Shown piece by piece: positions 1 through 64,000 of a stretch of 64,000 nt of DNA (within the stretch, counting starts at the first letter, position 1; each line of letters begins with the position of its first letter). The translations under genes and the position numbers were made by a program. The DNA comes from Clostridia bacterium (lineage in GTDB: Bacteria; Bacillota; Clostridia; Peptostreptococcales; Acidaminobacteraceae). The stretch spans positions 1-64,000 of the forward strand of contig JAGYOH010000007.1 of the NCBI GenBank assembly GCA_018399635.1, written 5' to 3'. A model generated the notes under the pieces. The model was not told the DNA's origin and searched no databases. It saw nothing but the letters and a program-made list of their open reading frames with translations.

Positions 1-60
1 GCTCAATTGTATTATACATCACTGAATTGATATGTCAAATAATGTCACTTTTGGTGGAAG

Positions 61-120
61 CTACCCATCCCCACCCTACGCTCTCGCTAAAGCGAGCAAG
101 GTGGCTTAGAGGGTGGGGAA
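61..120. mobile_element. IS200/IS605-like end hairpin (remnant or window-edge element)
   Basis: A 9-bp perfect stem (69-77 with 110-118) encloses a second small hairpin (83-87 with 92-96). The layout and the flanking GAAGCTACCC and GGGGAATTCC resemble subterminal hairpins of IS200/IS605 or TnpB elements. A similar GGGGGATTCC edge occurs at 18181-18190. No T-run follows on either strand, so an ordinary terminator is unlikely. The transposase gene, if any, would lie left of the window. Confidence 0.45.
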
Positions 121-1610
121 TTCCGCTTGTTTGTTAAAAAACCGGTCATGGCCCAGGCCAGGCTGAGGAGTTTCTCTTCTTCATAGGCCCCGGCCGTCAA
201 GGTGACGCCGACAGGCTCTCCGGAGGGACGCTTCAAACCCGGCAGACTGATGCTGGGATAGCCGGCGATGCCGTAAACCGTGGAAAGCTGACTGGAAAGG
301 CTGATCAGGGCGTCCACCTCCCTGAGTCCCGAATCGAGACCCTCCCTGGCCACGGCCACCATGCCGCTGAAATCCTCCCGGGAGGGACCGGCGTTGAGAG
401 CCTCCTTCAGATGCTCATAGCCGTAGGGGGCGATATCCTGAGGCCCCTCTTCATAAAGGGCCACGATTTCCTCGAGACTCCTGACTTCCCCATCCCCGTA
501 TTCCTCCAAAAACCGGTCCAGGGCCCCTCTGAATTCCTCTTTGATGATGGCGCCGGAACTCAGCAGAAATACGTTCTCGGGCAGGCAGATGCGTTTGACG
601 AGTAGGCCCTTGTCACTGAGGATCTTTTCCAGGTCATCGAGAACGGCTTCATCCCCTTCCCTTCTGCCGGCCTTGATCGCATCATTTTCGACGATGCCCA
701 GAGTCATTCCCCTGACCTCGCCCTGAGGGATTTTCTCCGTCTGAATGCCTTTGATGCGCCGGTCCTGGGCCAGGGCCACCAGCAGATCCGCTGCATCCAA
801 TACGGTTCTGGCCAAGGGACCGGGATTGTCCAGGGTGCTGGAGGCCGGCAGGATCCCCCCGCTGTTCCAGACCCCCCGGGTCGGATAAAGGCCCACCACT
901 CCGTTCTGGGAACTGGGATAGGTGATGGAGCCGTCGGTTTCCGTCCCGATGGCGAAGGGGGCGAAGCCTGCAAAGACCCCTGCCGCGCTACCGGAGCTCG
1001 ACCCCCCCACTCCGAACCTGCCGTGGGGGTTGTGTCCCTGCCCTCCCAGGGCGGAATAACCGCAGGCGCCCAGCCTGGCCATATAATAGGACCACTCGCT
1101 GAGATTGGCCTTTCCCAGAACGATCCCCCCCTTGGCTTCGAAGGCCGCGATGAGGGGCGCCGGTCGCCTGGGAATCAGATTTCTGAGGACATAGGACCCG
1201 GAGGCGGTATGCAGGGGTTTGTCCGTGGCGATGTTGTCCTTGACCAGAAGCGGCATGCCGAATACCGGTGACGGATGCGCCGGTCGATGGGCGTCACACC
1301 ATCTGGCTTTTTCAAGAGCCAGGGGATTGACCTCGATCACCGCTTTCAGATAAGGATCATTGCGGGTCATGATCCGCTCCAGATAGAACAAGAGGATTTT
1401 TTCATAGGTCAGGATTCCCTTAGCCACCAGCCCCTGCAGGGTGGCCACCGGTTGATCGAGAATCAGTTTTTCCATTTTCCCGTGATCCAGGGATCTCAAG
1501 GCCTCCGTGAAGGGTGAGAAATCCAGCACGCGTCGATGGGGGCTGATCACCTCCCGGTCAAACTGCAGGGCAATCTGTTGCTCGATGAACAGGTCGAATC
1601 TTCTGGTCAT
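87..1610 (-). CDS. Amidase signature family enzyme
   Basis: 507-residue amidase-signature hydrolase related to GatA and AmiE-type amidases, probably cytoplasmic, splitting carboxamide bonds of an unknown substrate. The Ser-cisSer-Lys triad is visible: Lys in PLLVKDN near residue 124, the Gly/Ser-rich GVGGSSSGSAAG segment near 205, and TETDGSITYPSS after it. An N-terminal extension of about 50 residues precedes the usual fold. The start has an AGGAGG site (1621-1626) ten bases upstream. The last dozen residues (SPPSKPPCSL) are encoded inside the IS-like hairpin at 69-118, so the native C-terminus was probably altered by an insertion, although the catalytic core is intact. The NKR just before it aligns with the usual end of the family. 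It is not the GatA of a GatCAB operon, since no gatB or gatC is adjacent. Confidence 0.88.
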   Translation of the reverse strand: MTRRFDLFIEQQIALQFDREVISPHRRVLDFSPFTEALRSLDHGKMEKLILDQPVATLQGLVAKGILTYEKILLFYLERIMTRNDPYLKAVIEVNPLALEKARWCDAHRPAHPSPVFGMPLLVKDNIATDKPLHTASGSYVLRNLIPRRPAPLIAAFEAKGGIVLGKANLSEWSYYMARLGACGYSALGGQGHNPHGRFGVGGSSSGSAAGVFAGFAPFAIGTETDGSITYPSSQNGVVGLYPTRGVWNSGGILPASSTLDNPGPLARTVLDAADLLVALAQDRRIKGIQTEKIPQGEVRGMTLGIVENDAIKAGRREGDEAVLDDLEKILSDKGLLVKRICLPENVFLLSSGAIIKEEFRGALDRFLEEYGDGEVRSLEEIVALYEEGPQDIAPYGYEHLKEALNAGPSREDFSGMVAVAREGLDSGLREVDALISLSSQLSTVYGIAGYPSISLPGLKRPSGEPVGVTLTAGAYEEEKLLSLAWAMTGFLTNKRNSPPSKPPCSL

Positions 1611-1627
1611 GGTCAGGGCTCCTCCTC

Positions 1628-1662
1628 AAAGGAGACCCCCCTTTTCCAGGGGGATCTCCTTT
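1628..1662 (-). terminator. Stable hairpin between small ORF and amidase
   Basis: AAAGGAGA plus CCCCC (1628-1640) pairs with GGGGG and TCTCCTTT (1649-1662). On the minus strand the hairpin sits after the 83-residue gene and directly before the amidase ribosome binding site, without a long T-run. It may be a weak terminator, attenuator or mRNA-processing hairpin. Confidence 0.5.
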
Positions 1663-1668
1663 CATTTT

Positions 1669-1920
1669 CTACTGGGCTTCAAGTTCGTCGATTTCAGCGT
1701 ACAGGCCGTCGATTTCCATGCAGAGAGCTTCCACCTGGGTGGTCACATCCTCCGCCGACACCCTTGCCTCGTAGACCAGATGACCGATTTCCTTCTCTCT
1801 GGCCGTGATGGCGGATTTTTTAGTCGTGATATCCACCTTCATCTTGGCTTTTTGTGCCAGCTCCGTGCTCTTTTGAGCCGTTTGATTCAAAGTCTTGCTC
1901 ATTTTTTCTTTGAAACCCAT
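1669..1920 (-). CDS. Small coiled-coil protein, unknown function
   Basis: 83 residues, charged, with no signal peptide, membrane segment or cysteine pair. Heptad-like spacing of hydrophobic residues through most of the length suggests a helical coiled coil. Small Firmicutes proteins with a similar helical N-terminus often carry a C-terminal zinc ribbon, which is absent here. The start ATG follows a good AGGAGGG site. The gene lies between the GIY-YIG fusion gene and the amidase on the same strand and may be cotranscribed with them. No function can be assigned from sequence. Confidence 0.7.
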   Translation of the reverse strand: MGFKEKMSKTLNQTAQKSTELAQKAKMKVDITTKKSAITAREKEIGHLVYEARVSAEDVTTQVEALCMEIDGLYAEIDELEAQ

Positions 1921-1961
1921 AAAAATCCCTCCTTCATCTATTGTATATATACGTAGCCGCC

Positions 1962-2699
1962 CTAGCCTTCAATCATCATCCTGGGATTATCCATCTGGTC
2001 AACCACTCTTTTGAAGTCCGCCGCCTCGAGGATCACCGTGCGCTCCGGGTTGTTGGGATGAAACCCCACCCGCTGGGCCGCCAGGATTTCAGAATCCATG
2101 ACCAGGACCACCTCCCGGGCCTCAGGACTCAAGAGATTGAAAATGGAAACCCCCCCGGCCCCGGCCTCAAGAACCTTCTGCAAGCGGTCTTCAGAGGCGA
2201 AGGAAAGCTTTCTTTGCCCGATTTTCTGACCCAGGGCCTTCAGATCAAGCACTTTGTCATAGGGCATGACCAGCAGATAATGACTTTTGCCCTTGTCGCC
2301 TTTGAGAAAGAGATTCTTGATGTCCAGGAATTCCTTCCCCTCAAAGGCCGCCACCTCGCAGTTGGCGGTAAAAATCGGTGCATGCGCCAGCAACTCATAG
2401 GGGACTTTGAGGTCCGCCAGCAGATCGTAGACCCGCTTTTCATGCAGGGCCTTCCCCAGCCCCGGCTTGATGAGGCTCAGCTTCCGGGACCGGCTCATTT
2501 TCTTGATGGCGATTTCTCTTTTCAGGGCCTCCTGGCGATGGCTGAAAATCTCAAAGTAGACCAGGGTGACGGGTCCTCTGCCCTTGGTGTACTTGGCCCC
2601 CCTGCCCCCGTTGTGGTCCCGGAGACGCTTCTCGAGATGATTGGTCCACCCGGTGTAGAGAGAGCCATCGGCACATTCCAGCAAATAAACATACTCCAT
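1962..2699 (-). CDS. GIY-YIG nuclease domain fused to prolyl-tRNA deacylase-like (YbaK/ProX) domain
   Basis: 245 residues with two domains. Residues 1-85 are a compact GIY-YIG domain of the UPF0213/YhbQ type (YVYLLECADGSLYTGWTN, then KYTKGRGP and an EALKREIAIK helix). Residues 90-245 match the YbaK/ProX aminoacyl-tRNA editing fold, with IKNLFLKGDKG carrying the conserved lysine, then a GAGGVS segment and a GFHPNN motif. The editing domain hydrolyses mischarged Ala- or Cys-tRNA(Pro) in known relatives; the GIY-YIG domain of this class is a putative structure-specific nuclease. The ATG at 2699 was chosen because AGGAGGGG lies seven bases upstream; an earlier in-frame ATG at 2723 has no such site. 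It sits downstream of the opp operon, behind a terminator. Confidence 0.85.
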   Translation of the reverse strand: MEYVYLLECADGSLYTGWTNHLEKRLRDHNGGRGAKYTKGRGPVTLVYFEIFSHRQEALKREIAIKKMSRSRKLSLIKPGLGKALHEKRVYDLLADLKVPYELLAHAPIFTANCEVAAFEGKEFLDIKNLFLKGDKGKSHYLLVMPYDKVLDLKALGQKIGQRKLSFASEDRLQKVLEAGAGGVSIFNLLSPEAREVVLVMDSEILAAQRVGFHPNNPERTVILEAADFKRVVDQMDNPRMMIEG

Positions 2700-2729
2700 G
2701 GGACTTCCCCTCCTGAACACCATTATAGC

Positions 2730-2767
2730 AAAAAACCGGAATCCTTCGAAAGGAAAAATCCCGGCTT
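2730..2767 (-). terminator. Rho-independent terminator of the opp operon
   Basis: On the minus strand, about 20 bases after the oppF stop, a bulged hairpin (CCGG 2761-2764 with 2736-2739, inner AAGGA/TCCTT stem) is followed by six T residues. Confidence 0.6.
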
Positions 2768-2786
2768 GAAAAAGAGAGAAAAACTG

Positions 2787-3740
2787 TTATTTCTTGAACA
2801 AATGACACGCCACGAAATGACCGGGAGCCACCTCTTCGAGGGCGGGTTCCTGGGAGCGGCAGATCTCTTCGGCATGGTTGCACCGGTCTGAGAACCGACA
2901 ATTGTTCTGGGGATTGATCGGCGAGGTGATTTCACCCTTCAAGATGATTTTTTCAACCTTCTTGTCCAGGGTCGGCCTGGGAATCGCTGAAAGCAGGGCC
3001 TTGGTGTAGGGATGGATCGGGTTGGTGAAGAGCATCTCCGCCGGCGCTTTTTCAATCAACTTGCCCAGATACATGACCGCGATGTCATCGGAAAAATGAT
3101 TGACCACGGAAAGATCGTGGGTGATGAAGATATAGGTCAGTCCCAGCTTGTCCTGCAGCTCCTTGAGGAGATTCAGAATCTGAGCCTGGATCGACACGTC
3201 AAGAGCCGAAACCGGCTCGTCGCAGACGATGAACTTGGTATCGAGGGACAGGGCCCTGGCGATACCGATACGCTGACGCCGGCCCCCGTCGAGCTCATGG
3301 GGGTAGGTATTCATCAGACGCCTGGACAGGCCGACAAGGTCCATCAGCTCCAGCACCCGTTCAAAACGGGCCTTGGGATCCTCGATGATCTTGTTGAGCT
3401 TGATGGGCTCTTCAATGATCTCGCTGACGGTCATTCTGGGATCCAGGGAAGAAAAGGGATCCTGGAAAATGATCTGCATTTCCTTCCTCAGTCTGCGCAT
3501 GCCCTCCTTGTCCAGGTGGTTGATATTGACTCCCTCGTAGATCACTTCCCCCTCGGTGGCTTCCAAAAGCCTGAGAATGACCCGGCCCGTCGTGGATTTT
3601 CCGCAACCGGACTCCCCCACCAGGCCCAGGGTTTTTCCCTTTTCGATGGAAAAATTGATATCATCCACGGCGTGCAGCTTTCCACGGGGAGTATCAAAGT
3701 ACTTTTTTAAATTCTTGACTTCCAATATGACTTCTGACAT
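2787..3740 (-). CDS. oppF: Oligopeptide ABC transporter ATP-binding protein OppF
   Basis: 317-residue ATPase of the Opp/Dpp importer class, powering peptide uptake on the inner face of the membrane with OppD. Walker A is GESGCGKST, Walker B is FIVCDEPVSALD, and the C-terminal oligopeptide/dipeptide transporter tail with clustered cysteines (CRFSDRCNHAEEIC) may bind an iron-sulfur cluster as in DppD/DppF relatives. The signature loop reads DGGRRQR rather than LSGGQRQR, a variant known in OppF-like subunits. It is the last gene of the S9-M20-oppABCDF operon, 12 bases after oppD, and is followed by a terminator. OppF is assigned by position; the nickel/dipeptide DppF name would fit equally by homology. 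Confidence 0.93.
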   Translation of the reverse strand: MSEVILEVKNLKKYFDTPRGKLHAVDDINFSIEKGKTLGLVGESGCGKSTTGRVILRLLEATEGEVIYEGVNINHLDKEGMRRLRKEMQIIFQDPFSSLDPRMTVSEIIEEPIKLNKIIEDPKARFERVLELMDLVGLSRRLMNTYPHELDGGRRQRIGIARALSLDTKFIVCDEPVSALDVSIQAQILNLLKELQDKLGLTYIFITHDLSVVNHFSDDIAVMYLGKLIEKAPAEMLFTNPIHPYTKALLSAIPRPTLDKKVEKIILKGEITSPINPQNNCRFSDRCNHAEEICRSQEPALEEVAPGHFVACHLFKK

Positions 3741-3752
3741 GATGACTCCCTC

Positions 3753-4751
3753 CTATTTCATTCCGCCCTTGAGTTTGAAATCCTGCTGGTCCCGGTATAA
3801 ATGACATTCTACGAAATGGGTGTCGCTGAAGTAGATCTTCGGCGGCTTTTCGGTTTCACAGACGGGCATGGCGTAATCACAGCGATCACAGAAGGAGCAG
3901 CCCTTGGGCAGATTGTAGGGATCCGACATGAGGCCCCTGATGGGCTTGAGTTTTTCCTTGCGGTCGTCGATATTGGGAATCGAGTTGAAGAGTCCCTCGG
4001 TATAAGGGTGTTTCACCTCGGTGAAGACCTCCTCCAGGGTCCCCTGCTCCACGATGCGTCCCGCATACATGATGGCCACGTCGTCACAGACCTCGGCCAC
4101 CACCCCCAGGTCATGGGTGATCAGAACCATGCCCATCTGGAACTTCACCTTGAGGCTTTTCATCAGTTCAAGGACCTGGGCCTGGATGGTGACGTCGAGG
4201 GCGGTGGTGGGTTCATCCGCAATCAGGAGCTTGGGATTGCAGCTCAAGGCGATGGCGATCACCACCCGCTGCTTCATGCCGCCGGAAAACTGGTGGGGGT
4301 ATTCATTGGAGCGGTTGCCTGGTATCCCGACGATTTCGAGCATTTCCCTGGCCTTTTGACTGGCCTGGGCCTGGCCCACCTTCTGGTGGATCATGATGGC
4401 CTCGGCTATCTGGTCCCCCACGGTGATGACGGGGTTCAGGGCGGTCATGGGATCCTGGAAGATCATGGAGACCACGTCGCCCCGGATTTTTTCAAGCCGC
4501 TGCTCATTGAGGGCCAGCAGGTCCATGCCGTCGAGTTCGATGCCGCCGCTGATGATTTTTCCCGGGGGATGGGGGATCAGTCTCATGATGGAGAGGGCGG
4601 TGGTGGTTTTTCCCGCACCGGTCTCCCCTACCAGTCCCAGGGTCTTGCCCCGATCAACGGTTATATTGAGACCGTTCACGGCTTCGACGATGCCGTCGTC
4701 GGTGATGTACTGCACGACGAGGTCCTCTATTTTCAGTAGTTTGTCACTCAA
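3753..4751 (-). CDS. oppD: Oligopeptide ABC transporter ATP-binding protein OppD
   Basis: 332-residue partner ATPase of OppF. Walker [10 protein letters not shown], signature FSGGMKQR, Walker [13 protein letters not shown], and the C-terminal peptide-transporter extension with [14 protein letters not shown] are all present. The start is placed at TTG 4751 because AAAGGAGG lies six bases upstream. The longer ATG-initiated reading from 4784 would overlap oppC and add residues translated from the ribosome binding site itself. Stop and start distances to neighbours are 12-13 bases, in keeping with a single transcript. Confidence 0.92.
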
Positions 4752-4764
4752 ATCGACACCTCCT

Positions 4765-5661
4765 TTACTTGAGCTTGGGATCAAGGGCGTCTCTCAGCCC
4801 GTCACCAATCAGGTTCAGTGATAAAACGGCCATGACGATGGCCAGACCCGGGAACATGACGATGTACATGTAGTCTCGGATATAGGCTCTGCCCCCGGCC
4901 AGCATGCTGCCCCATTCGGGTGTGGGCGGCTGTACCCCCAGACCGATGAAACTCAAGGAGGAGATTCCCATGATGGAGGAAGCTACCTTCAGGGTGGCGA
5001 AGACGATGATGGGGGCCATGGAATTGGGAAGGACGTGTCTGACGATGATGATGAAATCGTTGGCGCCGATGGCCCGGGCCGCTTCAATGAACTCCTCGTC
5101 CTTGACACTGAGGACGGCGGCGCGGACCACCCGGGCGAAGCCGGGGATGTTGGAAACCCCCACGGCGATCATCAGGTTGAGGACACTCGCCCCCAGGGCC
5201 GCCACGATGGTGATGGCCAGGAGGATGGTGGGGATGGCCAGGAGCACGTCCAGGACCCGCATGATGGCGTTGTCCAGCCGCCCTCCGTAATAGCCCGCTA
5301 TGGCTCCCAGGAAGCCGCCGATGGAGAGGGCGATACTCACGGAAATCAGACCCACGAAGAGACTGATCCGGGTTCCCCAGACAATCCTGGCAAAAATATC
5401 CCTGCCGAATTCATCGGTGCCGAAGATATGGGTGGTTGAAGGGGGCTGCAGCCGCTCCCTGACATTCATCTTGATGGCTTCATCATCATAATCCGCAATC
5501 AAGGGTGCAAAAAGTGCCATAAAGAGAAAGAGGACGATGATGGCCAACCCAATCATGGCGGTAGGGCTCTTTTTGAGACGGCGCCAGACGTCGGCGCTTT
5601 GACTTCGCTTTTTGGTCTTGATCAGATTTTCAGTTGCGATGACTTCACTTTTATTGCTCAT
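4765..5661 (-). CDS. oppC: Oligopeptide ABC transporter permease OppC
   Basis: 298-residue inner-membrane permease with a cytoplasmic N-terminus, a first membrane helix near residues 38-58 ([18 protein letters not shown]), the OppC N-terminal extension, and the binding-protein-dependent transport domain with the [10 protein letters not shown] coupling loop that docks to the ATPases. It forms the translocation pore with OppB. Its start follows an AGGAGGGAGGG site, 17 bases after oppB. Length and composition are normal for the family. Confidence 0.93.
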
Positions 5662-5678
5662 AATAGGTCCCTCCCTCC

Positions 5679-6605
5679 TTAACTGTAGTTGGACTTGATT
5701 CTGGGATCGATGAAGGCATACAGGATGTCAATGATCAGGTTGACCACACTGAAGGCCAGGGCGAAAACGATGACGCTGCCCAGGACCATGGGGGTGTCCT
5801 TTCTCTGGATGGACTCCACCATCAACCTGCCGATGCCCGGCCAGCTGAAAACGGTCTCTGTCAGCACCGCCCCGCCGAGCAGGATGCCGAATTCCAGTCC
5901 GATGACGGTGATGGCGGGAATCAGGGCATTCTTGAGGGCATGCTTGCGGATCACCACGTTTCTAGTGACCCCCTTGGCCTTGGCCGTGTTGATGTAATCC
6001 TGGCGGATGACCTCGAGCATGGAGGAGCGGGTGGTGCGGGTGATGCTGGCGGTTGAAGCGATGGCCAGGGTGAAGGCGGGGAGAATCAGACTGATGAACC
6101 CTTCCATCCCACCCGATGGAAACCATCCGAGTTTCAAGGAAAAGGCGATGATCAGGAGCAGGCCGGTCCAGAAGGAGGGCATGGAGATCCCTACCAGGGC
6201 GATGATCATGCCGACATTGTCGAATATGGAGTACTGCCTGGTTGCTGACACCACCCCGATGGGGATGGAAATTAAAACGGATAAAAATATGGCGCTGACG
6301 GTGAGGACAAAAGTGTTGGGGAATCGTTGGGCGATTTCACTGTTGACGGTTTTTCCCGTCGCATAGGAGTTTCCCATGTCTCCCTGAAAAAGATCACCCA
6401 TGTAGCGCACGTATTGTACGATGGTGGGATCGTTCAGACCCATTTCTTCCCGAAGCTCTGCAATGGATTCCTCTGTGGCCTCTTGACCCAGTATCATTGA
6501 CGCCGCATCACCAGGGGTCAGACTGATGATGAAGAACACCAACAGGGTGACGCCCAGCATAACCGGAATCATCATGAGTATTCGTCTGAGAATGTATTTA
6601 GTCAT
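5679..6605 (-). CDS. oppB: Oligopeptide ABC transporter permease OppB
   Basis: 308-residue permease with the typical OppB/DppB N-terminus (YILRRILMMIPVMLGVTLLV), six predicted membrane helices and a coupling loop near TAKAKGVTRN. It pairs with OppC for peptide import. A 12-bp perfect hairpin lies in the 105-base gap between oppA and this gene (6655-6681), probably lowering permease expression relative to the binding protein. Confidence 0.93.
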   Translation of the reverse strand: MTKYILRRILMMIPVMLGVTLLVFFIISLTPGDAASMILGQEATEESIAELREEMGLNDPTIVQYVRYMGDLFQGDMGNSYATGKTVNSEIAQRFPNTFVLTVSAIFLSVLISIPIGVVSATRQYSIFDNVGMIIALVGISMPSFWTGLLLIIAFSLKLGWFPSGGMEGFISLILPAFTLAIASTASITRTTRSSMLEVIRQDYINTAKAKGVTRNVVIRKHALKNALIPAITVIGLEFGILLGGAVLTETVFSWPGIGRLMVESIQRKDTPMVLGSVIVFALAFSVVNLIIDILYAFIDPRIKSNYS

Positions 6606-6654
6606 AATGCCTCCATTTCTTGTGATTGCATCATTGCTCCATGATTAAAGAGAT

Positions 6655-6681
6655 GCAATCCCCTTGAAGCAAGGGGATTGC
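6655..6681 (-). terminator. Intercistronic hairpin between oppA and oppB
   Basis: A perfect 12-bp inverted repeat (6655-6666 with 6670-6681) with a three-base loop lies after the oppA stop. It has no downstream T-run, so partial termination or 3' end protection of oppA mRNA is more likely than full termination. Such elements often follow binding-protein genes in ABC operons. Confidence 0.65.
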
Positions 6682-6710
6682 AGCCTCTTCAGTGTCATTG
6701 TCCGATTATT

Positions 6711-8267
6711 CTAGTAGTGGATCTTTTCAATGTTCCAAAGTCCCTGCGGGCTGAGTTCGACGCCCTTGAGACCGGCATTGGCACCGCTCACGTTGCTCTT
6801 GACAAAGAGGGGCACGATGGGGGCCTTTTCCATCACGTAGGTGTGGAATTCTTCATAGAGGGCCTTTCTCTTTGCAAGGTCAAGCTCCTCGCGGGCGACT
6901 TTGAGCATGTCATCGATGGCGGGATCGTTGGTCCGGCTGAAGTTCATGCCGCCGATATTGCCTGAGAAGTAGTGGGGGGTCAGGGTGGCGTCAGGGTCGG
7001 GATTGGAGGTCCAGGCCAACACGAAGGTCTGGGCTTCGCCGGCGAGAATCCGGTCGATGTAGGTCCCCCACTCAAACATCTCGATGGATGAAGTCACGCC
7101 GACATCCAGGAGGTAGGCTTGAATGACTTCAGCGATTCGCTTTCGCTCGTCGCCGGAGGCCCAGATGACGATATCCAGTCCGTCGCCATAGCCTGCAGCG
7201 GCCAGGAGTTCCTTGGCTTTTTCAGGATCGTAGCTGTAGGGTCCCGGTGTGTAGCCCAGGAAGGAGGGGGCCATGATGGATTCGGCGATGACACCGGCGC
7301 CGTTGATGGCGACTTCCATGACGGCTTCTTTGTCGATGGCGTAGTTGAAGGCTTGTCGGATTAGTTCGTTGCCGAAGGGTTCTTTTTCACTGTTCATGGC
7401 AAAGAAGTCCAGTTTGGTGGAAGGCTTGGTCAACAGGGCCAGATCGGGATTCTCTTCCACCTTGGCGATGTCGATGGTTTCAAGTTCGTCCACGACGTCC
7501 ACCTCGCCGGTTTCCAGGGCGATGGTTCTTGAAGTGCCTTCAGGAATGATTCTGAAGACGATGTTCTGGGTCTGTCCCATGTTGTCGGCGTCGAAGTAGG
7601 CGTCGAATTTCTCCAGGGTGACCTTGTCACCGGACTGCCAGTCCTTGAAAGTATAGGGACCACTGCCGACAGGATCGGAAATTTCTTCTCCGGCGGGGGC
7701 GGCGTTCTCAGGAACGATGGAGGTTCCGGCATGCACCAAAGTGTAGAGGAAGGGAGCAAAGGGGGTGTTGGTGGTCACCTTCACCGTATACTCGTCCACT
7801 TTTTCGACGCTGGCCACTTCTGAAAGGACCTGCTGTACCTTGGGCATTTCCTTGGAACGGAGCAGGCTGTAAACCACGTCATCCGCAGTCAGGTCAGAGC
7901 CGTCATGGAATTTGACGCCCTCTTTGATCTTGATGACCCATTCCTCAGGCGTAGGTTGCTCCCAGGATTCAGCCAGATCAGGCACGACTTCGAAATCGGT
8001 GTTCAATCTGAACAGACGGTTGAAGACCAGGAAGGAAACCTTCTCTGATTTCGTATCGTTGTGTCCCATGGGGTCCAGGGAAGTGATATCGGCGCTCAGG
8101 GCCACAACGATGGTGTCCTTGACCGGAGCGGGCTCCTCGGCGGCGGGCTCCTCGGCGGCGGGCTCCTCGGCAGCAGGCTCCTCTGCAGCGGGGGTTGAAG
8201 CACATCCTGATAAAGCCCCTAGAACCAACATCAGAACCAACATCAGTGATAAAATTCTCTTTAACAT
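6711..8267 (-). CDS. oppA: Oligopeptide-binding lipoprotein OppA (SBP family 5)
   Basis: 518-residue extracellular peptide-binding lipoprotein. A lipoprotein signal (MLKRILSLM, lipobox LSGC) is followed by a linker with four tandem AAEEP repeats, then the solute-binding protein family 5 fold (DITSLDPMGHND near the start, later PDPDATLTPHYFSGN). The lipid anchor holds it on the outer leaflet, where it captures peptides for OppBCDF. Start chosen at ATG 8267, with AAAGGAGAGG upstream, rather than the ATG at 8291, because it gives a proper signal peptide. It follows the M20 peptidase gene by 32 bases. The ligand could also be a dipeptide or nickel chelate; the adjacent peptidases favour peptides. 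Confidence 0.93.
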   Translation of the reverse strand: MLKRILSLMLVLMLVLGALSGCASTPAAEEPAAEEPAAEEPAAEEPAPVKDTIVVALSADITSLDPMGHNDTKSEKVSFLVFNRLFRLNTDFEVVPDLAESWEQPTPEEWVIKIKEGVKFHDGSDLTADDVVYSLLRSKEMPKVQQVLSEVASVEKVDEYTVKVTTNTPFAPFLYTLVHAGTSIVPENAAPAGEEISDPVGSGPYTFKDWQSGDKVTLEKFDAYFDADNMGQTQNIVFRIIPEGTSRTIALETGEVDVVDELETIDIAKVEENPDLALLTKPSTKLDFFAMNSEKEPFGNELIRQAFNYAIDKEAVMEVAINGAGVIAESIMAPSFLGYTPGPYSYDPEKAKELLAAAGYGDGLDIVIWASGDERKRIAEVIQAYLLDVGVTSSIEMFEWGTYIDRILAGEAQTFVLAWTSNPDPDATLTPHYFSGNIGGMNFSRTNDPAIDDMLKVAREELDLAKRKALYEEFHTYVMEKAPIVPLFVKSNVSGANAGLKGVELSPQGLWNIEKIHY

Positions 8268-8299
8268 TTTTTCCTCTCCTTTTTTCGTCAAATTTGCTG

Positions 8300-9397
8300 C
8301 TATATTAAAAGGTTTGACCCTTTAATACCGATTGAGTGGAAGTCCAGGGCAAAGGCCTCTAGAACCCGGTACAGATCCTCCACGGATTGAAGACTGACAG
8401 ACTCCTCATCCCCGTGCCAGTTCTCGCCCACGGGACCGAACTCGATGGCCGGAATCCCCTTTTCGCTGAAAAAACGCGCGTCGGATCCACCGTGCTGACC
8501 GGTGAATTTCACTTCCAGGTCCGGTTCAAGGCCCTGGATGACAGCCTGCAACTGTTGGAGATAGGGATGGTCCCGGGCCACCAGGACACCGGGCTCGGAG
8601 GCCACCACCCTGACCTCGCCGTCTACAGCGGCTTCGATGCGACGGACCAGGTCCTCGGGGTCGATCTGCGGCACATATCTCAAGTCCAGCTTCATGGTGC
8701 AGGTATCCGGCACCCGGTTGTAGATATCCCCGCCCTCCATCACGGCCAGATTCAGGGAAGATCCCTGATAGAAATCATTGCCCTGATGCATCAAAGGCAA
8801 CGACTTGATTTTTTCAAAATTCTTGAAGGCCTTTTCAATGGCGTTGTCCCCTTCCCAGGGGCGTGAGCCGTGGGCGGACCGGCCTCTTGAAACGACGTCC
8901 AGCCTGAGAATCCCCTTGGCCTGGACGGCGATGCTGAAATTGGTGGGCTCGGTGCAGATCACGAAATCTCCCAGATACCCCTCATCCACCAGAAACTTCG
9001 AGCCATTTCTGCCCCCGATTTCTTCATCGGTGACCAGTTGAAGCATCACACGACAGTGGAGGGGTTTGTCCTTGAGACTGATCATGGTCTTGATCATGGC
9101 CACCACACCGGCCTTCATGTCTGCGGTGCCGCGACCCTTGAGCCGGTCCCCCTCGAGCAGGGGCTCAAACTGGTGGCTTTTGCCGCTGACCACGTCCAGA
9201 TGGCCGTTGAGGACCAGGGTTTTTTCCCCCTCCCCCAGGATGGCCACATAGCTCTTGTATTGATTGCTGGAGACTATTTTACCCGCAATCCCCTGCTTGT
9301 GCAAATACCCGGCCACATGTTCAAGGGCGGCATTGGCCCCCGTCAGGGTGGAGGTGTCCATGGCCACCAGCTTCATGAGCAGGTCCCTGGTCTCCAT
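8300..9397 (-). CDS. M20 family metallopeptidase (ArgE/DapE/CPG2-like)
   Basis: 365-residue zinc aminoacylase or peptidase of family M20, cytoplasmic. Metal ligands can be placed: His in LNGHLDVVSG, bridging Asp in GRGTADMKAG, the catalytic Glu pair in TDEEIGG, Glu in CTEPTN and the late His in GENWHGDEE; a dimerisation lid follows near residues 170-280. The substrate is probably an N-acyl amino acid or short peptide. Its ATG overlaps the stop of the upstream S9 peptidase gene by one base, so the two are translationally coupled, and opp genes follow directly. ArgE or DapE roles are less likely, given a peptide-use operon rather than a biosynthetic one. Confidence 0.9.
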   Translation of the reverse strand: METRDLLMKLVAMDTSTLTGANAALEHVAGYLHKQGIAGKIVSSNQYKSYVAILGEGEKTLVLNGHLDVVSGKSHQFEPLLEGDRLKGRGTADMKAGVVAMIKTMISLKDKPLHCRVMLQLVTDEEIGGRNGSKFLVDEGYLGDFVICTEPTNFSIAVQAKGILRLDVVSRGRSAHGSRPWEGDNAIEKAFKNFEKIKSLPLMHQGNDFYQGSSLNLAVMEGGDIYNRVPDTCTMKLDLRYVPQIDPEDLVRRIEAAVDGEVRVVASEPGVLVARDHPYLQQLQAVIQGLEPDLEVKFTGQHGGSDARFFSEKGIPAIEFGPVGENWHGDEESVSLQSVEDLYRVLEAFALDFHSIGIKGSNLLI

Positions 9398-11316
9398 CAG
9401 CGCACCCCCCGTTTCAGATACTGGTTGAACCAGGCAAGCATCTCCTGGTAGCGGTGCTTTTTGCTGACGGGTTTCCCCCTGACCACCAGAGAGTGGCCCT
9501 CGCCCTCGAAGAGGCAGAGTTTGCTGGGGACCCCGTGAAAGAGCAGGGCGCTGTGCATGTTGAGAGCCTCGGTATAATGGCAGCGGTAATCATTCTTTCC
9601 ATGAATGAAGAGGGTCGGCGTGGTGACCCGGTGGGCCCCGTAGATGGGCGAGTGGGCCCGGTATTCCTCGGGATACTCCCAGGGAAGTTTCTGGTCCATG
9701 TATTCCAACGCATATTGGTAGCCGATATCCGTCAGATTGATGGAGGTGAGAAGATTGCTGATGCCTCTTTCAGTGACCGCCGCCTTGAACCGGTCGGTCC
9801 TGCCGATGATATAGTTGACCAGATAGCCGCCGTAGGAACCTCCGGTGACCCCGAGAAGATTTTCATCCAGTTCGGGATAAGCCTTGAGGACCTCGTCGGT
9901 GAAGGCCATCAGTTCATCAAAGGGCTCATCGGCGAAATGACCCCGTATGTTGGAAAATTCATTGCCCCGGCCGTCACTGCCCCTGGGATTCATGTAGAAG
10001 ACGAAGAATCCCTCCTTCGAAAGCAGCTGCACCTCGTGGGAATAGACCCCGGAGTAGATCATCTTGGGCCCGCCGTGGATCATGAGAATTCCGGGATAAC
10101 GATGCCCCTTGACCATGGCGGTGGGCGCAAACACCCATCCTTCGAAGGTCTCACCCCGGTATTGAAAGGTCATGACCCGGGGCTGCGAGAGTTTTCTCTC
10201 TTCCAGCCACTGGTTGTGCCCGGTGACCTGCAGGGTTTTTTCACGGTCAAGCCGGTAGACTTCGAGCAGCTTCAAGTCCCTCAAACCGATGAGGAAGAGT
10301 CCCTGCCGGTTGACGGCGAAACCGTGGATCGCCGTCAATGCCGTTTCCAGAACCTCGGTTTCACCACTGCCGAGCGTCGTGGCATAGATGACGTCCTTGT
10401 CCTTGTGGACCCTTTTCTGATACAGGCGGCCTTCAAAGAGGACGAGTCCCATGGCCCCTGAAAAGGCACTGTCGGAGACGACGCTGGGATGCTCGTTGCT
10501 GTAATCGATCAGGGGACCCAGGACCTCAAGGGTCCCCTCCCTGTGATTGACGACAAAGAGCTGCTGGGCGTCATTGCGACTGGACTGGTTCAAATCCACC
10601 CCGGTAAAGACCGATTCATCCTGACTGATGGACTTGATCATGCCGATGCGGAAATCCCCCTGGGAAAAATCCGAAAATTTCTCCAGGAGAATATCGTAAC
10701 AGTAGAGCTTGGAAGCCACCGGCTTCAGCTGGCTCTTGTGATAGGCGGTATAGAGGATTTTCCGGTGGTCAAAATCAAAATCCACGGCTTCGATATCCAG
10801 ATCGAGACCGGAGATGATGCTGATATCCCTTCCCTTGATATCCGCCTTGAACAGACCCACCAGGCCGTCACCCACCACCCCCACCCCCTCCTGGTAAAAG
10901 GGGTTCTTGGTGGAGCAATAGGGCGACCCGCCATTGGAAGGCAGTTGAACCCTCGAGGTAAAGTAACAATGCTCCTGGTAGAAGCCGAAGTGAATCGCCT
11001 TGAAGGGCAGACTCATCAGAAGCTCGGGATTCCCCAGGGGAAAGGTGTCCCAGTAGAAATTGGTCTGGTCCTGGAGGATTTCCTTGTAGATCACCCCGTT
11101 GCGGTCGAAAATGTAGTCCTCCGGGATGAAGGGCAGCTGGATTTCTCTGAGATGAGTGGTTCTCGTATCCATCAGGATCAATTTTTTCCCGTAGCGGTTA
11201 TTCTCATAGTCAAAGTTCTGAAGAAAATAAAGCCCATAGGGATGGACGCCACTGAGTTTCAGATTGATGGGGATGCTGTTGTTCAAAAAATCTTCTAGAC
11301 AGATTTCACGAGTCAT
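9397..11316 (-). CDS. S9 family (prolyl oligopeptidase-type) serine peptidase
   Basis: 639 residues without a signal peptide. The first 400 residues are a beta-propeller-like region gating access; the C-terminal alpha/beta-hydrolase domain has MIHGGP, the nucleophile elbow TGGSYGGY (Ser), the Asp in FIHGKNDYRC and the His in EGEGHSL. Enzymes of this class (acylaminoacyl peptidase, DPP-IV-like) cleave short peptides. It is the first gene of the sigma-54-driven peptide operon, with a GAGGTG site before the ATG and the -12/-24 promoter only 24 bases upstream of the start. It probably digests peptides imported by OppABCDF. Exact specificity is unknown. Confidence 0.9.
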   Translation of the reverse strand: MTREICLEDFLNNSIPINLKLSGVHPYGLYFLQNFDYENNRYGKKLILMDTRTTHLREIQLPFIPEDYIFDRNGVIYKEILQDQTNFYWDTFPLGNPELLMSLPFKAIHFGFYQEHCYFTSRVQLPSNGGSPYCSTKNPFYQEGVGVVGDGLVGLFKADIKGRDISIISGLDLDIEAVDFDFDHRKILYTAYHKSQLKPVASKLYCYDILLEKFSDFSQGDFRIGMIKSISQDESVFTGVDLNQSSRNDAQQLFVVNHREGTLEVLGPLIDYSNEHPSVVSDSAFSGAMGLVLFEGRLYQKRVHKDKDVIYATTLGSGETEVLETALTAIHGFAVNRQGLFLIGLRDLKLLEVYRLDREKTLQVTGHNQWLEERKLSQPRVMTFQYRGETFEGWVFAPTAMVKGHRYPGILMIHGGPKMIYSGVYSHEVQLLSKEGFFVFYMNPRGSDGRGNEFSNIRGHFADEPFDELMAFTDEVLKAYPELDENLLGVTGGSYGGYLVNYIIGRTDRFKAAVTERGISNLLTSINLTDIGYQYALEYMDQKLPWEYPEEYRAHSPIYGAHRVTTPTLFIHGKNDYRCHYTEALNMHSALLFHGVPSKLCLFEGEGHSLVVRGKPVSKKHRYQEMLAWFNQYLKRGVR

Positions 11317-11339
11317 CTTTTCACCTCGCTCATTTCATA

Positions 11340-11355
11340 TGCAAAAGCCGTGCCA
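11340..11355 (-). promoter_or_regulatory. Sigma-54 promoter of the peptidase-opp operon
   Basis: Read on the minus strand this is TGGCACGGCTTTTGCA, which matches the sigma-54 consensus TGGCAC-N5-TTGCA at every defined position. It lies just upstream of the S9 peptidase start and beside a divergent sigma-54 activator gene. Transcription would start near 11330. An ACTTTT/AAAAGT inverted repeat at 11365-11390 is one possible activator site. Confidence 0.9.
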
Positions 11356-11394
11356 CCTCCTCCGACTTTTTCTCCCCCGGCTTGAAAAGTGTTT

Positions 11395-11423
11395 TTGCGT
11401 ATCCCCGAAAAATCGATTAAAAT
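11395..11423 (+). promoter_or_regulatory. Vegetative promoter of the sigma-54 activator gene
   Basis: TTGCGT (11395-11400), a 17-base spacer and TAAAAT (11418-11423), followed by AAGGAGG (11435-11441) and ATG 11447. This suggests low constitutive synthesis of the regulator by sigma-A polymerase. Confidence 0.65.
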
Positions 11424-11446
11424 AGAATAACCACAAGGAGGTTTCC

Positions 11447-13492
11447 ATGAAATCCATCGCTATTGTCACTGACTCCATTTTCAAAAGCAGCCGTCCCAAT
11501 TATGTCGGGGACATCATCAGAAAGAATCTCAGCGAGGTCTTCAAAGACAAGGTCCAGATCAAGAACTACTACATCGACCAGTTGACCCGGGGGGAACGGA
11601 TCCTCGAGGACCTCATCCTGGTCATGGCGGGCTCCAGGGCCATCAAGGTCAAGGACCACGCCCCGGATTCCGACCGGATTTTCGTCGCCAAACGGACCTT
11701 TCTCAAGCGGGGCATCTATCCCCTTTTCTCCATCCCTGAAAACACCGATGTCCTCGTGGTCAACGACGATATTGAAACCGTCCTCGACTCGGTTTCCTCT
11801 CTTTATCACATCGGGGTCAAGCACGTGAATCTGATTCCCTTCGAGAGCCACAAGGATTACCGTCACATCCACTATGCGGTTTCACCTTCAGAGATGGAGT
11901 TGATTCCCGATTATATTGAAACCACCTTTGACGTGGGTTCCAGGGTTCTCGACATCCCCACCATGCTCCTGATCATGAGTGTCCTGGAAATCCAGGACAA
12001 GGAGACCCAGAAAAATCTCTACGACTACTATCAGAAGGTTTTCAGCGACAATGAAATCATCACTGAAAACTACTCCAACCTGCTGACCCGGACCGAAGAA
12101 CTCGACTATCTCCTGGATCTGAGCCACGACGGCATCGTGCTAACCGACAACGACGGCAGGGTGCTGATCCACAACCGCAAATTCAAAGAAATCTTCAACA
12201 TGTCACAGCCCGTCGTCGACCAGTACCTTGACGCCCTGATTCCGGAGTTGAATATCAAGGATTACTATCCGGAGGACTTCCACGACGACCTGGTGGTCTT
12301 CAAGAGCAAGTACCTCAACCTGGAAAAGAAGAACCTCGTCCACTTCAACCGTGAAATGCGGATGTATTTCAGTTTTCAGGAAGTGACCCACATCAAGAAA
12401 CTGGAACAGAACCTGACCCAGAAACTGAGGAAAAAAGGACAGATCGCCAAGTACACCTTCGAGGATATTCTCACCGATACCATGGAGGTCAGGGGAATCA
12501 TCGACAAGAGCAAAAAAATCGCTCAAACCGACCTTACCGTCCTGATCACCGGTGAAAGCGGCACGGGAAAAGAGGTCCTCGCCCAGGCCATCCACAACGG
12601 CTCCAAGCGGAAAAACCAGCCCTTCATCGCCATCAACGGGGCCGCAATCCCCGACAACCTGCTGGAAAGCGAGCTTTTCGGCTATGTCAGCGGCTCCTTC
12701 ACCGGCGCCTTGAAGGGGGGCAAGAAAGGACTCTTCGAGCTCGCCAACAACGGCACCATTTTTCTCGATGAAATCGGCGACATGCCCAATCATCTGCAAT
12801 CCAAGCTGCTGAGAGTCCTTCAGGAGCGTCAGATCACCCCCATCGGCTCGGACCAGATCATCGAAATCGACGTCAGAGTCATTGCCGCCACCCACAAGAA
12901 TCCCCTGGAAATGATTGCTTTGGGAAACTTCAGAAAGGACCTATTCTACCGACTCAATGTTTTTCCCATTGAATTGCCTCCCCTTAGAAACCGTCCCCGG
13001 GACATCCCCCTGCTCCTGGACCATTTCACCCACGGCCGCTACCGGTTCGATGAGGACAGCCGGCAGAAATTGATCCAATATTCCTGGCCGGGCAACATCC
13101 GGGAGCTGGTCAACATCTCCCAGTACATCGCCACCATCGAGGAAAGAAGCCTGGTGGACCTGGCTTCACTGCCCAAATATCTCCGCCTGGCCGAGGAGGA
13201 GATCTCCCCTTCGACGGACTGGTCCCTGTCACAGCTCATCGAGGAAGTGGTCCCCCTTTCCGAAGCCCTCCCGGTCCTGGAGGCCGTCGCCACCCTCAAC
13301 CACATCAAAAAAACCGCCGGTCGCAAGCACCTGATTTCATTTTTGCAAAAGCAGGACCTGACCCTGACGGAAAATACTCTTAAAAAAATTCTTTTCACCT
13401 TGAACGCCCATCAGTTGATTGATATAAAAAAAGGGCGAAGCGGCAGCTTCATCACTGAAAAGGGTCTGGGTTTTCTCAAATCAAGGGTTTAA
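11447..13492 (+). CDS. Sigma-54-dependent transcriptional activator with PAS and C-terminal winged-helix-like region
   Basis: 681-residue enhancer-binding protein. Residues 1-200 form a sensor region that I do not recognise with certainty (loosely like PrpR-type N-terminal domains). A PAS domain follows at about 225-305 (LDLSHDGIVLTDNDG). The AAA+ domain covers about 340-570, with Walker A GESGTGKE near 367, the sigma-54 contact loop as GSFTGA (usually GAFTGA) near 415, and NGTIFLDEIGDM as Walker B. The C-terminus (610-681) lacks an obvious Fis-type helix-turn-helix and instead looks like a winged helix (TLKKILFTLNAHQLIDIKKG). It is transcribed divergently from the S9-M20-opp operon, whose promoter is a perfect sigma-54 site, so it very likely activates that operon. 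The effector is unknown, perhaps a peptide or amino acid. Confidence 0.92.
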   Translation: MKSIAIVTDSIFKSSRPNYVGDIIRKNLSEVFKDKVQIKNYYIDQLTRGERILEDLILVMAGSRAIKVKDHAPDSDRIFVAKRTFLKRGIYPLFSIPENTDVLVVNDDIETVLDSVSSLYHIGVKHVNLIPFESHKDYRHIHYAVSPSEMELIPDYIETTFDVGSRVLDIPTMLLIMSVLEIQDKETQKNLYDYYQKVFSDNEIITENYSNLLTRTEELDYLLDLSHDGIVLTDNDGRVLIHNRKFKEIFNMSQPVVDQYLDALIPELNIKDYYPEDFHDDLVVFKSKYLNLEKKNLVHFNREMRMYFSFQEVTHIKKLEQNLTQKLRKKGQIAKYTFEDILTDTMEVRGIIDKSKKIAQTDLTVLITGESGTGKEVLAQAIHNGSKRKNQPFIAINGAAIPDNLLESELFGYVSGSFTGALKGGKKGLFELANNGTIFLDEIGDMPNHLQSKLLRVLQERQITPIGSDQIIEIDVRVIAATHKNPLEMIALGNFRKDLFYRLNVFPIELPPLRNRPRDIPLLLDHFTHGRYRFDEDSRQKLIQYSWPGNIRELVNISQYIATIEERSLVDLASLPKYLRLAEEEISPSTDWSLSQLIEEVVPLSEALPVLEAVATLNHIKKTAGRKHLISFLQKQDLTLTENTLKKILFTLNAHQLIDIKKGRSGSFITEKGLGFLKSRV

Positions 13493-13498
13493 CAGAAC

Positions 13499-13538
13499 AA
13501 TAAACGGGATAATATTCTTATATATTATCCCGTTTATT
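13499..13538. terminator. Bidirectional terminator
   Basis: A perfect 17-bp inverted repeat (13499-13515 with 13522-13538) lies between the convergent activator and fructokinase genes and can end both transcripts. Confidence 0.85.
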
Positions 13539-13577
13539 ATATCGTTTAATGATAGTGATGGGGATTCGATCGATTCC

Positions 13578-14501
13578 TCACTTGCCGGCCATCAGCGCCC
13601 GGATGGCCCTTTCATCCCCCAGGGCGGGAATGGCTCCGCTTTTGGTGGCGCACAGCCCCCCGGCGGCATTGGCGAATCTCACCGCCTCCTCCAGGGACTG
13701 GTCCTTACCGGTGATCAGCCGGTAAAGGAGCGCCCCCATGAAGGCGTCCCCCGACCCGGTCGTATCCACCGCCACCACCGGATAGGCGGGAATCCGGCTG
13801 GTCCGGCCCCGGTGGCAGAGGACCGCACCCGCAGCGCCGCGGGTGACCACGACGATGTCGATATCATAGGCCGTCAAGTGGGACAGCCCCCGGTCAAGCT
13901 CCCCTTCACCGGTGATCAGGGACAGCTCCTCCTCGGATATTTTCAGGATATCCGTCTGAGGCAGAATGCTTTTCATTGCCTTGACGGCCTTTGCCTCGCT
14001 CTCCCAGAGCAGACCCCGGTAGTTGGGATCGTAGGAAATCCTCGCCCCCCGGGCCTTGGCCAGGTCGATGGCTCTGAAGGTGGCCTTTTTAGCGCTTTCG
14101 TGGGTCAGGGACAGGGAACCGCAGTGAAAGACCTTGAGGTCTTCGAACATGGCTTCATCGAGGTCCGTCACCTGCAGCAGGGTGTCGGCACTGTGCCGGC
14201 GGTAGAAGGTGAAATCCCGGTCTCCCCGCTCGTCCAGGGAAACGAAGGCCAGAGTGGTGGGGGCCTCACGGGTCTGGACCAACCCCCGGGTGTCGACCCC
14301 TTCGGCTTCCAGGGTGCTTTTGAGATAGTTTCCGAAGGCATCCCTTCCCACCTTGCCGACAAAAGCCGTCCTGAGGCCCAGTCTGGCCAAAGCCACCGCG
14401 ACATTCGCAGGGGCACCACCCGGGTTGGCCTTGTAGACCCAGGCTTCCTTTTGAGGGGCGAAATCGATCAACAACTCGCCCAGGGCAATCACATCAAACA
14501 T
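13578..14501 (-). CDS. PfkB family carbohydrate kinase, probable fructokinase
   Basis: 307-residue ribokinase/PfkB sugar kinase, cytoplasmic. The N-terminal signature NPGGAPANVAVALARLG and the C-terminal catalytic signature DTTGSGDAFMGALLYRL (anion hole and catalytic Asp) are intact. Length and the opening FDVIALGELLIDFAP fit ScrK/FrkB fructokinases, which make fructose-6-phosphate, but 2-keto-3-deoxygluconate kinase cannot be ruled out. It is monocistronic, with its own weak promoter and a terminator shared with the convergent activator gene. No sugar transporter lies nearby. Confidence 0.85.
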   Translation of the reverse strand: MFDVIALGELLIDFAPQKEAWVYKANPGGAPANVAVALARLGLRTAFVGKVGRDAFGNYLKSTLEAEGVDTRGLVQTREAPTTLAFVSLDERGDRDFTFYRRHSADTLLQVTDLDEAMFEDLKVFHCGSLSLTHESAKKATFRAIDLAKARGARISYDPNYRGLLWESEAKAVKAMKSILPQTDILKISEEELSLITGEGELDRGLSHLTAYDIDIVVVTRGAAGAVLCHRGRTSRIPAYPVVAVDTTGSGDAFMGALLYRLITGKDQSLEEAVRFANAAGGLCATKSGAIPALGDERAIRALMAGK

Positions 14502-14533
14502 GGCTAATCTCCTTATTTTTCATCGCTATGATA

Positions 14534-14562
14534 AAAATACCATTTTACGTCGGCAGGAACAA
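14534..14562 (-). promoter_or_regulatory. Candidate promoter of the PfkB kinase gene
   Basis: On the minus strand, TTGTTC, a 17-base spacer and TATTTT lie 32 bases before the kinase start. Match to consensus is moderate. Confidence 0.4.
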
Positions 14563-14580
14563 CGAAATTTCATTTTTTTC

Positions 14581-14609
14581 TTGTCAGGTCAAGGGACCTG
14601 TGCTATAGT
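14581..14609 (+). promoter_or_regulatory. Promoter of the TM1266/ABC operon
   Basis: TTGTCA (14581-14586), a 17-base spacer and TATAGT (14604-14609) with an extended TG motif. Transcription would begin near 14616, giving an untranslated leader of about 147 bases. Confidence 0.8.
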
Positions 14610-14615
14610 TGAGTC

Positions 14616-14750
14616 AAGAATGTTAATAATTTAACATATTCTGAGTTCAAGGGTTTTCCTGAGAGCAAGGAGCTTATCGAATGAAGGAAACCGTCCAAGC
14701 GTTTCCTAAGGATCTTCAAGCCCTGCTTTTCACAAAGCAGGGCTTTTTTA
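14616..14750 (+). ncRNA. Structured 5' leader with intrinsic terminator (candidate riboswitch)
   Basis: The leader begins with hairpin 14617-14642 (two 5-bp stems, bulge AT). It then carries mutually exclusive pairings: TTTCCT (14655-14660) can pair with AGGAAA (14685-14690), or AGGAAAC (14685-14691) can pair with GTTTCCT (14700-14706). It ends in a perfect 11-bp terminator (14719-14729 with 14734-14744) and a T-run. GAGCAAGG (14663-14670) can pair with the 5' arm of the terminator (CCCTGCTT), a plausible antiterminator. The terminator ends just before the ribosome binding site of the first gene. I do not recognise it as a named riboswitch class. Confidence 0.65.
14718..14749 (+). terminator. 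Attenuator terminator upstream of the TM1266-family gene
   Basis: The stem AGCCCTGCTTT/AAAGCAGGGCT with a four-base loop is followed by five more T residues. It sits between a strong promoter and the first gene it serves, so it must be conditional. Confidence 0.85.
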
Positions 14751-14762
14751 GGAGGAATGACC

Positions 14763-15011
14763 ATGAATCGCATCGGCGTACTCGCCATCGTGGTGGAGGA
14801 TCTCAGCCACGCCCCTGCCCTCAACGAGATTCTTCACGACTACCGGGACATCATCATCGGCCGCATGGGACTGCCCTGCAAGGACCGGGGAATCAGCATC
14901 CTCTCGGTTCTGGTAGACGGCAGCAACGACCAGATCGGCGGTCTCACCGGAAAAATCGGCTCCCTGAAAGGCGTCACCGTCAAGTCGGCCCTCACGAAAA
15001 CCCCTGTCTGA
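14763..15011 (+). CDS. TM1266-family small protein (putative iron-only hydrogenase system regulator)
   Basis: 82-residue ferredoxin-like alpha/beta protein resembling the TM1266/NikR-C-like family, often annotated as a putative regulator of the iron-only hydrogenase system. The pattern is typical: MNRIGVLAIVVED at the N-terminus, then IIIGRMGLP, ISILSVLVDG, and GKIGSLKGVTVKS at the C-terminus. It lacks a DNA-binding domain, so it is more likely a small-molecule-binding partner than a classical repressor. ATG 14763 is preferred to ATG 14757 because GGAGG then has proper spacing. No hydrogenase gene is in the window; the gene instead heads an operon with an ABC importer under a structured leader. 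Confidence 0.75.
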   Translation: MNRIGVLAIVVEDLSHAPALNEILHDYRDIIIGRMGLPCKDRGISILSVLVDGSNDQIGGLTGKIGSLKGVTVKSALTKTPV

Positions 15012-15031
15012 TCCCGCCAAGGAGGATTGTC

Positions 15032-16015
15032 ATGAAAAAAATCATCTTGTATTGCGCACTGGTCGGTCTTGTCACCCTGGGTCTCACGGGCTGTCAGGAG
15101 ACCGCCGCCGGCCCCGGACCCACAAAGGCCCTGGAGGTGAACATCGCAGGACTCAAGGGCCCCACCTCCATGGGGATGATCCAATTGATGGCCGAAGACC
15201 TGCCCCGGCTTCAGGGCTATACCCCGGTTTACACCGCCTACGGGGCACCTGACGACCTCACCGGGAAGATCATCAGCGGCGAAGTCCAGATTGCGGCGGT
15301 TCCCACCAACCTCGCCTCAGTCCTGTATCACAAGACCCAGGGCAAGATCCAGCTCCTCGGCATCAACACCCTGGGAGTCATTCATCTGGTGGGCTCAGAG
15401 CCCCTGGCGGATTTCACGGCCCTCAAGGGCAAGACCCTCCATCTCAGCGGCAAGGGCGCCACACCGGACTATGCCGTGAATTACCTTCTCGAAACCCTGG
15501 GAATCCGGGATGAAGTCACCCTGGAATTTTTTCCCGACCATCCCTCCCTCGCCCAGGCGGTGATCGCCGGCGATGCCACCTATGCGGTGCTTCCCGAGCC
15601 CTTCGTCACCCAGGTCCTTTCAAAATCCGGGGACGCCAGACTCCTCATCGATCTCAACACCCTGTGGGAGGAGGTGACCGGAGGACAATCCCTTCTGACC
15701 ATGGGGGGCCTCATCGTCAACACCCAGTTCGCCGAGGACCACCCTGATTTCCTGGCCGCCTTCCTCGCCGACTACAGAAAATCAGTCGAATTCGTCAACA
15801 CCTCCCCCGCCGAGGCCGGAGAACTCATCGCCGCCCACGGCATCCTGCCGGAAGCCGGCCTGGCGGCGGCGGCCATCCCCAACTGCGCCATCGTCCTTCA
15901 GGACGCAAAGGAAGCCCGGGAGGCGGTGGAGGGCTTCCTGAAAATCCTCATGGATTCCAATCCCAATGCCGTAGGAGGGAAACTCCCGGATGAAAACTTC
16001 TATTATCAACCCTAA
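15032..16015 (+). CDS. ABC transporter substrate-binding lipoprotein, NitT/TauT-NMT1 type
   Basis: 327 residues with a lipoprotein signal (MKKIILYCALVGLVTLGLTG, lipid Cys at 21) and a periplasmic-binding fold related to the NMT1/SsuA group. Diagnostic segments are LKGPTSMGM, VQIAAVPTNLASVLYHKTQG, LLGINTLGVIHLV and LSGKGATPDYAVNY. Paralogues of this orphan subgroup are widespread in Firmicutes; I know of no established ligand. ATG 15032 has AAGGAGG eight bases upstream; an in-frame opening from 14681 is a read-through artefact. It is the second gene of the TM1266 operon and overlaps the permease gene by 26 bases. Confidence 0.85.
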   Translation: MKKIILYCALVGLVTLGLTGCQETAAGPGPTKALEVNIAGLKGPTSMGMIQLMAEDLPRLQGYTPVYTAYGAPDDLTGKIISGEVQIAAVPTNLASVLYHKTQGKIQLLGINTLGVIHLVGSEPLADFTALKGKTLHLSGKGATPDYAVNYLLETLGIRDEVTLEFFPDHPSLAQAVIAGDATYAVLPEPFVTQVLSKSGDARLLIDLNTLWEEVTGGQSLLTMGGLIVNTQFAEDHPDFLAAFLADYRKSVEFVNTSPAEAGELIAAHGILPEAGLAAAAIPNCAIVLQDAKEAREAVEGFLKILMDSNPNAVGGKLPDENFYYQP

Positions 16016-16769
16016 GACCACCGCCATGGCCGGAGGGGTGCTTTGGCTCCTCCTCTGGCAGACCGCCGCCCTGGTCATCGACCAGGCCATCTATCTCCCC
16101 GCCCCCCTGGAGGTCATGAAACGCCTGGTCCTCCTCCTGGGGGACCCTGACTTTTTCAGAGTCCTGGGAATGACCACCTACAGGGTCCTGGTGGCCTTCG
16201 GCCTCTCAGTGGCACTGGGAGTGACCCTGGGCGCCCTTTGCGGCCTCAAACCCACCCTGGAGCATCTCTTTCGCCCCCTGGTGTCCCTGATCCGCTCGAC
16301 ACCGGTGATTTCGGTGATCATTCTGGCCATCGTCTGGCTGAACTCCACCCACGTTCCCATCTTCACAGGCTTCCTCATGTGCTTCCCCATCATCTGGACC
16401 AGTGCGGTTTCAGGAGTCAGAAGCGCCGACCCCCATCTGGTCGAAATGGCAGGGCTCTATCAGGTGAGGCCGGCCGGAATTCTTCTGAAAGTCTACCTTC
16501 CCGCCGCCCTGCCCACCCTGAAGGCGGGCTTTGTCAGCGCCCTGGGCCTCGGCTTCAAGGTCATCGCCGCCGGAGAAGTGCTTGCCCTCCCCCGGTTCGC
16601 CATCGGCAGCCGGCTCCATGATGCCAAGGTCTATCTGCAAATCCCCGATCTGCTGGCCTGGACCCTTTTCCTCATTCTCCTGAGCTATGTCTTCGAACAA
16701 CTCCTGGATCTCATGCTGAAGCATTTTCTGGATAGAAGGAGGTCGCCCCGCTATGATATCTCTGACTGA
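15990..16769 (+). CDS. ABC transporter permease, NitT/TauT (SsuC) type
   Basis: 259-residue inner-membrane permease of the nitrate/sulfonate/taurine class with about six membrane helices. The coupling loop to the ATPase lies near MAGLYQVRPAGILLKVYLP, and LIRSTPVISVIILAIVW is a typical family helix. Its ATG overlaps the end of the binding-protein gene by 26 bases, and its end overlaps the ATPase gene by 17, so all three are translationally coupled. Substrate is unknown and follows the binding protein. Confidence 0.88.
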   Translation: MKTSIINPKTTAMAGGVLWLLLWQTAALVIDQAIYLPAPLEVMKRLVLLLGDPDFFRVLGMTTYRVLVAFGLSVALGVTLGALCGLKPTLEHLFRPLVSLIRSTPVISVIILAIVWLNSTHVPIFTGFLMCFPIIWTSAVSGVRSADPHLVEMAGLYQVRPAGILLKVYLPAALPTLKAGFVSALGLGFKVIAAGEVLALPRFAIGSRLHDAKVYLQIPDLLAWTLFLILLSYVFEQLLDLMLKHFLDRRRSPRYDISD

Positions 16770-17457
16770 CATCTCCTTCAGCCATGCCGACAGAGTGATT
16801 TTCGAGGATTTCAACCTGACCCTCAACCACCATGAAATTTCAGGCATTCTCGGTCCATCGGGCATCGGCAAGACCACCCTGATCAACCTCATGGCGGGCA
16901 TCCTTCCCCTGAAAAAGGGTACCCTTCAAGGCATCGTCAAGGGGGATCTCTCCTATATCTTCCAGGATCCGAGACTCCTGCCCTCAGAAACAGTTTACGG
17001 CAACATGGCCTTTGTCCTGAAGAGACATTATCCTGATCCGAAGGCCTGCCGGGAGGTGATTCTGAGGAATCTGACCCTGGTCGGCCTGGAGGAATCCCTG
17101 GACCGCTTTCCCGACGAACTCAGCGGCGGCATGAAACAGCGGCTTTCCATCGCCAGGGCCTTCGCCACCCCCTCCCATGTCCTGTTCATGGATGAACCCT
17201 TCAAGGGACTGGATCCAGGGCTCAAGACCCAGTTGACGGCCGCCTTCAAGCGCAGCTATCAGGCCACCCGCAAAACCGTGGTCTTCGTGACCCATGATCT
17301 CGACGAGGTCCTGGCTCTCAGCGACCGGGTCATGGTCCTGGGTTCAAGACCTGCCAGGGTCGTCGCCACAGAGATCATCCCGAGGGAAGCCGGCAGTCTG
17401 CAACCCCTGGTCGATCTTGGAAAAATCAAGGCCTCCCTGCTTTCCCATATGATTTGA
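16753..17457 (+). CDS. ABC transporter ATP-binding protein, NitT/TauT (SsuB) type
   Basis: 234-residue ATPase. Walker A is GPSGIGKTT, the signature is ELSGGMKQR, and Walker B is HVLFMDEPFKGLD, with the switch His in VFVTHDLDE. It completes a three-component importer. Start at ATG 16753 behind AGAAGGAGG, inside the permease reading frame. A terminator follows immediately, closing the TM1266 operon. Confidence 0.9.
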   Translation: MISLTDISFSHADRVIFEDFNLTLNHHEISGILGPSGIGKTTLINLMAGILPLKKGTLQGIVKGDLSYIFQDPRLLPSETVYGNMAFVLKRHYPDPKACREVILRNLTLVGLEESLDRFPDELSGGMKQRLSIARAFATPSHVLFMDEPFKGLDPGLKTQLTAAFKRSYQATRKTVVFVTHDLDEVLALSDRVMVLGSRPARVVATEIIPREAGSLQPLVDLGKIKASLLSHMI

Positions 17458-17483
17458 CCCGCTAAGAAGAGCGGGTTTTTTTA
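17457..17483 (+). terminator. Terminator of the TM1266/ABC operon
   Basis: CCCGCT (17458-17463) pairs with AGCGGG (17470-17475), followed by eight T residues. It overlaps the last codon of the convergent acetyltransferase gene. Confidence 0.85.
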
Positions 17484-18014
17484 AAGGGAATAGGCCAGTT
17501 GAATGTCCCGCGGATCCTCCTGAAACAAGGCTTCATTGATTTCAGGGGTGTCTTTGCAGCCAAGACCGTGGTAGAAGCCGATGGTATCCTCGGCTGAACC
17601 CGCACAGATATACAGACAGTCAACCCGCCAGTCCCGGGCACGATGGACGCATTGGTGGAAAAGGCGGCCGCCGATTCCCCGACCCCGAACCTCCTTGGAT
17701 ACAAAGAGAGCATCCAGGAGGACATATTTTTTTTGAGCCCCGAAGACTTCCCGACTCAAGGAGGCATAGGCCAGCAGGCGGCCCCCTGAATCGAAGGCGC
17801 CAAAGGCAACCCCCCCTTTTTGAAGGACCCTCTCGAGTCCCTTGCGGGATTTTTCATAACCCTCCGGCCACCCTCTTTGATAATAATCGATTTCAACCAG
17901 GACCCGCCGCCCCCCAACGAGTCTGAAGGCGTTTTTGATATACTGGTCAGGATCGATCTCCCTGATTCTGTCGCATTCCGTCAATGCCAATTCCCGATAT
18001 TCGGTGCCCGTCAT
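17481..18014 (-). CDS. GNAT family N-acetyltransferase
   Basis: 177-residue acetyl-CoA-dependent acyltransferase of the GNAT superfamily. The acetyl-CoA loop is visible as KEVRGRGIGGRLFHQCVHRA, with preceding strand VLLDALFVS and a late GFYHGLGC motif typical of the fold. The substrate is unknown. ATG 18014 was chosen because a GGGGGG run lies six bases upstream; ATG 18020 and 18053 are alternatives that add 2 or 13 residues. It is convergent with the ABC operon and appears monocistronic. Confidence 0.8.
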   Translation of the reverse strand: MTGTEYRELALTECDRIREIDPDQYIKNAFRLVGGRRVLVEIDYYQRGWPEGYEKSRKGLERVLQKGGVAFGAFDSGGRLLAYASLSREVFGAQKKYVLLDALFVSKEVRGRGIGGRLFHQCVHRARDWRVDCLYICAGSAEDTIGFYHGLGCKDTPEINEALFQEDPRDIQLAYSL

Positions 18015-18154
18015 GGTCATCCCCCCCTGCAACCCTTCCTTGAAACCGGCCATCCCACTGATGTCCCCTGTCCAAAAGATCGGTCAGGTCGTGATGCGGG
18101 CTGCATAATCATAGCATGCCATATCTAGAAGAAAAATGGAACAAGAGTCCTGGC

Positions 18155-18283
18155 CGATTCACCCCCATCTCATAGAAGATGGGGGATTCCCATCAAAAGC
18201 TGATAATAACCGCTTGAATATGATAGAATTCTAGACGTAGGGCGTCAACTACCCACCACCTAAAGGTCGTGGGTTTCTGTGCC
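18155..18283. mobile_element. IS200/IS605-like remnant with two end hairpins
   Basis: Two hairpins about 90 bases apart lie in an otherwise empty 327-base gap. The first is a perfect 9-bp stem (18162-18170 with 18177-18185) bounded by GATTC on both sides. The second (18251-18260 with 18265-18274, one mismatch, loop TAAA) is preceded by GGCGTCAACT. The second has the look of the right end of TnpB elements. No transposase remains, so it may be an internally deleted or miniature element. The rest of the gap shows no gene. Confidence 0.55.
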
Positions 18284-18341
18284 ACAAATATTTATGAAGC
18301 ACCTTGAAATTTGACCGCGCCCATCACAGGAGGAAACCATC

Positions 18342-19226
18342 ATGAATAAATTCAAAGGTATCGTTGCAGTGATCCTGTCCGCCGTCATCTACGGGAGTGT
18401 TCCACTTCTGGCAAGATCCGTCTATGCCCTCGGCGGCAATCCGGTGGCCCTGATCTTTTACCGCAGCCTGATTGCTTTGCCACTCTTGTATGTCCTGGCA
18501 AAGAAATCCAATATCGATACCATGAGCCTCAACCTGGAGACTTTTAAAAAAATCCTGACCCTGGTCTTTCTGGGCTACGCCTCCACGGCCTTCCTGCTCT
18601 ATGCCTCCTACCTCTTCATCCCCACAGGAATCGCAACCACTCTTCACTTTTCCTACCCCATCTTCGTCGTCCTGGGCTACCTCGTTTTTTTTCGGGAAAA
18701 ACCGGGCAAAACGGTGATCCTCGCCCTCTTGATGAGTTTCTCTGGAATCCTCCTCTTCAACGACAACAAGGCCCCCATCGACCTTCTCGGCTTCACCATG
18801 GCCCTCGGTTCCGGAATGACCTTCGCCTTCTTCATCATCTATGTCAAGAAGAGCGGTCTCAACCAGATGAATCTGATGAAGTTCACCTTCTACCTGGCCC
18901 TGTTCACAGGAATCATCTATTTCCTCCTGGGACAGTTGACCGGCACTCTCCTCATCGTCCTCGACTACAGGGGCTGGCTCCTGGTGGCCTCCATGTCCCT
19001 CCTGGTTTCCCTGGGCGCGGTCTTTCTCTTTCAGGTCGGCATCCGGATCGTGGGGCCGCAGCGCACCGCCATCCTGAGCACCTTCGAGCCCCTCACCAGC
19101 ATCATCATCGGCACCCTGGCCTTCGAGGAAGCCTTGAACCTGAGAATCATCCTGGGGATGCTTCTCATCCTCCTCGCCGTGGTCATGATCACCCTGGACG
19201 AAAACAAAAAAAATTCCGGGGTCTAG
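18342..19226 (+). CDS. DMT/EamA family transporter
   Basis: 294-residue inner-membrane protein with ten predicted helices in two EamA repeats of about 140 residues each. Opening KFKGIVAVILSAVIYGSVPLLARS and the closing second-repeat segment FEPLTSIIIGTLAFEE are typical of RhaT/YdcZ-like metabolite exporters. The substrate cannot be inferred; amino acid efflux is common in the family. The ATG has AGGAGG nine bases upstream. Its 3' end overlaps the terminator of the convergent gene. It lies directly after the IS-like remnant. Confidence 0.85.
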   Translation: MNKFKGIVAVILSAVIYGSVPLLARSVYALGGNPVALIFYRSLIALPLLYVLAKKSNIDTMSLNLETFKKILTLVFLGYASTAFLLYASYLFIPTGIATTLHFSYPIFVVLGYLVFFREKPGKTVILALLMSFSGILLFNDNKAPIDLLGFTMALGSGMTFAFFIIYVKKSGLNQMNLMKFTFYLALFTGIIYFLLGQLTGTLLIVLDYRGWLLVASMSLLVSLGAVFLFQVGIRIVGPQRTAILSTFEPLTSIIIGTLAFEEALNLRIILGMLLILLAVVMITLDENKKNSGV

Positions 19227-19239
19227 ATTTCCCTGGAAT
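19206..19239 (-). terminator. Terminator of the unrecognised exported-protein gene
   Basis: On the minus strand, a bulged stem ATTCC.GGG/CCC.GGAAT (19213-19239) is followed by eight T residues; it overlaps the end of the convergent DMT transporter gene. Confidence 0.7.
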
Positions 19240-19247
19240 CAGTATAT

Positions 19248-20012
19248 CTAATCGAGATATTGAATTTTCTGCTTTTGGTAATCCCTGGGATACTTCTCCC
19301 TTGCCAGGGCTTTGGCGGGGGAGTCGGCCTGGGCCGCCATGAATTCCTTGGCCTTGAGCTGGCGGATGAAATCCTCCAGTTGTCTGAGGTAATCCCCAGG
19401 ATGCTTTTCAGAGACCCCCGACAGAATTTCCTGATGTCTTCGACCCTGGGTCTGCAGGAATGCCTTGGCCTCCATCTGCTGCCTGACGGTGTACCAGAGG
19501 ACCTCATAATCCGCTTCACCCGCAAGGTCCGTCAGCAGATACTCCCACTCTTCAGGAAGGGCCTCCAACTTCTCCAGGGCCGCCACCTGTCGCTGGTAGT
19601 AAAATTTCCGGGCTTCATAATCACAGGGAAACAAGGCCACTGCCCGGGCCTTGATCCAGGGATATGCCTCGACGCTTTCCAGATACTGCAGGGCTTTTTT
19701 TTGTTGGTCGATTTGAAAATCCCTCATGGCTTCCGAAGCCGGCCAATCCTCTTCGGCTTTTTTCACAATGGCGGCCATGGTTTTTTCCTCAATGGGGATC
19801 ACCGTATACGCTGTATCATGGGGCTCAAGAATCAGGTCCTGATCCAGGGAACCGATATCAAAAATTTCCCCGATCACTTCCCCCGTCCTTTCCTCCACCC
19901 CGTTTTCAGGCCCATCAATCCGATAAGCATGGTCTCCAGTATTATGCAAGCCCAAAAATACCACCAGGGTCACTAGGACAAGTCTTCCCCTGCGTCGGTG
20001 AATTTTCTTCAC
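19248..20012 (-). CDS. Unrecognised protein with N-terminal signal or membrane anchor
   Basis: 254 residues that I do not recognise. A basic start (KKIHRRRGR) precedes a hydrophobic stretch (LVLVTLVVFLGL), so the protein is probably exported or membrane-anchored. The remainder is hydrophilic, rich in Glu, Lys, Gln and aromatic residues, and probably helical. Loosely repeated units with an A-x-E/F-P-x-D-Y core occur (ALFPCDYEARKFYYQR and AREKYPRDYQKQKIQYLD), hinting at an internal repeat near residues 125 and 240. Start set at GTG 20012 because AGGGGGAAG precedes it; an ATG at 20075 lacks a binding site. It has its own promoter and terminator and is therefore a single-gene unit. Confidence 0.65.
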   Translation of the reverse strand: MKKIHRRRGRLVLVTLVVFLGLHNTGDHAYRIDGPENGVEERTGEVIGEIFDIGSLDQDLILEPHDTAYTVIPIEEKTMAAIVKKAEEDWPASEAMRDFQIDQQKKALQYLESVEAYPWIKARAVALFPCDYEARKFYYQRQVAALEKLEALPEEWEYLLTDLAGEADYEVLWYTVRQQMEAKAFLQTQGRRHQEILSGVSEKHPGDYLRQLEDFIRQLKAKEFMAAQADSPAKALAREKYPRDYQKQKIQYLD

Positions 20013-20083
20013 AGCTTCTTCCCCCTTGCGCGGCCTCCTGTTGCCATCCCCGCCTCGACAGCCCTGAAGCTTCATCGGATTCC

Positions 20084-20113
20084 ATTCTATCACAAATATT
20101 TCATTGTTGACAA
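20084..20113 (-). promoter_or_regulatory. Promoter of the unrecognised exported-protein gene
   Basis: Minus-strand TTGTCA (20113-20108), 18-base spacer, TAGAAT (20089-20084), about 70 bases before the GTG start. Confidence 0.6.
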
Positions 20114-20124
20114 TATATTGACAC

Positions 20125-20159
20125 AAAAAGAATTTCACGCCAGAGCGAAATTCTTTTTT
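20125..20159. terminator. Bidirectional-type terminator after the PanE-like gene
   Basis: A 12-bp perfect stem (20125-20136 with 20147-20158) with A and T tracts at its ends lies right after the PanE-like stop on the minus strand. Confidence 0.75.
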
Positions 20160-20162
20160 CTC

Positions 20163-21071
20163 CTAAATCCCGAAGGTCTTCTCCTTGAACCTTATGGCAT
20201 GGTAAAGGAACTCATTGACCGGTGTCGGCACCCCCACCTCTTTTCCCAGGGCGATGACTTTCCCCGCCAGCATCTCCACCTCGGTTTTCCGCTGGTTCTC
20301 CACGTCCTGCAGCATGGAGGACCGGCTTCTAGGAGGCAGTCCGGCACAGTTTGCGTACCAGGTGACCATGTCCTTTTCTGAAAGATCGATTCCCTTCTTG
20401 TTGGCGATCCTCACCACCTCGATCATGGCCAGTTCCATCATCTTCTTGGGCTCCTGGAATGCCGTGATGAGACCGTTGTCGGCCCCGGTGACGGCAGACA
20501 TCTGGTTGACCCCCACGTTGAGCATGAATTTCCACCACATCGACCGGAGGATGGCCTCGTCAAGGATACTGTGAATCTGGCACCCGTCGAAAAAGGCTTT
20601 GACTGAAAGCGCTCTGGAATCCCCGATCCCCTTGAGACTGCCGAATTGAATGGTCCCCATTTTGCCACGGGTGATGCGGTTGCCCTCCTTGACACTGGCG
20701 ATATTGTAGATGTAGGCGTGGAGCATGCGGTCCATGCCGAAGCGCTCTGCGAGAATCTCCTCCGAATCGATGCCGTTGAGCAGACTCAAGATGATGGTTT
20801 TTTCCCCCACGAAATTTTCAATGCTTGTCATGGCCTTGTCGAGATGGTGGTACTTGGTGCTGACGATGACCAGATCCACGGGCTCCCCTTCCTCTGGCGT
20901 GATGTAGTCAAAGGGGATCTCCCTTCCGTCCACCCAGACCCCTTCCTCGAGATACCGGTCTTTTCTTTCGGCATCCACGATGACCTTGAAGTCAAATCCC
21001 TTGTTCATCATCTGCTCCGCCATGGCGCCTCCGATGGCCCCAAGTCCGATCAATACCGCTTTTTCAATCAT
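20163..21071 (-). CDS. Ketopantoate reductase family protein (PanE/ApbA)
   Basis: 302-residue NADPH-dependent oxidoreductase of the 2-dehydropantoate 2-reductase family. The dinucleotide motif is GLGAIGGAMAEQM at the N-terminus, followed by VDLVIVSTKYHHLDKA and SLLNGIDSEE. The C-terminal helical domain has a WWKFMLNVGVNQMSAVTGADNG segment in the place of the family's conserved Lys/Asn stretch. True ketopantoate reductase would serve coenzyme A synthesis, but no other pan gene is near, so a related 2-keto acid reductase is possible. Monocistronic, with a terminator after it; divergent from hutU. Confidence 0.82.
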   Translation of the reverse strand: MIEKAVLIGLGAIGGAMAEQMMNKGFDFKVIVDAERKDRYLEEGVWVDGREIPFDYITPEEGEPVDLVIVSTKYHHLDKAMTSIENFVGEKTIILSLLNGIDSEEILAERFGMDRMLHAYIYNIASVKEGNRITRGKMGTIQFGSLKGIGDSRALSVKAFFDGCQIHSILDEAILRSMWWKFMLNVGVNQMSAVTGADNGLITAFQEPKKMMELAMIEVVRIANKKGIDLSEKDMVTWYANCAGLPPRSRSSMLQDVENQRKTEVEMLAGKVIALGKEVGVPTPVNEFLYHAIRFKEKTFGI

Positions 21072-21200
21072 GTTTCAAGCTCCTTTCCCGAACCGACCTA
21101 AAATCCTTCTCCAAACATCATACCACAGATGGCCGTGGCCAACACCCGGTAATCCCGGCCATTGTCGGCAGGCCCGAAAAAGGCGACATACCCCCACCTG

Positions 21201-21232
21201 TTGACGCTCCGTTGACGCCGAAGCCTTATACT
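21201..21232 (+). promoter_or_regulatory. Weak candidate promoter of the hut operon
   Basis: TTGACG (21201-21206) and a second TTGACG (21212-21217) precede TATACT (21227-21232). Spacers of 20 and 9 bases are both off the optimum, so an activator may be needed or the real promoter lies elsewhere. Confidence 0.3.
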
Positions 21233-21283
21233 GTGAACATGAACCGCACCGGATAGTCCACAATGGGTAAAGGAGGAAAATCA

Positions 21284-23311
21284 ATGATCAACAACCTGGA
21301 TATTTCAAAAGCCATGACCATCAAACTGGATGACGCACTGCCCGACTACCCCCCCTTCATCGAGGGCAAACGACGGGCCCCCAAGCGGGAACTGAATCTG
21401 ACCCCGGAGGAAATCGAACTGGCACTCAAGAACGCCCTGCGATACATCCCCGAGGAACACCACGATCTGATGGCGGAGGAATTCCTTGAGGAGCTCCTCA
21501 CCAAAGGCCGGATCTACGGCTATCGCTACCGGCCCGAGGGCCTCATCAAGGCGAAACCCATCGACGCATATGAAGGCAAATGCATTGAAGGCAGGGCCTT
21601 CCAAGTGATGATCGACAACAACCTGGACTTTGACATCGCCCTGTATCCCTATGAACTGGTGACCTACGGGGAAAGCGGCATGGTCTGCCAGAACTGGATG
21701 CAGTACCGGCTCATCAAGAAATACCTCGAGGCCCTGACCCGGGACCAGACCCTGGTCCTTCATTCCGGCCATCCCCTGGGCCTTTTCCACTCCCATCCGG
21801 GAGCCCCCCGGGTGATTCTCAGCAACGGTCTCATGATCGGCATGTACGACGATCTTGACAATTTCAACCGGGCCGCCGCCCTGGGCGTCGCCAATTACGG
21901 CCAGATGACCGCAGGCGGCTGGATGTACATCGGTCCCCAGGGGATCGTTCACGGCACCTATTCCACCATTCTCAACGCCGGCCGGCTGAAACTGGGCATT
22001 CCGGGAGACCAGGACCTCAGAGGTCGTCTCTTTGTCACCTCGGGTCTCGGCGGCATGAGCGGGGCTCAGGGCAAAGCCGTGGAAATCGCCAACGGCGTCG
22101 GTATCATCGCCGAGGTGGATGCCTCCCGGATTGAAACCCGGTATTCCCAGGGCTGGGTTTCGAAGGTCACCGAAACCCCACAGGAGGCCTTCGAAGCGGC
22201 CAGGGCCCACATGGACGACAAAACCCCCTGCGCCATCGCCTTCCACGGCAATATCGTGGATCTGCTCGAGTACGCCGATGCCGAGGACATTCCCATCGAC
22301 ATGCTCTCGGACCAGACCTCCTGCCATGAGGTCTACACCGGCGGCTACTGTCCCCAGGGCATCTCCTTCGAGGAACGCACCCGTCTGCTTTCTGAAGAAC
22401 CTGAAAGATTCAAGGCAATGGTCAAGGACACCTTGAAGGCCCACTTCGAGGTCATCAAATCCCTCAGCTCAAAGGGCACCTATTTCTTTGATTATGGAAA
22501 TTCCTTCATGAAGGCCATCTACGACACCGGCATCATGGAAATTTCCAAAAACGGCCGGGACGACAAGGACGGCTTCATCTGGCCCTCCTACGTGGAGGAT
22601 ATCCTCGGTCCCCAGCTCTTCGATTACGGCTACGGCCCCTTCCGATGGGTGTGCCTCTCCGGCAGGAAGGAGGATCTGGTCAAAACCGACGAAGCCGCCA
22701 TGGGCTGTATCGATCCCAACCGGCGTTACCAGGACCGGGACAACTATATCTGGATCAAGGATGCGGATAAAAACGCCCTGGTGGTGGGTACCCAGGCGAG
22801 GATCCTCTACCAGGACGCCTTCGGCCGGATGAACATCGCTCTGAAATTCAACGAACTCGTGCGCAAGGGGGAGATCGGACCCGTCATGCTGGGTCGGGAC
22901 CACCACGATACCGGCGGAACGGACTCCCCCTTCAGAGAGACCGCCAATATCAAGGACGGCTCCAACGTCATGGCGGACCAGGCCACCCATATCTTCGCCG
23001 GAAACGCCGCAAGGGGCATGAGTCTCGTCGCCCTTCACAACGGTGGAGGGGTCGGCATCGGCAAAGCCATCAACGGCGGTTTCGGCATGGTCCTCGACGG
23101 CAGCACCCGGGTGGACGATATTCTCCGCTCGGCCATCCCCTGGGACGTCATGGGCGGGGTATCCAGAAGAGCCTGGGCGAGAAACGACAACGCCATCGAA
23201 ACCTGCATCGAATACAACAGCGTCATGGAGGGACTTGACCACATCACCCTGCCCTACCGCACCGATGATGAAAAAATCAAAAATCTGGTCCAGAAAAAAA
23301 TCAAGGGCTGA
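21284..23311 (+). CDS. hutU: Urocanate hydratase
   Basis: 675-residue urocanase, converting urocanate to 4-imidazolone-5-propionate with bound NAD+ in histidine degradation. Family blocks are intact: GGMSGAQGKAVEIANGVG (NAD-binding glycine region), SDQTSCHEVYTGGYCPQG with the conserved Cys region, DHHDTGGTDSPFRETANI, and HNGGGVGIGKAINGGFG. It belongs to the longer urocanase form (about 670 residues) rather than the roughly 555-residue proteobacterial one. ATG 21284 follows AAAGGAGG; an upstream in-frame ATG at 21263 would place the binding site inside the gene. First gene of an operon with ftcD and fchA. Confidence 0.96.
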   Translation: MINNLDISKAMTIKLDDALPDYPPFIEGKRRAPKRELNLTPEEIELALKNALRYIPEEHHDLMAEEFLEELLTKGRIYGYRYRPEGLIKAKPIDAYEGKCIEGRAFQVMIDNNLDFDIALYPYELVTYGESGMVCQNWMQYRLIKKYLEALTRDQTLVLHSGHPLGLFHSHPGAPRVILSNGLMIGMYDDLDNFNRAAALGVANYGQMTAGGWMYIGPQGIVHGTYSTILNAGRLKLGIPGDQDLRGRLFVTSGLGGMSGAQGKAVEIANGVGIIAEVDASRIETRYSQGWVSKVTETPQEAFEAARAHMDDKTPCAIAFHGNIVDLLEYADAEDIPIDMLSDQTSCHEVYTGGYCPQGISFEERTRLLSEEPERFKAMVKDTLKAHFEVIKSLSSKGTYFFDYGNSFMKAIYDTGIMEISKNGRDDKDGFIWPSYVEDILGPQLFDYGYGPFRWVCLSGRKEDLVKTDEAAMGCIDPNRRYQDRDNYIWIKDADKNALVVGTQARILYQDAFGRMNIALKFNELVRKGEIGPVMLGRDHHDTGGTDSPFRETANIKDGSNVMADQATHIFAGNAARGMSLVALHNGGGVGIGKAINGGFGMVLDGSTRVDDILRSAIPWDVMGGVSRRAWARNDNAIETCIEYNSVMEGLDHITLPYRTDDEKIKNLVQKKIKG

Positions 23312-23323
23312 GAGGAGACCGTC

Positions 23324-24226
23324 ATGAGTTTGAATCAAATCGTAGAATGTGTCGTGAATTATTCCGAGGGAAGGGACGAGGCCAGAATAGCACGCATCAC
23401 CAGTCCCTTCACACAAACCCCGGGCTGCAAGCTGATCAACCTTGAAGCCGACAGGGATTACCACCGGGTGGTCGTCACCGTCATGGGACAACCCCAGGCG
23501 GTCATGGCCGCCGTGATCGCCTCTGTCGGCATCGCCCGGGATGAAATCGACATGACCGGCCACCAGGGACAGCACCCCAGAATGGGCGCCACGGATGTCA
23601 TCCCCTTCATTCCCATCCGCAACATGACCATGGCGGATTGTGTCGCCCTGGCCAGGGAAGTGGGGGAAGACATCGCCAACCAATATGATATCCCGGTATT
23701 CCTCTATGAAAAGGCCGCTTCAACCCCGGACAGGGAGAACCTGGCCACGGTCCGCAAGGGACAGTTCGAAGGCATGGCCGAAAAGCTAAAGGATCCCATG
23801 TGGCAGCCGGATTTCGGCCCCGCCCGGGTCCACCCCACTGCCGGCGTCACCGCCGTCGGCGCCAGAATGCCGCTGGTAGCCTACAACATCGACCTGGACA
23901 CCAAGGATGTCACGATTGCCAGCAACATCGCCAAGGTGATCCGTCATTCCGGCGGCGGCTTCAGGTACATCAAGGCCGGCGGGGTTGAAATCGCCGAGCG
24001 GGGCATCACCCAGGTGACCATGAACATCACCGACTACACCAAGGTTTCCATTTACCGGGTATTTGAAACCGTCAAGATGGAGGCCAGACGCTATGGGGTC
24101 AACGTCCTCGGCAGTGAAATCATCGGCCTGGTCCCCATGGAGGCCCTCATGGATACCGCGGCCTATTACCTGGGACTCTACGGCTTCAACCCGTCAAAGG
24201 TAATTGAAAACAATCTGTCTGAATGA
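23324..24226 (+). CDS. ftcD: Glutamate formimidoyltransferase
   Basis: 300-residue protein equivalent to the N-terminal domain of mammalian FTCD, moving the formimino group from N-formimino-L-glutamate to tetrahydrofolate. Recognised from the opening IVECVVNYSEGRD, the catalytic-histidine region DMTGHQGQHPRMGATDVIPF, and GPARVHPTAGVTAVGAR. It starts 12 bases after hutU behind AGAGGAG. With fchA next, it delivers the histidine-derived C1 unit to the folate pool, as in clostridial histidine fermentation. Confidence 0.95.
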   Translation: MSLNQIVECVVNYSEGRDEARIARITSPFTQTPGCKLINLEADRDYHRVVVTVMGQPQAVMAAVIASVGIARDEIDMTGHQGQHPRMGATDVIPFIPIRNMTMADCVALAREVGEDIANQYDIPVFLYEKAASTPDRENLATVRKGQFEGMAEKLKDPMWQPDFGPARVHPTAGVTAVGARMPLVAYNIDLDTKDVTIASNIAKVIRHSGGGFRYIKAGGVEIAERGITQVTMNITDYTKVSIYRVFETVKMEARRYGVNVLGSEIIGLVPMEALMDTAAYYLGLYGFNPSKVIENNLSE

Positions 24227-24257
24227 AATGAAAATCAATAAATCCGGGAGGTAACCC

Positions 24258-24875
24258 ATGTTAAAGGATAAAAGCATTGTGGATTTTCTGGCGGCCACCG
24301 CCTCCAGCGAACCCGTCCCCGGAGGTGGCTCCATCGCCGCTCTCTCCGGAAGTCTGGCCGCCGCCCTGGGGGAAATGGTGGGCCGGCTCACCACGGGGAA
24401 GGAAAAATATCTTGAGGTAGAGAAGGAAATGCTGGGCCTCATGGAAGACTTCAGAGCCCATCAGACTGCCTTCGTCGATTTTATCGATGAGGATGCCGCC
24501 TCCTTCGACGGCGTCATGCAGGCCTTCAAGATGCCCAAGGCCACGGAGGAAGAGAAGAAAGCACGCAGCGAGGCCATCCAGCTGGGGATGAAGACCGCCG
24601 CCACGGTCCCCATGGCCGTGGCGACCCGTTGCCTTGAAATGATGTCCCCCATCGAGGCCATCGTCACCAGGGGAAATGCCAACGCCGTCACCGATGGTGC
24701 CGTGGCCGCCATGATGTGCCGCACCGCCGGACTCAGCGCCCTCCTCAACGTCCGCATCAACCTCTCAGCCATCAAGGATGACGACTTCGTCAGAACCATG
24801 ACCCTCGACTGTAACGCCCTTGAAAGCCGGCTGATTCAGCAGGAGCAGGAAATCCTCAAAAAAGTCCGGCTCTAA
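24258..24875 (+). CDS. fchA: Formimidoyltetrahydrofolate cyclodeaminase / methenyl-THF cyclohydrolase FchA
   Basis: 205-residue all-helical enzyme of the FTCD_C family, converting 5-formimino-THF to 5,10-methenyl-THF with ammonia release, or acting as methenyl-THF cyclohydrolase. Landmarks are FLAATASSEPVPGGGSIAALSG with the Pro-Gly-Gly-Gly-Ser motif and GNANAVTDGAVAAMMC. Together with ftcD it forms the split version of bifunctional FTCD. It closes the hut operon; the next gene has its own promoter. Confidence 0.92.
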   Translation: MLKDKSIVDFLAATASSEPVPGGGSIAALSGSLAAALGEMVGRLTTGKEKYLEVEKEMLGLMEDFRAHQTAFVDFIDEDAASFDGVMQAFKMPKATEEEKKARSEAIQLGMKTAATVPMAVATRCLEMMSPIEAIVTRGNANAVTDGAVAAMMCRTAGLSALLNVRINLSAIKDDDFVRTMTLDCNALESRLIQQEQEILKKVRL

Positions 24876-24883
24876 AATGAGGC

Positions 24884-24911
24884 TTGCACCCGTCCAGGAT
24901 TTTGTTAGAAT
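24884..24911 (+). promoter_or_regulatory. Promoter of the BTAD/AAA regulator gene
   Basis: TTGCAC (24884-24889), 16-base spacer, TAGAAT (24906-24911), just after the fchA stop. Confidence 0.55.
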
Positions 24912-24931
24912 TGAGTCAGGAAGGTGAAACC

Positions 24932-27775
24932 ATGCTGACGATCCATGTCCTGGATATCCCCAGGGTAATCCACGGGGGCAGGCCCCTCAGATTCCCCTAC
25001 CGCAAGGCCGAGGCGCTCTTTTATTACATGGCGGTGATGAAGCAGTCGAATCGCGAGCATCTCGCGGCCCTCTTGTGGTGTGATGAAACCGACGAGGTCG
25101 CCAGAAAGAACCTGCGCCAGACCCTCTACATCCTTAAAAAATCCCTGCCTTATCCAGTCATCCAGTCCATGGGAAAATCAACCCTGGTCTTTGAGCCGGA
25201 GGGCCCCTGGACCCTGGATATCGATGAGCTGATCAAAACCCCTGAGATCTTGGCGGACCAATACGCCACCAAGGTCTTTTCGGGGTTTTTTGTCAAGGAG
25301 GCCCCCCTTTTCAACGACTGGCTGGCTGAAAAGAGCGATGAAATCCTCAATCGGCTCATGGCCGGCCTTGAGGAGGCCTTTCAAGCCGCCTACCGGGACC
25401 ACCAGTGGCCTCTGTGTGAAAAACTGGCCAAGGCCATGATTTCCCTCGACGACTACAGTGAAACCGCTTATCGCTGTCTCATCGATATCTACGGCCTGCA
25501 GAAGAAAATCTACAAAATGCAGAAGACCTACAACCACTTCAAGCACCAGCTGATCCGGGAGCTCGGGGTGGAGCCCTCCAACGAGGTGAAGCAGGTCTTT
25601 GAAGACCATATGGCCCAAAAACGGCATGAAATTTCCGGTGAGGACTTCTTTTTTGGAAAAGAGCCGGAAATCCATCGCTTCCGGTCCCTAGAAGAAGGTC
25701 ACCGGAAGGATCCCGCCAAAGCCGTCATCTATGTCTGCGGCGGCTCCGGTGAAGGGAAAACCACCTTGATTCACCAGTTGCTCTCAAGATTCGATCTTCC
25801 CTATGTCCAGACCCATTGCTATGAAGCCGAGGTCCGCCAGGCCTACCGCCCCTGGCAGAGCCTCTTCAAGGGACTCATGGAAAGCCCTCAAATCCCCCCT
25901 CTCAGGAATGACCAGCTGCAAGTGCTTCACACCTACTTTCCAGGAATCCTCAGCCGGTATGCGGCAGAAGAAAATCTCCCCTCCCTGCCAGGCCGGGAAA
26001 ACATCGATCTCATTTTTCTGGATATCATCGAAAGCCTCCTGGACAAGAATCCCCTGTGGCTGGTCATCGACGACGCCCAGTGGCTCGACCCCCACTCCCT
26101 GGGCCTCCTCAACACCGTCATTCATTACGGATCGGTGAAAGTCGGCATCCTTCTGGGGTCCCGGATTCCGCCGGACCGCCTCTTCAGGGATTCTCTGCGC
26201 CAGCCCTATTTCCACCGGTTCGACCTTGAACCCCTGAGTCATGAGGAAACCCGGGCCTTCATCAAGGCCCACCCGGAGCGGATCCGTTTTTCCAGGGAGG
26301 AGGAGCAGGAACTTTACGAGGCCTCGAAGGGAAATCTCTTTTTGATCCACTCCGGCATCATGGTCAAATCCTCCCATCCGGAAATGAAAATCGAGGCCGC
26401 CGTCTATCAGGAGCTTCTGAGAACCCGCCTGAAAAGCCTGGGGGATCTCGACAGGAAAATCCTTGAGGGACTGAGTCTTTTCTTCGACCAGCCCAACATT
26501 TACATGCTCTGCGAATTGCTGGCCATCGATCTGATGGATTTCTTCGAGAGCGTCGAGGGACTCAAACGCCTTCAGATCCTCAAGGAACAGATTGTTCAGA
26601 ACGAACTGAAACTCAGTTTTTCCCACCACCTGATCCGGGAGGAAATCTATAATAAACTGTCCGTGGGGAAAAAACGAATCCTCCATCTGAGGATCGCCGG
26701 TCTCTATGAAGAAAAACTCGAAAACCAGCCCAGAGACCGCTTCTACTACCCTCAGCTGATCTACCATTTCGAAAGAAGCCTTGAACCCTCCAAAGCGTTG
26801 AAATACAAGATCCTCAACCTCGATACCTTCTTCAACTACACCCATGAACTCTATCCCCTTCTCAAGGACGGAATCCTGGAGGACCTCCCCTCCCCGCCCC
26901 ACCAGGAAGACATCCTGGGGATTCTCGGCGCACTGGAAAAGGAGCTCGACACCAGCAGGGTCTCCGATGACCTGGCTCAGGTCCAGCTCCTCAGGGTGCT
27001 TCTCCTCCACATGAAGGGCCGGTACCTGATCAAGGAGGGTCAGTATGCCCGGGGCAACCAATGCATCCTCGCCCTCCTCGAAGCTTCAAATCAGCTGGGA
27101 TCCCCGGACTATTACATCCTGGGCTGTCGCCAGATGATTTATTCCGGAATCCAGAATCACGATCTCGTGAAGATGGACCGCTATATCCGCCTGGGCCTCC
27201 AGAAGGCCAGGGAAGCGGATTACCGCTTTGATGAAGCCATTCTGATCCGCCTCAGGGGCCTCTATCACCTTTTGAGCGGCCAGCTGGACCAGGCCGAAAA
27301 AGACCTTGAATCCTCTCTGGCCGTGATCAGAAACTACCCGACCCACAAATACGACCTCCATACCGCCGCCGCCCTGAATTATCTGGGAGAGGTGGCCCGG
27401 TCGAGGGGGAACCTGGACCAGGCCGTCGTCAAGTTCAATGAAGCCCTCGCCCTTTACCGGGCCCTCAACACCAGCCGGGGAATGGCCCCCATCCTGACCA
27501 ACAAGGCCCTGGCCCTGTATCAGAGCGGCCGGCTGACGGCGGCAAGGGAAACCATCCATGAGGCCGCAAGAATTTTCGGCGAATCCCAGACGGTCTGGAA
27601 AAAGGCGACGGCCCTGGCCCTTGAAGGCCACCTTGAAGAGATCCTCCTGGGCAGGCCCTTCTCCCGGAAGGCCTTTGGGGAGATTCACCTCCTGGCACAA
27701 AAAATCGGCAACCCGGAGGAAATCGCCTTTGTGGAAAACCTTGCCCCCACCGAGACCGTCGACCACCATCAATGA
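24932..27775 (+). CDS. Large BTAD-domain transcriptional regulator with AAA ATPase and TPR-like repeats
   Basis: 947-residue SARP/AfsR-like regulator. Residues 1-90 form an OmpR-type winged helix (KAEALFYYMAVM, then NLRQTLYILKKSL). About 95-240 is the bacterial transcriptional activation domain with helical repeats (ETAYRCLIDIYGLQKK, ending IRELGVEPSNEV). An NTPase follows, with Walker A GGSGEGKTTL near 270 and Walker B LWLVIDDAQWLD near 375. The last 350 residues are TPR-like (ALNYLGEVARSRGNLDQAV). Such proteins sense ligands or partners and activate nearby operons. It stands between the hut operon and the serine/threonine dehydratase gene, either of which could be its target. ATG 24932 fits AGGAAGGTGA. 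Confidence 0.88.
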   Translation: MLTIHVLDIPRVIHGGRPLRFPYRKAEALFYYMAVMKQSNREHLAALLWCDETDEVARKNLRQTLYILKKSLPYPVIQSMGKSTLVFEPEGPWTLDIDELIKTPEILADQYATKVFSGFFVKEAPLFNDWLAEKSDEILNRLMAGLEEAFQAAYRDHQWPLCEKLAKAMISLDDYSETAYRCLIDIYGLQKKIYKMQKTYNHFKHQLIRELGVEPSNEVKQVFEDHMAQKRHEISGEDFFFGKEPEIHRFRSLEEGHRKDPAKAVIYVCGGSGEGKTTLIHQLLSRFDLPYVQTHCYEAEVRQAYRPWQSLFKGLMESPQIPPLRNDQLQVLHTYFPGILSRYAAEENLPSLPGRENIDLIFLDIIESLLDKNPLWLVIDDAQWLDPHSLGLLNTVIHYGSVKVGILLGSRIPPDRLFRDSLRQPYFHRFDLEPLSHEETRAFIKAHPERIRFSREEEQELYEASKGNLFLIHSGIMVKSSHPEMKIEAAVYQELLRTRLKSLGDLDRKILEGLSLFFDQPNIYMLCELLAIDLMDFFESVEGLKRLQILKEQIVQNELKLSFSHHLIREEIYNKLSVGKKRILHLRIAGLYEEKLENQPRDRFYYPQLIYHFERSLEPSKALKYKILNLDTFFNYTHELYPLLKDGILEDLPSPPHQEDILGILGALEKELDTSRVSDDLAQVQLLRVLLLHMKGRYLIKEGQYARGNQCILALLEASNQLGSPDYYILGCRQMIYSGIQNHDLVKMDRYIRLGLQKAREADYRFDEAILIRLRGLYHLLSGQLDQAEKDLESSLAVIRNYPTHKYDLHTAAALNYLGEVARSRGNLDQAVVKFNEALALYRALNTSRGMAPILTNKALALYQSGRLTAARETIHEAARIFGESQTVWKKATALALEGHLEEILLGRPFSRKAFGEIHLLAQKIGNPEEIAFVENLAPTETVDHHQ

Positions 27776-27812
27776 TGCCCTCCCGGGGCATCCAAAAAAG
27801 GAGTTTTCACTC

Positions 27813-28736
27813 ATGAATCTTTTTTTCAAGACCCCCCTCCTTGACCGACTGGAAGGGAACCCGTTAATGGGCACCGTCAAGTTCAAGATGGAGGCCTACC
27901 AGCCCTCGAGTTCCTTCAAACTCAGAGGCATCGAGCACCTTTCCCGGGCCGTCATGGCCCGGGGAGTCACCCACCTGGTGGCCTCCTCCGGCGGCAACGC
28001 CGGCCTTTCCGTGGCCTACGTGGGCCGAAAGCTGGGCATCAGGGTCTCCGTGGTGGTGCCGAAAACCACCCCAGGCTTCATCATTGAAAAGCTGATGCGG
28101 GAGGGAGCCCGGGTCACGGTGCACGGGGAAGCCTGGGATGAGGCCCATGAACTGGCCCTCACCCTGGCCGAGGCTCCGGATGCCGCCCTGATTCCTCCCT
28201 TCGATCATCCCCTCCTCTGGGAGGGTCATGCCTCCATGATCGACGAACTCAAGGTTCAGTGCCCCCTTCAGCCGGACCTGATCCTTCTCTCCGTGGGCGG
28301 AGGAGGCCTTCTCAACGGCGTCGTGGAGGGCCTGGTCAGAAACCATTGGACCGACACCGCCATCCTGGCCGTGGAGACTGAAGGAGCCGCCTCCTTCTAC
28401 CAGTCCGTCAAGCAGCAAGCCCTCATCAGCCTGGATCGGATCGACACCGTCGCCACAAGCCTGGGGGCCAAAAGAGTCTCAAAAAAAGCCCTTGAAAATG
28501 CCAGGGACTTCAAGATCATCCCCCATCTGGTGACCGACGAGGCCGCCATCGACGCCTGCCTCCGCTTTGCCGATGAGTATCGGACCCTGGTGGAACCCGC
28601 CTGTGGAGCCACGCTTTCCGTCATCTATCAAGAGGCCGAGGTGCTCAAGGATTTCAGCCGCATCGTCGTCATCGTCTGTGGCGGGGCCGTCGTGAACCTG
28701 GAAAAACTTCAGGCCTGGAAAAGGGCCCTTAAATAA
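27813..28736 (+). CDS. Serine/threonine dehydratase (PLP, fold type II)
   Basis: 307-residue PLP enzyme of the tryptophan-synthase-beta fold. The Schiff-base Lys lies in PSSSFKLRG near residue 30, the substrate loop is SSGGNAGLS, and the phosphate loop is SVGGGGLLNG. The compact length without an ACT domain and the closing VIVCGGAVVN resemble catabolic L-serine dehydratases of the mammalian SDH type, releasing pyruvate or 2-oxobutanoate plus ammonia. ATG 27813 has AAAAAAGGAG upstream. It starts 37 bases after the BTAD regulator and is probably cotranscribed. A terminator follows. Confidence 0.88.
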   Translation: MNLFFKTPLLDRLEGNPLMGTVKFKMEAYQPSSSFKLRGIEHLSRAVMARGVTHLVASSGGNAGLSVAYVGRKLGIRVSVVVPKTTPGFIIEKLMREGARVTVHGEAWDEAHELALTLAEAPDAALIPPFDHPLLWEGHASMIDELKVQCPLQPDLILLSVGGGGLLNGVVEGLVRNHWTDTAILAVETEGAASFYQSVKQQALISLDRIDTVATSLGAKRVSKKALENARDFKIIPHLVTDEAAIDACLRFADEYRTLVEPACGATLSVIYQEAEVLKDFSRIVVIVCGGAVVNLEKLQAWKRALK

Positions 28737-28783
28737 AAAAAGACCGGGAGATGAAACCTCCCCGCCTGAAACGCTCCTATGAC

Positions 28784-28813
28784 AGACACCCCTCCTTCAA
28801 GGGGTGTCTTTTT
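28784..28813 (+). terminator. Terminator of the regulator-dehydratase transcript
   Basis: AGACACCCCT (28784-28793) pairs perfectly with AGGGGTGTCT (28800-28809), followed by T residues. It covers the last codons of the convergent flavodoxin gene. Confidence 0.85.
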
Positions 28814-29354
28814 GACCGATGTGAGTCTCTACGAAGTCCACCAGGTCCTTGATCTGACCGGGATCGGAGTGGTGGTGGACCGAGTTGAAAAATTCCAGAA
28901 AGAGGCGATCATCTTCAGTGAGGGTTTCCGGATGCTTTTTCAACTTCCGCCCGAGGACCCTCTTGACCCCTGCGATGACCAGTTTCATTCCAGGACTGAG
29001 CTTTTCAGGATCAAAGCCGCCTTGAAAATAATAGAATTCCACCGGCCGGGGCCAGTCCTTGAGATTCTTTTCAATCAGCTGCCCGGTATTCCTCTGCCCC
29101 GGAGGAGAGGCTCCCACGGCGAATATCGACAGGCGGCCACCTTCCTGCCCCCCCAGCAGCTCCCTGAGCCTTTTGAGGCCATTGATCCTCGAGGCATAGA
29201 CCCCGCCGCCGAAGATGACCCAGTCGCAGGTGGAAAAATCCATTTTTTTCGCACTTTTCAAGTCACGGACCTCCGCCTTCAAGGCCTCGGCGATCCACTC
29301 GGCGTATTCCTTGCTGTAACCGGTTTTTGATTGATAGATGACCACGATCCTCAT
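28797..29354 (-). CDS. Flavodoxin-domain protein (HemG/PpoX-like)
   Basis: 185-residue FMN-binding protein. The phosphate loop is YQSKTGYSKEYAEWIA at the N-terminus, with FGGGVYASRING and AVGASPPGQ as later FMN loops. Sequence layout resembles flavodoxin-like proteins related to HemG, so an electron transfer or quinone-linked role is possible; a haem role is not supported by neighbours. The gene is 107 bases downstream of the carboxyltransferase gene on the same strand. Confidence 0.85.
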   Translation of the reverse strand: MRIVVIYQSKTGYSKEYAEWIAEALKAEVRDLKSAKKMDFSTCDWVIFGGGVYASRINGLKRLRELLGGQEGGRLSIFAVGASPPGQRNTGQLIEKNLKDWPRPVEFYYFQGGFDPEKLSPGMKLVIAGVKRVLGRKLKKHPETLTEDDRLFLEFFNSVHHHSDPGQIKDLVDFVETHIGQKDTP

Positions 29355-29461
29355 GGTGATTCCCCTTTCCTGCGGCAGATCGTCTCCTGCCTATGATTGA
29401 TTTTATCATTTTTTTGCAGGCGACCCAAGGGGATCTTCACATCCTTGTCTCCACCGGCTCC

Positions 29462-30859
29462 CTAGACGGCATGGACCCCCTCGTCGGAATCGGTCAAACC
29501 GTCATCAAGACCGTATTTCAGAGCGCGGCGGTACTTGAAGAAGGCCATGGCCACCTGGGGGAAAAGGGCATAGGTCAGGACATCCTCCTCCTGCTCGAGG
29601 AATGCCTTCATCTCCTGGCGACAAGCCTGATACTGGGGGGGGATCCTGTCGGCGGGCCGGCCGGTGTAGACCTCCTCCCCACCGATGAGCTGCTGCAGCA
29701 GGCCGGGTTCGATGGCACCCGCCGGTCTGCCGTACAGGCCCCTGGCATACTCCCTGACCTCCTTGGGAATCTGGGCGTATCGCCCCTTCCCGATGACATT
29801 GAGCAGGGCCTGGGTGCCCACGATCTGGCTGGTGGGGGTCACCAGGGGCGGATAACCCAGCTCCCGCCTCACCCTCGGCACCTCCTGGAGAACCTCTTGC
29901 AGGCGGTGGGACTGGCCCAGTCCTTCAAGCTGGCTGAAGAGATTGGACAGCATCCCGCCGGGAATCTGATTCAAAAGCGCATTGATATCGATTCCCAGTA
30001 TTCTGGGGCTGAGAAGACCGCTTTGGAGGGCCTTCTCTTTGAGGGGCTCGAAATAATCGGCAATCCCCTTGAGTCTGGCCAGGGATAGGCCGGAATCGTG
30101 GTCCGTTCCCATGAGGGCCGCCACCATGGACTCCGTGGGGGGCTGGGAGGTCCCCAGGGCAAAGGGGGAAATCGCCGTGTCGATCCCGTCCACCCCGGCC
30201 TCGATCCCCTTCAGATAGGTCATGGAGGCCAGTCCCGTCGTCGCATGGGAGTGCAGGTGCAGAGGCACCCCGATCACTTTTTTGAGCTCGGTGATGAGTT
30301 CAAAGGCGTCATAGGGTCTCAAAAGTCCCGACATGTCCTTGATGCAGATGGAATCCGCCCCCATGGCCACCATGGTCACGGCCGTCTTCACGAACAATTC
30401 CGGGGTATGAAGCGGACTTGTGGTGTAGGCGATGGCGCCCTGGGCGTGGCCGCCTGCCTTTTTCACGGCCTTGAAGGCGGTTTCAAGATTTCTCACGTCA
30501 TTGAGGGCATCAAAGATCCTGACGATATCGATGCCGCCATCCACGGCTCTGAGAATGAACTCCTCCACCAGGTCATCGGCATAGTGCTTGTATCCGACAA
30601 GATTCTGCCCCCTCAGCAGCATCTGAAGGGGGGTCTTGACCACGGCTCTTTTGATGATTCTCAGTCTTTCCCAGGGATCCTCCTTCAGAAATCTGATGGC
30701 CGTATCGAAGGTCGCCCCTCCCCACATCTCCAGGGCATGGTAGCCGGCCTCATCCATGCTTTCGAGAATGGGCACCATTTCTTCAGTGGTCATTCTTGTG
30801 GCCATCAGGGACTGATGCGCGTCTCTGAGTACCGTTTCGGTGATCATGATCGGTTTCAT
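29462..30859 (-). CDS. Carboxyltransferase subunit: pyruvate carboxylase subunit B / oxaloacetate decarboxylase alpha type
   Basis: 465-residue TIM-barrel carboxyltransferase of the PycB/OadA/transcarboxylase-5S family, exchanging CO2 between carboxybiotin and pyruvate/oxaloacetate. ETVLRDAHQSLMATR opens the barrel (metal Asp), ICIKDMSGLL holds the carbamylated Lys position, and LHLHSHATTG carries the metal histidines; the PYC_OADA domain follows to the end. It lacks a C-terminal biotinyl domain and the usual EAMKM-type motif, and no biotin carrier or biotin carboxylase gene is in the window. ATG 30859 is chosen; AAGGAGG is 11 bases upstream. Divergent from an Lrp regulator with overlapping promoters, suggesting control by that regulator. 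Confidence 0.88.
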   Translation of the reverse strand: MKPIMITETVLRDAHQSLMATRMTTEEMVPILESMDEAGYHALEMWGGATFDTAIRFLKEDPWERLRIIKRAVVKTPLQMLLRGQNLVGYKHYADDLVEEFILRAVDGGIDIVRIFDALNDVRNLETAFKAVKKAGGHAQGAIAYTTSPLHTPELFVKTAVTMVAMGADSICIKDMSGLLRPYDAFELITELKKVIGVPLHLHSHATTGLASMTYLKGIEAGVDGIDTAISPFALGTSQPPTESMVAALMGTDHDSGLSLARLKGIADYFEPLKEKALQSGLLSPRILGIDINALLNQIPGGMLSNLFSQLEGLGQSHRLQEVLQEVPRVRRELGYPPLVTPTSQIVGTQALLNVIGKGRYAQIPKEVREYARGLYGRPAGAIEPGLLQQLIGGEEVYTGRPADRIPPQYQACRQEMKAFLEQEEDVLTYALFPQVAMAFFKYRRALKYGLDDGLTDSDEGVHAV

Positions 30860-30899
30860 CCCCTGTGTTTCCTCCTTCACGCAATTTTCTGTCAACTTA

Positions 30900-30928
30900 A
30901 TTCTAACAAGTAATAGGGGTTGTGTACA
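30900..30928 (-). promoter_or_regulatory. Promoter of the carboxyltransferase gene
   Basis: Minus-strand TGTACA (30928-30923), 17-base spacer, TAGAAT (30905-30900). Its -35 overlaps the -35 of a divergent candidate promoter for the Lrp gene. Confidence 0.5.
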
Positions 30929-30948
30929 TGCGACAAATAATGTAATAT
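30920..30948 (+). promoter_or_regulatory. Candidate promoter of the Lrp gene
   Basis: TTGTGT (30920-30925), 17-base spacer, TAATAT (30943-30948). A second candidate, TTGATA-N16-TATAAG, lies at 30951-30978 in an AT-rich stretch. Confidence 0.45.
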
Positions 30949-31012
30949 ACTTGATAATGACTTTATTTAATTTATAAGCAGCTTATTACTTTATTTTTTA
31001 AAGGAGATGCTC

Positions 31013-31450
31013 ATGGACCATACCGATTTGAGGATTCTGGAGATTCTGCAGCAGGAGGGACGCATTTCAATGAAAAACCTGGGGGAAAGGGTGGGCCTGA
31101 CCTCCCCCGCCGTCACTGAAAGGGTGAGGCGTCTGGAGGAAACCGGGGTGATCAAGGGTTATCGGGCCGAAATCGAACCTTCGAAAATCCAGTTGAAGGT
31201 CAAGGCCTTCATCACCATCGACATCAAAAAGGAAAACTACCGCCGCTTCATGGACCATCTGCCGGACAATCCCTATGTCGTGGACTGTCATCACATCACC
31301 GGCAACGACTCCATGGTCCTCAGGGTCATGGTCAAGGACATGGAACAGCTTGAACGGGTGATCGACGCCTTCAAGAGCTTCGGCAATACCCGCACCAACG
31401 TGATTCTGTCCTCCCCCATTGAAAACCGGCTGGTTTTCCTCGATGGCTGA
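31013..31450 (+). CDS. Lrp/AsnC family transcriptional regulator
   Basis: 145-residue feast/famine regulator. Residues 3-60 are the AsnC-type helix-turn-helix (LRILEILQQEGRISMKNLGE, then GLTSPAVTERVRRLEE) and 65-145 the RAM ligand-binding domain (AFITIDIKKENY, HHITGNDSMVLRV). Family members bind amino acids and oligomerise. ATG 31013 is preferred to ATG 31007, which abuts the AAGGAG site. Divergent from the PycB/OadA-type gene and 160 bases away, it is a likely regulator of that gene and of itself. Confidence 0.92.
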   Translation: MDHTDLRILEILQQEGRISMKNLGERVGLTSPAVTERVRRLEETGVIKGYRAEIEPSKIQLKVKAFITIDIKKENYRRFMDHLPDNPYVVDCHHITGNDSMVLRVMVKDMEQLERVIDAFKSFGNTRTNVILSSPIENRLVFLDG

Positions 31451-31455
31451 CACGC

Positions 31456-31485
31456 AAAAACCCAACAAATGCTTGTTGGGTTTTT
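31456..31485. terminator. Bidirectional terminator between Lrp and RNase P RNA
   Basis: AAAAACCCAACAA (31456-31468) pairs perfectly with TTGTTGGGTTTTT (31473-31485), serving the converging lrp and rnpB transcripts. Confidence 0.9.
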
Positions 31486-31489
31486 GTGT

Positions 31490-31826
31490 GTGACTAAATC
31501 TATAAGCCGAGTTCTGTATTGGGTAGCCATCAATCTAGACCCTTTGTTACCAAAGGGTTCAAGCGACCTACCACGGGCAACGGCGAGCAGCCGTCTTGTT
31601 GAAGCCCTACTTGGTCTTGCTCCAGGTGGGGTTTACATAGCCATATAGTCACCTATATGCTGGTGCGCTCTTACCGCACCGTTCCATCCTTACCATTTCT
31701 GGCGGTTTATTTCTGTTGCACTATCCTTAGAGTCGCCTCCACTGGGGGTTGTCCAGCACCCTGCTCTATGGAGCTCGGACTTTCCTCGTGGGCTTTCACC
31801 CACGCGACTACCTGATTTAGTCACTC
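31490..31826 (-). ncRNA. rnpB: RNase P RNA
   Basis: About 337-nt catalytic RNA of ribonuclease P, which removes 5' leaders of tRNA precursors. On the minus strand the conserved GAGGAAAGTCCGAGCTC core lies near 31772-31788, and the universal 3' portion ACAGAACTCGGCTTAT at 31501-31516. P1 forms from GTGACTAAATC near the 5' end pairing with GATTTAGTCAC at 31490-31500. A TATAAT box (31836-31831) lies just upstream. Ends are estimated to within a few bases. Confidence 0.93.
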
Positions 31827-31887
31827 GTTCATTATAACCCCTTATCCTAGAAAAATAAAGGGATAGTTGCATTTTTGGCCTTCAGGG

Positions 31888-32739
31888 TCAATCCTTGGTG
31901 ACCCTGAGGGTTCTGTAGGCCAGTTGAATCTCGGGCTCTTCCTTGAAGCGATGCAGAATCTGCTCCCACATCACCTCTGAACTCGATCGCCGGCTCCTGG
32001 AATCCGTGAGGTATCTCAAGGTCAGATTGACTCCATCGGAGAGCACATTGGTGTAGACGATGGGGGTCAGTTTGTCGTACTTGATCATGAATTTCTTCGT
32101 GGCTTCCTTGAGACGCTCTTCCACCGTCGCATTGAGGTGCAGGGCGTATTCTTCACCGATCTCCCCCAGGATCTTCTTGGCCTTGACCCAGTCGCTTTCA
32201 AAGGTGATCAGGACCTCGATTTCATTCCAGATATGACTGAATTCCTTGGTGTAGTTGGCCAGGGGATAGGTGAAGACCACGTGGTTGGGAATATGCAGTA
32301 TCCGGCCGGTGCTCTGGTCCGCATGGACCCAGTTGCCGATCTCCATCAAGGTGAACATGAAGATCCGCTGGTCGATGACATCCCCCGACTGGCCGTTGAT
32401 TTCGATGCGGTCCCCCACTTCAAAGGGCTTTCTGAAAATGATGAAGAAAAAAGCCGCGATATTGCTCAAAAGGTCCTTGAGGGCGATGGCCAGGCCTGCC
32501 GACAGCAGACCGATATAGGTGGAGATGTTTCCTGAATGGTCCGCCCAGATCAGAATCAAAAAAACTGAAAGCAGGATGAAATGAATGAAGCTCAGAATCT
32601 TCTTGGTCTTGTAGAGCTTTTCACCATCCGCCATGCTGTTGTGGAGAATTTTTATGAGCACCTTGTAGAGAAAGAAGCCCATGAAAAGCACCAGGGCGGT
32701 ATAGATCATTTTGATGACCATGGGATCTGTGACTGTCAT
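31888..32739 (-). CDS. MscS family mechanosensitive ion channel
   Basis: 283-residue small-conductance mechanosensitive channel relative in the cytoplasmic membrane. Three membrane helices occupy about residues 8-110, the pore-lining one near YIGLLSAGLAIALKDLLSNI (Gly/Ala-rich packing), followed by the beta domain with RKPFEVGDRIEINGQSGDV and a C-terminal cytoplasmic vestibule. It releases solutes on osmotic downshock. AAGGAGG precedes ATG 32739, 26 bases after the XRE-cupin gene, so the pair may be cotranscribed. Confidence 0.9.
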   Translation of the reverse strand: MTVTDPMVIKMIYTALVLFMGFFLYKVLIKILHNSMADGEKLYKTKKILSFIHFILLSVFLILIWADHSGNISTYIGLLSAGLAIALKDLLSNIAAFFFIIFRKPFEVGDRIEINGQSGDVIDQRIFMFTLMEIGNWVHADQSTGRILHIPNHVVFTYPLANYTKEFSHIWNEIEVLITFESDWVKAKKILGEIGEEYALHLNATVEERLKEATKKFMIKYDKLTPIVYTNVLSDGVNLTLRYLTDSRSRRSSSEVMWEQILHRFKEEPEIQLAYRTLRVTKD

Positions 32740-32765
32740 AGGACCTCCTTGAGGAATCGCCGGTT

Positions 32766-33317
32766 TCAGTAAATGGGGGGTGAGACGATGGCCAGTCCCT
32801 CGACGACCTCGTCTGTGGGATTGTAGTAGCGATGGGAAGCGTTTTCCCGTATATAGATGCTGTCCCCCTCACTCAGGAGGACTCTCTCTTCGTCCACGAA
32901 GATTTCCAGGGTGCCTTTGAGGATGTAGACGCTTTCATCCGCCGGGTGGACCATGGCCTTGTCACTGGTCCAGCTGTCGGGGTCAAGCTTGAAGTACACG
33001 ATTTCCATCTTGGGCATGGTCTCCTTGTCTCTGACCATGGGGGAAACAAATTCATACAGGATGGCACTTTCGGGCAGATCCAGCTTCACCCGATCCTCCA
33101 CCCGGGTCACGATATGATTTCTTTCCGGATAGTTCAAAAACGAATAAATGGGGGACTCCAGGGCTGCTGAAAGCTTTTTCAGAGCCAGCAGAGAGGGCTG
33201 TATGAGGTCTCTTTCAATCTGGGAAATATAACTGGCTGTAAAGCCCGAATACCTCGCCAGTTCCGTGAGGGTCATCCCCTTCTTCTTCCTCATCTCTCTG
33301 ATTTTTGGACCGATCAT
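32766..33317 (-). CDS. XRE-type regulator with C-terminal cupin domain
   Basis: 183 residues. Residues 5-60 form a helix-turn-helix (GMTLTELARYSGFTASYISQ, then ERDLIQPSLLALKKLSAAL). Residues 100-183 are a cupin barrel (HPADESVYILKGTLEIFVDE, then GDSIYIRENASHRYYNP) likely to bind a small ligand or metal. Proteins of this build (PuuR-like) often control amino acid or polyamine use. The target is unknown; the downstream MscS gene or itself are the nearest candidates. Confidence 0.88.
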   Translation of the reverse strand: MIGPKIREMRKKKGMTLTELARYSGFTASYISQIERDLIQPSLLALKKLSAALESPIYSFLNYPERNHIVTRVEDRVKLDLPESAILYEFVSPMVRDKETMPKMEIVYFKLDPDSWTSDKAMVHPADESVYILKGTLEIFVDEERVLLSEGDSIYIRENASHRYYNPTDEVVEGLAIVSPPIY

Positions 33318-33346
33318 TGATTACACCTCACAATAATTTTCGATAT

Positions 33347-34465
33347 TCAATAGACCTCGAAGGGGTTGATATCCACCCTTGACGTCAACAAGGCCACTTC
33401 ATAGTTCTGAGCCTCGAAGGCCCGACTGAGCAGTCGATGCAGTTCCTTGACGAAGAAGACCTCTGTCTCGTAATGACCGCCGTCAATCAGGTTGATGCCG
33501 AGGAGTCTGCCATTCTGCGCCTCATGATATTTGATGTCCCCGGTGAGAAAAACATCGGCCCCCCTGGCCCTGGCCAGAGGAATCATGTCGCTCCCCGCAC
33601 CGGTGAGGATGCCCACCTTGTTGATTTTTCTCCCATGACCCTTCACCACCCGCAGGTTTGTGGCCCCCAGGGTGCTTTTGACCCTTTCAAGAAAGGCCTC
33701 GAAATCCAAGGGGGCGTCCAGATAACCCAGAACCCCCATATTGGGATTGTCGAAACGGTTCTCAAGGGGTATCACATCATAGGCCGGCATCTCATAGGGG
33801 TGGACCTTCAGGATTCTTTCGATGCCCGACGGGAGGCTTCCCTCATCGATGACGGCCTCGACCTTGACTTCCTCCACCACCTGCGGCCTTCCGATTTCTC
33901 CGAGAGCCGGATCAGCCCCTGGCAGGGGCTCGAAGGTGCCTTTGCCCTCCGTGGTGAAGGTGCATCCCTGGTAATTGCCGTAGTGACCCGCTCCGATTTC
34001 CTTGAAGGTCTCCACCAGCAACTCCCGGTGGCTCACGGGAATCGTCACGGCAAGCTTGAAATACTTCTTTTCATATCCGTCCGCGAGATTGACAAGCCTC
34101 TCAAGCCCCAGGGCCCTGGCCAGGTAGAAGTTGAGTCCGAGAGGACTGGCGTCGAGATTGGTATGGGCCACCAGGAGATTGATGTTGTTTTTGACCAGGG
34201 CCATCACCATTCTGCCGATGGGATCATCATCGGTAAGGGATTTCAAGGGAGAGAAAATCAAGGGATGATGGGTGATGATCAGATCGATCCCCTCCTCCAC
34301 CGCCTCTGCAATCACCTCAGGGGTGACCTCGAGAGCCACCAGGATCTTGTCGATCATCCGGTTTTTAGAACCCACCATGAAGCCCACGTTGTCCCAGGCC
34401 TGGGCGGTGTGCTCAGGAGCGATTTCCTCAAGTACTTTGATGACCTTCCCGGTATTGATCTTCAC
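33347..34465 (-). CDS. yqfO: Nif3-like dinuclear metal centre protein (YqfO)
   Basis: 372-residue NIF3/DUF34 family protein. The metal site residues are visible in GIDLIITHHPLIF and VAHTNLDASPLG at the N-terminal half and near LIDGGHYETEV at the C-terminal half. A PII/CutA-like insert of about 100 residues separates the halves (LAVTIPVSHRELLVETFKEI), as in B. subtilis YqfO. Biochemical role is unsettled; the GTP cyclohydrolase label seen in databases is not well supported. Overlaps trmK by 38 bases, the usual Firmicutes pair. Confidence 0.92.
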   Translation of the reverse strand: MKINTGKVIKVLEEIAPEHTAQAWDNVGFMVGSKNRMIDKILVALEVTPEVIAEAVEEGIDLIITHHPLIFSPLKSLTDDDPIGRMVMALVKNNINLLVAHTNLDASPLGLNFYLARALGLERLVNLADGYEKKYFKLAVTIPVSHRELLVETFKEIGAGHYGNYQGCTFTTEGKGTFEPLPGADPALGEIGRPQVVEEVKVEAVIDEGSLPSGIERILKVHPYEMPAYDVIPLENRFDNPNMGVLGYLDAPLDFEAFLERVKSTLGATNLRVVKGHGRKINKVGILTGAGSDMIPLARARGADVFLTGDIKYHEAQNGRLLGINLIDGGHYETEVFFVKELHRLLSRAFEAQNYEVALLTSRVDINPFEVY

Positions 34466-35138
34466 GGCTTAAAACCTCCTCATACTTCCCCATCCGTCGC
34501 CTCAGCTGTCTGAGCTTGACAGGGTCCTTCGAGTTTTCTTCGATGTCCTTGGCGATTCTACCCAGCAGGGCCAGCCGATGGGTCAGGAAAAGACGGCCGT
34601 CTTCGTCCAGATTTCGAATCAGAACAGGACTGATTTCAAAATCCAAGGGGTTCTCAAATCTCTGGGAACCCCTGGCCGCCACCAGGATCTCGTAAAATCT
34701 CTCATCCTCGAAAACCACGGCTTCCTCACAGATCATGAAACCGTGGTCCAGCAAAAAACGCCTCAACTTGTCGGATTGGCTCATGGGTTGCAGAATCAGT
34801 TTTCCAACCTCCAGGGCGGCTGAAAGGGATTCAAAAAGGATGTCCCGGATCAGCAGCCCCCCCATCCCCGCAATGATGACGACATCCACAGAGGGGTCAA
34901 GATGCCGCATCCCATCGGTTTGAAGCACCTCGACGGCCCCTGTCAATTTCCTTCGGGCGATATTGCGCTTGAGTTTTTTCACCGGGCCGGGATTTTTGTC
35001 CGTGGCCACCACGTGGGCGGCCAGGCGATTCACCATCAAGTCCATGGCGAGATAGCCGTGATCCGATCCGATATCGGCGACCCGGGATCCAGGGGGAATG
35101 AAAGTTTCAATTCTTTTGAGTCGTCTGGATAATTTCAT
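34428..35138 (-). CDS. trmK: tRNA (adenine(22)-N1)-methyltransferase
   Basis: 236-residue SAM-dependent methyltransferase making m1A22 in bacterial tRNAs. The SAM loop is VADIGSDHGYLAMDL, followed by VVIIAGMGGLLIRDIL with the family's conserved Gly-Met-Gly-Gly, and a C-terminal coiled coil. Position between rpoD and the Nif3-like gene, with which it overlaps, matches the Firmicutes order exactly. Confidence 0.94.
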   Translation of the reverse strand: MKLSRRLKRIETFIPPGSRVADIGSDHGYLAMDLMVNRLAAHVVATDKNPGPVKKLKRNIARRKLTGAVEVLQTDGMRHLDPSVDVVIIAGMGGLLIRDILFESLSAALEVGKLILQPMSQSDKLRRFLLDHGFMICEEAVVFEDERFYEILVAARGSQRFENPLDFEISPVLIRNLDEDGRLFLTHRLALLGRIAKDIEENSKDPVKLRQLRRRMGKYEEVLSREDQYREGHQST

Positions 35139-35184
35139 GCGTCTCCTCGAGGTCTTAAAAGAAGACCCGCTTCAACAGCGAATC

Positions 35185-36291
35185 TTATTCTAAGTAATCC
35201 TTCAATTTCTTGCTGCGGCTGGGGTGCTTGAGTTTTCTGAGGGCCTTGGCCTCGATCTGCCGGATCCTTTCCCGGGTCACTTCGAAGCGCTTGCCGACTT
35301 CCTCCAGGGTGCGGCTTCTTCCGTCCTCCAGCCCGAATCTGAGCTTGAGGACCTTCTGCTCCCTCGGAGTGAGGGTGTCCAGAACCTCGATGAGCTGTTC
35401 CCTCAGCATGCTGAAGGCCGCGGCATCGGAGGGGGCCGGGGCATCATTGTCCTGGATGAAGTCCCCAAGATGGGAATCCTCCTCTTCCCCGATGGGGGTT
35501 TCAAGGGAAACCGGTTCCTGGGCGATTTTTTGAATCTCCCTGACCTTTTCAACGGTGATGTCCATCACCTCGGCAATTTCCTCAGGCTTTGCTTCCCTTC
35601 CCAGTTCCTGCAGCAACTGGCGGGATACCCGGGTCAGCTTGTTGATGGTCTCCACCATGTGGACCGGGATTCGAATCGTCCTGGCCTGGTCTGCAATGGC
35701 ACGGGTGATCGCCTGTCTGATCCACCAGGTGGCGTAGGTGCTGAACTTGTACCCCTTCCGGTAATCGAATTTTTCAACCGCTTTGATCAGTCCCAGATTG
35801 CCCTCCTGGATCAGATCCAGAAAGAGCATGCCCCTTCCCACATAGCGCTTGGCAATGGAAACCACCAGTCTGAGATTGGCCTCACAAAGTTTTTTCTTGG
35901 CATCGTCGTCTCCCAGTTCCATTCTCTGGGCCAGATTGACTTCCTCATCGGCGGTCAAGAGTCTGACCTTGCCGATTTCCTTCAAATACATCCTGACCGG
36001 GTCATCGATATTGATGCCCTTGGGGGGAACGATTTCGCTGGGGGCCTCTTTTTCATCGGAATCCTCGGCGCTGCCCAGGAGAAGATCCTCATCCCCTTCT
36101 TCGCTGATCACTGTAATATCCGCATCGGCAATCATCACATAGATATCCTCGATTTGATCCTTGTCGAGACCGAATTCGGCGAGAGAGTCTCCAATTTCCT
36201 TGAAGGTCAGCTCACCCTTGTCTCTGCCGGTTTTGAGCAAACCCTCGATTTCTACGGACAATTCTGCTTTGGTTCTTTTGGTTTTTGCCAT
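35185..36291 (-). CDS. rpoD: RNA polymerase primary sigma factor SigA (RpoD)
   Basis: 368-residue housekeeping sigma factor. Region 1.1 is followed by an acidic segment ([20 protein letters not shown]), region 1.2 by [13 protein letters not shown], region 2 by [20 protein letters not shown] (-10 recognition and melting), and region 4.2 by [20 protein letters not shown] (-35 recognition). AAGGAGGG precedes the ATG, 15 bases after dnaG, so it belongs to the dnaG-rpoD macromolecular synthesis operon. Confidence 0.97.
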
Positions 36292-36306
36292 GGGACGCCC
36301 TCCTTT

Positions 36307-38100
36307 CTATCTGAATTTCTTATTGATGGTCATCATTTTTGAATTGATTGCCTGAAGCCGGCCTTCGTATTCGATCTCCAGCTGCTTGAATTCCGGGCTT
36401 CCTCTATCTATATTCAACAAAACGTCATCCTTTTCCTCTTTTATTTTTAAATATTTATTCTTCAAGTCCCCCAACTGCATCTGCAAATAGCTTTTTTGAA
36501 CCTCCCTCAAGCCCTTTGAGACCGGAATATAGTCCTCCTTGTTCACGGCTTCCTCCAGCATGGCCACCGCCTCGTAGGACAGGACATCGATGGCTTCATG
36601 CAGATCCACGGCCTCGTGGCCGACCAGGTAGCCCATGACCTCTCGAAAAGCCTCATGATCCACCTCGGCGGGATCGAACTGGTCCTTGATGTAGTCGAGA
36701 TGGTTTCTTTCATGCACCGCGATTTCCACCACCCTCTGGTAGAGCTTCATCTGTGCCGGCTGGGTATCCCTCGGGCCGGTCCCCTTTGCCTTAGGCGTCC
36801 CCTTGACCAGGGCTCCCGAGGGCTTGAGCGCCTTTTCCAGGGAGACCCTGTCAAAGTCGGTATCCGCGGCGACCTTCTTGATGTAGAGTTCGTAGGCCAG
36901 GGGGTCCGCGATCATCTGAAAGACCGGTCTGATCCGGTCGATGTATTCCAGCAGCTCGGATTTCACCCTGAAATTCAAATCCTCGCCGTGATGATCCAGC
37001 AGGTATTCCACGGCATCCCTGGCCTCTTCAGTGAGGGTCAGGAAGGCCTGGGGGGAATTCTTTTTAAGGTAGTCGTCGGGATCCATCCCCCCGGGCAGAT
37101 TCAGCACCTTCAATTTGAGATTGAACTTGCCGAGAATCTCGATGGCGCGACTGGTGGCCTTGATGCCGGCCTCGTCTCCGTCATAAACCAGGACGACTTC
37201 CCTGGCGTAGCGCTCGAGAAGCCTGCCATGGCCCTCGGTCAGGGAGGTCCCGAGACTGGCCACACCGTGATGGATTCCCTGATTGCTGAGGGCGATGACA
37301 TCCATGTAGCCCTCCACGAGGAGGATCCGCCTGGCCTCGTCCAGGTGGTTTTTCGCAAAATTGAGACCGTACAGGTTGAAGCTCTTGTTGAAAACCGGCG
37401 TATCGGGGGAATTCAGATATTTGGGGACGCCGTCGTCAAGAACCCTGCCACCGAAACCGATGACCCGGCCCCGGACGTCTAGAATGGGAAAAATGATGCG
37501 GTTTCTGAACCGGTCGTAGTGTCCCTGGGAATTGTCCCGTTTGATGATGAGTCCCGCTTTTTCCAGGAGCTCCGGCGGATACTTGCTTTTCAGATTTTTA
37601 AGAAGGTAGTCCCATTCATCCCAGGCATAGCCCACCCCGTATCTTCTGAGGGTATCGGCGGTGATCCCCCTCTTGGCCATATAGGCCACGGCCTGGGGAC
37701 TTTCTTTGAAGGCCCGGTAAAAAGCATTGGCCACGGTCTTGTTGATGGCCAGGATCCGGTCCTTCTCCTCCTGGGCCTTGGGGTCTGAATGTTGGACCTG
37801 GTATTCATCGAGATTGATCCCATACCGGTCCGAAATCACCTCGATGGCATCGATGAAGTCGAGATGGTCCATGGCCATCACAAAGCCGATGGCATTGCCG
37901 GAGGCCCCGCAACCGAAACAATGATAGATCTGCTTGTCCTCGGATACCACGAAGGAGGGGGTCTTTTCCGAATGGAAGGGACACAGGGCCTTGTGGTTCT
38001 TCCCCGCCTTCTTCAACGCAATATAGGAACCGACCACATCGATGATGTTGATCCGCTCCAGGATGAGAGTGCCTATGCCGTCCACATAACGTTTTGCCAT
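36307..38100 (-). CDS. dnaG: DNA primase
   Basis: 597-residue primase laying RNA primers at the replication fork. The N-terminal CHC2 zinc finger (ALCPFHSEKTPSF, CFGCGASGN), the TOPRIM domain (RRILLVEGYMDVIAL and VLVYDGDEAGIKA) and the C-terminal DnaB-interaction region are in order. ATG 38100 has only a modest AGGTGG site; an earlier in-frame ATG at 38130 is less likely. A perfect inverted repeat with DnaA-box-like cores lies 25-80 bases upstream. Followed by rpoD. Confidence 0.96.
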   Translation of the reverse strand: MAKRYVDGIGTLILERINIIDVVGSYIALKKAGKNHKALCPFHSEKTPSFVVSEDKQIYHCFGCGASGNAIGFVMAMDHLDFIDAIEVISDRYGINLDEYQVQHSDPKAQEEKDRILAINKTVANAFYRAFKESPQAVAYMAKRGITADTLRRYGVGYAWDEWDYLLKNLKSKYPPELLEKAGLIIKRDNSQGHYDRFRNRIIFPILDVRGRVIGFGGRVLDDGVPKYLNSPDTPVFNKSFNLYGLNFAKNHLDEARRILLVEGYMDVIALSNQGIHHGVASLGTSLTEGHGRLLERYAREVVLVYDGDEAGIKATSRAIEILGKFNLKLKVLNLPGGMDPDDYLKKNSPQAFLTLTEEARDAVEYLLDHHGEDLNFRVKSELLEYIDRIRPVFQMIADPLAYELYIKKVAADTDFDRVSLEKALKPSGALVKGTPKAKGTGPRDTQPAQMKLYQRVVEIAVHERNHLDYIKDQFDPAEVDHEAFREVMGYLVGHEAVDLHEAIDVLSYEAVAMLEEAVNKEDYIPVSKGLREVQKSYLQMQLGDLKNKYLKIKEEKDDVLLNIDRGSPEFKQLEIEYEGRLQAINSKMMTINKKFR

Positions 38101-38124
38101 ATAACCACCTATATACAGTATACA

Positions 38125-38180
38125 ATCCACAGAATCATATTGCTACAGCCTCTTTCAAAATCCTTCAAGATTCTGTGGAT
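38125..38180. promoter_or_regulatory. Perfect inverted repeat with DnaA-box-like cores upstream of dnaG
   Basis: ATCCACAGAATC (38125-38136) and its exact reverse complement (38169-38180) flank 32 bases. Each arm carries ATCCACA, the core of the DnaA box TTATCCACA; the distal arm reads TGATCCACA with one mismatch on the minus strand. A TATACT box (38123-38118) abuts the proximal arm. No T-run follows, so it is not an ordinary terminator of dgt. A DnaA-responsive operator is an inference. Confidence 0.55.
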
Positions 38181-38189
38181 CATCGCTTT

Positions 38190-39203
38190 TCATTTCCAGA
38201 ACTCCGGCACAAAAATCTCCATATATTTTTTGACGGCATACCGGTCCGTCATGCCGGCGATATAATCCCTTACGGTATTCTCGATGTCCTTGGGCTTTTC
38301 GGGCAGGTATCCCTCGAAACTCATATCCTCCGGGGTCACCTTGAAATGGTAATACAGGGCGCGAACGATGTGTCTGGCCTTGCCCTCTTCCTTTTTTGCC
38401 AGGTCATCAAGATAGACCCTTTCAAACATGAATTTTCTGAGCAGGTCCATATGGTGGGCGATTTCATCGCTCATGGTGATATCCTCCCGGTGGATGGAAT
38501 TCTCGATGAGGTCGACAATCATGCGGTTGATTCTCATGGAATGGCTTTCCCCCAGGACCTTGATGCTGTCTCCAGGAAGATCCGAGAGTTTCAGGACTCC
38601 GGCTCTCAGGGCGTCGTCAATGTCGTGATTGATGTAGGCGATCCGGTCTGAAATCTTCACCACCCGGCCCTCCATGGTGGCAGGAATCTCCTCGCCCGTA
38701 TGGTTTTTGATGCCGTCCCTCACTTCAAAAGTCAGATTCAGTCCTTTGTAGGGCTTGCTGTCTGAGGATTCGATATACTCCACCACTCTCAGACTCTGCT
38801 CATTGTGCTTGAAGCCTTCAGGCTGATGAATGCGGTTGAGTTCCTCCTCCCCGCAGTGACCGAAGGGGGTATGGCCCAGGTCGTGACCGAGGGCGATGGC
38901 CTCTGTGAGGTCCTCGTTGAGTCTGAGGGCTCTTGCGATGGTGCGGGAGATTTGGGAAACCTCCAGGGTATGGGTCAACCGGGTCCTGTAATGATCGCCT
39001 TCAGGGGACAAGAAGACCTGGGTCTTGTGCTTCAGGCGACGAAAGGCCTTGGAGTGAAGAATGCGGTCCCGGTCCCGCTGATAGTCGGTTCTGATGCTGC
39101 AGGGGGTCTCCTGGTACCGGCGCCCCAGGCTTCTGGCGCTCAAGGCCGCATGGGCACTCAGGACATCCCTTTCCAGCAGCTCCTGTTTTTCCCTCAGATT
39201 CAT
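38190..39203 (-). CDS. dgt: Deoxyguanosinetriphosphate triphosphohydrolase-like protein
   Basis: 337-residue HD-domain dNTPase that cleaves dGTP or other dNTPs to nucleoside and tripolyphosphate. The metal site is built from TRLTHTLEVSQI, LGHDLGHTPFGHCGEEEL and the later RVVKISDRIAYINHDIDDA. ATG 39203 follows AGGAGGTG and the promoter; the earlier in-frame ATG at 39260 lies upstream of that promoter. Placement before dnaG is common in Clostridia. Which dNTP is preferred cannot be told. Confidence 0.92.
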   Translation of the reverse strand: MNLREKQELLERDVLSAHAALSARSLGRRYQETPCSIRTDYQRDRDRILHSKAFRRLKHKTQVFLSPEGDHYRTRLTHTLEVSQISRTIARALRLNEDLTEAIALGHDLGHTPFGHCGEEELNRIHQPEGFKHNEQSLRVVEYIESSDSKPYKGLNLTFEVRDGIKNHTGEEIPATMEGRVVKISDRIAYINHDIDDALRAGVLKLSDLPGDSIKVLGESHSMRINRMIVDLIENSIHREDITMSDEIAHHMDLLRKFMFERVYLDDLAKKEEGKARHIVRALYYHFKVTPEDMSFEGYLPEKPKDIENTVRDYIAGMTDRYAVKKYMEIFVPEFWK

Positions 39204-39222
39204 CCGCGACACCTCCTGACTA

Positions 39223-39250
39223 ATTATACCCTTTTGTCCCCTTGGGTTAA
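39223..39250 (-). promoter_or_regulatory. Promoter of dgt
   Basis: Minus-strand TTAACC (39250-39245), 16-base spacer, TATAAT (39228-39223), 20 bases before the dgt start. Confidence 0.6.
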
Positions 39251-39260
39251 CTGAATCCAT

Positions 39261-39286
39261 AAAAAAACCTCCAATGGAGGTTTTTT
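39261..39286 (-). terminator. Terminator after ppdK
   Basis: On the minus strand AAAAAACCTCC pairs with GGAGGTTTTTT, ending in a T-run just after the ppdK stop and before the dgt promoter. Confidence 0.88.
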
Positions 39287-39290
39287 CGGG

Positions 39291-41915
39291 TCAATCCTGC
39301 TGGCGGATCTTGGCCTGGGCGGCGGCCAGTCTGGCAATGGGCACCCGGTAGGGTGAACAGGAAACATAGTCCAGACCGACCCCGTGGAAAAAGGCGATGG
39401 ATTTGGGATCTCCGCCGTGTTCCCCGCAGATGCCCACCTTCAGGTCGGCGCGGGCGCCCCTGCCGGCAAGGGTTCCCATCTCCACGAGACGGCCCACTCC
39501 TTCGATGTCGATGGTGCTGAAGGGATCTCTTTCAAAAATTCCCTTCTCCTTGTACATGGCCAGAAACTTTCCGGAATCATCCCGGGAGAATCCCAGGGCC
39601 ATCTGGGTGAGGTCGTTGGTTCCGAAGGAGAAGAATTCAGCCTCCTGGGCTATCTTGTCCGCCACCAACGTCGCCCGGGGCACCTCGATCATGGTGCCGA
39701 TCTTATAGGGAATCTCCTCGATATCCTCGAAAATCTCCGCTGCGATGTTTCGGATCATTTCCTTGATGAGGGTGAACTCCTTCACCAGACCCACCAGGGG
39801 TACCATGATTTCCACCTTGGGCGCCGTCCCGGTCAGGGCTCTGGCCTCGATGGCCCCCTGGAAAATCGCCCTGACCTGCATTTCGTAGATTTCCGGATAA
39901 CTGATGGCCAGGCGGACGCCCCGGTGTCCCAGCATGGGATTGAATTCCGAAAGGTCCTTGACGATCTCCTTGATGGCCTCCGGGGATATGCCCAGTTCCG
40001 TGGCGAGGGCCAGGACGTCTTCTTCCTCCTTCGGCAGGAATTCATGCAGCGGAGGATCCAGGAGTCGAATGGTCACCGGCCGATGGGCCATGACCTGGAA
40101 GATTTCCTTGAAGTCTTCTCTTTGGAAGGGCAGGAGTTTTGCCAGGGCCTTGTTGCGGTCGCCCAGATTCCTGGCCAGGATCATTTCCCTGACGATATTG
40201 ATGCGGCTTTCATCAAAGAACATGTGCTCGGTTCTGCAGAGGCCGATGCCCTCGGCACCGAATTCCACCGCCGTCCTTGAATCCTTGGGAGTGTCGGCAT
40301 TGGTCCTGATGCCCAGATCCCTGATCTCATCCGCCCAGGCCAGAATCAGATTGAAATTCCCGGTGATATTCACCTTGGTGACCGGAATTTGTCCCGAATA
40401 GACCTTACCGGTGGATCCGTTGAGGGAGATGAAATCCCCCTCCTTCAAGAGAACATCGCCCTTTTTAACCTCTTTTTTTACTTCATCCACGATGATTTCA
40501 CCGGCACCGGCCACACAGCACTTGCCCATGCCCCTGGCCACTACAGCGGCGTGGGAGGTCATGCCGCCCCGGCTGGTGAGAATCCCCTCGGCGTTGATCA
40601 TGCCCTCGATATCCTCCGGCGAGGTCTCCTGACGGACCAGGATCGCCTTTTCCCCCCGTTCCTTGGCCCTGACCACGTCCTCAGGGTAAAAGTAGATCTT
40701 GCCCGTGGCCGCTCCCGGAGAGGCCGGAAGCCCCTCACCGAAGAGCAGGGCCTCATCAAGGGCCTTCTGGTCGAAATCAGGATGGAGCATCTTGTCGATC
40801 TGCTCCGGCTCCACCCGCAGGATGGCTTCGGACTTGGTGATGATTTCTTCCTTGACCATGTCCACGGCCACGTTGATGGCCGCCGCAGCGGTTCTTTTGC
40901 CGGTCCGGGTCTGCAGAATGTAGAGTTTCTCCTTTTCGATGGTGAACTCGATATCCTGCATGTCCTTGTAGTGGTGCTCGAGCTTGGAACAGATGGCGAC
41001 GAATTCCTCATAGGCCTTCGGCATCACTGTCGCCATTTCCTTGATGTCCATGGGAGTCCTGATGCCGGCCACCACGTCCTCTCCCTGGGCGTTCATCAGA
41101 AACTCACCGAACATGCCGTTCTCGCCGGTGGAGGGATTGCGGGTGAAGGCGACACCTGTCCCGCTGGTTTCCCCCATGTTCCCGAAAACCATGGACTGGA
41201 CGTTGACGGCGGTCCCCATATCGTGGGGAATCTCATGGGCGTTCCGGTAGATGATGGCCCGCTGGTTGTTCCAGGAGTCGAAAACGGCATCGATGGCCAG
41301 GAACAGCTGCTCTCTGGGCGCCATGGGAAAGGGCCTGCCCGTTTGATTCTGGACCAGTTTCAAGTAATCGACGATGACCTCGTCGAGGTCCTCCTTGGAG
41401 AGTTCAAAGTCATTCTTGATGCCCCGCTGCTGTTTTTTGCCGTCGAAGATGATGTCAAAGCTGTGCTTGGATATGCCCAGGACCACATCGGAAAACATCT
41501 GGATGAACCTTCTGAAACTGTCATGAGCGAATCGGCCGTTTCCCGTCAATCCTTCAAGCCCCGCCACCGTCTCGTGATTGAGTCCGAGATTGAGAATGGT
41601 GTCCATCATGCCCGGCATGGAAACCGCCGCTCCTGACCGCACCGAAACCAGCAGGGGGTTCTCCTTGAGACCGAAGCCTTTTTTCGTCTTCTTTTCCAGG
41701 GCCTCGAGTTGTTCAAGGATTTCCGCCTTCACGGAATCCGTGATCTTTTTATCGTCCTTGTAGTACTGGATACAGGCCTCCGTCGTGATGGTGAATCCTT
41801 CAGGGACGGGCAGACCGATCTTGGACATTTCCGCCAGGTTGGCACCCTTGCCGCCGAGGAGGGCCTTCATTTCCTTCTGTCCTGCTTCAAACTCATACAC
41901 AAATTGATTTTTCAT
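39291..41915 (-). CDS. ppdK: Pyruvate, phosphate dikinase
   Basis: 874-residue enzyme interconverting pyruvate + ATP + Pi and PEP + AMP + PPi. The N-terminal nucleotide-binding domain (LLGGKGANLAEMSKIGLPVP) and the central phosphohistidine domain (GILTSRGGMTSHAAVVARGMG, the His being carrier and the preceding Thr the regulatory site) are followed by the C-terminal PEP barrel (GIGLCRTEHMFF, GICGEHGGDP). Length is normal. It lies three bases after the gene for its own regulatory kinase/phosphorylase. In fermenters it commonly runs in the direction saving pyrophosphate energy. Confidence 0.97.
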   Translation of the reverse strand: MKNQFVYEFEAGQKEMKALLGGKGANLAEMSKIGLPVPEGFTITTEACIQYYKDDKKITDSVKAEILEQLEALEKKTKKGFGLKENPLLVSVRSGAAVSMPGMMDTILNLGLNHETVAGLEGLTGNGRFAHDSFRRFIQMFSDVVLGISKHSFDIIFDGKKQQRGIKNDFELSKEDLDEVIVDYLKLVQNQTGRPFPMAPREQLFLAIDAVFDSWNNQRAIIYRNAHEIPHDMGTAVNVQSMVFGNMGETSGTGVAFTRNPSTGENGMFGEFLMNAQGEDVVAGIRTPMDIKEMATVMPKAYEEFVAICSKLEHHYKDMQDIEFTIEKEKLYILQTRTGKRTAAAAINVAVDMVKEEIITKSEAILRVEPEQIDKMLHPDFDQKALDEALLFGEGLPASPGAATGKIYFYPEDVVRAKERGEKAILVRQETSPEDIEGMINAEGILTSRGGMTSHAAVVARGMGKCCVAGAGEIIVDEVKKEVKKGDVLLKEGDFISLNGSTGKVYSGQIPVTKVNITGNFNLILAWADEIRDLGIRTNADTPKDSRTAVEFGAEGIGLCRTEHMFFDESRINIVREMILARNLGDRNKALAKLLPFQREDFKEIFQVMAHRPVTIRLLDPPLHEFLPKEEEDVLALATELGISPEAIKEIVKDLSEFNPMLGHRGVRLAISYPEIYEMQVRAIFQGAIEARALTGTAPKVEIMVPLVGLVKEFTLIKEMIRNIAAEIFEDIEEIPYKIGTMIEVPRATLVADKIAQEAEFFSFGTNDLTQMALGFSRDDSGKFLAMYKEKGIFERDPFSTIDIEGVGRLVEMGTLAGRGARADLKVGICGEHGGDPKSIAFFHGVGLDYVSCSPYRVPIARLAAAQAKIRQQD

Positions 41916-41918
41916 CTT

Positions 41919-42734
41919 TTACACCTGCCTTTTGGAATTGATGATCTGAATGATGATGTTGGCGGTCTCTTCCACCGCCCGGGAAGCGGTGTCGATCACG
42001 GGACATCCGATCTTCTTGTAGATCTTTTCGGCATATTCGAGTTCTTCCAGGATGCGGTCCATGTTGGCGTAGGTGGCCGAGGTATTGGACAGACCCAGGG
42101 CCTTGATCCGCTCCAGTCGAATTTCATTGAGCTTGTGGGGATCCGTGGTGAGACCGATGATTTTGTTCTTGTCAATCTCATAGACCTCCCTGGGCAGGGG
42201 CACCTCCGGCACCAGGGGGATATTGGCCACCTTGATGTTCTTGTGGGCCAGGTACATGCTCAAGGGGGTTTTGGAGGTCCTTGAAATACCCAGCAGGACC
42301 ACATCGGCTTTTTTGACCCCCCGGGGGTCCTTGCCGTCGTCGTATTTCACGGCGAATTCAATGGCCTCCACCCTGCTGAAATAGGTTTCATCCAGCTTGT
42401 GGATGATCCCCGGTTCATAGTTGGGCTTGGTTCCGAAGAAAATCTCGAATTCATTGAGCAGGGGGGAAATGATGTCAAAATACAAGAGATCCTTTTCCCG
42501 GCAGTTTCTCAGAATCGCCCGCCTCACCTCGGGAATCACCGTGGTGAAAATCACCAGGGCCTTGAAATTCTCGGCTTCCTTGAGGATATCATCCACCTGG
42601 GCGATATTCATGACATAGGAAAATTTTTTGATTTCATAGGTCTCGGGCTTGAACTGCTCTGCCGTCGCCCTCACCACCTGCTCCGCGGTATCCCCTAGGG
42701 AATCCGACAAGACGAATATGACCCGGTGACTCAT
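41919..42734 (-). CDS. PPDK regulatory protein (DUF299 kinase/pyrophosphorylase)
   Basis: 271-residue bifunctional ADP-dependent kinase and Pi-dependent pyrophosphorylase that inactivates or reactivates pyruvate, phosphate dikinase by phosphorylating the Thr near its catalytic His. The P-loop-like LLGISRTSKTPLSMYLA is diagnostic, with the opening VIFVLSDSLGDTAEQV. It overlaps the CcpN-like gene by four bases and precedes ppdK, which supports this target rather than PEP synthase. Confidence 0.94.
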   Translation of the reverse strand: MSHRVIFVLSDSLGDTAEQVVRATAEQFKPETYEIKKFSYVMNIAQVDDILKEAENFKALVIFTTVIPEVRRAILRNCREKDLLYFDIISPLLNEFEIFFGTKPNYEPGIIHKLDETYFSRVEAIEFAVKYDDGKDPRGVKKADVVLLGISRTSKTPLSMYLAHKNIKVANIPLVPEVPLPREVYEIDKNKIIGLTTDPHKLNEIRLERIKALGLSNTSATYANMDRILEELEYAEKIYKKIGCPVIDTASRAVEETANIIIQIINSKRQV

Positions 42735-43378
42735 TGAAGTCCTCCTAACGTACCGCTGACCAGTTCAACAAAGAGCTTGGTCACGGTGGTTTTTGAAACT
42801 CTGCCGAGGATCTGGTATTTCTCCTCGCCCTGGATCATGACTTTTTCCACCACAGGCAGGGAGTCGACCTCATGGTTGATCATTTTGCCGGCGGCGTTGA
42901 TGACGTTCTCCATGGGATAGGTCACGATGATTTTGGGCATCCTGGTCATCACCACTCCCAAGGGGGTCTTGTGGGCGTCATCGGACCCGATGACGCTCTT
43001 GAGAAAGTCCTTTCTGGAAATCACGCCGGAAAGATAGCCCTCATTCACCACAAAGAGAGTGCCGACATCCTCCAAGAACATGGTGACGATACCGTCGTAG
43101 ACCGAAACCTTTTCATCGAGGACCACGGGGACGGACATGACCTTGTCCACGGTGATTCCCTTGAGAAGTTTTTTGAGCTCCGTGGTGATGTTCTTTTCAC
43201 TGTAAAAATAGCCCACATTGGTTTTGGCTTCTAGATACCCCATCATGGTGAGCAGACTCAGATCGTTTCTCAGGGCTGAACGGGACAGCTTCAATTCCTG
43301 GGCGATATTCTCACTGGTGATCGGCTGGTTTTCCTTCACGATATCAATAATCTGGTGCTGGCGGGAGGTCAATTCCAT
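42731..43378 (-). CDS. CcpN-like transcriptional regulator (HTH plus CBS pair)
   Basis: 215 residues. Residues 1-60 are a DeoR/CcpN-type helix-turn-helix (TSENIAQELKLSRSALRNDL); 70-205 hold a CBS domain pair (VDKVMSVPVVLDEKVSVYD and IVTYPMENVINAAGKMI) that would sense adenine nucleotides. B. subtilis CcpN represses gluconeogenic genes and is paired with the DUF299 gene yqfL as here. The presence of ppdK downstream suggests control of the pyruvate/PEP node by energy state. ATG 43378 follows AAGGTGAC; the reading frame open further upstream has no convincing start. Confidence 0.9.
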   Translation of the reverse strand: MELTSRQHQIIDIVKENQPITSENIAQELKLSRSALRNDLSLLTMMGYLEAKTNVGYFYSEKNITTELKKLLKGITVDKVMSVPVVLDEKVSVYDGIVTMFLEDVGTLFVVNEGYLSGVISRKDFLKSVIGSDDAHKTPLGVVMTRMPKIIVTYPMENVINAAGKMINHEVDSLPVVEKVMIQGEEKYQILGRVSKTTVTKLFVELVSGTLGGLQ

Positions 43379-43480
43379 ATTGTCACCTTCCTTTTTATCG
43401 ATTTGACAGAGACAGTATACCACATCCATCTTATTAGTGTAGTCTATACGGGTGTTTTTTTGATGTTTTTTCACAGCAAT

Positions 43481-43514
43481 TAAAAAGCCTCTCCCTTGAA
43501 AAGGAAAGGCTTCG
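43481..43514 (-). terminator. Terminator of speD
   Basis: On the minus strand AAGCCTTTCC pairs with GGGAGAGGCTT (one mismatch, stem 43485-43512) and T residues follow, just after the speD stop. Confidence 0.75.
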
Positions 43515-43520
43515 ATAAAT

Positions 43521-44330
43521 TCAACTGAAGGTGCGGCCGTAAAAAATCTCTTCGATTTCCCGGTAGAGGCTTTCCTCGATGACCGCCATTTCTTCCTCGG
43601 CAAGGTCTTCCGACTTGAGATTGAAAAAGTATTCATCAAGTTCGACCTCGGTGCGCATCATCTTGGTGTGGAAGATGTTTTCCTGGAAGACATTCACATC
43701 CACCGTGCTGTAGGCTTCGAGAATTTCATCCTCGATGTAGTCCTGGATGGAATTGATTTCATGGTCGATGAAATGCTTCTTGCCGTCGAGATCCCTGGTA
43801 AAACCCCGAACCCGGTAATCACAGGTGATGATGTCGGAGTCAAAGGACCTGATGAGGAGATTGAGGGCCTTGAGGGGTGAAATCGTTCCACAGGTGGAAA
43901 CATCGATATCGACCCGAAAGGTGCTGATGCCGCCATGGGGGTGACTCTCCGGATAAGTGTGCACAGTGATGTGACTTTTGTCGAGATGTCCCACCACGTT
44001 CTTGGGAAAGGGCAAGACGCCCACATTGCAGGAGGGATCGATCAGGGCATAGGGCACTTCTTCTTCTGAAATGAGGATGGTGACACTCGCCCCCTCGGGA
44101 TCGTAGTCCTGTTTGGCGATGTTCAGAATACTGGCCCCGATGATGTCCGTCACTTCCTTGAGAATTCCCGTCAGCCGTTCTGAATTGTACTGCTCATCGA
44201 TATACTGGATATAGTCCTTCCGGTCCGCTTCCGATTTCGTGTAACTGATGTCGTAAATGTTGAAACTCAAGGTTTTCGTCAGATTATTAAAGCCGTAGAG
44301 CTTGATATCCTTTTTTGTTTTTTCAACCAT
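43521..44330 (-). CDS. speD: S-adenosylmethionine decarboxylase proenzyme
   Basis: 269-residue E. coli-type AdoMet decarboxylase, which cuts itself to make a pyruvoyl cofactor and supplies the aminopropyl donor for spermidine. The autocleavage site is in [18 protein letters not shown] (Ser after Lys), followed by [11 protein letters not shown] with the catalytic Cys. ATG 44330 follows AAAGGGGTG; an earlier ATG at 44372 lies by the promoter -10. No speE lies next to it. Monocistronic, with promoter and terminator. Confidence 0.95.
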
Positions 44331-44363
44331 TTCAACACCCCTTTCCTGTAAAACTGCGAATTC

Positions 44364-44392
44364 ATAGTACAACTTTTATATCCGCTTTGCAA
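44364..44392 (-). promoter_or_regulatory. Promoter of speD
   Basis: Minus-strand TTGCAA (44392-44387), 17-base spacer, TACTAT (44369-44364), with the start codon 34 bases downstream. Confidence 0.6.
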
Positions 44393-44401
44393 GAGGTATT
44401 T

Positions 44402-45781
44402 CTAAAATTCAGTTTTTTCTTGAAAATAGGTCTTGAGGTCCGAAATGGGGAGGCGGACCTGGTCCATGGTATCGCGATCTCTGACGGTGACGGTCTGGTC
44501 TTCGAGGGTGTCGAAGTCGATGGTCACACAGTAGGGGGTTCCCACTTCATCAAACCGCCGGTACCGTTTTCCGATACTGCCCCGGTCATCAAACTCCACA
44601 TTGAAAGACTTGCTGAGGAGGTCGAAGACCTCCAGGGCCTGTTCATTGAGTTTCTTGGTCAGGGAAAGCACACCGATGGTCACCGGCGCCAGGGCGGGAT
44701 GGAACTTCATGACGCTGCGGGTGGTGCCGTCGGGCAGGTCCTCCTCCTCGTAGGCATCGAGGAGAATGGCCAGGGTCACCCGGTCGGCGCCCAGGGAGGG
44801 TTCGATGCAGTAGGGGATGTATTTTTCGTTGGTCACGGGATCCTGGTAGTTCAGCTCCGTGCCCGAGTGTTCAGAATGCTGTTTCAAGTCGAAGTCCGTT
44901 CGATCGGCGATGCCCCAGAGTTCTCCCCAGCCGAAGGGGAAGAGGTATTCGATATCCGTGGTGGCATTGGAGTAATGACTGAGTTCTTCCGGCGAGTGAT
45001 CCCTGAATCTCAGGTTCTCCCCACCCACGCCCAGGCTCAGCAGCCAGTCCATGGCATAGTTTTTCCAGTAATTGAACCAGGTCATGTCTTCACCGGGGGC
45101 GCAGAAGAATTCCAGTTCCATCTGCTCGAACTCCCGGGTCCTGAAGGTGAAGTTTCCCGGTGTGATTTCATTTCTGAAGGATTTGCCGATCTGTCCGATA
45201 CCGAAGGGAATCTTTTTCCTGGAGGTTCTCTGGACATTTTTGAAATTCACAAAAATGCCCTGGGCGGTCTCCGGCCTCAGGAAGATTTCCGTGCTCGAAT
45301 CCTCGGTGACCCCCTGGTGGGTCTTGAACATGAGATTGAACTGCCTGATACCGGTGAAATCGTGTTTGCCGCAGTTGGGACAGGCGATCTCTTCCCGGGC
45401 GATATAGGCCTCCATTTCCTCCTTGGTCCATCCCTCGATGTTCTTTTCCTCACCCTTTTCAAAGAGATAATCCTCAATCAGCTGATCCGCCCTGTAGCGG
45501 GTCTTGCAGGCCTTGCAATCCATCAAGGGGTCGTTGAAGCCTCCCACGTGGCCACTGGCCACCCAGGTTCTGGGATTCATCAGGATGGCGCTGTCGATCC
45601 CTACATTGTAGGGGGACTCCTGGATGAATTTTTTCCACCAGGCTTTTTTGACATTGTTCTTGAGTTCCACCCCGTAGGGACCGTAGTCCCAGGTATTGGC
45701 CAAACCGCCGTAAATCTCCGAACCCGAAAAAATAAATCCTCTTGTTTTGGCCAGGGCCACCATTTTCTCCATGCTGATCAT
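44402..45781 (-). CDS. glyS: Glycyl-tRNA synthetase, single-chain type
   Basis: 459-residue class II synthetase of the dimeric (eukaryote/archaeal-like) kind, not the alpha2-beta2 GlyQS. Markers are the [20 protein letters not shown] opening, motif 2 region [20 protein letters not shown], a zinc-ribbon-like insert ([17 protein letters not shown]), motif 3 [16 protein letters not shown] and the C-terminal anticodon-binding domain. ATG 45781 has AGGAGG seven bases upstream. Expression is under a T-box leader. Confidence 0.97.
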
Positions 45782-45802
45782 TGATTAACCTCCTATTGAT
45801 AG

Positions 45803-46002
45803 ACAAAAAATAGTCCTTCGTCCTGTAAAGGGACGAAAGACTTTTCTTCCGCGGTTCCACCCTAATTGAATAAAACCTCTCAACTATTCTACAGCTCGGA
45901 AATGCCTTCTCTTCAAAGCGCTGACAGTTCTCACCCGCCACTGTCTCTCTTGAAAGCCACTCTTCAAAGATACTATTTTTCGTCTACGCTCAATCTTCAT
46001 TT
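45803..46002 (-). promoter_or_regulatory. Glycyl T-box leader of glyS
   Basis: On the minus strand the T-box sequence AGGGTGGAACCGCGG lies at 45863-45849. A terminator (12-base arms, 45831-45842 with 45812-45823, one mismatch) and a T-run follow, and glyS is 22 bases further. A GGC followed by A at 45906-45904 is a plausible glycine specifier in the 3' side of stem I. Uncharged tRNA(Gly) would favour the antiterminator. Confidence 0.92.
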
Positions 46003-46007
46003 TCTAA

Positions 46008-46036
46008 ATCATACCTTATTCCGATGAATTATTCAA
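46008..46036 (-). promoter_or_regulatory. Promoter of the T-box-glyS transcript
   Basis: Minus-strand TTGAAT (46036-46031), 17-base spacer, TATGAT (46013-46008). The -35 overlaps the stop region of the preceding gene. Confidence 0.6.
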
Positions 46037-46625
46037 CATCCTTGAAGGCTTTTTCCTGGCAACATTCATCGTCACAGCCCTCGTCGGAGCAGCAGTCCTC
46101 ATGGCAGCAGTCCTCTTCACATTCGGACTTGTTCACTGATTTTTTGACCTTGTCCTTGGCTTCATGGGCTTTTTCCTTCATTTCATGGGCCTTTTCCTTC
46201 ATGCTGGAAACGGTTTTATCGGTGTAATCCTTGAAATCCACCACTTCGCCGTTTTCCTTGACGATCTTGACACTGTGTCCCGAGGCCAGGGCCACGATCA
46301 CAGAAGTCAGGACCGCAGGGGCGAAGAGCACCGCACCGACGATGCCGGCGGTCACAGGGATATCCATGAGTATCCTGCCATCCTTTTCGATGGTGATCCG
46401 ATTGACGTCCCCCTTTTCCAGGATGTGCTTGAGCTTGTCCGAGGCTTCCTCAGCCACGGAATTGAAGCGTTCCTTGGCCTTGTCATGCAACTTGTCCTTT
46501 TCTTCCAGGAGGATGATGGCCTCAAGCACATCGCCCTCGGCTTCCATCAGGGTCTCCTTGGCATCTTTGTAGCTGCAACCGGTTCTCTCAATCACTTCAT
46601 CAATCATTTCCAATGTTAATTTCAT
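46029..46625 (-). CDS. DUF4342-like protein with UBA-like N-terminus and cysteine-rich tail
   Basis: 198 residues of unknown function. Residues 1-45 resemble a UBA/TS-N three-helix unit (VIERTGCSYKDAKETLMEAE). Residues 75-145 match DUF4342 with a hydrophobic hairpin (VTAGIVGAVLFAPAVLTSVI) and a closing VVDFKDYT. A charged coiled coil (KEKAHEMKEKAHEAKDKVKK) leads to a tail with nine Cys, two His and many acidic residues (CEEDCCHEDCCSDEGCDDEC), a plausible metal-binding sequence. ATG 46625 behind AGAGGTG leaves a 10-base gap to recO; an ATG at 46643 would overlap recO. Likely in one transcript with recO and mgtE. Confidence 0.8.
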   Translation of the reverse strand: MKLTLEMIDEVIERTGCSYKDAKETLMEAEGDVLEAIILLEEKDKLHDKAKERFNSVAEEASDKLKHILEKGDVNRITIEKDGRILMDIPVTAGIVGAVLFAPAVLTSVIVALASGHSVKIVKENGEVVDFKDYTDKTVSSMKEKAHEMKEKAHEAKDKVKKSVNKSECEEDCCHEDCCSDEGCDDECCQEKAFKDVE

Positions 46626-46635
46626 CTCGACACCT

Positions 46636-47367
46636 CTATTCATAGATTTTTAAAAATTTCTTGGTTTTCAACGGGGCCAGGTCCAGATGATAAGCCATGT
46701 AGTCATTAATAAATATATCCATTTTATCAAGGAGTAAACCATTGATCTCCTTTTTGAGATACTCCTCGAGGGAAGCCCTCAGGATGAAACGCATCAGCTG
46801 GATCATGGCCGGATGGATTTTCTCCCCCCTCCCGGTCGACTGGTGGCATTCGGTACACACCACCCCACCCTCGGGAATCGAAAAATAGGTCAGGTTCTCC
46901 TTGCCCCCGCACTTCGTGCAGGCTGAAAGTTCGGGAAGGACCCCAAGGGCTTTGAGAGCCCTCACCTCGAAGTAGGTTTTGACTTCCTCAAGCCTGTCCC
47001 GGTGCAGAGCGGTCAGGGCATCCAGGAGCAGGTGGTAGAGGGCGTGGTTGTGCTCGTCCTCCTTGAGACTCTTGTCGGCGAAATCCACGAAATAGGACCC
47101 GTAGGAAAGGGTCTTGAGATCCTCTCTGAAATGATAAAAGGAGTTTTTGACCTCCACCTGGGCCAGGGTGTATTTTTGCGAACCCCTCAGGGAATAGTCA
47201 GCCAGGGTGAAGGGGTGGGTCCCCTTGCTCAGGGCGTTTTTGGGATAGTTCCCTCCCTTGACAAAGACCTGGATTTTTCCCAGTTTAAGGGTGAAAAGGG
47301 TCATGAAGACATCAGAATCAGTGATTTTTCTCCTTTTGAGCACAATCCCTTCCGTTTCAAAATACAT
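46636..47367 (-). CDS. recO: DNA repair protein RecO
   Basis: 243-residue recombination mediator that helps load RecA with RecR on SSB-coated DNA. The N-terminal OB-fold (YFETEGIVLKRRKITDSDV), central helical domain and zinc finger (CTKCGGKENL, then CTECHQS) are present. In many Firmicutes recO sits between era and glyS, as here, though mgtE has come between it and era. Ten bases separate mgtE from recO. Confidence 0.93.
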   Translation of the reverse strand: MYFETEGIVLKRRKITDSDVFMTLFTLKLGKIQVFVKGGNYPKNALSKGTHPFTLADYSLRGSQKYTLAQVEVKNSFYHFREDLKTLSYGSYFVDFADKSLKEDEHNHALYHLLLDALTALHRDRLEEVKTYFEVRALKALGVLPELSACTKCGGKENLTYFSIPEGGVVCTECHQSTGRGEKIHPAMIQLMRFILRASLEEYLKKEINGLLLDKMDIFINDYMAYHLDLAPLKTKKFLKIYE

Positions 47368-47377
47368 GGGCGATCAC

Positions 47378-48757
47378 CTACAGCAATCTGAAAATCATCA
47401 GGGAGGCCATGGTATAGTAAATGGTCATCCCGGTAATATCGATGGTGGTGGTGATGAAGGGGGCGGAGGCTACGGCGGGATCGATCCCGAATTTTCTGAA
47501 AACCAGGGGGACGATGGTCCCGATGGTGGCCGCCGTCACCATATTGGCCCACATGGCCAGCCCTACGATCAGGGCCAGAATGACGTCTCCGTTGAGGAGG
47601 GTGGCCGCGAGGCCGGCGATGACGGCACTGACGACCCCCACGATCATCCCCACGGAGACCTCGTGGACGATGGTTTTCATGACGCCCCGGCCCTGGATCT
47701 GTCCCATGGCGATGCTGCGCACCGTCAGGGTCGAGGACTGGGTCCCCACATTGCCTCCCATTCCGGCCAGGACCGGCATGAAGAGGGCGATGGTGGTATT
47801 GGCGTCCAGGACATATTGAAAACTTTTGATGATATGGGCGGAGAACATGCCGCCGAAAATCGTGATGATCAGCCAGGGCAGTCTGGCCCGGACGGAATTT
47901 GAAATCCGCTCCGAAATGCCGTCCTCGTCGGCATACTCGGATTCACTCGAACCGGCGAATTTCAGGATATCCTCGGTGGCTTCCTCTTCGATGACATCGA
48001 TGACGTCATCGACGGTGATGATTCCGATGATCTTTCCCTTGGAATCCACCACGGGAATGGCCAGAAGGTCGTACTTGGAAACCATCTTGGCCACCGCTTC
48101 CTGGTCGTCATCCACATGGACGAAAAGCACCTTGTCGTCCATGATTTCCTCAACGCGCTTGTTAGGCTTTGCAACAATGAGTTCTCTGAGGGACAGGACC
48201 CCGACGAGAACCCCCGTCTGATCCACCACGAACACATAGTAGATGGTCTGGGCGTCCGGGGCGGTTTCTCTGAGGACCTCGATGGCCTCTCCGGTGGTCA
48301 TGTCCTTGTCCAGGACCACGAAATCCTTGGTCATGATTCCACCGGCGCTGTCTTCATCGTAAATCAGCAGTTCCTGGATGTCCCTGGCACTGACGGCATC
48401 CAGAAGACTGATGAGTTCCTCCCGGCGACCCTCCGGCAGCTCGCTGAGGATATCCACGATATCGTCATCCGCCATCTGGTCCATGACCACCCGGCGCTGC
48501 TCCAAAGTAAAAAGCTTGATAAGGGAGTTGAAGGTCTCTGGGTTGACTTCTTCGAGGACCTCGGAGGCCTTCTCCCAGGGTAGAATCTGGATCACGGTTC
48601 CCTGGTCCACCTCGTCAAGCTTGAAGATCAGTTCGGCAATATCGACGGGATGCATTTCTTCGAGACGGTCCAGCACATCGTTGTAGGCGTAGCTTCTGAG
48701 CAATTCCTCGATTTCCTCGACTTCCCGCACCAGAATTCCTTCATATTTCTTATCCAT
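47378..48757 (-). CDS. mgtE: Magnesium transporter MgtE
   Basis: 459-residue divalent cation channel. The acidic N-domain (superhelical repeats near PVDIAELIFKLDEVDQ) is followed by two CBS domains (GGIMTKDFVVLDKDMTT, IPVVDSKGKIIGIITVDD) and five membrane helices with PVLAGMGGNVGTQSSTLTVR, the conserved pore region. Mg2+ binding by the cytosolic part closes the pore. AGGGAGGTG precedes the ATG. Confidence 0.95.
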   Translation of the reverse strand: MDKKYEGILVREVEEIEELLRSYAYNDVLDRLEEMHPVDIAELIFKLDEVDQGTVIQILPWEKASEVLEEVNPETFNSLIKLFTLEQRRVVMDQMADDDIVDILSELPEGRREELISLLDAVSARDIQELLIYDEDSAGGIMTKDFVVLDKDMTTGEAIEVLRETAPDAQTIYYVFVVDQTGVLVGVLSLRELIVAKPNKRVEEIMDDKVLFVHVDDDQEAVAKMVSKYDLLAIPVVDSKGKIIGIITVDDVIDVIEEEATEDILKFAGSSESEYADEDGISERISNSVRARLPWLIITIFGGMFSAHIIKSFQYVLDANTTIALFMPVLAGMGGNVGTQSSTLTVRSIAMGQIQGRGVMKTIVHEVSVGMIVGVVSAVIAGLAATLLNGDVILALIVGLAMWANMVTAATIGTIVPLVFRKFGIDPAVASAPFITTTIDITGMTIYYTMASLMIFRLL

Positions 48758-48814
48758 GTTTCACCTCCCTGTCAGCGCTTTGGTGTCAACCGTCTGAGTC
48801 ACCCTCCCCTTGGG

Positions 48815-49708
48815 TCACTCCTTGAACCCGTAATTCTTCAAAAGAAATTCACTGTCCCGCCAGCCTTCCTTCACCTTGACCCAGATTTCCAGGTAGACCT
48901 TCATTCCCAGGAAGCCCTCGATATCCTGCCGGGCCGCCTTGCCGATGCCCTTGAGCTTTCTGCCCCCCTTGCCGATGATGATCCCCTTGTGGGAGGCTTT
49001 TTCCGTCACGATCACGGCGCCGATGTCCACGATATCCTGGGTGCCCCTCGGCTGGAAACTTTCAATCAGAACCGTGACGCCGTGGGGGATTTCCTCCTCC
49101 AGGTACATCAGGACCTTTTCCCGGATCATCTCGGCGATGATGGCCTTTTCCGGTTGGTCACTGAGAATCTCCTCCGGAAAGTACCTGGGGCCCTCCGGCA
49201 GTTCCTCCTTGATCCTCTCCAGCAAAAAATCCACATTCTTGCCCGTGGCGGCGCTGATGGCGATCACATCATCGAACACCTCGATGGATTCCCCCAGTTT
49301 CTTTTCAAGATAGAGAAATTCCTGAGGAGTCAGAAGGTCCATCTTGTTCAAAATCAAAAACTTCTTGCTTGAACTGGCTCTCAGGGAGTCGAAAATCATC
49401 TGGTCCCCCCGGCCGAAGCCACTCTTGGCATCGATCATGGCCAGGACCACATCGGCATCATCGAAGGTCTCCGTGGCATTTTTCACCATGAGCTCGCCAA
49501 GCCGGTGCCGGGGCTTGTGGATGCCGGGGGTGTCCACAAAGATGATCTGGTTGTCCTGATCGTTGTACATCCCCTGGATCCGGTGACGGGTGGTCTGGGG
49601 CTTGTCCGTGGTGATGGCCACCTTTTCTCCCACCAGGGTGTTCAAAAGGGTGGATTTCCCCACGTTGGGACGGCCGATGATGGCTACGAAGCCGGATTTG
49701 AAGGTCAT
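48815..49708 (-). CDS. era: GTPase Era
   Basis: 297-residue GTPase binding the 3' end of 16S rRNA in 30S assembly. G1 GRPNVGKST, G3 VDTPGIH, G4 LNKMDL and the C-terminal KH domain with IGKGGRKLKGIGKAAR are intact. Overlaps the cdd stop by four bases, so it is translationally coupled to cdd in the phoH-ybeY-DUF3048-cdd-era chain. Confidence 0.97.
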   Translation of the reverse strand: MTFKSGFVAIIGRPNVGKSTLLNTLVGEKVAITTDKPQTTRHRIQGMYNDQDNQIIFVDTPGIHKPRHRLGELMVKNATETFDDADVVLAMIDAKSGFGRGDQMIFDSLRASSSKKFLILNKMDLLTPQEFLYLEKKLGESIEVFDDVIAISAATGKNVDFLLERIKEELPEGPRYFPEEILSDQPEKAIIAEMIREKVLMYLEEEIPHGVTVLIESFQPRGTQDIVDIGAVIVTEKASHKGIIIGKGGRKLKGIGKAARQDIEGFLGMKVYLEIWVKVKEGWRDSEFLLKNYGFKE

Positions 49709-50115
49709 TTTTTCCGGGCCTCCTCCAGATCTGCCACGGTAAAGGAATGGGGCAGAAGTTCGTCGAGGGTGTAAATCCTGTAATCCCCCGGCCTGCCGAT
49801 GATGATTTCCAGGCCGTCGGCAAATTCCGCCATGACCTGGCGGCAGATGCCGCAGGGGAAGGCGTCGATCTTGTCACTGACCACGGCGATTTTTCTGATG
49901 CGGCGGTGACCCTCGCTGACCGCCTTGAAAATCGCCGTCCGTTCCGCACAATTGGTGGCCCCGTAGGAAGCCGACTCGATATTGCAGCCGGTATAGATTT
50001 CTCCGGTATCCGTGACCAGGGCGGCGCCCACTGGAAAGTGAGAATAGGGCACATAGGCGTTTTCCATGGCCTTGACGGCCTTTTCCAGCAGGATGTTCTC
50101 GATTGAGTCACTCAT
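49705..50115 (-). CDS. cdd: Cytidine deaminase
   Basis: 136-residue zinc enzyme deaminating cytidine and deoxycytidine in pyrimidine salvage. Zinc ligands and catalytic Glu are visible in NCAERTAIF and DAFPCGICRQVMAEF; YVPYSHFPVGAAL opens the fold. ATG 50115 follows AAGGAGG. It overlaps the DUF3048 gene end by eight bases and era by four. Confidence 0.95.
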   Translation of the reverse strand: MSDSIENILLEKAVKAMENAYVPYSHFPVGAALVTDTGEIYTGCNIESASYGATNCAERTAIFKAVSEGHRRIRKIAVVSDKIDAFPCGICRQVMAEFADGLEIIIGRPGDYRIYTLDELLPHSFTVADLEEARKK

Positions 50116-51202
50116 GGGTATCCTCCTTAAGCAGCTTGAATTGTTCAAGATGGTTCACCACCTGAATGAAGACCCGGCCCGGGTTGAAAACGACCGCTTC
50201 CCCGGCCGCGGTGAACCGGGTCGGCGCCTCGAAGGAGGCCTTGGACCATTCGATGGGGATCATTTCTCCTCCAGTGAGAAAAATTCCTTCGCCGGCTCCG
50301 ATGATGCCCAGGGCTCTTCTTCCCGCTGAATCCAGAACCTGATGGGTCATTTCTATCACCAGCACATTGCCTGCGGTGATGCTTTCCTCCGTGGCCTCAT
50401 CCCTTTGTTCCGATCCGTTGACGAAGCGCTGGTACAACTGAAGCTCCTTTTCATAAACATAACTCACACCGTAGCCCAGGGGATCCGCCGCCGTCCCCGG
50501 CTTGTAGATGACTTCAAAAGCCCCGGCCTTTTCCCCACCCTCGAGGGGCTTGAAGCGATCATAAGCCATCAATGCCGAGACCGGTTCCTCCCGCTCTGCC
50601 GCATAGCCTTTTCTTCGGGCCTCTTCAGCCAGTCTTTCGGTGCTGGTGTAAAGGTTGTGGGGCGCCCTCCGGTCGGTGGTCCTGTAAAAGGCCGCCTCCC
50701 CGGAGGAGAGACCGTTGAGACTGGCCACCTTGAGTTTGTTCAGGGTGGCCAGGGCATCCTCGGATCCGCCGGCATGGGCATAAAGGCTCTGATATTCCAG
50801 GGCGAAGGCGATGAAATAGGGCCTCGCACTCCTCACAGGTCCCACCACCCCCTCCTCCGAGGCGGGTATGATCATGAGGTATCGGGTGATGGGTCCCTCG
50901 GCAAGGGCCTCGTAAACCACCGTCGCCATGGCAAGTCCGCTCTGGGGTCTGGCTCCCACATGATTGTCGATCATGACCCCGTAGGGTCTGACGGCGTCAA
51001 AGAGCCCAACCGGCTCGGGCGGAGCCGGGGGCTCGGGAGGGTTTTGCCGGAAATAGGCCTTTTCCTCCAGCAGGGTCAGGTGGGCGTCCAGCAGGGAGGC
51101 TGCGGGGTAAGTCCTGGGCTCCGGGGCCTCTACGGCCGCCACCTCGGTGGCCGCACATCCCCCCAGAGACAGCAGCAGAATCAGAAAAAACAGGGATTTC
51201 AT
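50108..51202 (-). CDS. DUF3048 domain lipoprotein (YerB-like)
   Basis: 364-residue predicted lipoprotein with signal MKSLFFLILLLSLGGC and lipid Cys at 16, so it is exposed outside the cytoplasmic membrane. The DUF3048 N-terminal part includes VRPYGVMIDNHVGARPQSGL and VGPVRSARPYF; the C-terminal part ends with FNPGRVFIQVVN. Function of the family is unknown. Start at 51202 gives AAGGA a six-base spacing; ATG 51208 overlaps ybeY by four bases and is an alternative. It occupies the place where many Firmicutes have dgkA, between ybeY and cdd. Confidence 0.9.
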   Translation of the reverse strand: MKSLFFLILLLSLGGCAATEVAAVEAPEPRTYPAASLLDAHLTLLEEKAYFRQNPPEPPAPPEPVGLFDAVRPYGVMIDNHVGARPQSGLAMATVVYEALAEGPITRYLMIIPASEEGVVGPVRSARPYFIAFALEYQSLYAHAGGSEDALATLNKLKVASLNGLSSGEAAFYRTTDRRAPHNLYTSTERLAEEARRKGYAAEREEPVSALMAYDRFKPLEGGEKAGAFEVIYKPGTAADPLGYGVSYVYEKELQLYQRFVNGSEQRDEATEESITAGNVLVIEMTHQVLDSAGRRALGIIGAGEGIFLTGGEMIPIEWSKASFEAPTRFTAAGEAVVFNPGRVFIQVVNHLEQFKLLKEDTHE

Positions 51203-51204
51203 CC

Positions 51205-51669
51205 TCATTCCTTGAACACCTTCAAGGCCTTGAGGACCTCTTTTTCCCTGGCTCTCATCAGGCCCCGCTCCTCGGCTTCCTCATGATCGTATCCCAGCAG
51301 GTGGTACATCCCATGGACCGTGAGGTAGGTGGCCTCCCGCTCCAGGCTGTGGCCGAGCTCCAGGGCCTGGTCCCCCATCCTGCCCGTGGCGATGACGATA
51401 TCGCCAAGGACCAGATAGGCCTCTTCCCCCCGGATGGCTTCCCGATCCTCATACTGGGGAAAGCTCAATACGTCGGTTACCTGGTCCTTGTGGCGGTACA
51501 GGGCATTGAGAGACTTGATTTCATCGTCCCCCACGAGACTGATGGAGACCTCTCCGGGGCCCCTGAGGTCCTCCATGACCAGCACCGCCTCCACGGCTTT
51601 TTCAATGGTCTCGAGGAGGGCTTCAGGATTCTCTGCCGCTTCTCTTCTATCGTCGATGAGTATTTCCAT
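51205..51669 (-). CDS. ybeY: Endoribonuclease YbeY
   Basis: 154-residue zinc-dependent RNase for 16S rRNA 3' maturation and ribosome quality control. The HGMYHLLGYDH motif gives three zinc-binding histidines, and VTDVLSFPQ is the upstream family motif. It overlaps phoH by 23 bases, the usual pairing. Confidence 0.96.
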   Translation of the reverse strand: MEILIDDRREAAENPEALLETIEKAVEAVLVMEDLRGPGEVSISLVGDDEIKSLNALYRHKDQVTDVLSFPQYEDREAIRGEEAYLVLGDIVIATGRMGDQALELGHSLEREATYLTVHGMYHLLGYDHEEAEERGLMRAREKEVLKALKVFKE

Positions 51670-52633
51670 GGTTTTTCACCTGATTTCTTTCGTATTTTTC
51701 ATAGGATGCGATGATCTTTCTCACCAGGGCGTGGCGGACCACATCCTTCTCCGAGAACGGGACAAAGGCGATTCCCGGAACATTCCCCAGGACCTCCCGG
51801 GCGTGAAGGAGTCCCGACGGCTTTTGCCCCGGCAGATCGATCTGGGTCACGTCACCGTTGACCACCACCTTTGACCCGAAGCCGAAACGGGTCAGAAACA
51901 TCTTCATCTGCTCCCGGGTGGTATTCTGGGCCTCGTCCAGGATGATGAAGCTGTTGTCCAGGGTCCTGCCCCGCATATAGGCCAGGGGGGCGACCTCGAT
52001 GAGGCCCCGTTCCTTGAGCTTGAGGTAGGTCTCCGCCCCTAGAATCTCGTAAAGGGCGTCATAGAGGGGCCTGAGATAGGGATCCACCTTCATCTGCAGG
52101 TCTCCCGGCAAAAATCCGAGGCTTTCTCCGGCTTCCACTGCAGGCCGGGTGATGACGATCCGGCTGACCTCCTTGTTCTTGAAGGCCCGGATGGCCATGG
52201 CCACCGCCAGAAAGGTTTTCCCCGTACCCGCCGGACCGATTCCGAAGGTCACATCATGGCTGAGAATCGTCTCGAAGTAGACTTGCTGGCCCTTGGTCTT
52301 GGCCCTGATGGCCTTGCCCCTGGCCGTGGCCACAATCATGTCCCTGTTGAAATCATCAAAAGCCTCGGTATCCTCCTCTTCCACAAGATGGAAGCAGTAC
52401 TCCAGCTTTTGACCATCGATTTTTTCACCCTTTTCTATTTCAGCCATGAGGGTCTTGAGAATCATCAGTACCTGATCCACCACAGCCTCTTCTTCTGAGC
52501 GAACCAGCACATCGGAACCGTCGGCAAAAATCCTGACCCCGTAGCGTTCCTCCATGGTCTTGATGTTTTCATCAAAATCCCCGAAGAGTTCCTGCAGCTT
52601 CTCGCTGCTGTCTACCTTGAAAATTTTCTCCAA
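51647..52633 (-). CDS. phoH: PhoH family ATPase
   Basis: 328-residue cytoplasmic NTPase probably linked to RNA metabolism with YbeY. Walker A is GPAGTGKTFLAVAMA and Walker B NSFIILDEAQNTT, with ITRPAVEAGESLGFLPGD between them. TTG 52633 is taken as start because AGAGGTG lies nine bases upstream and the earlier in-frame ATG (52669) falls in a TATGAT/TAGAAT promoter-like stretch. If the ATG is used, 12 residues are added. Confidence 0.92.
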   Translation of the reverse strand: MEKIFKVDSSEKLQELFGDFDENIKTMEERYGVRIFADGSDVLVRSEEEAVVDQVLMILKTLMAEIEKGEKIDGQKLEYCFHLVEEEDTEAFDDFNRDMIVATARGKAIRAKTKGQQVYFETILSHDVTFGIGPAGTGKTFLAVAMAIRAFKNKEVSRIVITRPAVEAGESLGFLPGDLQMKVDPYLRPLYDALYEILGAETYLKLKERGLIEVAPLAYMRGRTLDNSFIILDEAQNTTREQMKMFLTRFGFGSKVVVNGDVTQIDLPGQKPSGLLHAREVLGNVPGIAFVPFSEKDVVRHALVRKIIASYEKYERNQVKNHGNTHRR

Positions 52634-52690
52634 TACAGGACACACCTCTTTTCTAGTCAATTCTATCATAATTCCAATCGGCCCACATAG

Positions 52691-52718
52691 AAAAAGCTGT
52701 CCGGAGGGACAGCTTTTA
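52691..52718 (-). terminator. Terminator after yqeY
   Basis: AAAAGCTGTCC (52692-52702) pairs perfectly with GGACAGCTTTT (52707-52717); a T-run ends it on the minus strand, between yqeY and phoH. Confidence 0.88.
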
Positions 52719-52721
52719 CAA

Positions 52722-53159
52722 TTAACCTAAAATTTCTTTCACCAGACTCGAAAGGGTCTGACCGTCAGCCTTGCCGGCGGTTTCATCCTTGAGAGCCTGC
52801 ATGACACGCCCCATGTCCTTCATGGAGGTGGCGTCGAGGGCCTTCACCTTGTCTTCAACGAGGACTTTGAGCTCCTCCCGGGTCATCTGCCTGGGCAGAT
52901 ATCCCATCAGGATTTCAATCTCGCCACGCACCTCGGTGATCAAATCCTCCCGCTCTGCTTTTTCAAATTCTTCCAGGGCGGCTTTCTTCTGTTTGATTTG
53001 CTTTTGGATGATGTCGATGATGTCGCCCTCGGAGACTTCCATCCGGCTATCGACCTCCACCTGCTTGATCTGACTCCTCAGCATGGTGATGGTGTTTTTC
53101 CTCAGCGTATCCTTGGACCGCATGGCATCTTTCAAATCTTCCATCAGTTTTGCTTTCAT
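52722..53159 (-). CDS. yqeY: GatB/YqeY domain-containing protein
   Basis: 145-residue helical protein with the YqeY fold, related to the tRNA-binding tail of GatB. Recognised from KDAMRSKDTLRKNTITMLRS, LMGYLPRQMTREEL and the C-terminal MGRVMQALKDETAGKADGQ. It follows rpsU by 20 bases, the invariant Firmicutes arrangement. Its exact role is not established; a tRNA-related function is inferred from the fold. Confidence 0.93.
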   Translation of the reverse strand: MKAKLMEDLKDAMRSKDTLRKNTITMLRSQIKQVEVDSRMEVSEGDIIDIIQKQIKQKKAALEEFEKAEREDLITEVRGEIEILMGYLPRQMTREELKVLVEDKVKALDATSMKDMGRVMQALKDETAGKADGQTLSSLVKEILG

Positions 53160-53179
53160 GGGAATATCAAGACATCTCC

Positions 53180-53362
53180 TTAATACGACTTATGCTTTTT
53201 TCTCCGGGCTGCTTCTGACTTCTTTTTCTTTTTGACACTGGGTTTTTCGTAATGTTTCCTTTTTTTGATCTCAGCCAAAACACCAGAACGAGAAGTCTCT
53301 TTTTTAAATCTCTTCAAGGCACTATCTATAGATTCATTCGGTTTAACCTGAACACCTGACAT
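53180..53362 (-). CDS. rpsU: 30S ribosomal protein S21
   Basis: 60-residue basic protein of the small subunit, near the anti-Shine-Dalgarno region. [19 protein letters not shown] and the Lys-rich C-terminus are typical. It has a strong promoter and a GGAGGGAGGG binding site, and heads the rpsU-yqeY transcript, which ends at the terminator at 52691-52718. Confidence 0.96.
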
Positions 53363-53434
53363 CCATATTCCCTCCCTCCGGTTTTAAATTGCATTCTGAC
53401 TTGCATTGAGGGGAATCTAACAGAATACTAGAAC

Positions 53435-53463
53435 ATTATAATATAAGTATCTGAAAAAATCAA
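53435..53463 (-). promoter_or_regulatory. Promoter of rpsU-yqeY
   Basis: Minus-strand TTGATT (53463-53458), 17-base spacer, TATAAT (53440-53435); the untranslated leader is about 65 bases. Confidence 0.75.
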
Positions 53464-53514
53464 ACCTTTTTAGACGGGGGCAGGGTCGTCAGGCTTCTTG
53501 TCCCTCGCAGGAAT

Positions 53515-53859
53515 CTAGCCCGGCGGCCATTGCAAGGGTCGACCGCCGATGAGATGGAAATGCAGATGATAAACTTCCTGGCCGCCGTCGGGCCCGACAT
53601 TGTTCACCACCCGGTAGCCCGCTTCACTGAAGCCCTCCTGCCTGCTGTAGCGGGCGATCTGCTTGAGAATCCTCCCCATGAGTTCAAAATCCTCCTCCGT
53701 CGCCTCATTGAGATTCGGAATGTGCCTTTTGGAAATGAACTGGACATGGACCGGCCCCTGAGGATTGATGTCCTCGAAGGCCATCATTTCATCGTCCTCG
53801 TAAACCACCTTTGCCGGAATTTCCCCGGCAACGATTTTACAAAAAATACAATCTGACAT
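53515..53859 (-). CDS. HIT family (HINT-type) nucleotide-binding protein
   Basis: 114-residue histidine-triad hydrolase of purine nucleoside phosphoramidates or related AMP conjugates. YHLHFHLIGG is the triad, DCIFCKIVAGEIPA the N-terminal zinc-type Cys pair. ATG 53859 follows AGGAGGG; the longer frame from 53919 reads back into mtaB. It lies 13 bases after mtaB, as in other Firmicutes. Confidence 0.95.
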   Translation of the reverse strand: MSDCIFCKIVAGEIPAKVVYEDDEMMAFEDINPQGPVHVQFISKRHIPNLNEATEEDFELMGRILKQIARYSRQEGFSEAGYRVVNNVGPDGGQEVYHLHFHLIGGRPLQWPPG

Positions 53860-53872
53860 GCTTTCCCTCCTA

Positions 53873-55168
53873 TCACTTTGTGATTTCACCGACCAGCATC
53901 TCCCCCGCCACACCGGCAATCCGCACCTTCAGGATCCGGTTGACCAGGGAATCGGTAGCCGCCGCCACCGAGACCTTCAGATATTCCTCGGTGTGACCCG
54001 ACCAGCGTCCCTCCTCCAGGGTCTCGAAGAGCACCCTGACCTCCCTGCCAACAAACCACTTCAGATAGGCTTCTTTTGAAGCCTCGGCAAGTTGTATCAG
54101 TTCGGCGGACCTCCTGGTCTTGACCTCCTCCGCCACCTTCCCCGGCATTTTCGAGGCCCTGGTCCCCTCCCTGTCGGAGTACTTGAAGACGTGAATCGCC
54201 GACAAGCCCAGGCCGGCGAGAAAATCCCTGGTTTCCTGGAATTCCGCCTCGGTCTCACCCACAAAGCCGGCGATGACATCCGTGGTGATGCCGGCCAGGG
54301 GATAGGTGTCCCTCAGACTTCTGACGGTTCGGGCATAGACCTCGGGGGTGTAATGCCGGTTCATCCTTCTCAGAACTCCGGATGAGCCGCTCTGAAGAGA
54401 CAGATGAAAATGGGGGCAGAGTCTCGGAAATCTTTCCGGCCAGTCGGTGATGTCCTCGGGGATGCTCCCCGGCTCAAGGGATCCCAGCCGGATCCTCTCG
54501 ATATCGGTTTCTTCGTGAAGAACCCTCAGGAGGTCCAGGAGACCGAAGTCGCCGAGGTCCTTGCCGTAGCTCCCCAGGTGGATCCCCGTCAGCACGACTT
54601 CCCGATAGCCCCCCCGGTTCAAGGCCCTGACTTCCTCAACGACGTGGGCCGGCAGTCTTGAACGACTTCTGCCCCGGGCGTAGGGAATGATGCAGTAGGA
54701 ACAGAACTGGTCACAGCCGTCCTGAATCTTGATAAAGGCCCTGGTCTTTTCATGACTGTTTCTGATCGTCATTTCACTGTAGGGCCTGGGTTGGTGAATC
54801 GGCTCGATGCGGACCCGTTCTCCAAGAGAAAGCGCCTTCTCCACCCAGTCCACGATCCGCGCTTTTTCAAGATTCCCCAGAAAAAGATCCACCTCGGGCA
54901 GGGCCGCCACAAGTCCCTCGTTGACCTGGGGATAGCATCCCACGGCGACGACCCTGGCCTCGGGATTGATTCTTTTCCCCCTTCTGAGCATCTGCCGGGA
55001 TTTCCGGTCGCTCAGATGAGTCACGGTGCAGGTATTGACGATATAAAGGTCCGCCGGCCCGTTGAAATCCACCACCCGGTAGCCCCGGGATTCAAATTGA
55101 CTCATCATGCTGTCTGTTTCGTATTGGTTCACCTTGCATCCAAGGGTATGAAAGGCCACTTTTTTCAT
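53873..55168 (-). CDS. mtaB: tRNA (N6-L-threonylcarbamoyladenosine(37)-C2)-methylthiotransferase
   Basis: 431-residue radical SAM methylthiotransferase converting t6A37 to ms2t6A37. The N-terminal UPF0004 domain carries three cluster cysteines (FHTLGCKVNQYE, NTCTVTHLSD, AVGCYPQ), the radical SAM motif is DGCDQFCSYCIIPYARG, and a TRAM domain ends the protein (GREVRVLFETLEEG). It abuts rsmE by one base and is followed by the HIT gene. Confidence 0.95.
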   Translation of the reverse strand: MKKVAFHTLGCKVNQYETDSMMSQFESRGYRVVDFNGPADLYIVNTCTVTHLSDRKSRQMLRRGKRINPEARVVAVGCYPQVNEGLVAALPEVDLFLGNLEKARIVDWVEKALSLGERVRIEPIHQPRPYSEMTIRNSHEKTRAFIKIQDGCDQFCSYCIIPYARGRSRSRLPAHVVEEVRALNRGGYREVVLTGIHLGSYGKDLGDFGLLDLLRVLHEETDIERIRLGSLEPGSIPEDITDWPERFPRLCPHFHLSLQSGSSGVLRRMNRHYTPEVYARTVRSLRDTYPLAGITTDVIAGFVGETEAEFQETRDFLAGLGLSAIHVFKYSDREGTRASKMPGKVAEEVKTRRSAELIQLAEASKEAYLKWFVGREVRVLFETLEEGRWSGHTEEYLKVSVAAATDSLVNRILKVRIAGVAGEMLVGEITK

Positions 55169-55897
55169 TTATTCACCCACATCTCCCAGAGCATACTGCA
55201 CGATCGCCGTCATGGCCATGGCCGCGGTTTCAGTGCGCAATATCCTCGGGCCCAGGGAAACCCTGGTCACCTTCTGGTGTTCCAGCCACTTCAGGTCCCC
55301 GGAGGAAAGCCCTCCTTCAGGTCCGATGAAAATGCCGATATGACCGGCCTCCTTGAGGTCGGCCAGCACGCCGCCAAGTCCTCCAGGAGTCTCGCCTTCA
55401 TAGAGGACCAGGAGCCTGTCCAGATCCGCGATATAATGCGCCACCACCTCGTCGACGTCCACAGGCGCTTCGAGACGGGGAATCCTGACCCCCTTGGACT
55501 GCAGGGTCGCTCCGGCCAGAATCTTTTCCCAGCGACTCAATTTCTGCATTTTTTTGATTTTCATCAGAGAATACTGGGTGTTGACCGGAACCACACGACT
55601 GATTCCGAGTTCCGTGGCCTTCTGAAGAATCCATTCCATCTTGTCTCCCTTGGGAAGCCCTTGGAAAAGGGTGATCCTGAGGGATGAAACCGGTGGCGCC
55701 GGCAACTCCTCCACCGGCTTCAAGAGAATTCTGTCGGTAATTTCCAGAATTTCAAGGAGAAAAACCCGTTCCTGGTGGATCCCCTCGATCATCTGGCCGG
55801 GGGAGAGTCTGAGCACCTTCTTGACATGGTGGATGGTCTCGGGATCCTGGATGAGCATCCCTGTCTGAGTTTTTTCGTCAATAAAAAATCGATTCAT
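55169..55897 (-). CDS. rsmE: 16S rRNA (uracil(1498)-N3)-methyltransferase
   Basis: 242-residue SPOUT-class methyltransferase. The PUA-like N-terminus (NRFFIDEKTQTGMLI, HHVKKVLRLSPGQ) precedes the knotted domain with GIFIGPEGGLSSGDLKW and VSLGPRILRTETAAMA. ATG 55897 behind AAGGGGAAGG overlaps the prmA stop by four bases. Name follows the family. Confidence 0.95.
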   Translation of the reverse strand: MNRFFIDEKTQTGMLIQDPETIHHVKKVLRLSPGQMIEGIHQERVFLLEILEITDRILLKPVEELPAPPVSSLRITLFQGLPKGDKMEWILQKATELGISRVVPVNTQYSLMKIKKMQKLSRWEKILAGATLQSKGVRIPRLEAPVDVDEVVAHYIADLDRLLVLYEGETPGGLGGVLADLKEAGHIGIFIGPEGGLSSGDLKWLEHQKVTRVSLGPRILRTETAAMAMTAIVQYALGDVGE

Positions 55898-56835
55898 GGC
55901 CTTCCCCTTCGACAGACCAGGGTGACCCATTCCCCCTGGGGCCTTGTCTCGACGATGGCATAGCCTTCCTTCCCCAGCGCCTCCCTGACCTCTTCCTCTT
56001 TCCCCTGGATGATTCCCGAGGCGATGAAAATCCCCCGGTCCGCCAGGTGGTCCCCGATGGAAGCCGAGAGCTGGATGATGACATCGGCGATGATATTGGC
56101 GACGATGACATCGGCCTTGGCCTCCAGATGGTCGGTGAGATTCCCCTCGAGGATCACCACCCTGTCGGCCACCCCGTTGAGGGCCGCATTTTCCCTGGAA
56201 ACGGCACAGGCCGTGGGAGAATAGTCGATTCCCACCACCTCCCCGGCGCCGAGTTTGGCCGCCGTGATGGCGAGGATTCCGCTGCCGCAGCCGATGTCAT
56301 AGACCCGCTGTCCCGGCTTGAGATGGTCTTCCAGGGCCAGCATGCAGTTGAAGGTGGTCTCGTGGGTGCCGGTGCCGAAGGCGCCCCCTGGATCCAGGAC
56401 GATCACCTGGCGGGACGTCGCAGGCAGGGCCTCCCAGGAGGGGATGACATAGAGCTTCTCTCCCACCTCAAAGCCGTGGTAGTATTTTTTCCACTCCTCT
56501 TCCCAGTCCCCGGAATCCACCAGCTTGATGGTGATTTCAGGCGTCCCCACTTCGTAGCCCCGGTCGCTAACGGTCCCGATTCTTTCAAGCAGGGACCGGA
56601 CCAGGTCCTCCTCAGAATCGATTTGAGACAGATAAAAGGTCACCACCGCCCTCGGATCCCTGGGAAGGGCAGAGGCCAGGTCGATATAATCCCAGTCCCA
56701 CTCTTCGCCGCTTTGATAAAAATCGTCCCTGGGGTCCTCGATGCTCACCCCTTGAATATCCAGGAAATACAGCATCTGGCTCACCTCTTCCACCGCGGAC
56801 GAGGTGGTGAAAATCTTGACTTCATACCACTGCAT
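55894..56835 (-). CDS. prmA: Ribosomal protein L11 methyltransferase
   Basis: 313-residue SAM-dependent enzyme methylating L11. The central signature GAFGTGTHETTFNCMLALE and the SAM loop VYDIGCGSGILAITAAK are followed by DVIVANIIADVIIQL. AAGGAGTG precedes the ATG. It begins after the dnaJ terminator and so belongs to a separate unit with rsmE, mtaB and the HIT gene. Confidence 0.96.
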   Translation of the reverse strand: MQWYEVKIFTTSSAVEEVSQMLYFLDIQGVSIEDPRDDFYQSGEEWDWDYIDLASALPRDPRAVVTFYLSQIDSEEDLVRSLLERIGTVSDRGYEVGTPEITIKLVDSGDWEEEWKKYYHGFEVGEKLYVIPSWEALPATSRQVIVLDPGGAFGTGTHETTFNCMLALEDHLKPGQRVYDIGCGSGILAITAAKLGAGEVVGIDYSPTACAVSRENAALNGVADRVVILEGNLTDHLEAKADVIVANIIADVIIQLSASIGDHLADRGIFIASGIIQGKEEEVREALGKEGYAIVETRPQGEWVTLVCRRGRP

Positions 56836-56873
56836 GCCTTCACTCCTTAAAAAATCTCCAGTTAATTATAGCA

Positions 56874-56903
56874 TAAAAAAACCCCACCACAAACGGTGAG
56901 GTT
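56874..56903 (-). terminator. Terminator of the hrcA-grpE-dnaK-dnaJ operon
   Basis: On the minus strand AACCTCACC pairs with GGTGGGGTT (56895-56903 with 56880-56888, one wobble) and seven T residues follow, just after the dnaJ stop. Confidence 0.88.
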
Positions 56904-56908
56904 CTTCA

Positions 56909-58033
56909 TCAACTGAAGGCGCCCTTCATTTTCTCGAAGAGCTTTTTATCCTTGCCCTCGATGGTCTCACCCATTTTCTGGGCGTATTGTCTGAGGGCGG
57001 TCTTCTGATCCTCTGTCAGCTTTGTAGGAATGTCCACGATCACCCGGACGTAGAGGTCTCCCTTGCCATAGCTTTCAAGGTTCTGTATCCCCTTGCCCTT
57101 GAGTCTGAAGACCGTACCGCTCTGGGTACCCGGTTCAATGGTGTATTTCACCTTGCCCTCGAGGGTGGGCACCTTGACTTCTCCGCCTAGGGCCGCCTTG
57201 GCGAAACTGATGTGAAGATCATGGCTCAAGTCACTGCCGTCCCGTTTGAACTGGGCATGCTTCTGGACCCGGATCACCACGTGGACGTCACCCCGGGGTC
57301 CCCCCTTGTCACCGAGGTCCCCCTCACCCCGCAGGGTCATGACACTGCCCTGGTCCACCCCGGCGGGAATGTTGACATTGAGGGTGTGTTTCTTCTTGAC
57401 CTTCTTTTTCCCCTTGCAGGTATGGCACACCTTGTCAGGGACCTCCCCGGTCCCGTGGCAGACGTTGCATTCCCCTACGGAGATGCTTTCTCCGAAGAGA
57501 CTCCGCTGGGCGTACCTGACCTGACCGGTCCCGTGGCACTGGGGACAGGTCTTGACATCGGATCCCGGTTCCGCCCCGGTTCCGTGACAGGTGGGGCATT
57601 CCTCGGTCCGATAATATTCGATGTCCTTCTTGACACCGAAGGCGGCTTCTTCGAAGGTGAGGGTGATATCCGCACGGATATCGCCTCCCCGGCTGGGACC
57701 GGCCCTTCTGCTCCTGGCCCCTCCCCCTCCGAAACCGCCACCGAACATTTCGTTGATGATATCCTCGAAGCCCCCAAAACCGCCGAAGCCTTGACCGCCG
57801 GCATTCTGGTTCACACCGGCATGACCGAACTGATCATAGTACTGGCGCTTTTCCTTGTCCGACAGAATTTCATAGGCCTCATTGATTTCCTTGAAATTCT
57901 TCTCAGCTTCTGCATCATCGGGGTTGCGGTCCGGGTGGTATTTCATGGCCAGCTTGCGATAGGCCTTCTTGATCGTGGCGTCATCGGCACTTCGGTCCAC
58001 ACCGAGCACTTCATAATAATCTCTTTTGCTCAT
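56909..58033 (-). CDS. dnaJ: Chaperone protein DnaJ
   Basis: 374-residue type I Hsp40. The J domain has the HPD motif in [11 protein letters not shown], a Gly/Phe-rich linker ([13 protein letters not shown]) follows, and four CxxCxGxG zinc repeats ([32 protein letters not shown], the last slightly altered) precede the client-binding domains. It stimulates DnaK ATPase. Ribosome binding site is weak. Last gene of the heat-shock operon. Confidence 0.97.
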
Positions 58034-58082
58034 CTAGCAACCGCCTTTCTTGAAGAGAAAACCTCTGTGAAAAGGCTTTTCC

Positions 58083-59906
58083 TTACTCATCGTCAACAAC
58101 TTCGTAGTCAGCATCAACCACATCGTCGTCGGCGGAATCAGCAGTCTGATTGGCGGCACCCTCCTGGGCGGCATTCTTTTGGTACAGTCTTTCGGCAATG
58201 GGGTTGATGGCCTCGGTGAGCTCCTTGATTCCCAGCTGCATGCCGTCGGTGTCGTCACTCTCAAGGGCCTTCTTCAAGGCTTCTCTTTTTTCTTCAATGG
58301 ATTGTTTCTCATCCGCGGTCACCTCGTCACCGAGTTCATCCACGGTCTTCTGGGATTCATAGATCAGAGAATCCGCCTGATTCTTGACTTCGGCTCTTTC
58401 CTTGAGCTTTTTATCCTCATCGGCCAGGGCCTCGGCTTCCTTGACCTTCTTCTCGATTTCCTCATCCGTCAGATTGGTCGTGGCGGTGATCTTGATGGAC
58501 TGCTCCTTGCCGGTACCCAGATCCTTGGCGCTGACATGAACGATGCCGTTGGCATCGATGTCGAAGGTCACCTCAATCTGAGGAATCCCCCGACGTGCCG
58601 GAGGAATGCCGTCAAGCTGGAATCTTCCCATGGTCACATTGTCCGCCACCATGGACCTCTCTCCCTGAAGGACGTGGATATCCACCGCCGGCTGGTTGTC
58701 CGCAGCCGTGGAGAAAATCTGGCTCTTCTTGGTGGGAATGGTGGTGTTTCTTTCAATGAGCTTGGTAAACACCCCGCCCAGGGTCTCGATGCCCAGGGAA
58801 AGGGGGGTCACATCCAGCAGAAGGACGTCGTTGACATCTCCGGAAAGGACTCCGGCCTGTACAGCGGCACCGATGGCCACACATTCATCAGGATTGATTC
58901 CCTTGTGGGGATCCTTGTTGATCATTTTCTTGATGGAGGCCTGGACCGCCGGAATCCTGGTGGATCCCCCCACCAGAATCACTTCACTGATGTCATTGGT
59001 GGAGATTCTGGCATCCTTGATGGCCTGACGGGTGGGCTCGGTGGTCTTTTTGATCAAGTGGTCCACCAGCTGCTCGAATTTCGCCCGGGTCAGATCATAA
59101 TTGAGGTGCAGGGGCCCGTTTTGATTCGCCGTAATGAAGGGCAGGTTGATATTGGTGCTCTGGGTGGAGGAAAGCTCTTTTTTCGCCTTCTCCGCGGCTT
59201 CCTTGAGTCTTTGCAGACTCATTTTGTCTTTTCTGAGGTCCACGCCGTTTTCGCTCAAGAATTGCTCCGCCATCCAGTCCATGACGACTTCGTCAAAGTC
59301 GTCTCCCCCCAGATGATTGTTGCCGTTGGTGGCCAGGACTTCAAAGACCCCGTCCCCGATTTCCAGGATGGACACATCGAAGGTTCCCCCCCCCAGGTCG
59401 AAGACCAGGATCTTGTGGGAATGCTCCGCCCGGTCGAGACCGTAGGCGAGACTTGCCGCCGTGGGCTCGTTGATGATCCGCTTGACCTCGAGTCCGGCGA
59501 TTCTGCCGGCATCCTTGGTGGCCTGTCTCTGGGCATCGGTGAAGTAGGCCGGTACGGTGATCACCGCTTCCATGACCTTTTCTCCCAGATAGCTCTCGGC
59601 ATCCGCCTTGAGCTTGCCCAGTATCATGGCGGAGATATCCTGCGGGGTGTGCTTCTTGCCGTCGATCTCCACGGTTTCATCGGTTCCCATATGCCGTTTG
59701 ATACTGGCGACGGTGCGCTCCGGATTGGTGATGGCCTGTCTTTTGGCGGTTTCACCCACCAGTCGCTCACCGCTCTTGGTGAAGGCGACGATGGAAGGGG
59801 TGGTTCTGTTGCCTTCGGCGTTGGGGATGATGACGGGCTCGCCGCCCTCCAGCACCGATACGCATGAGTTGGTGGTTCCCAGGTCAATCCCTATGATTTT
59901 TCCCAT
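58083..59906 (-). CDS. dnaK: Chaperone protein DnaK (Hsp70)
   Basis: 607-residue Hsp70 of normal Firmicutes length. The ATPase domain begins [17 protein letters not shown], with [17 protein letters not shown] and [14 protein letters not shown]. The linker [14 protein letters not shown] and substrate-binding domain follow, and the tail ends in the acidic EVVDDE. AAGGAGG precedes the ATG, one base after grpE. Confidence 0.98.
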
Positions 59907-59907
59907 A

Positions 59908-60474
59908 TTATTTTTCCTCCTTGTTGTTCGGTTTTTTCGAAACCTTGACCATGCTCGGTCGAATCACTTTATCATTGAGGGTGTAGCCTACCTGAAGCTC
60001 CGAGAGAACCGTCTCGTCCTCGACTTCGTCGTTCTCCTCCGTCATCACCGCATGATGCCGGTTGGGATCAAAGGATTCATTCACTGCCTTGATGGCTGAA
60101 ACCCCGTTTTTCGACAGAAAGCCGTCAAAGCTTTTTTTGATCATGTTGACGCCCTCCACCACGGTCTTGTGGTCGTCGGCATCCTCGATGGCCTTGAGGG
60201 CCCGTTCGATATTGTCGATCACCGGGAGCAGTTCCATGAAGAACTTCTCATTGGCGTATTTGTGAATATCGATTTTTTCCTTGTCAGTGCGCTTCTTGAA
60301 ATTCAGATACTCGGCATTGAGTCTCAAGTACCGGTCGTTGAGAGCCTCGATGGTGACAGCCTCTTCTTCTTTTTTCTCCTGAGCCTGGGTTTCCGGCTCC
60401 TCGAGGGCTTCTTCTTCTAGCACTTGCGTTGTTTCCTGCTCCTCACTTGCTTCAAATGGTTTTTTTTCCTCCAT
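59908..60474 (-). CDS. grpE: Nucleotide exchange factor GrpE
   Basis: 188-residue exchange factor for DnaK. An acidic, Glu-rich N-terminus precedes the long dimerising helix ([15 protein letters not shown]) and the beta domain with [21 protein letters not shown] 60474 behind AAAGGTGGG is preferred; a GTG nine bases earlier is possible. Second gene of the HrcA-controlled operon. Confidence 0.96.
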
Positions 60475-60489
60475 TTGCCCCACCTTTCT

Positions 60490-61518
60490 CTACAAATATA
60501 TTCCAGAGAAAATATCGGAAAGAGTATTGGACACATACTCCAGGGTCGATATGATCCCTCGGTAATCCATGCGTTTAGGGCCCAGCACCGCTATTTTGCC
60601 GAAGTCCCTGGCTTGATACCGGTAGGTGGTGGTGATCAGGGAACACTCCTTGAGCTCCGCCACTTCGTTCTCTTCCCCGATCTTGATATCGATCCCCTCC
60701 GTGGTGATCTGATCGAAGATATCCTTGAAGATCGATTTGTTTTCGAAGAGCTGGTACATCCTTCTGGCCTTGAGGCCGTCGGAGAATTCCGGCACCGAAA
60801 GAATGTTGTCGAAGCCCTCCACCCGGTACTCCACCTCATCGATATTCCTGAGGGTATCCCTGAGAATCGGGACCAGGTAATCGATGACTTCCTCGTAATT
60901 CTCCAGATCGTATTTCAATTTGGAGATTTTCTTGACGTTGATGTCCTCGATGGTGCTGCCCTCCAGATTCCTCAGAAGCGCATCGGAGATTTCATCCAGG
61001 ACCGCCTGGGTGGTTCCGGAAAAGGAGAGGGTCAGGTCCTTGACCACTTCATTGTCCGAAATCAGAATCAGAAGCACCTTGCTGTCGCTGATCTTGATCA
61101 GCTTCAGATTGCTCAAGGCGTGTTTCTTGAAACCCGGGTAAGAGGCGATGACCACCAGCCCGGTGATTCCGGCGATGAGTTCGGCGGCGTTGGCGATGAC
61201 CTCCTCCGCCTTGATTTTTCCGCTGATCAGGAGGCTTCGAATCAGGTTCCGTTCCTTCAAACCCAGAGCCCTGTCCAGGGACAGACTGTCCACATAGATC
61301 CGGTAACCCTGATCCGAGGGGATTCTCCCCGCCGAGGTATGAGGTTGATAGAGATAACCCAGGTCCTCAAGATCCGCCATTTCATTGCGCACCGTGGCGG
61401 AACTGATCCCCAAAGAAGACTTCTTCGATATGGTTCTCGATCCCACCGGGGTCCCGCTGGCAATGAAATCATCAATGATCAGCTGCAGAATTTTAAGTTG
61501 TCGATTGTTGATCATCAT
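60490..61518 (-). CDS. hrcA: Heat-inducible transcription repressor HrcA
   Basis: 342-residue repressor binding CIRCE. The N-terminal winged helix (ILQLIIDDFIASGTPVGSRT, then ISSATVRNEMADLEDLGY) is followed by the GAF-like dimerisation domain. First gene of its own operon, 12 bases downstream of a perfect CIRCE, so it is autoregulated through GroE-dependent folding as known in Firmicutes. Confidence 0.97.
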   Translation of the reverse strand: MMINNRQLKILQLIIDDFIASGTPVGSRTISKKSSLGISSATVRNEMADLEDLGYLYQPHTSAGRIPSDQGYRIYVDSLSLDRALGLKERNLIRSLLISGKIKAEEVIANAAELIAGITGLVVIASYPGFKKHALSNLKLIKISDSKVLLILISDNEVVKDLTLSFSGTTQAVLDEISDALLRNLEGSTIEDINVKKISKLKYDLENYEEVIDYLVPILRDTLRNIDEVEYRVEGFDNILSVPEFSDGLKARRMYQLFENKSIFKDIFDQITTEGIDIKIGEENEVAELKECSLITTTYRYQARDFGKIAVLGPKRMDYRGIISTLEYVSNTLSDIFSGIYL

Positions 61519-61530
61519 TTCACCCCATTA

Positions 61531-61557
61531 TTAGCACTCGTCCTATTTGAGTGCTAA
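61531..61557. promoter_or_regulatory. CIRCE operator of the dnaK operon
   Basis: TTAGCACTC (61531-61539), nine bases, GAGTGCTAA (61549-61557): a perfect match to the HrcA-binding CIRCE consensus, located between the promoter and the hrcA start. Confidence 0.98.
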
Positions 61558-61568
61558 CTCTTATTAAT

Positions 61569-61597
61569 AATATAAACCCTCCCTTTTTCTTTGTCAA
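61569..61597 (-). promoter_or_regulatory. Promoter of the hrcA-grpE-dnaK-dnaJ operon
   Basis: Minus-strand TTGACA (61597-61592), 17-base spacer, TATATT (61574-61569), immediately upstream of CIRCE. Confidence 0.9.
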
Positions 61598-61621
61598 TAT
61601 AATCCGCCAAAGTTTTTCAGC

Positions 61622-61651
61622 AAAAAAAGGCCGCCGGTGAAACCGGAGGTC
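61622..61651 (-). terminator. Terminator downstream of hemW
   Basis: On the minus strand a GACCTCCGGT/ACCGGCGGCC hairpin with two mismatches is followed by seven T residues, about 165 bases after the hemW stop. Confidence 0.7.
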
Positions 61652-61816
61652 TCGAAAATTCAATCCATTGGTGCTTCATTGCCAGGAATTCCGAAGGCGA
61701 AGACACCGGAGTGGATTCCCCCGCGGTCGGACCGATGCCCTCCTGGACAACCGGCCTGCAACGGCCTTTGTCGCGGTCATGGCCGCAGGGGCTTTCTCTT
61801 GAGGGCTCATCCCCCC
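61652..61816 (-). other. Unassigned 165-base trailer between hemW and its terminator
   Basis: GC-rich DNA without a supported gene. A 67-codon frame across it on the minus strand has no ribosome binding site or recognisable content. Several short GC-rich pairings are possible. It would be transcribed as the 3' untranslated region of lepA-hemW. Confidence 0.4.
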
Positions 61817-62926
61817 TCAACCCATGAAATGTACCAGGGCCTCATTGGAAATATCGAAGCCGTAATCAGTGAAAAACACCCAGCCTCCCTGGATTTCAAT
61901 CACCCCGGCCAAGGTCAGTTTGCCGAGGACGGCCTCATGGCTTTTGAGAAAATCCTTCTTGAAACGCCGGTTGAAATCCTCGATTTCGAAGCCCTCCACC
62001 TTTCTCAGATTGAGCATGATGTACTCGAATTCTTCGTCCCCGGGTCTCTCCACGCTCCCCCGGGGCCTTTCCCCCCGGACGACGGCCTGGTGGTAGTCGC
62101 TGAAAGACCTGTGGTTTTCATACCTCAGACCCTCAAGATGGCCGTGGGCACCGGGACCAAGTCCCACATAGGGCTCCCCGGACCAGTAGATCAGATTGTG
62201 CCGCGATTCATAGCCCGGTCTGGCAAAGTTTGAAATTTCGTATCGCATCAGCCCTTCAGCTTCAAGGGTCTCCTTGATCAGGGCGAACATTTCCCGGTCC
62301 AGGTCGTCGGTGACCGGCTCCAGAAGGCCCGCCGACAGCCTTTGGTGGAAGTCGGTGCCCTCATCGTAACTCAAGCCGTAGGTGGAGATATGGGGGGCTC
62401 CCAGGCCGATGAAGGCCGCCAGGTCCTCCCCGACCTCCTTGAGACTCTGACCCGGAAGACCGTAAATCAGGTCGATATTGAAGTTTTCAAAGCCCGAGGC
62501 CTTGATGAGGGCCACCTTCCCGGCCGCCTGGGTAAAGTCGTGTCCCCTGCCCATGGTCACCAGGTGCCGGTCATGGGAAGTCTGGATTCCCATGCTGATG
62601 CGGTTGATGCCCAGTGCCCGGTAGCCCTCAAGCTTCCCGGCGGTGAGGGATTCCGGATTCACCTCGATGGTGATTTCTGTGAAGTCCCGCTTCCCGAGGG
62701 CCGCAAAAATCGTCTTCAGATCCTCGATTTCCAACAGACTCGGGGTCCCTCCCCCCAGATAGAGGGTGGTGGCGCCGGACAGGTCCTCCTGATAGAGCCG
62801 GATCTCCCCGACCAGGTCCCGGACATAGTCCCCCATCCCCTCCAGGTGGGTGGATGAAAGGAAGTGACAGTAATGACACTTCCTTTCGCAGAAGGGGACA
62901 TGGATGTAGACTCCTTTATTTTTCAT
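61817..62926 (-). CDS. hemW: Radical SAM heme chaperone HemW (HemN-like)
   Basis: 369-residue radical SAM protein of the HemW group. The cluster motif is [10 protein letters not shown] near residue 14, with [12 protein letters not shown] as the SAM region and the C-terminal HemN-type domain. The [20 protein letters not shown] motif is conserved. In characterised relatives it binds heme and delivers it to proteins; it is not a proven coproporphyrinogen oxidase. ATG 62926 lies inside the end of lepA (11-base overlap) and has no clear Shine-Dalgarno site, so translation is probably coupled to lepA. Confidence 0.93.
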
Positions 62927-64000
62927 CGAATTTGAGCACCGATAAAAAGGCGTTCTGGGGCACGTCGACACTGCCCAACTGCCGCATTTTTTTCTTGCCT
63001 TCCTTTTGTTTTTCCAGGAGCTTGCGTTTTCGACTGATGTCTCCACCATAACATTTGGCCAGGACGTCCTTGCGCATGGCCTTGATGTCCTCCCTGGCCA
63101 CGATTTTGTTGCCGATGGCGGCCTGGATGGGAATGACGAACATCTGACGCGGAATCGCATCCTTCAGACGCTCGCAGATCTGTCGTCCCCTGGCCACGGC
63201 CTTGGTCTCATGGACGATGAGGCTGAAGGCATCGATGACCTCCTTGTTGATGAGGACGTCGAGCTTGACCAGCTTTGACTCCTGGTAATCCTTGAAGTGG
63301 TAATCCAGGGACCCGTAGCCCCGGGTTTTCGACTTCAAAGCGTCGAAGAAATCGTAGATCACCTCGTTGAGGGGCAGGTCGTAGGTGAGGATGACCCGTT
63401 TGTCATCGATATAGTGCATGTGGTCCATGGTTCCCCGGCGGTTCTGGCACAGTTCCATGATATTGCCGACGTATTCCGAGGGAACGATGATATCCGCCTT
63501 GACCACGGGTTCTTCAATTCTCGTGATTCTGGTGACCTCGGGCAGGTTGGTGGGATTCTGAACCATGATGACCTCGCCGTCGGTCTTGGTCACCCGGTAA
63601 ATGACGCTGGGACTGGTGGCGATGATGTCGAGATCGTATTCCCGTTCCAGCCGCTCCTGGACGATTTCAAGGTGCAGGAGGCCGAGAAAGCCGCAGCGGA
63701 AACCGAAGCCCAGGGCCACGGAGGTTTCCGCCTCGAAGGAGATGGCGGCATCATTGAGCTGCAGTTTTTCCAGGGCGTCACGGATGTCCTCATAGTGCTC
63801 GCCGTCGGCGGGATAGATGCCGCAGAAGACCATGGGGGTGGCCTTTTTATAGCCCGGGAGGGCCTTGAGGGTGGGGTTTTTTTTCTGGGTGATGGTATCC
63901 CCCACGCGACAATCCCCGACGTTCTTGATGCTTGCGCACACGTAACCCACATCCCCGGCCTTGAGCTGGGGAATGGCCAGCATGGTGGGTGAAAAGAATC
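62916..64000 (-). CDS. lepA: Elongation factor 4 (LepA), C-terminal part; 5' end beyond the window
   Basis: About 360 residues of the C-terminal half of the translation GTPase LepA/EF4, with domain II end, EF-G-like domains ([20 protein letters not shown] is diagnostic) and the LepA-specific C-terminal domain ([20 protein letters not shown]). The frame stays open to the right edge, so the GTPase domain and start lie outside. The internal ATG at 63983 is not the start. It heads the lepA-hemW pair, adjacent to the heat-shock operon as in most Firmicutes. Confidence 0.97.

Follow-up and report, generated by a model that had tools for sequence, protein, structure and literature searches.

The 64-kb stretch of clostridial DNA analyzed here (the window) contains an operon in which a gene for a TM1266-family protein precedes the genes of an ABC importer, with a structured leader in front of them. 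The first-pass annotation proposed this leader as a candidate riboswitch or attenuator controlling the importer. This proposal raises the questions of what kind of RNA the leader contains, which genes it serves, in which direction it switches, and what binds it.

The TM1266-importer operon and its leader

The operon is arranged in the order TM1266, SsuA/NMT1-like substrate-binding protein, permease, and ATPase, spanning 14763 to 17457 (Table 1). The first gene belongs to TIGR03959 (iron-only hydrogenase system putative regulator), which NCBIfam calls a putative regulator, and a gene of this kind is also the commonest first gene behind the RNA element described below. The TM1266 protein of the window gave a weak NikR_C match, and the one close solved relative that we found was PDB 2nzc (E = 9.7e-13), which we take to be the Thermotoga maritima TM1266 protein. 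TM1266 is a candidate small-molecule sensor of the NikR_C/ACT-like type. By profile, the solved structures nearest to the binding protein were 3hn0 (E = 3.9e-34), annotated as a nitrate transport protein, and proteins that bind taurine or sulfonates, and these do not settle its ligand. Elsewhere in the window, a class A RNase P RNA occupies 31487-31823 on the minus strand (293 bits).

Most parts of the leader were as first annotated. The promoter, which had been called strong, matches 10 of 12 consensus positions and carries a TG ahead of TATAGT, although this is a consensus match only and comparable sites are not rare by chance (4 per 5 kb seen versus 1.8 expected). Counted from the inferred start site, the leader is about 147 nt long up to the ATG at 14763, in agreement with the earlier estimate. 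The 5' hairpin was present, and relatives had counterparts in the same place, a similar one in L035 and one of different sequence in L036. The terminator reported directly before the ribosome-binding site has a stem of -18.5 kcal/mol; a simple terminator scan left it off its list, probably because the stem consumes two of the U's. The suggested antiterminator using GAGCAAGG is real in folding of a transcript lacking the terminator 3' arm. The alternative pairings of AGGAAAC also exist in folding, one as the middle hairpin and the other, with GGUUUUCC, transiently when the transcript is 88 nt long, and neither is contained in the core model. Positions 14600-14760 folded more stably than every one of 200 shuffles (z = -3.0). 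The first-pass annotation had overlooked a conserved core, which we observed between the 5' hairpin and the AGGAAAC hairpin.

Table 1. Positions in the window of the operon genes and leader features
Feature	Position	Strand	Basis
Sigma-70-type promoter, TTGTCA-17-TATAGT, extended -10	14581..14609	+	Consensus match only
5' hairpin, UGUUAAUAAUUUAACA region, outside conserved core	14620..14637	+	Folding, -4.6 kcal/mol
Conserved core hairpin	14641..14670	+	Covariation and covariance model R2
Antiterminator 5' strand (core 3' half plus AGCUU)	14661..14675	+	Minimum free energy (MFE) fold of pre-terminator transcript; cognate-pairing test across relatives
Middle hairpin GGAAACC..GUUUCC, absent from core model	14686..14706	+	Folding
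Antiterminator 3' strand (terminator 5' arm)	14718..14730	+	Folding
Intrinsic terminator, 12-bp stem to 14745, and U tract to 14749	14718..14749	+	Folding
Ribosome-binding site AGGAGG	14750..14755	+	Sequence
TM1266-family protein, 82 aa	14763..15011	+	TIGR03959, 108.6 bits, cut-off 60.8
Substrate-binding protein, VitK2_biosynth/NMT1/SsuA-like	15032..16015	+	Profile matches; SsuA_fam below cut-off
ABC permease	15990..16769	+	Profile matches
ABC ATPase	16753..17457	+	Profile matches

A conserved and covarying core hairpin

Four TM1266-importer leaders (the window, L035 from the genus of the window, L036, and L037) share UCUGAGnYCAAGGG...CUGAGnGCAAGG, which amounts to CUGAGnnCAAGG twice, and the two copies pair with each other as a hairpin. 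The resulting core is 30 nt long, and its two near-identical strands have the form CUGA-N4-AARG. A short P1 of CU/RG (14641-14642/14669-14670) is followed by a 2x2 loop (GA/AA), the freely covarying 4-bp P2 (14645-14648/14663-14666), a second 2x2 loop (AA/GA), P3 (14651-14653/14658-14660), and an apical loop of variable length (14654-14657 in the window). A scan for this hairpin shape located it upstream of 38 of 69 TM1266 genes, which include a few repeated loci, whereas shuffles of the same leaders gave an expectation of 0.25.

Aligning leaders across relatives, a check that the first-pass annotation had suggested, revealed that the core covaries. In the 26-row seed alignment (A2), each of the four P2 positions changes on both sides, a covariation that is biased since most rows were picked by a scan demanding P2 pairing; all but one of the 26 seeds of model R1 are TM1266 leaders. 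In A3 (91 distinct rows), 97.5% of the cells were paired, and double changes occurred in 186 cells versus 62.4 after shuffling and at most 48 in slid controls. In A4 (45 distinct rows), pairing was 96.0%, with 81 double-change cells versus 19.6 shuffled and at most 23 slid. Since both alignments were fitted to the model and lean in the same way as A2, we relied on the slid controls and on a second covariance model, R2, built from A4 alone. Of the A4 rows, L242 and L243 come from the family of the window, none comes from its genus, and nearly all belong to different families of the class. An unfiltered R2 search of the 64-kb window returned the core as the only significant match (30.4 bits, E = 5.3e-5), with the next at E = 0.91. 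Thus, conservation outside the terminator, on which the earlier reading had been made to depend, was found in a core that is kept and covaries in relatives.

Several variations of the element were also observed. By eye, the f10 leaders (L246, L251, L253, L254, L256-L258, and L263) contain a diverged form with a 3-bp or bulged P2; R2 detected L246, L251, L254, and L257 at E < 0.1 and L253 at 0.56, and did not find L256, L258, or L263. In 18 of 130 leaders, against an expectation of 0.05, a second hairpin precedes the core by 36 to 45 nt (L104, L107, L109-L118, L120, L121, L123, L125, L128, and L136). It has the form CUGA-stem-loop-stem-RAGG with a loop like GAUUnUAUU and one core-type loop. L139 and L230 carry tandem elements, and two R1 matches 12 nt apart in a genome of the phylum sample (G774:C1:127373-127458, minus strand) form another tandem pair. 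Just after the core in several leaders among L074-L102, a recurring Shine-Dalgarno-like AGAGGGUGAU precedes a start codon or a short frame, which may encode a leader peptide.

The element serves a TM1266 and [FeFe]-hydrogenase-maturation regulon

Matches to R1 occurred in 108 of 297 genomes of the order (E ≤ 0.1), 45 of 391 genomes of the class (E ≤ 0.02), and 37 of 398 genomes of the phylum (E ≤ 0.01), in samples that overlap. We classified 138 matches, a subset of all those found, by the first downstream gene. These were left from 162 rows after 23 duplicate places and one tandem copy of L139 were dropped and both L230 copies were kept, and forty loci had been chosen mainly because TM1266 seemed not to be adjacent. 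A gene was counted as first if it lay on the same strand no more than 900 nt away and matched a reference protein; this criterion would pass over any small unrelated gene in between. TM1266 was first in 75 cases, followed by HydG (24), HydE (15), ABC permease (5), binding protein (3), HydF (3), NifH-like (2), Peripla_BP_2-like (2), and FlgE (1), with no recognized gene in 8. Three of these eight (L173, L209, and L212) have an aspartase-like Lyase_1/FumaraseC_C gene with HydF behind it. Altogether, the first recognized gene of 130 of the 138 matches was TM1266, HydG, HydE, HydF, an SsuA/NMT1-type importer gene, or an aspartase-like or NifH-like gene. Representatives of HydE, HydF, and HydG passed NCBIfam equivalog cut-offs, whereas the importer and NifH-like names fall below theirs and denote similarity only. 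A recount with trimmed queries on 132 elements, leaving out six probable false positives or contig ends, gave an identical tally. In the phylum sample, TM1266, HydG, or HydE was first in 24 of the 28 loci examined, the exceptions being L274, L288, L296, and L298.

These findings place the RNA in a TM1266/[FeFe]-hydrogenase-maturation regulon that extends beyond the importer alone. The view that the leader controls the importer held insofar as a regulatory leader does precede it; the control is not specific to the importer, as the element also heads TM1266-HydG/HydE, HydG, HydE, HydF, aspartase-HydF, and NifH-like operons, and an importer-only regulon is ruled out by the tally of first genes. 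Importers of the same binding-protein family in Clostridium and others (L038-L049, L063, and L070) had no TM1266 that we saw, and neither inspection by eye nor the shape scan detected a core at these loci.

We considered whether the leader might be a plain one with an intrinsic terminator, resembling its relatives by chance. Relatives differ strongly in the sequence between core and terminator, as this explanation would have it, but the compensatory changes in A3 and A4, the recovery of the window core by R2, the recurrence of the element in all three samples, and the coherence of the downstream genes make it scarcely credible. Conserved structure, compensatory changes, and functionally linked genes downstream, which together mark a structured cis-regulatory RNA class, were all found. 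By these comparisons, the leader is almost certainly a member of a real and so far undescribed class of this kind.

Some matches fell outside the regulon. The matches in L169 (before flgE) and in L231 and L243 (inside open frames) are probable false positives, as are those in L170 and L171, which overlap the beginning of a gene that resembles the Peripla_BP_2 gene of L158; L177 stops at a contig edge. At L163:8814-8850 and L165:631-667, the core is followed by a hairpin that looks terminator-like by eye, and the next long frames are on the opposite strand. No target was assigned to these two elements, which could be orphan leaders or small decoy RNAs. We also observed nitrogenase-like operons with NifH-like and NifD/K-like genes under the element at L232:1021-8733 (with HydF and HydE), L158:904-8331 (with Peripla_BP_2 and FecCD importer genes and a HydE match), and L172:861-4190. 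These operons possibly encode an uncharacterized nitrogenase-like enzyme linked to the Hyd maturases.

The regulon fits H-cluster biology closely. PMC11736057 reports a close association of aspA with hyd operons and shows in vitro that the dithiomethylamine ligand can obtain its nitrogen through aspartate ammonia-lyase. An excerpted CO2-response table for Thermotoga neapolitana lists values of 5.98 for a TM1266-named gene, 6.39 for HydG, 7.52 for HydE, and 1.28 for HydF (PMC7039931).

Folding and leader layout point to a bound-is-OFF switch

In a window transcript that stops before the terminator 3' arm, the antiterminator was more stable than the core by 2.8 kcal/mol and the P2 probability was 0.07; when the full leader with its terminator was folded, this probability rose to 0.46. 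Stabilization of the core would release the terminator, because the strand at 14661-14675 otherwise pairs with 14718-14730. Across 94 leaders, the pairing of the core 3' strand with its cognate terminator arm was 2.1 kcal/mol better than with non-cognate arms (Wilcoxon 7e-7), although the cognate partner ranked first in just 5 leaders, with a median rank of 32. For two genes in this test, the queries carried an extra N terminus and the gene distances were too short.

The layout could be parsed for 128 of the 132 elements. Of the 114 elements at least 45 nt from the gene, 100 have a terminator before it, and no terminator was found for the other 14. The remaining 14 parsed elements are less than 45 nt from the gene, leaving little room for a terminator, and none has one in between; L152, which was not parsed, also abuts its gene. 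Where the hairpin abuts the gene, its 3' strand is followed or overlapped by the Shine-Dalgarno sequence, as in GAAAGGUGGA...AUG and GAAAGAAAGGAA...AUG.

These results suggest a model in which the 3' strand of the unbound hairpin would pair with the terminator 5' arm, forming a 13-bp antiterminator in the window and allowing the operon to be transcribed. Binding of a regulator would stabilize the hairpin so that the terminator forms and transcription stops, and in leaders with no room for a terminator, the bound hairpin would block the adjoining Shine-Dalgarno sequence. Because the terminator and Shine-Dalgarno layouts agree on the OFF direction, we consider it quite probable that the bound state is the OFF state.

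TM1266 as the leading candidate for the hairpin-binding regulator

The near-repeat strands of the core give its duplex a pseudo-twofold symmetry with two CUGA/AARG half-sites. This symmetry, the tandem copies, and the additional upstream hairpin are features to be expected of a site for an oligomeric protein. The order sample contains 196 genomes with HydG; among them, the element occurred in 93 of 155 with TM1266 versus 4 of 39 without it (Fisher 1.6e-8), and in one of two with a TM1266 match below the cut-off; at E ≤ 1e-3, the counts were 71 of 155 versus 1 of 39 (4.8e-8). These Fisher values overstate the association, as related genomes are not independent, and the TM1266 seeds of R1 favor finding elements in TM1266-bearing genomes. 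R1 found no match in 62 of the 155 genomes with both HydG and TM1266, and diverged f10 forms, partly missed by R1 and R2, weaken the co-occurrence test. The aligned TM1266 proteins (141 distinct sequences) have lysine or arginine at positions 3, 34, 64, and 74 in 94-100% of cases.

We also searched for TM1266 in 44 element-bearing genomes, comprising six of the order sample in which it had previously been missing and 38 others of the class. Eight had no TM1266 over the cut-off (G025, G057, G107, G150, G239, G255, G409, and G482); genus mates with TM1266 exist for G150, G025, G057, G107, and G482, and the element match of G409 falls within an open frame. The only TM1266 match in G145, an order-sample genome, was below the cut-off. 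The lone HydG-bearing exception at E ≤ 1e-3 was G150, a 98% complete genome with three elements and no TM1266, whose genus mate G668 has the gene.

Because the RNA tracks TM1266 among HydG-bearing genomes and forms a pseudo-symmetric hairpin, we regard TM1266 as the first candidate for the regulator. In the proposed mechanism, an oligomer of ligand-loaded TM1266 would recognize the symmetric hairpin, providing feedback control. We give this identification about even weight as the most likely one.

A less probable but serious possibility is a metabolite riboswitch, in which the hairpin alone would bind a small molecule of H-cluster assembly or the importer substrate to cause termination or Shine-Dalgarno blockage, with TM1266 being just one of the targets. 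The occurrence of the same RNA before biosynthetic genes and an importer follows the usual riboswitch pattern, and the tandem elements of L139 and L230, the conserved extra hairpin upstream in 18 of 130 leaders, and the elements of G150 in the absence of TM1266 would be consistent with it. However, the conserved part is just one 30-nt hairpin with symmetric loops and a variable-length apical loop, which is smaller and simpler than any aptamer known to us, and the element is rare in HydG-bearing genomes without TM1266. Since the hairpin is small and pseudo-symmetric and co-occurs with TM1266, a protein-bound attenuator is at least as likely as a riboswitch. Thus, the original proposal of a riboswitch or attenuator is supported in that the leader is regulatory, fits no known class, and has an antiterminator and a terminator, while a ligand-binding riboswitch is not favored over a protein-bound attenuator.

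A different trans-acting protein might instead bind the hairpin in the manner of LicT/BglG or PyrR. The pseudo-twofold symmetry and an attenuator layout resembling the PyrR leader would accommodate such a protein, but TM1266 was the sole candidate regulator recognized in the operons among the chosen reference proteins searched, and we consider another protein improbable. Returning to TM1266, the complete model of an RNA class that acts by OFF attenuation or Shine-Dalgarno blockage with TM1266 as the most likely regulator seems to us evenly poised between right and wrong. Within it, the switch direction is well constrained by the layout, whereas the sensor is the hypothetical part.

To our knowledge, the regulation of the three-enzyme assembly of the [FeFe]-hydrogenase H cluster has been little described. 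Through this one short element, TM1266, HydE, HydF, HydG, an aspartase-like lyase, and an importer are joined in a single regulon across many Bacillota genomes, and the sensor, its ligand, and the importer substrate can be sought by ordinary binding and reporter assays.

Hydrogenases without detected maturases in the host genus

Searches for the [FeFe]-hydrogenase family gave three matches in the genome of the window (G000) and three in a genus mate (G001). In each genome, two of these genes (L301 and L302 on contigs C31 and C23 of G000; L300 and L303 of G001) were seen by eye to carry TSCCPAW or TSCSPGW, MPCxAKKxE, and EIM[AG]CPGGC, the cysteine motifs of the H cluster; a scripted pattern for the third motif was too strict and found none. 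A search for HydG in both genomes gave no match at E ≤ 1e-100, and a joined HydE and HydF query at E ≤ 1e-3 gave GTPase-domain matches only. As the two assemblies are incomplete (95.55% and 98% complete, respectively), the absence of HydE, HydF, and HydG from the host genus is likely rather than certain. If so, the module of RNA, TM1266, and importer stands alone in this genus, making the cargo of the importer an interesting question. As a speculation that we consider improbable, TM1266 might found a family of RNA-binding sensors that read an H-cluster product and shut off HydEFG synthesis or import, with the host importer taking up a preformed H-cluster precursor or a comparable intermediate that neighbors release.

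Comparison with known RNA regulators

The first-pass annotation could match the leader to no known class, and our Rfam 15 covariance search agreed, with no family reaching its gathering score on the window leader. The best matches below threshold were isrJ (26 bits of 37) and PyrR (RF00515, 25.1 of 54), which we rejected because both are below the gathering score and the terminator hairpin forms a large part of each. The T-box covariance model gave no match in this leader. In the loci of ten relatives, no Rfam match at E ≤ 1 overlapped the element, and the sole match above its gathering score was a glycine riboswitch at L065:6669-6761, 3.3 kb away from it. The TM1266 name or product name occurs in PMC9679718, PMC10924467, and PMC7325909, and the titles and abstract openings returned by searches of openly licensed literature contained no description of this RNA or of an RNA target of TM1266.

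The joint control of an importer and biosynthesis genes by termination or Shine-Dalgarno blockage resembles the pattern of the TPP, ZTP, and THF riboswitches, and the element differs from these in that the window leader has no Rfam match at gathering score. RAT hairpins, recognized by LicT, SacY, and BglG, are about 30 nt long with two internal loops and are bound by a dimeric protein, and a bound RAT overlaps the terminator and prevents it. The element is similar in general form, with a length of about 30 nt and two internal loops. In contrast to RAT, formation of the element hairpin favors the terminator, and the core (14641-14670) does not overlap the terminator (14718-14745); both coexist in the MFE structure of the full leader.

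The pyr leader offers the other comparison. The pyr operon often includes its own regulator, PyrR. Relative to this system, the element has a low score (25.1 versus 54 bits), other genes, and a core consensus with CUGA-N4-AARG twice. As in the pyr leader, its hairpin would be an anti-antiterminator placed upstream of an antiterminator and a terminator. Folding and the cognate-pairing statistics are consistent with PyrR-type attenuation, in which a hairpin competes with the antiterminator and binding leads to termination.
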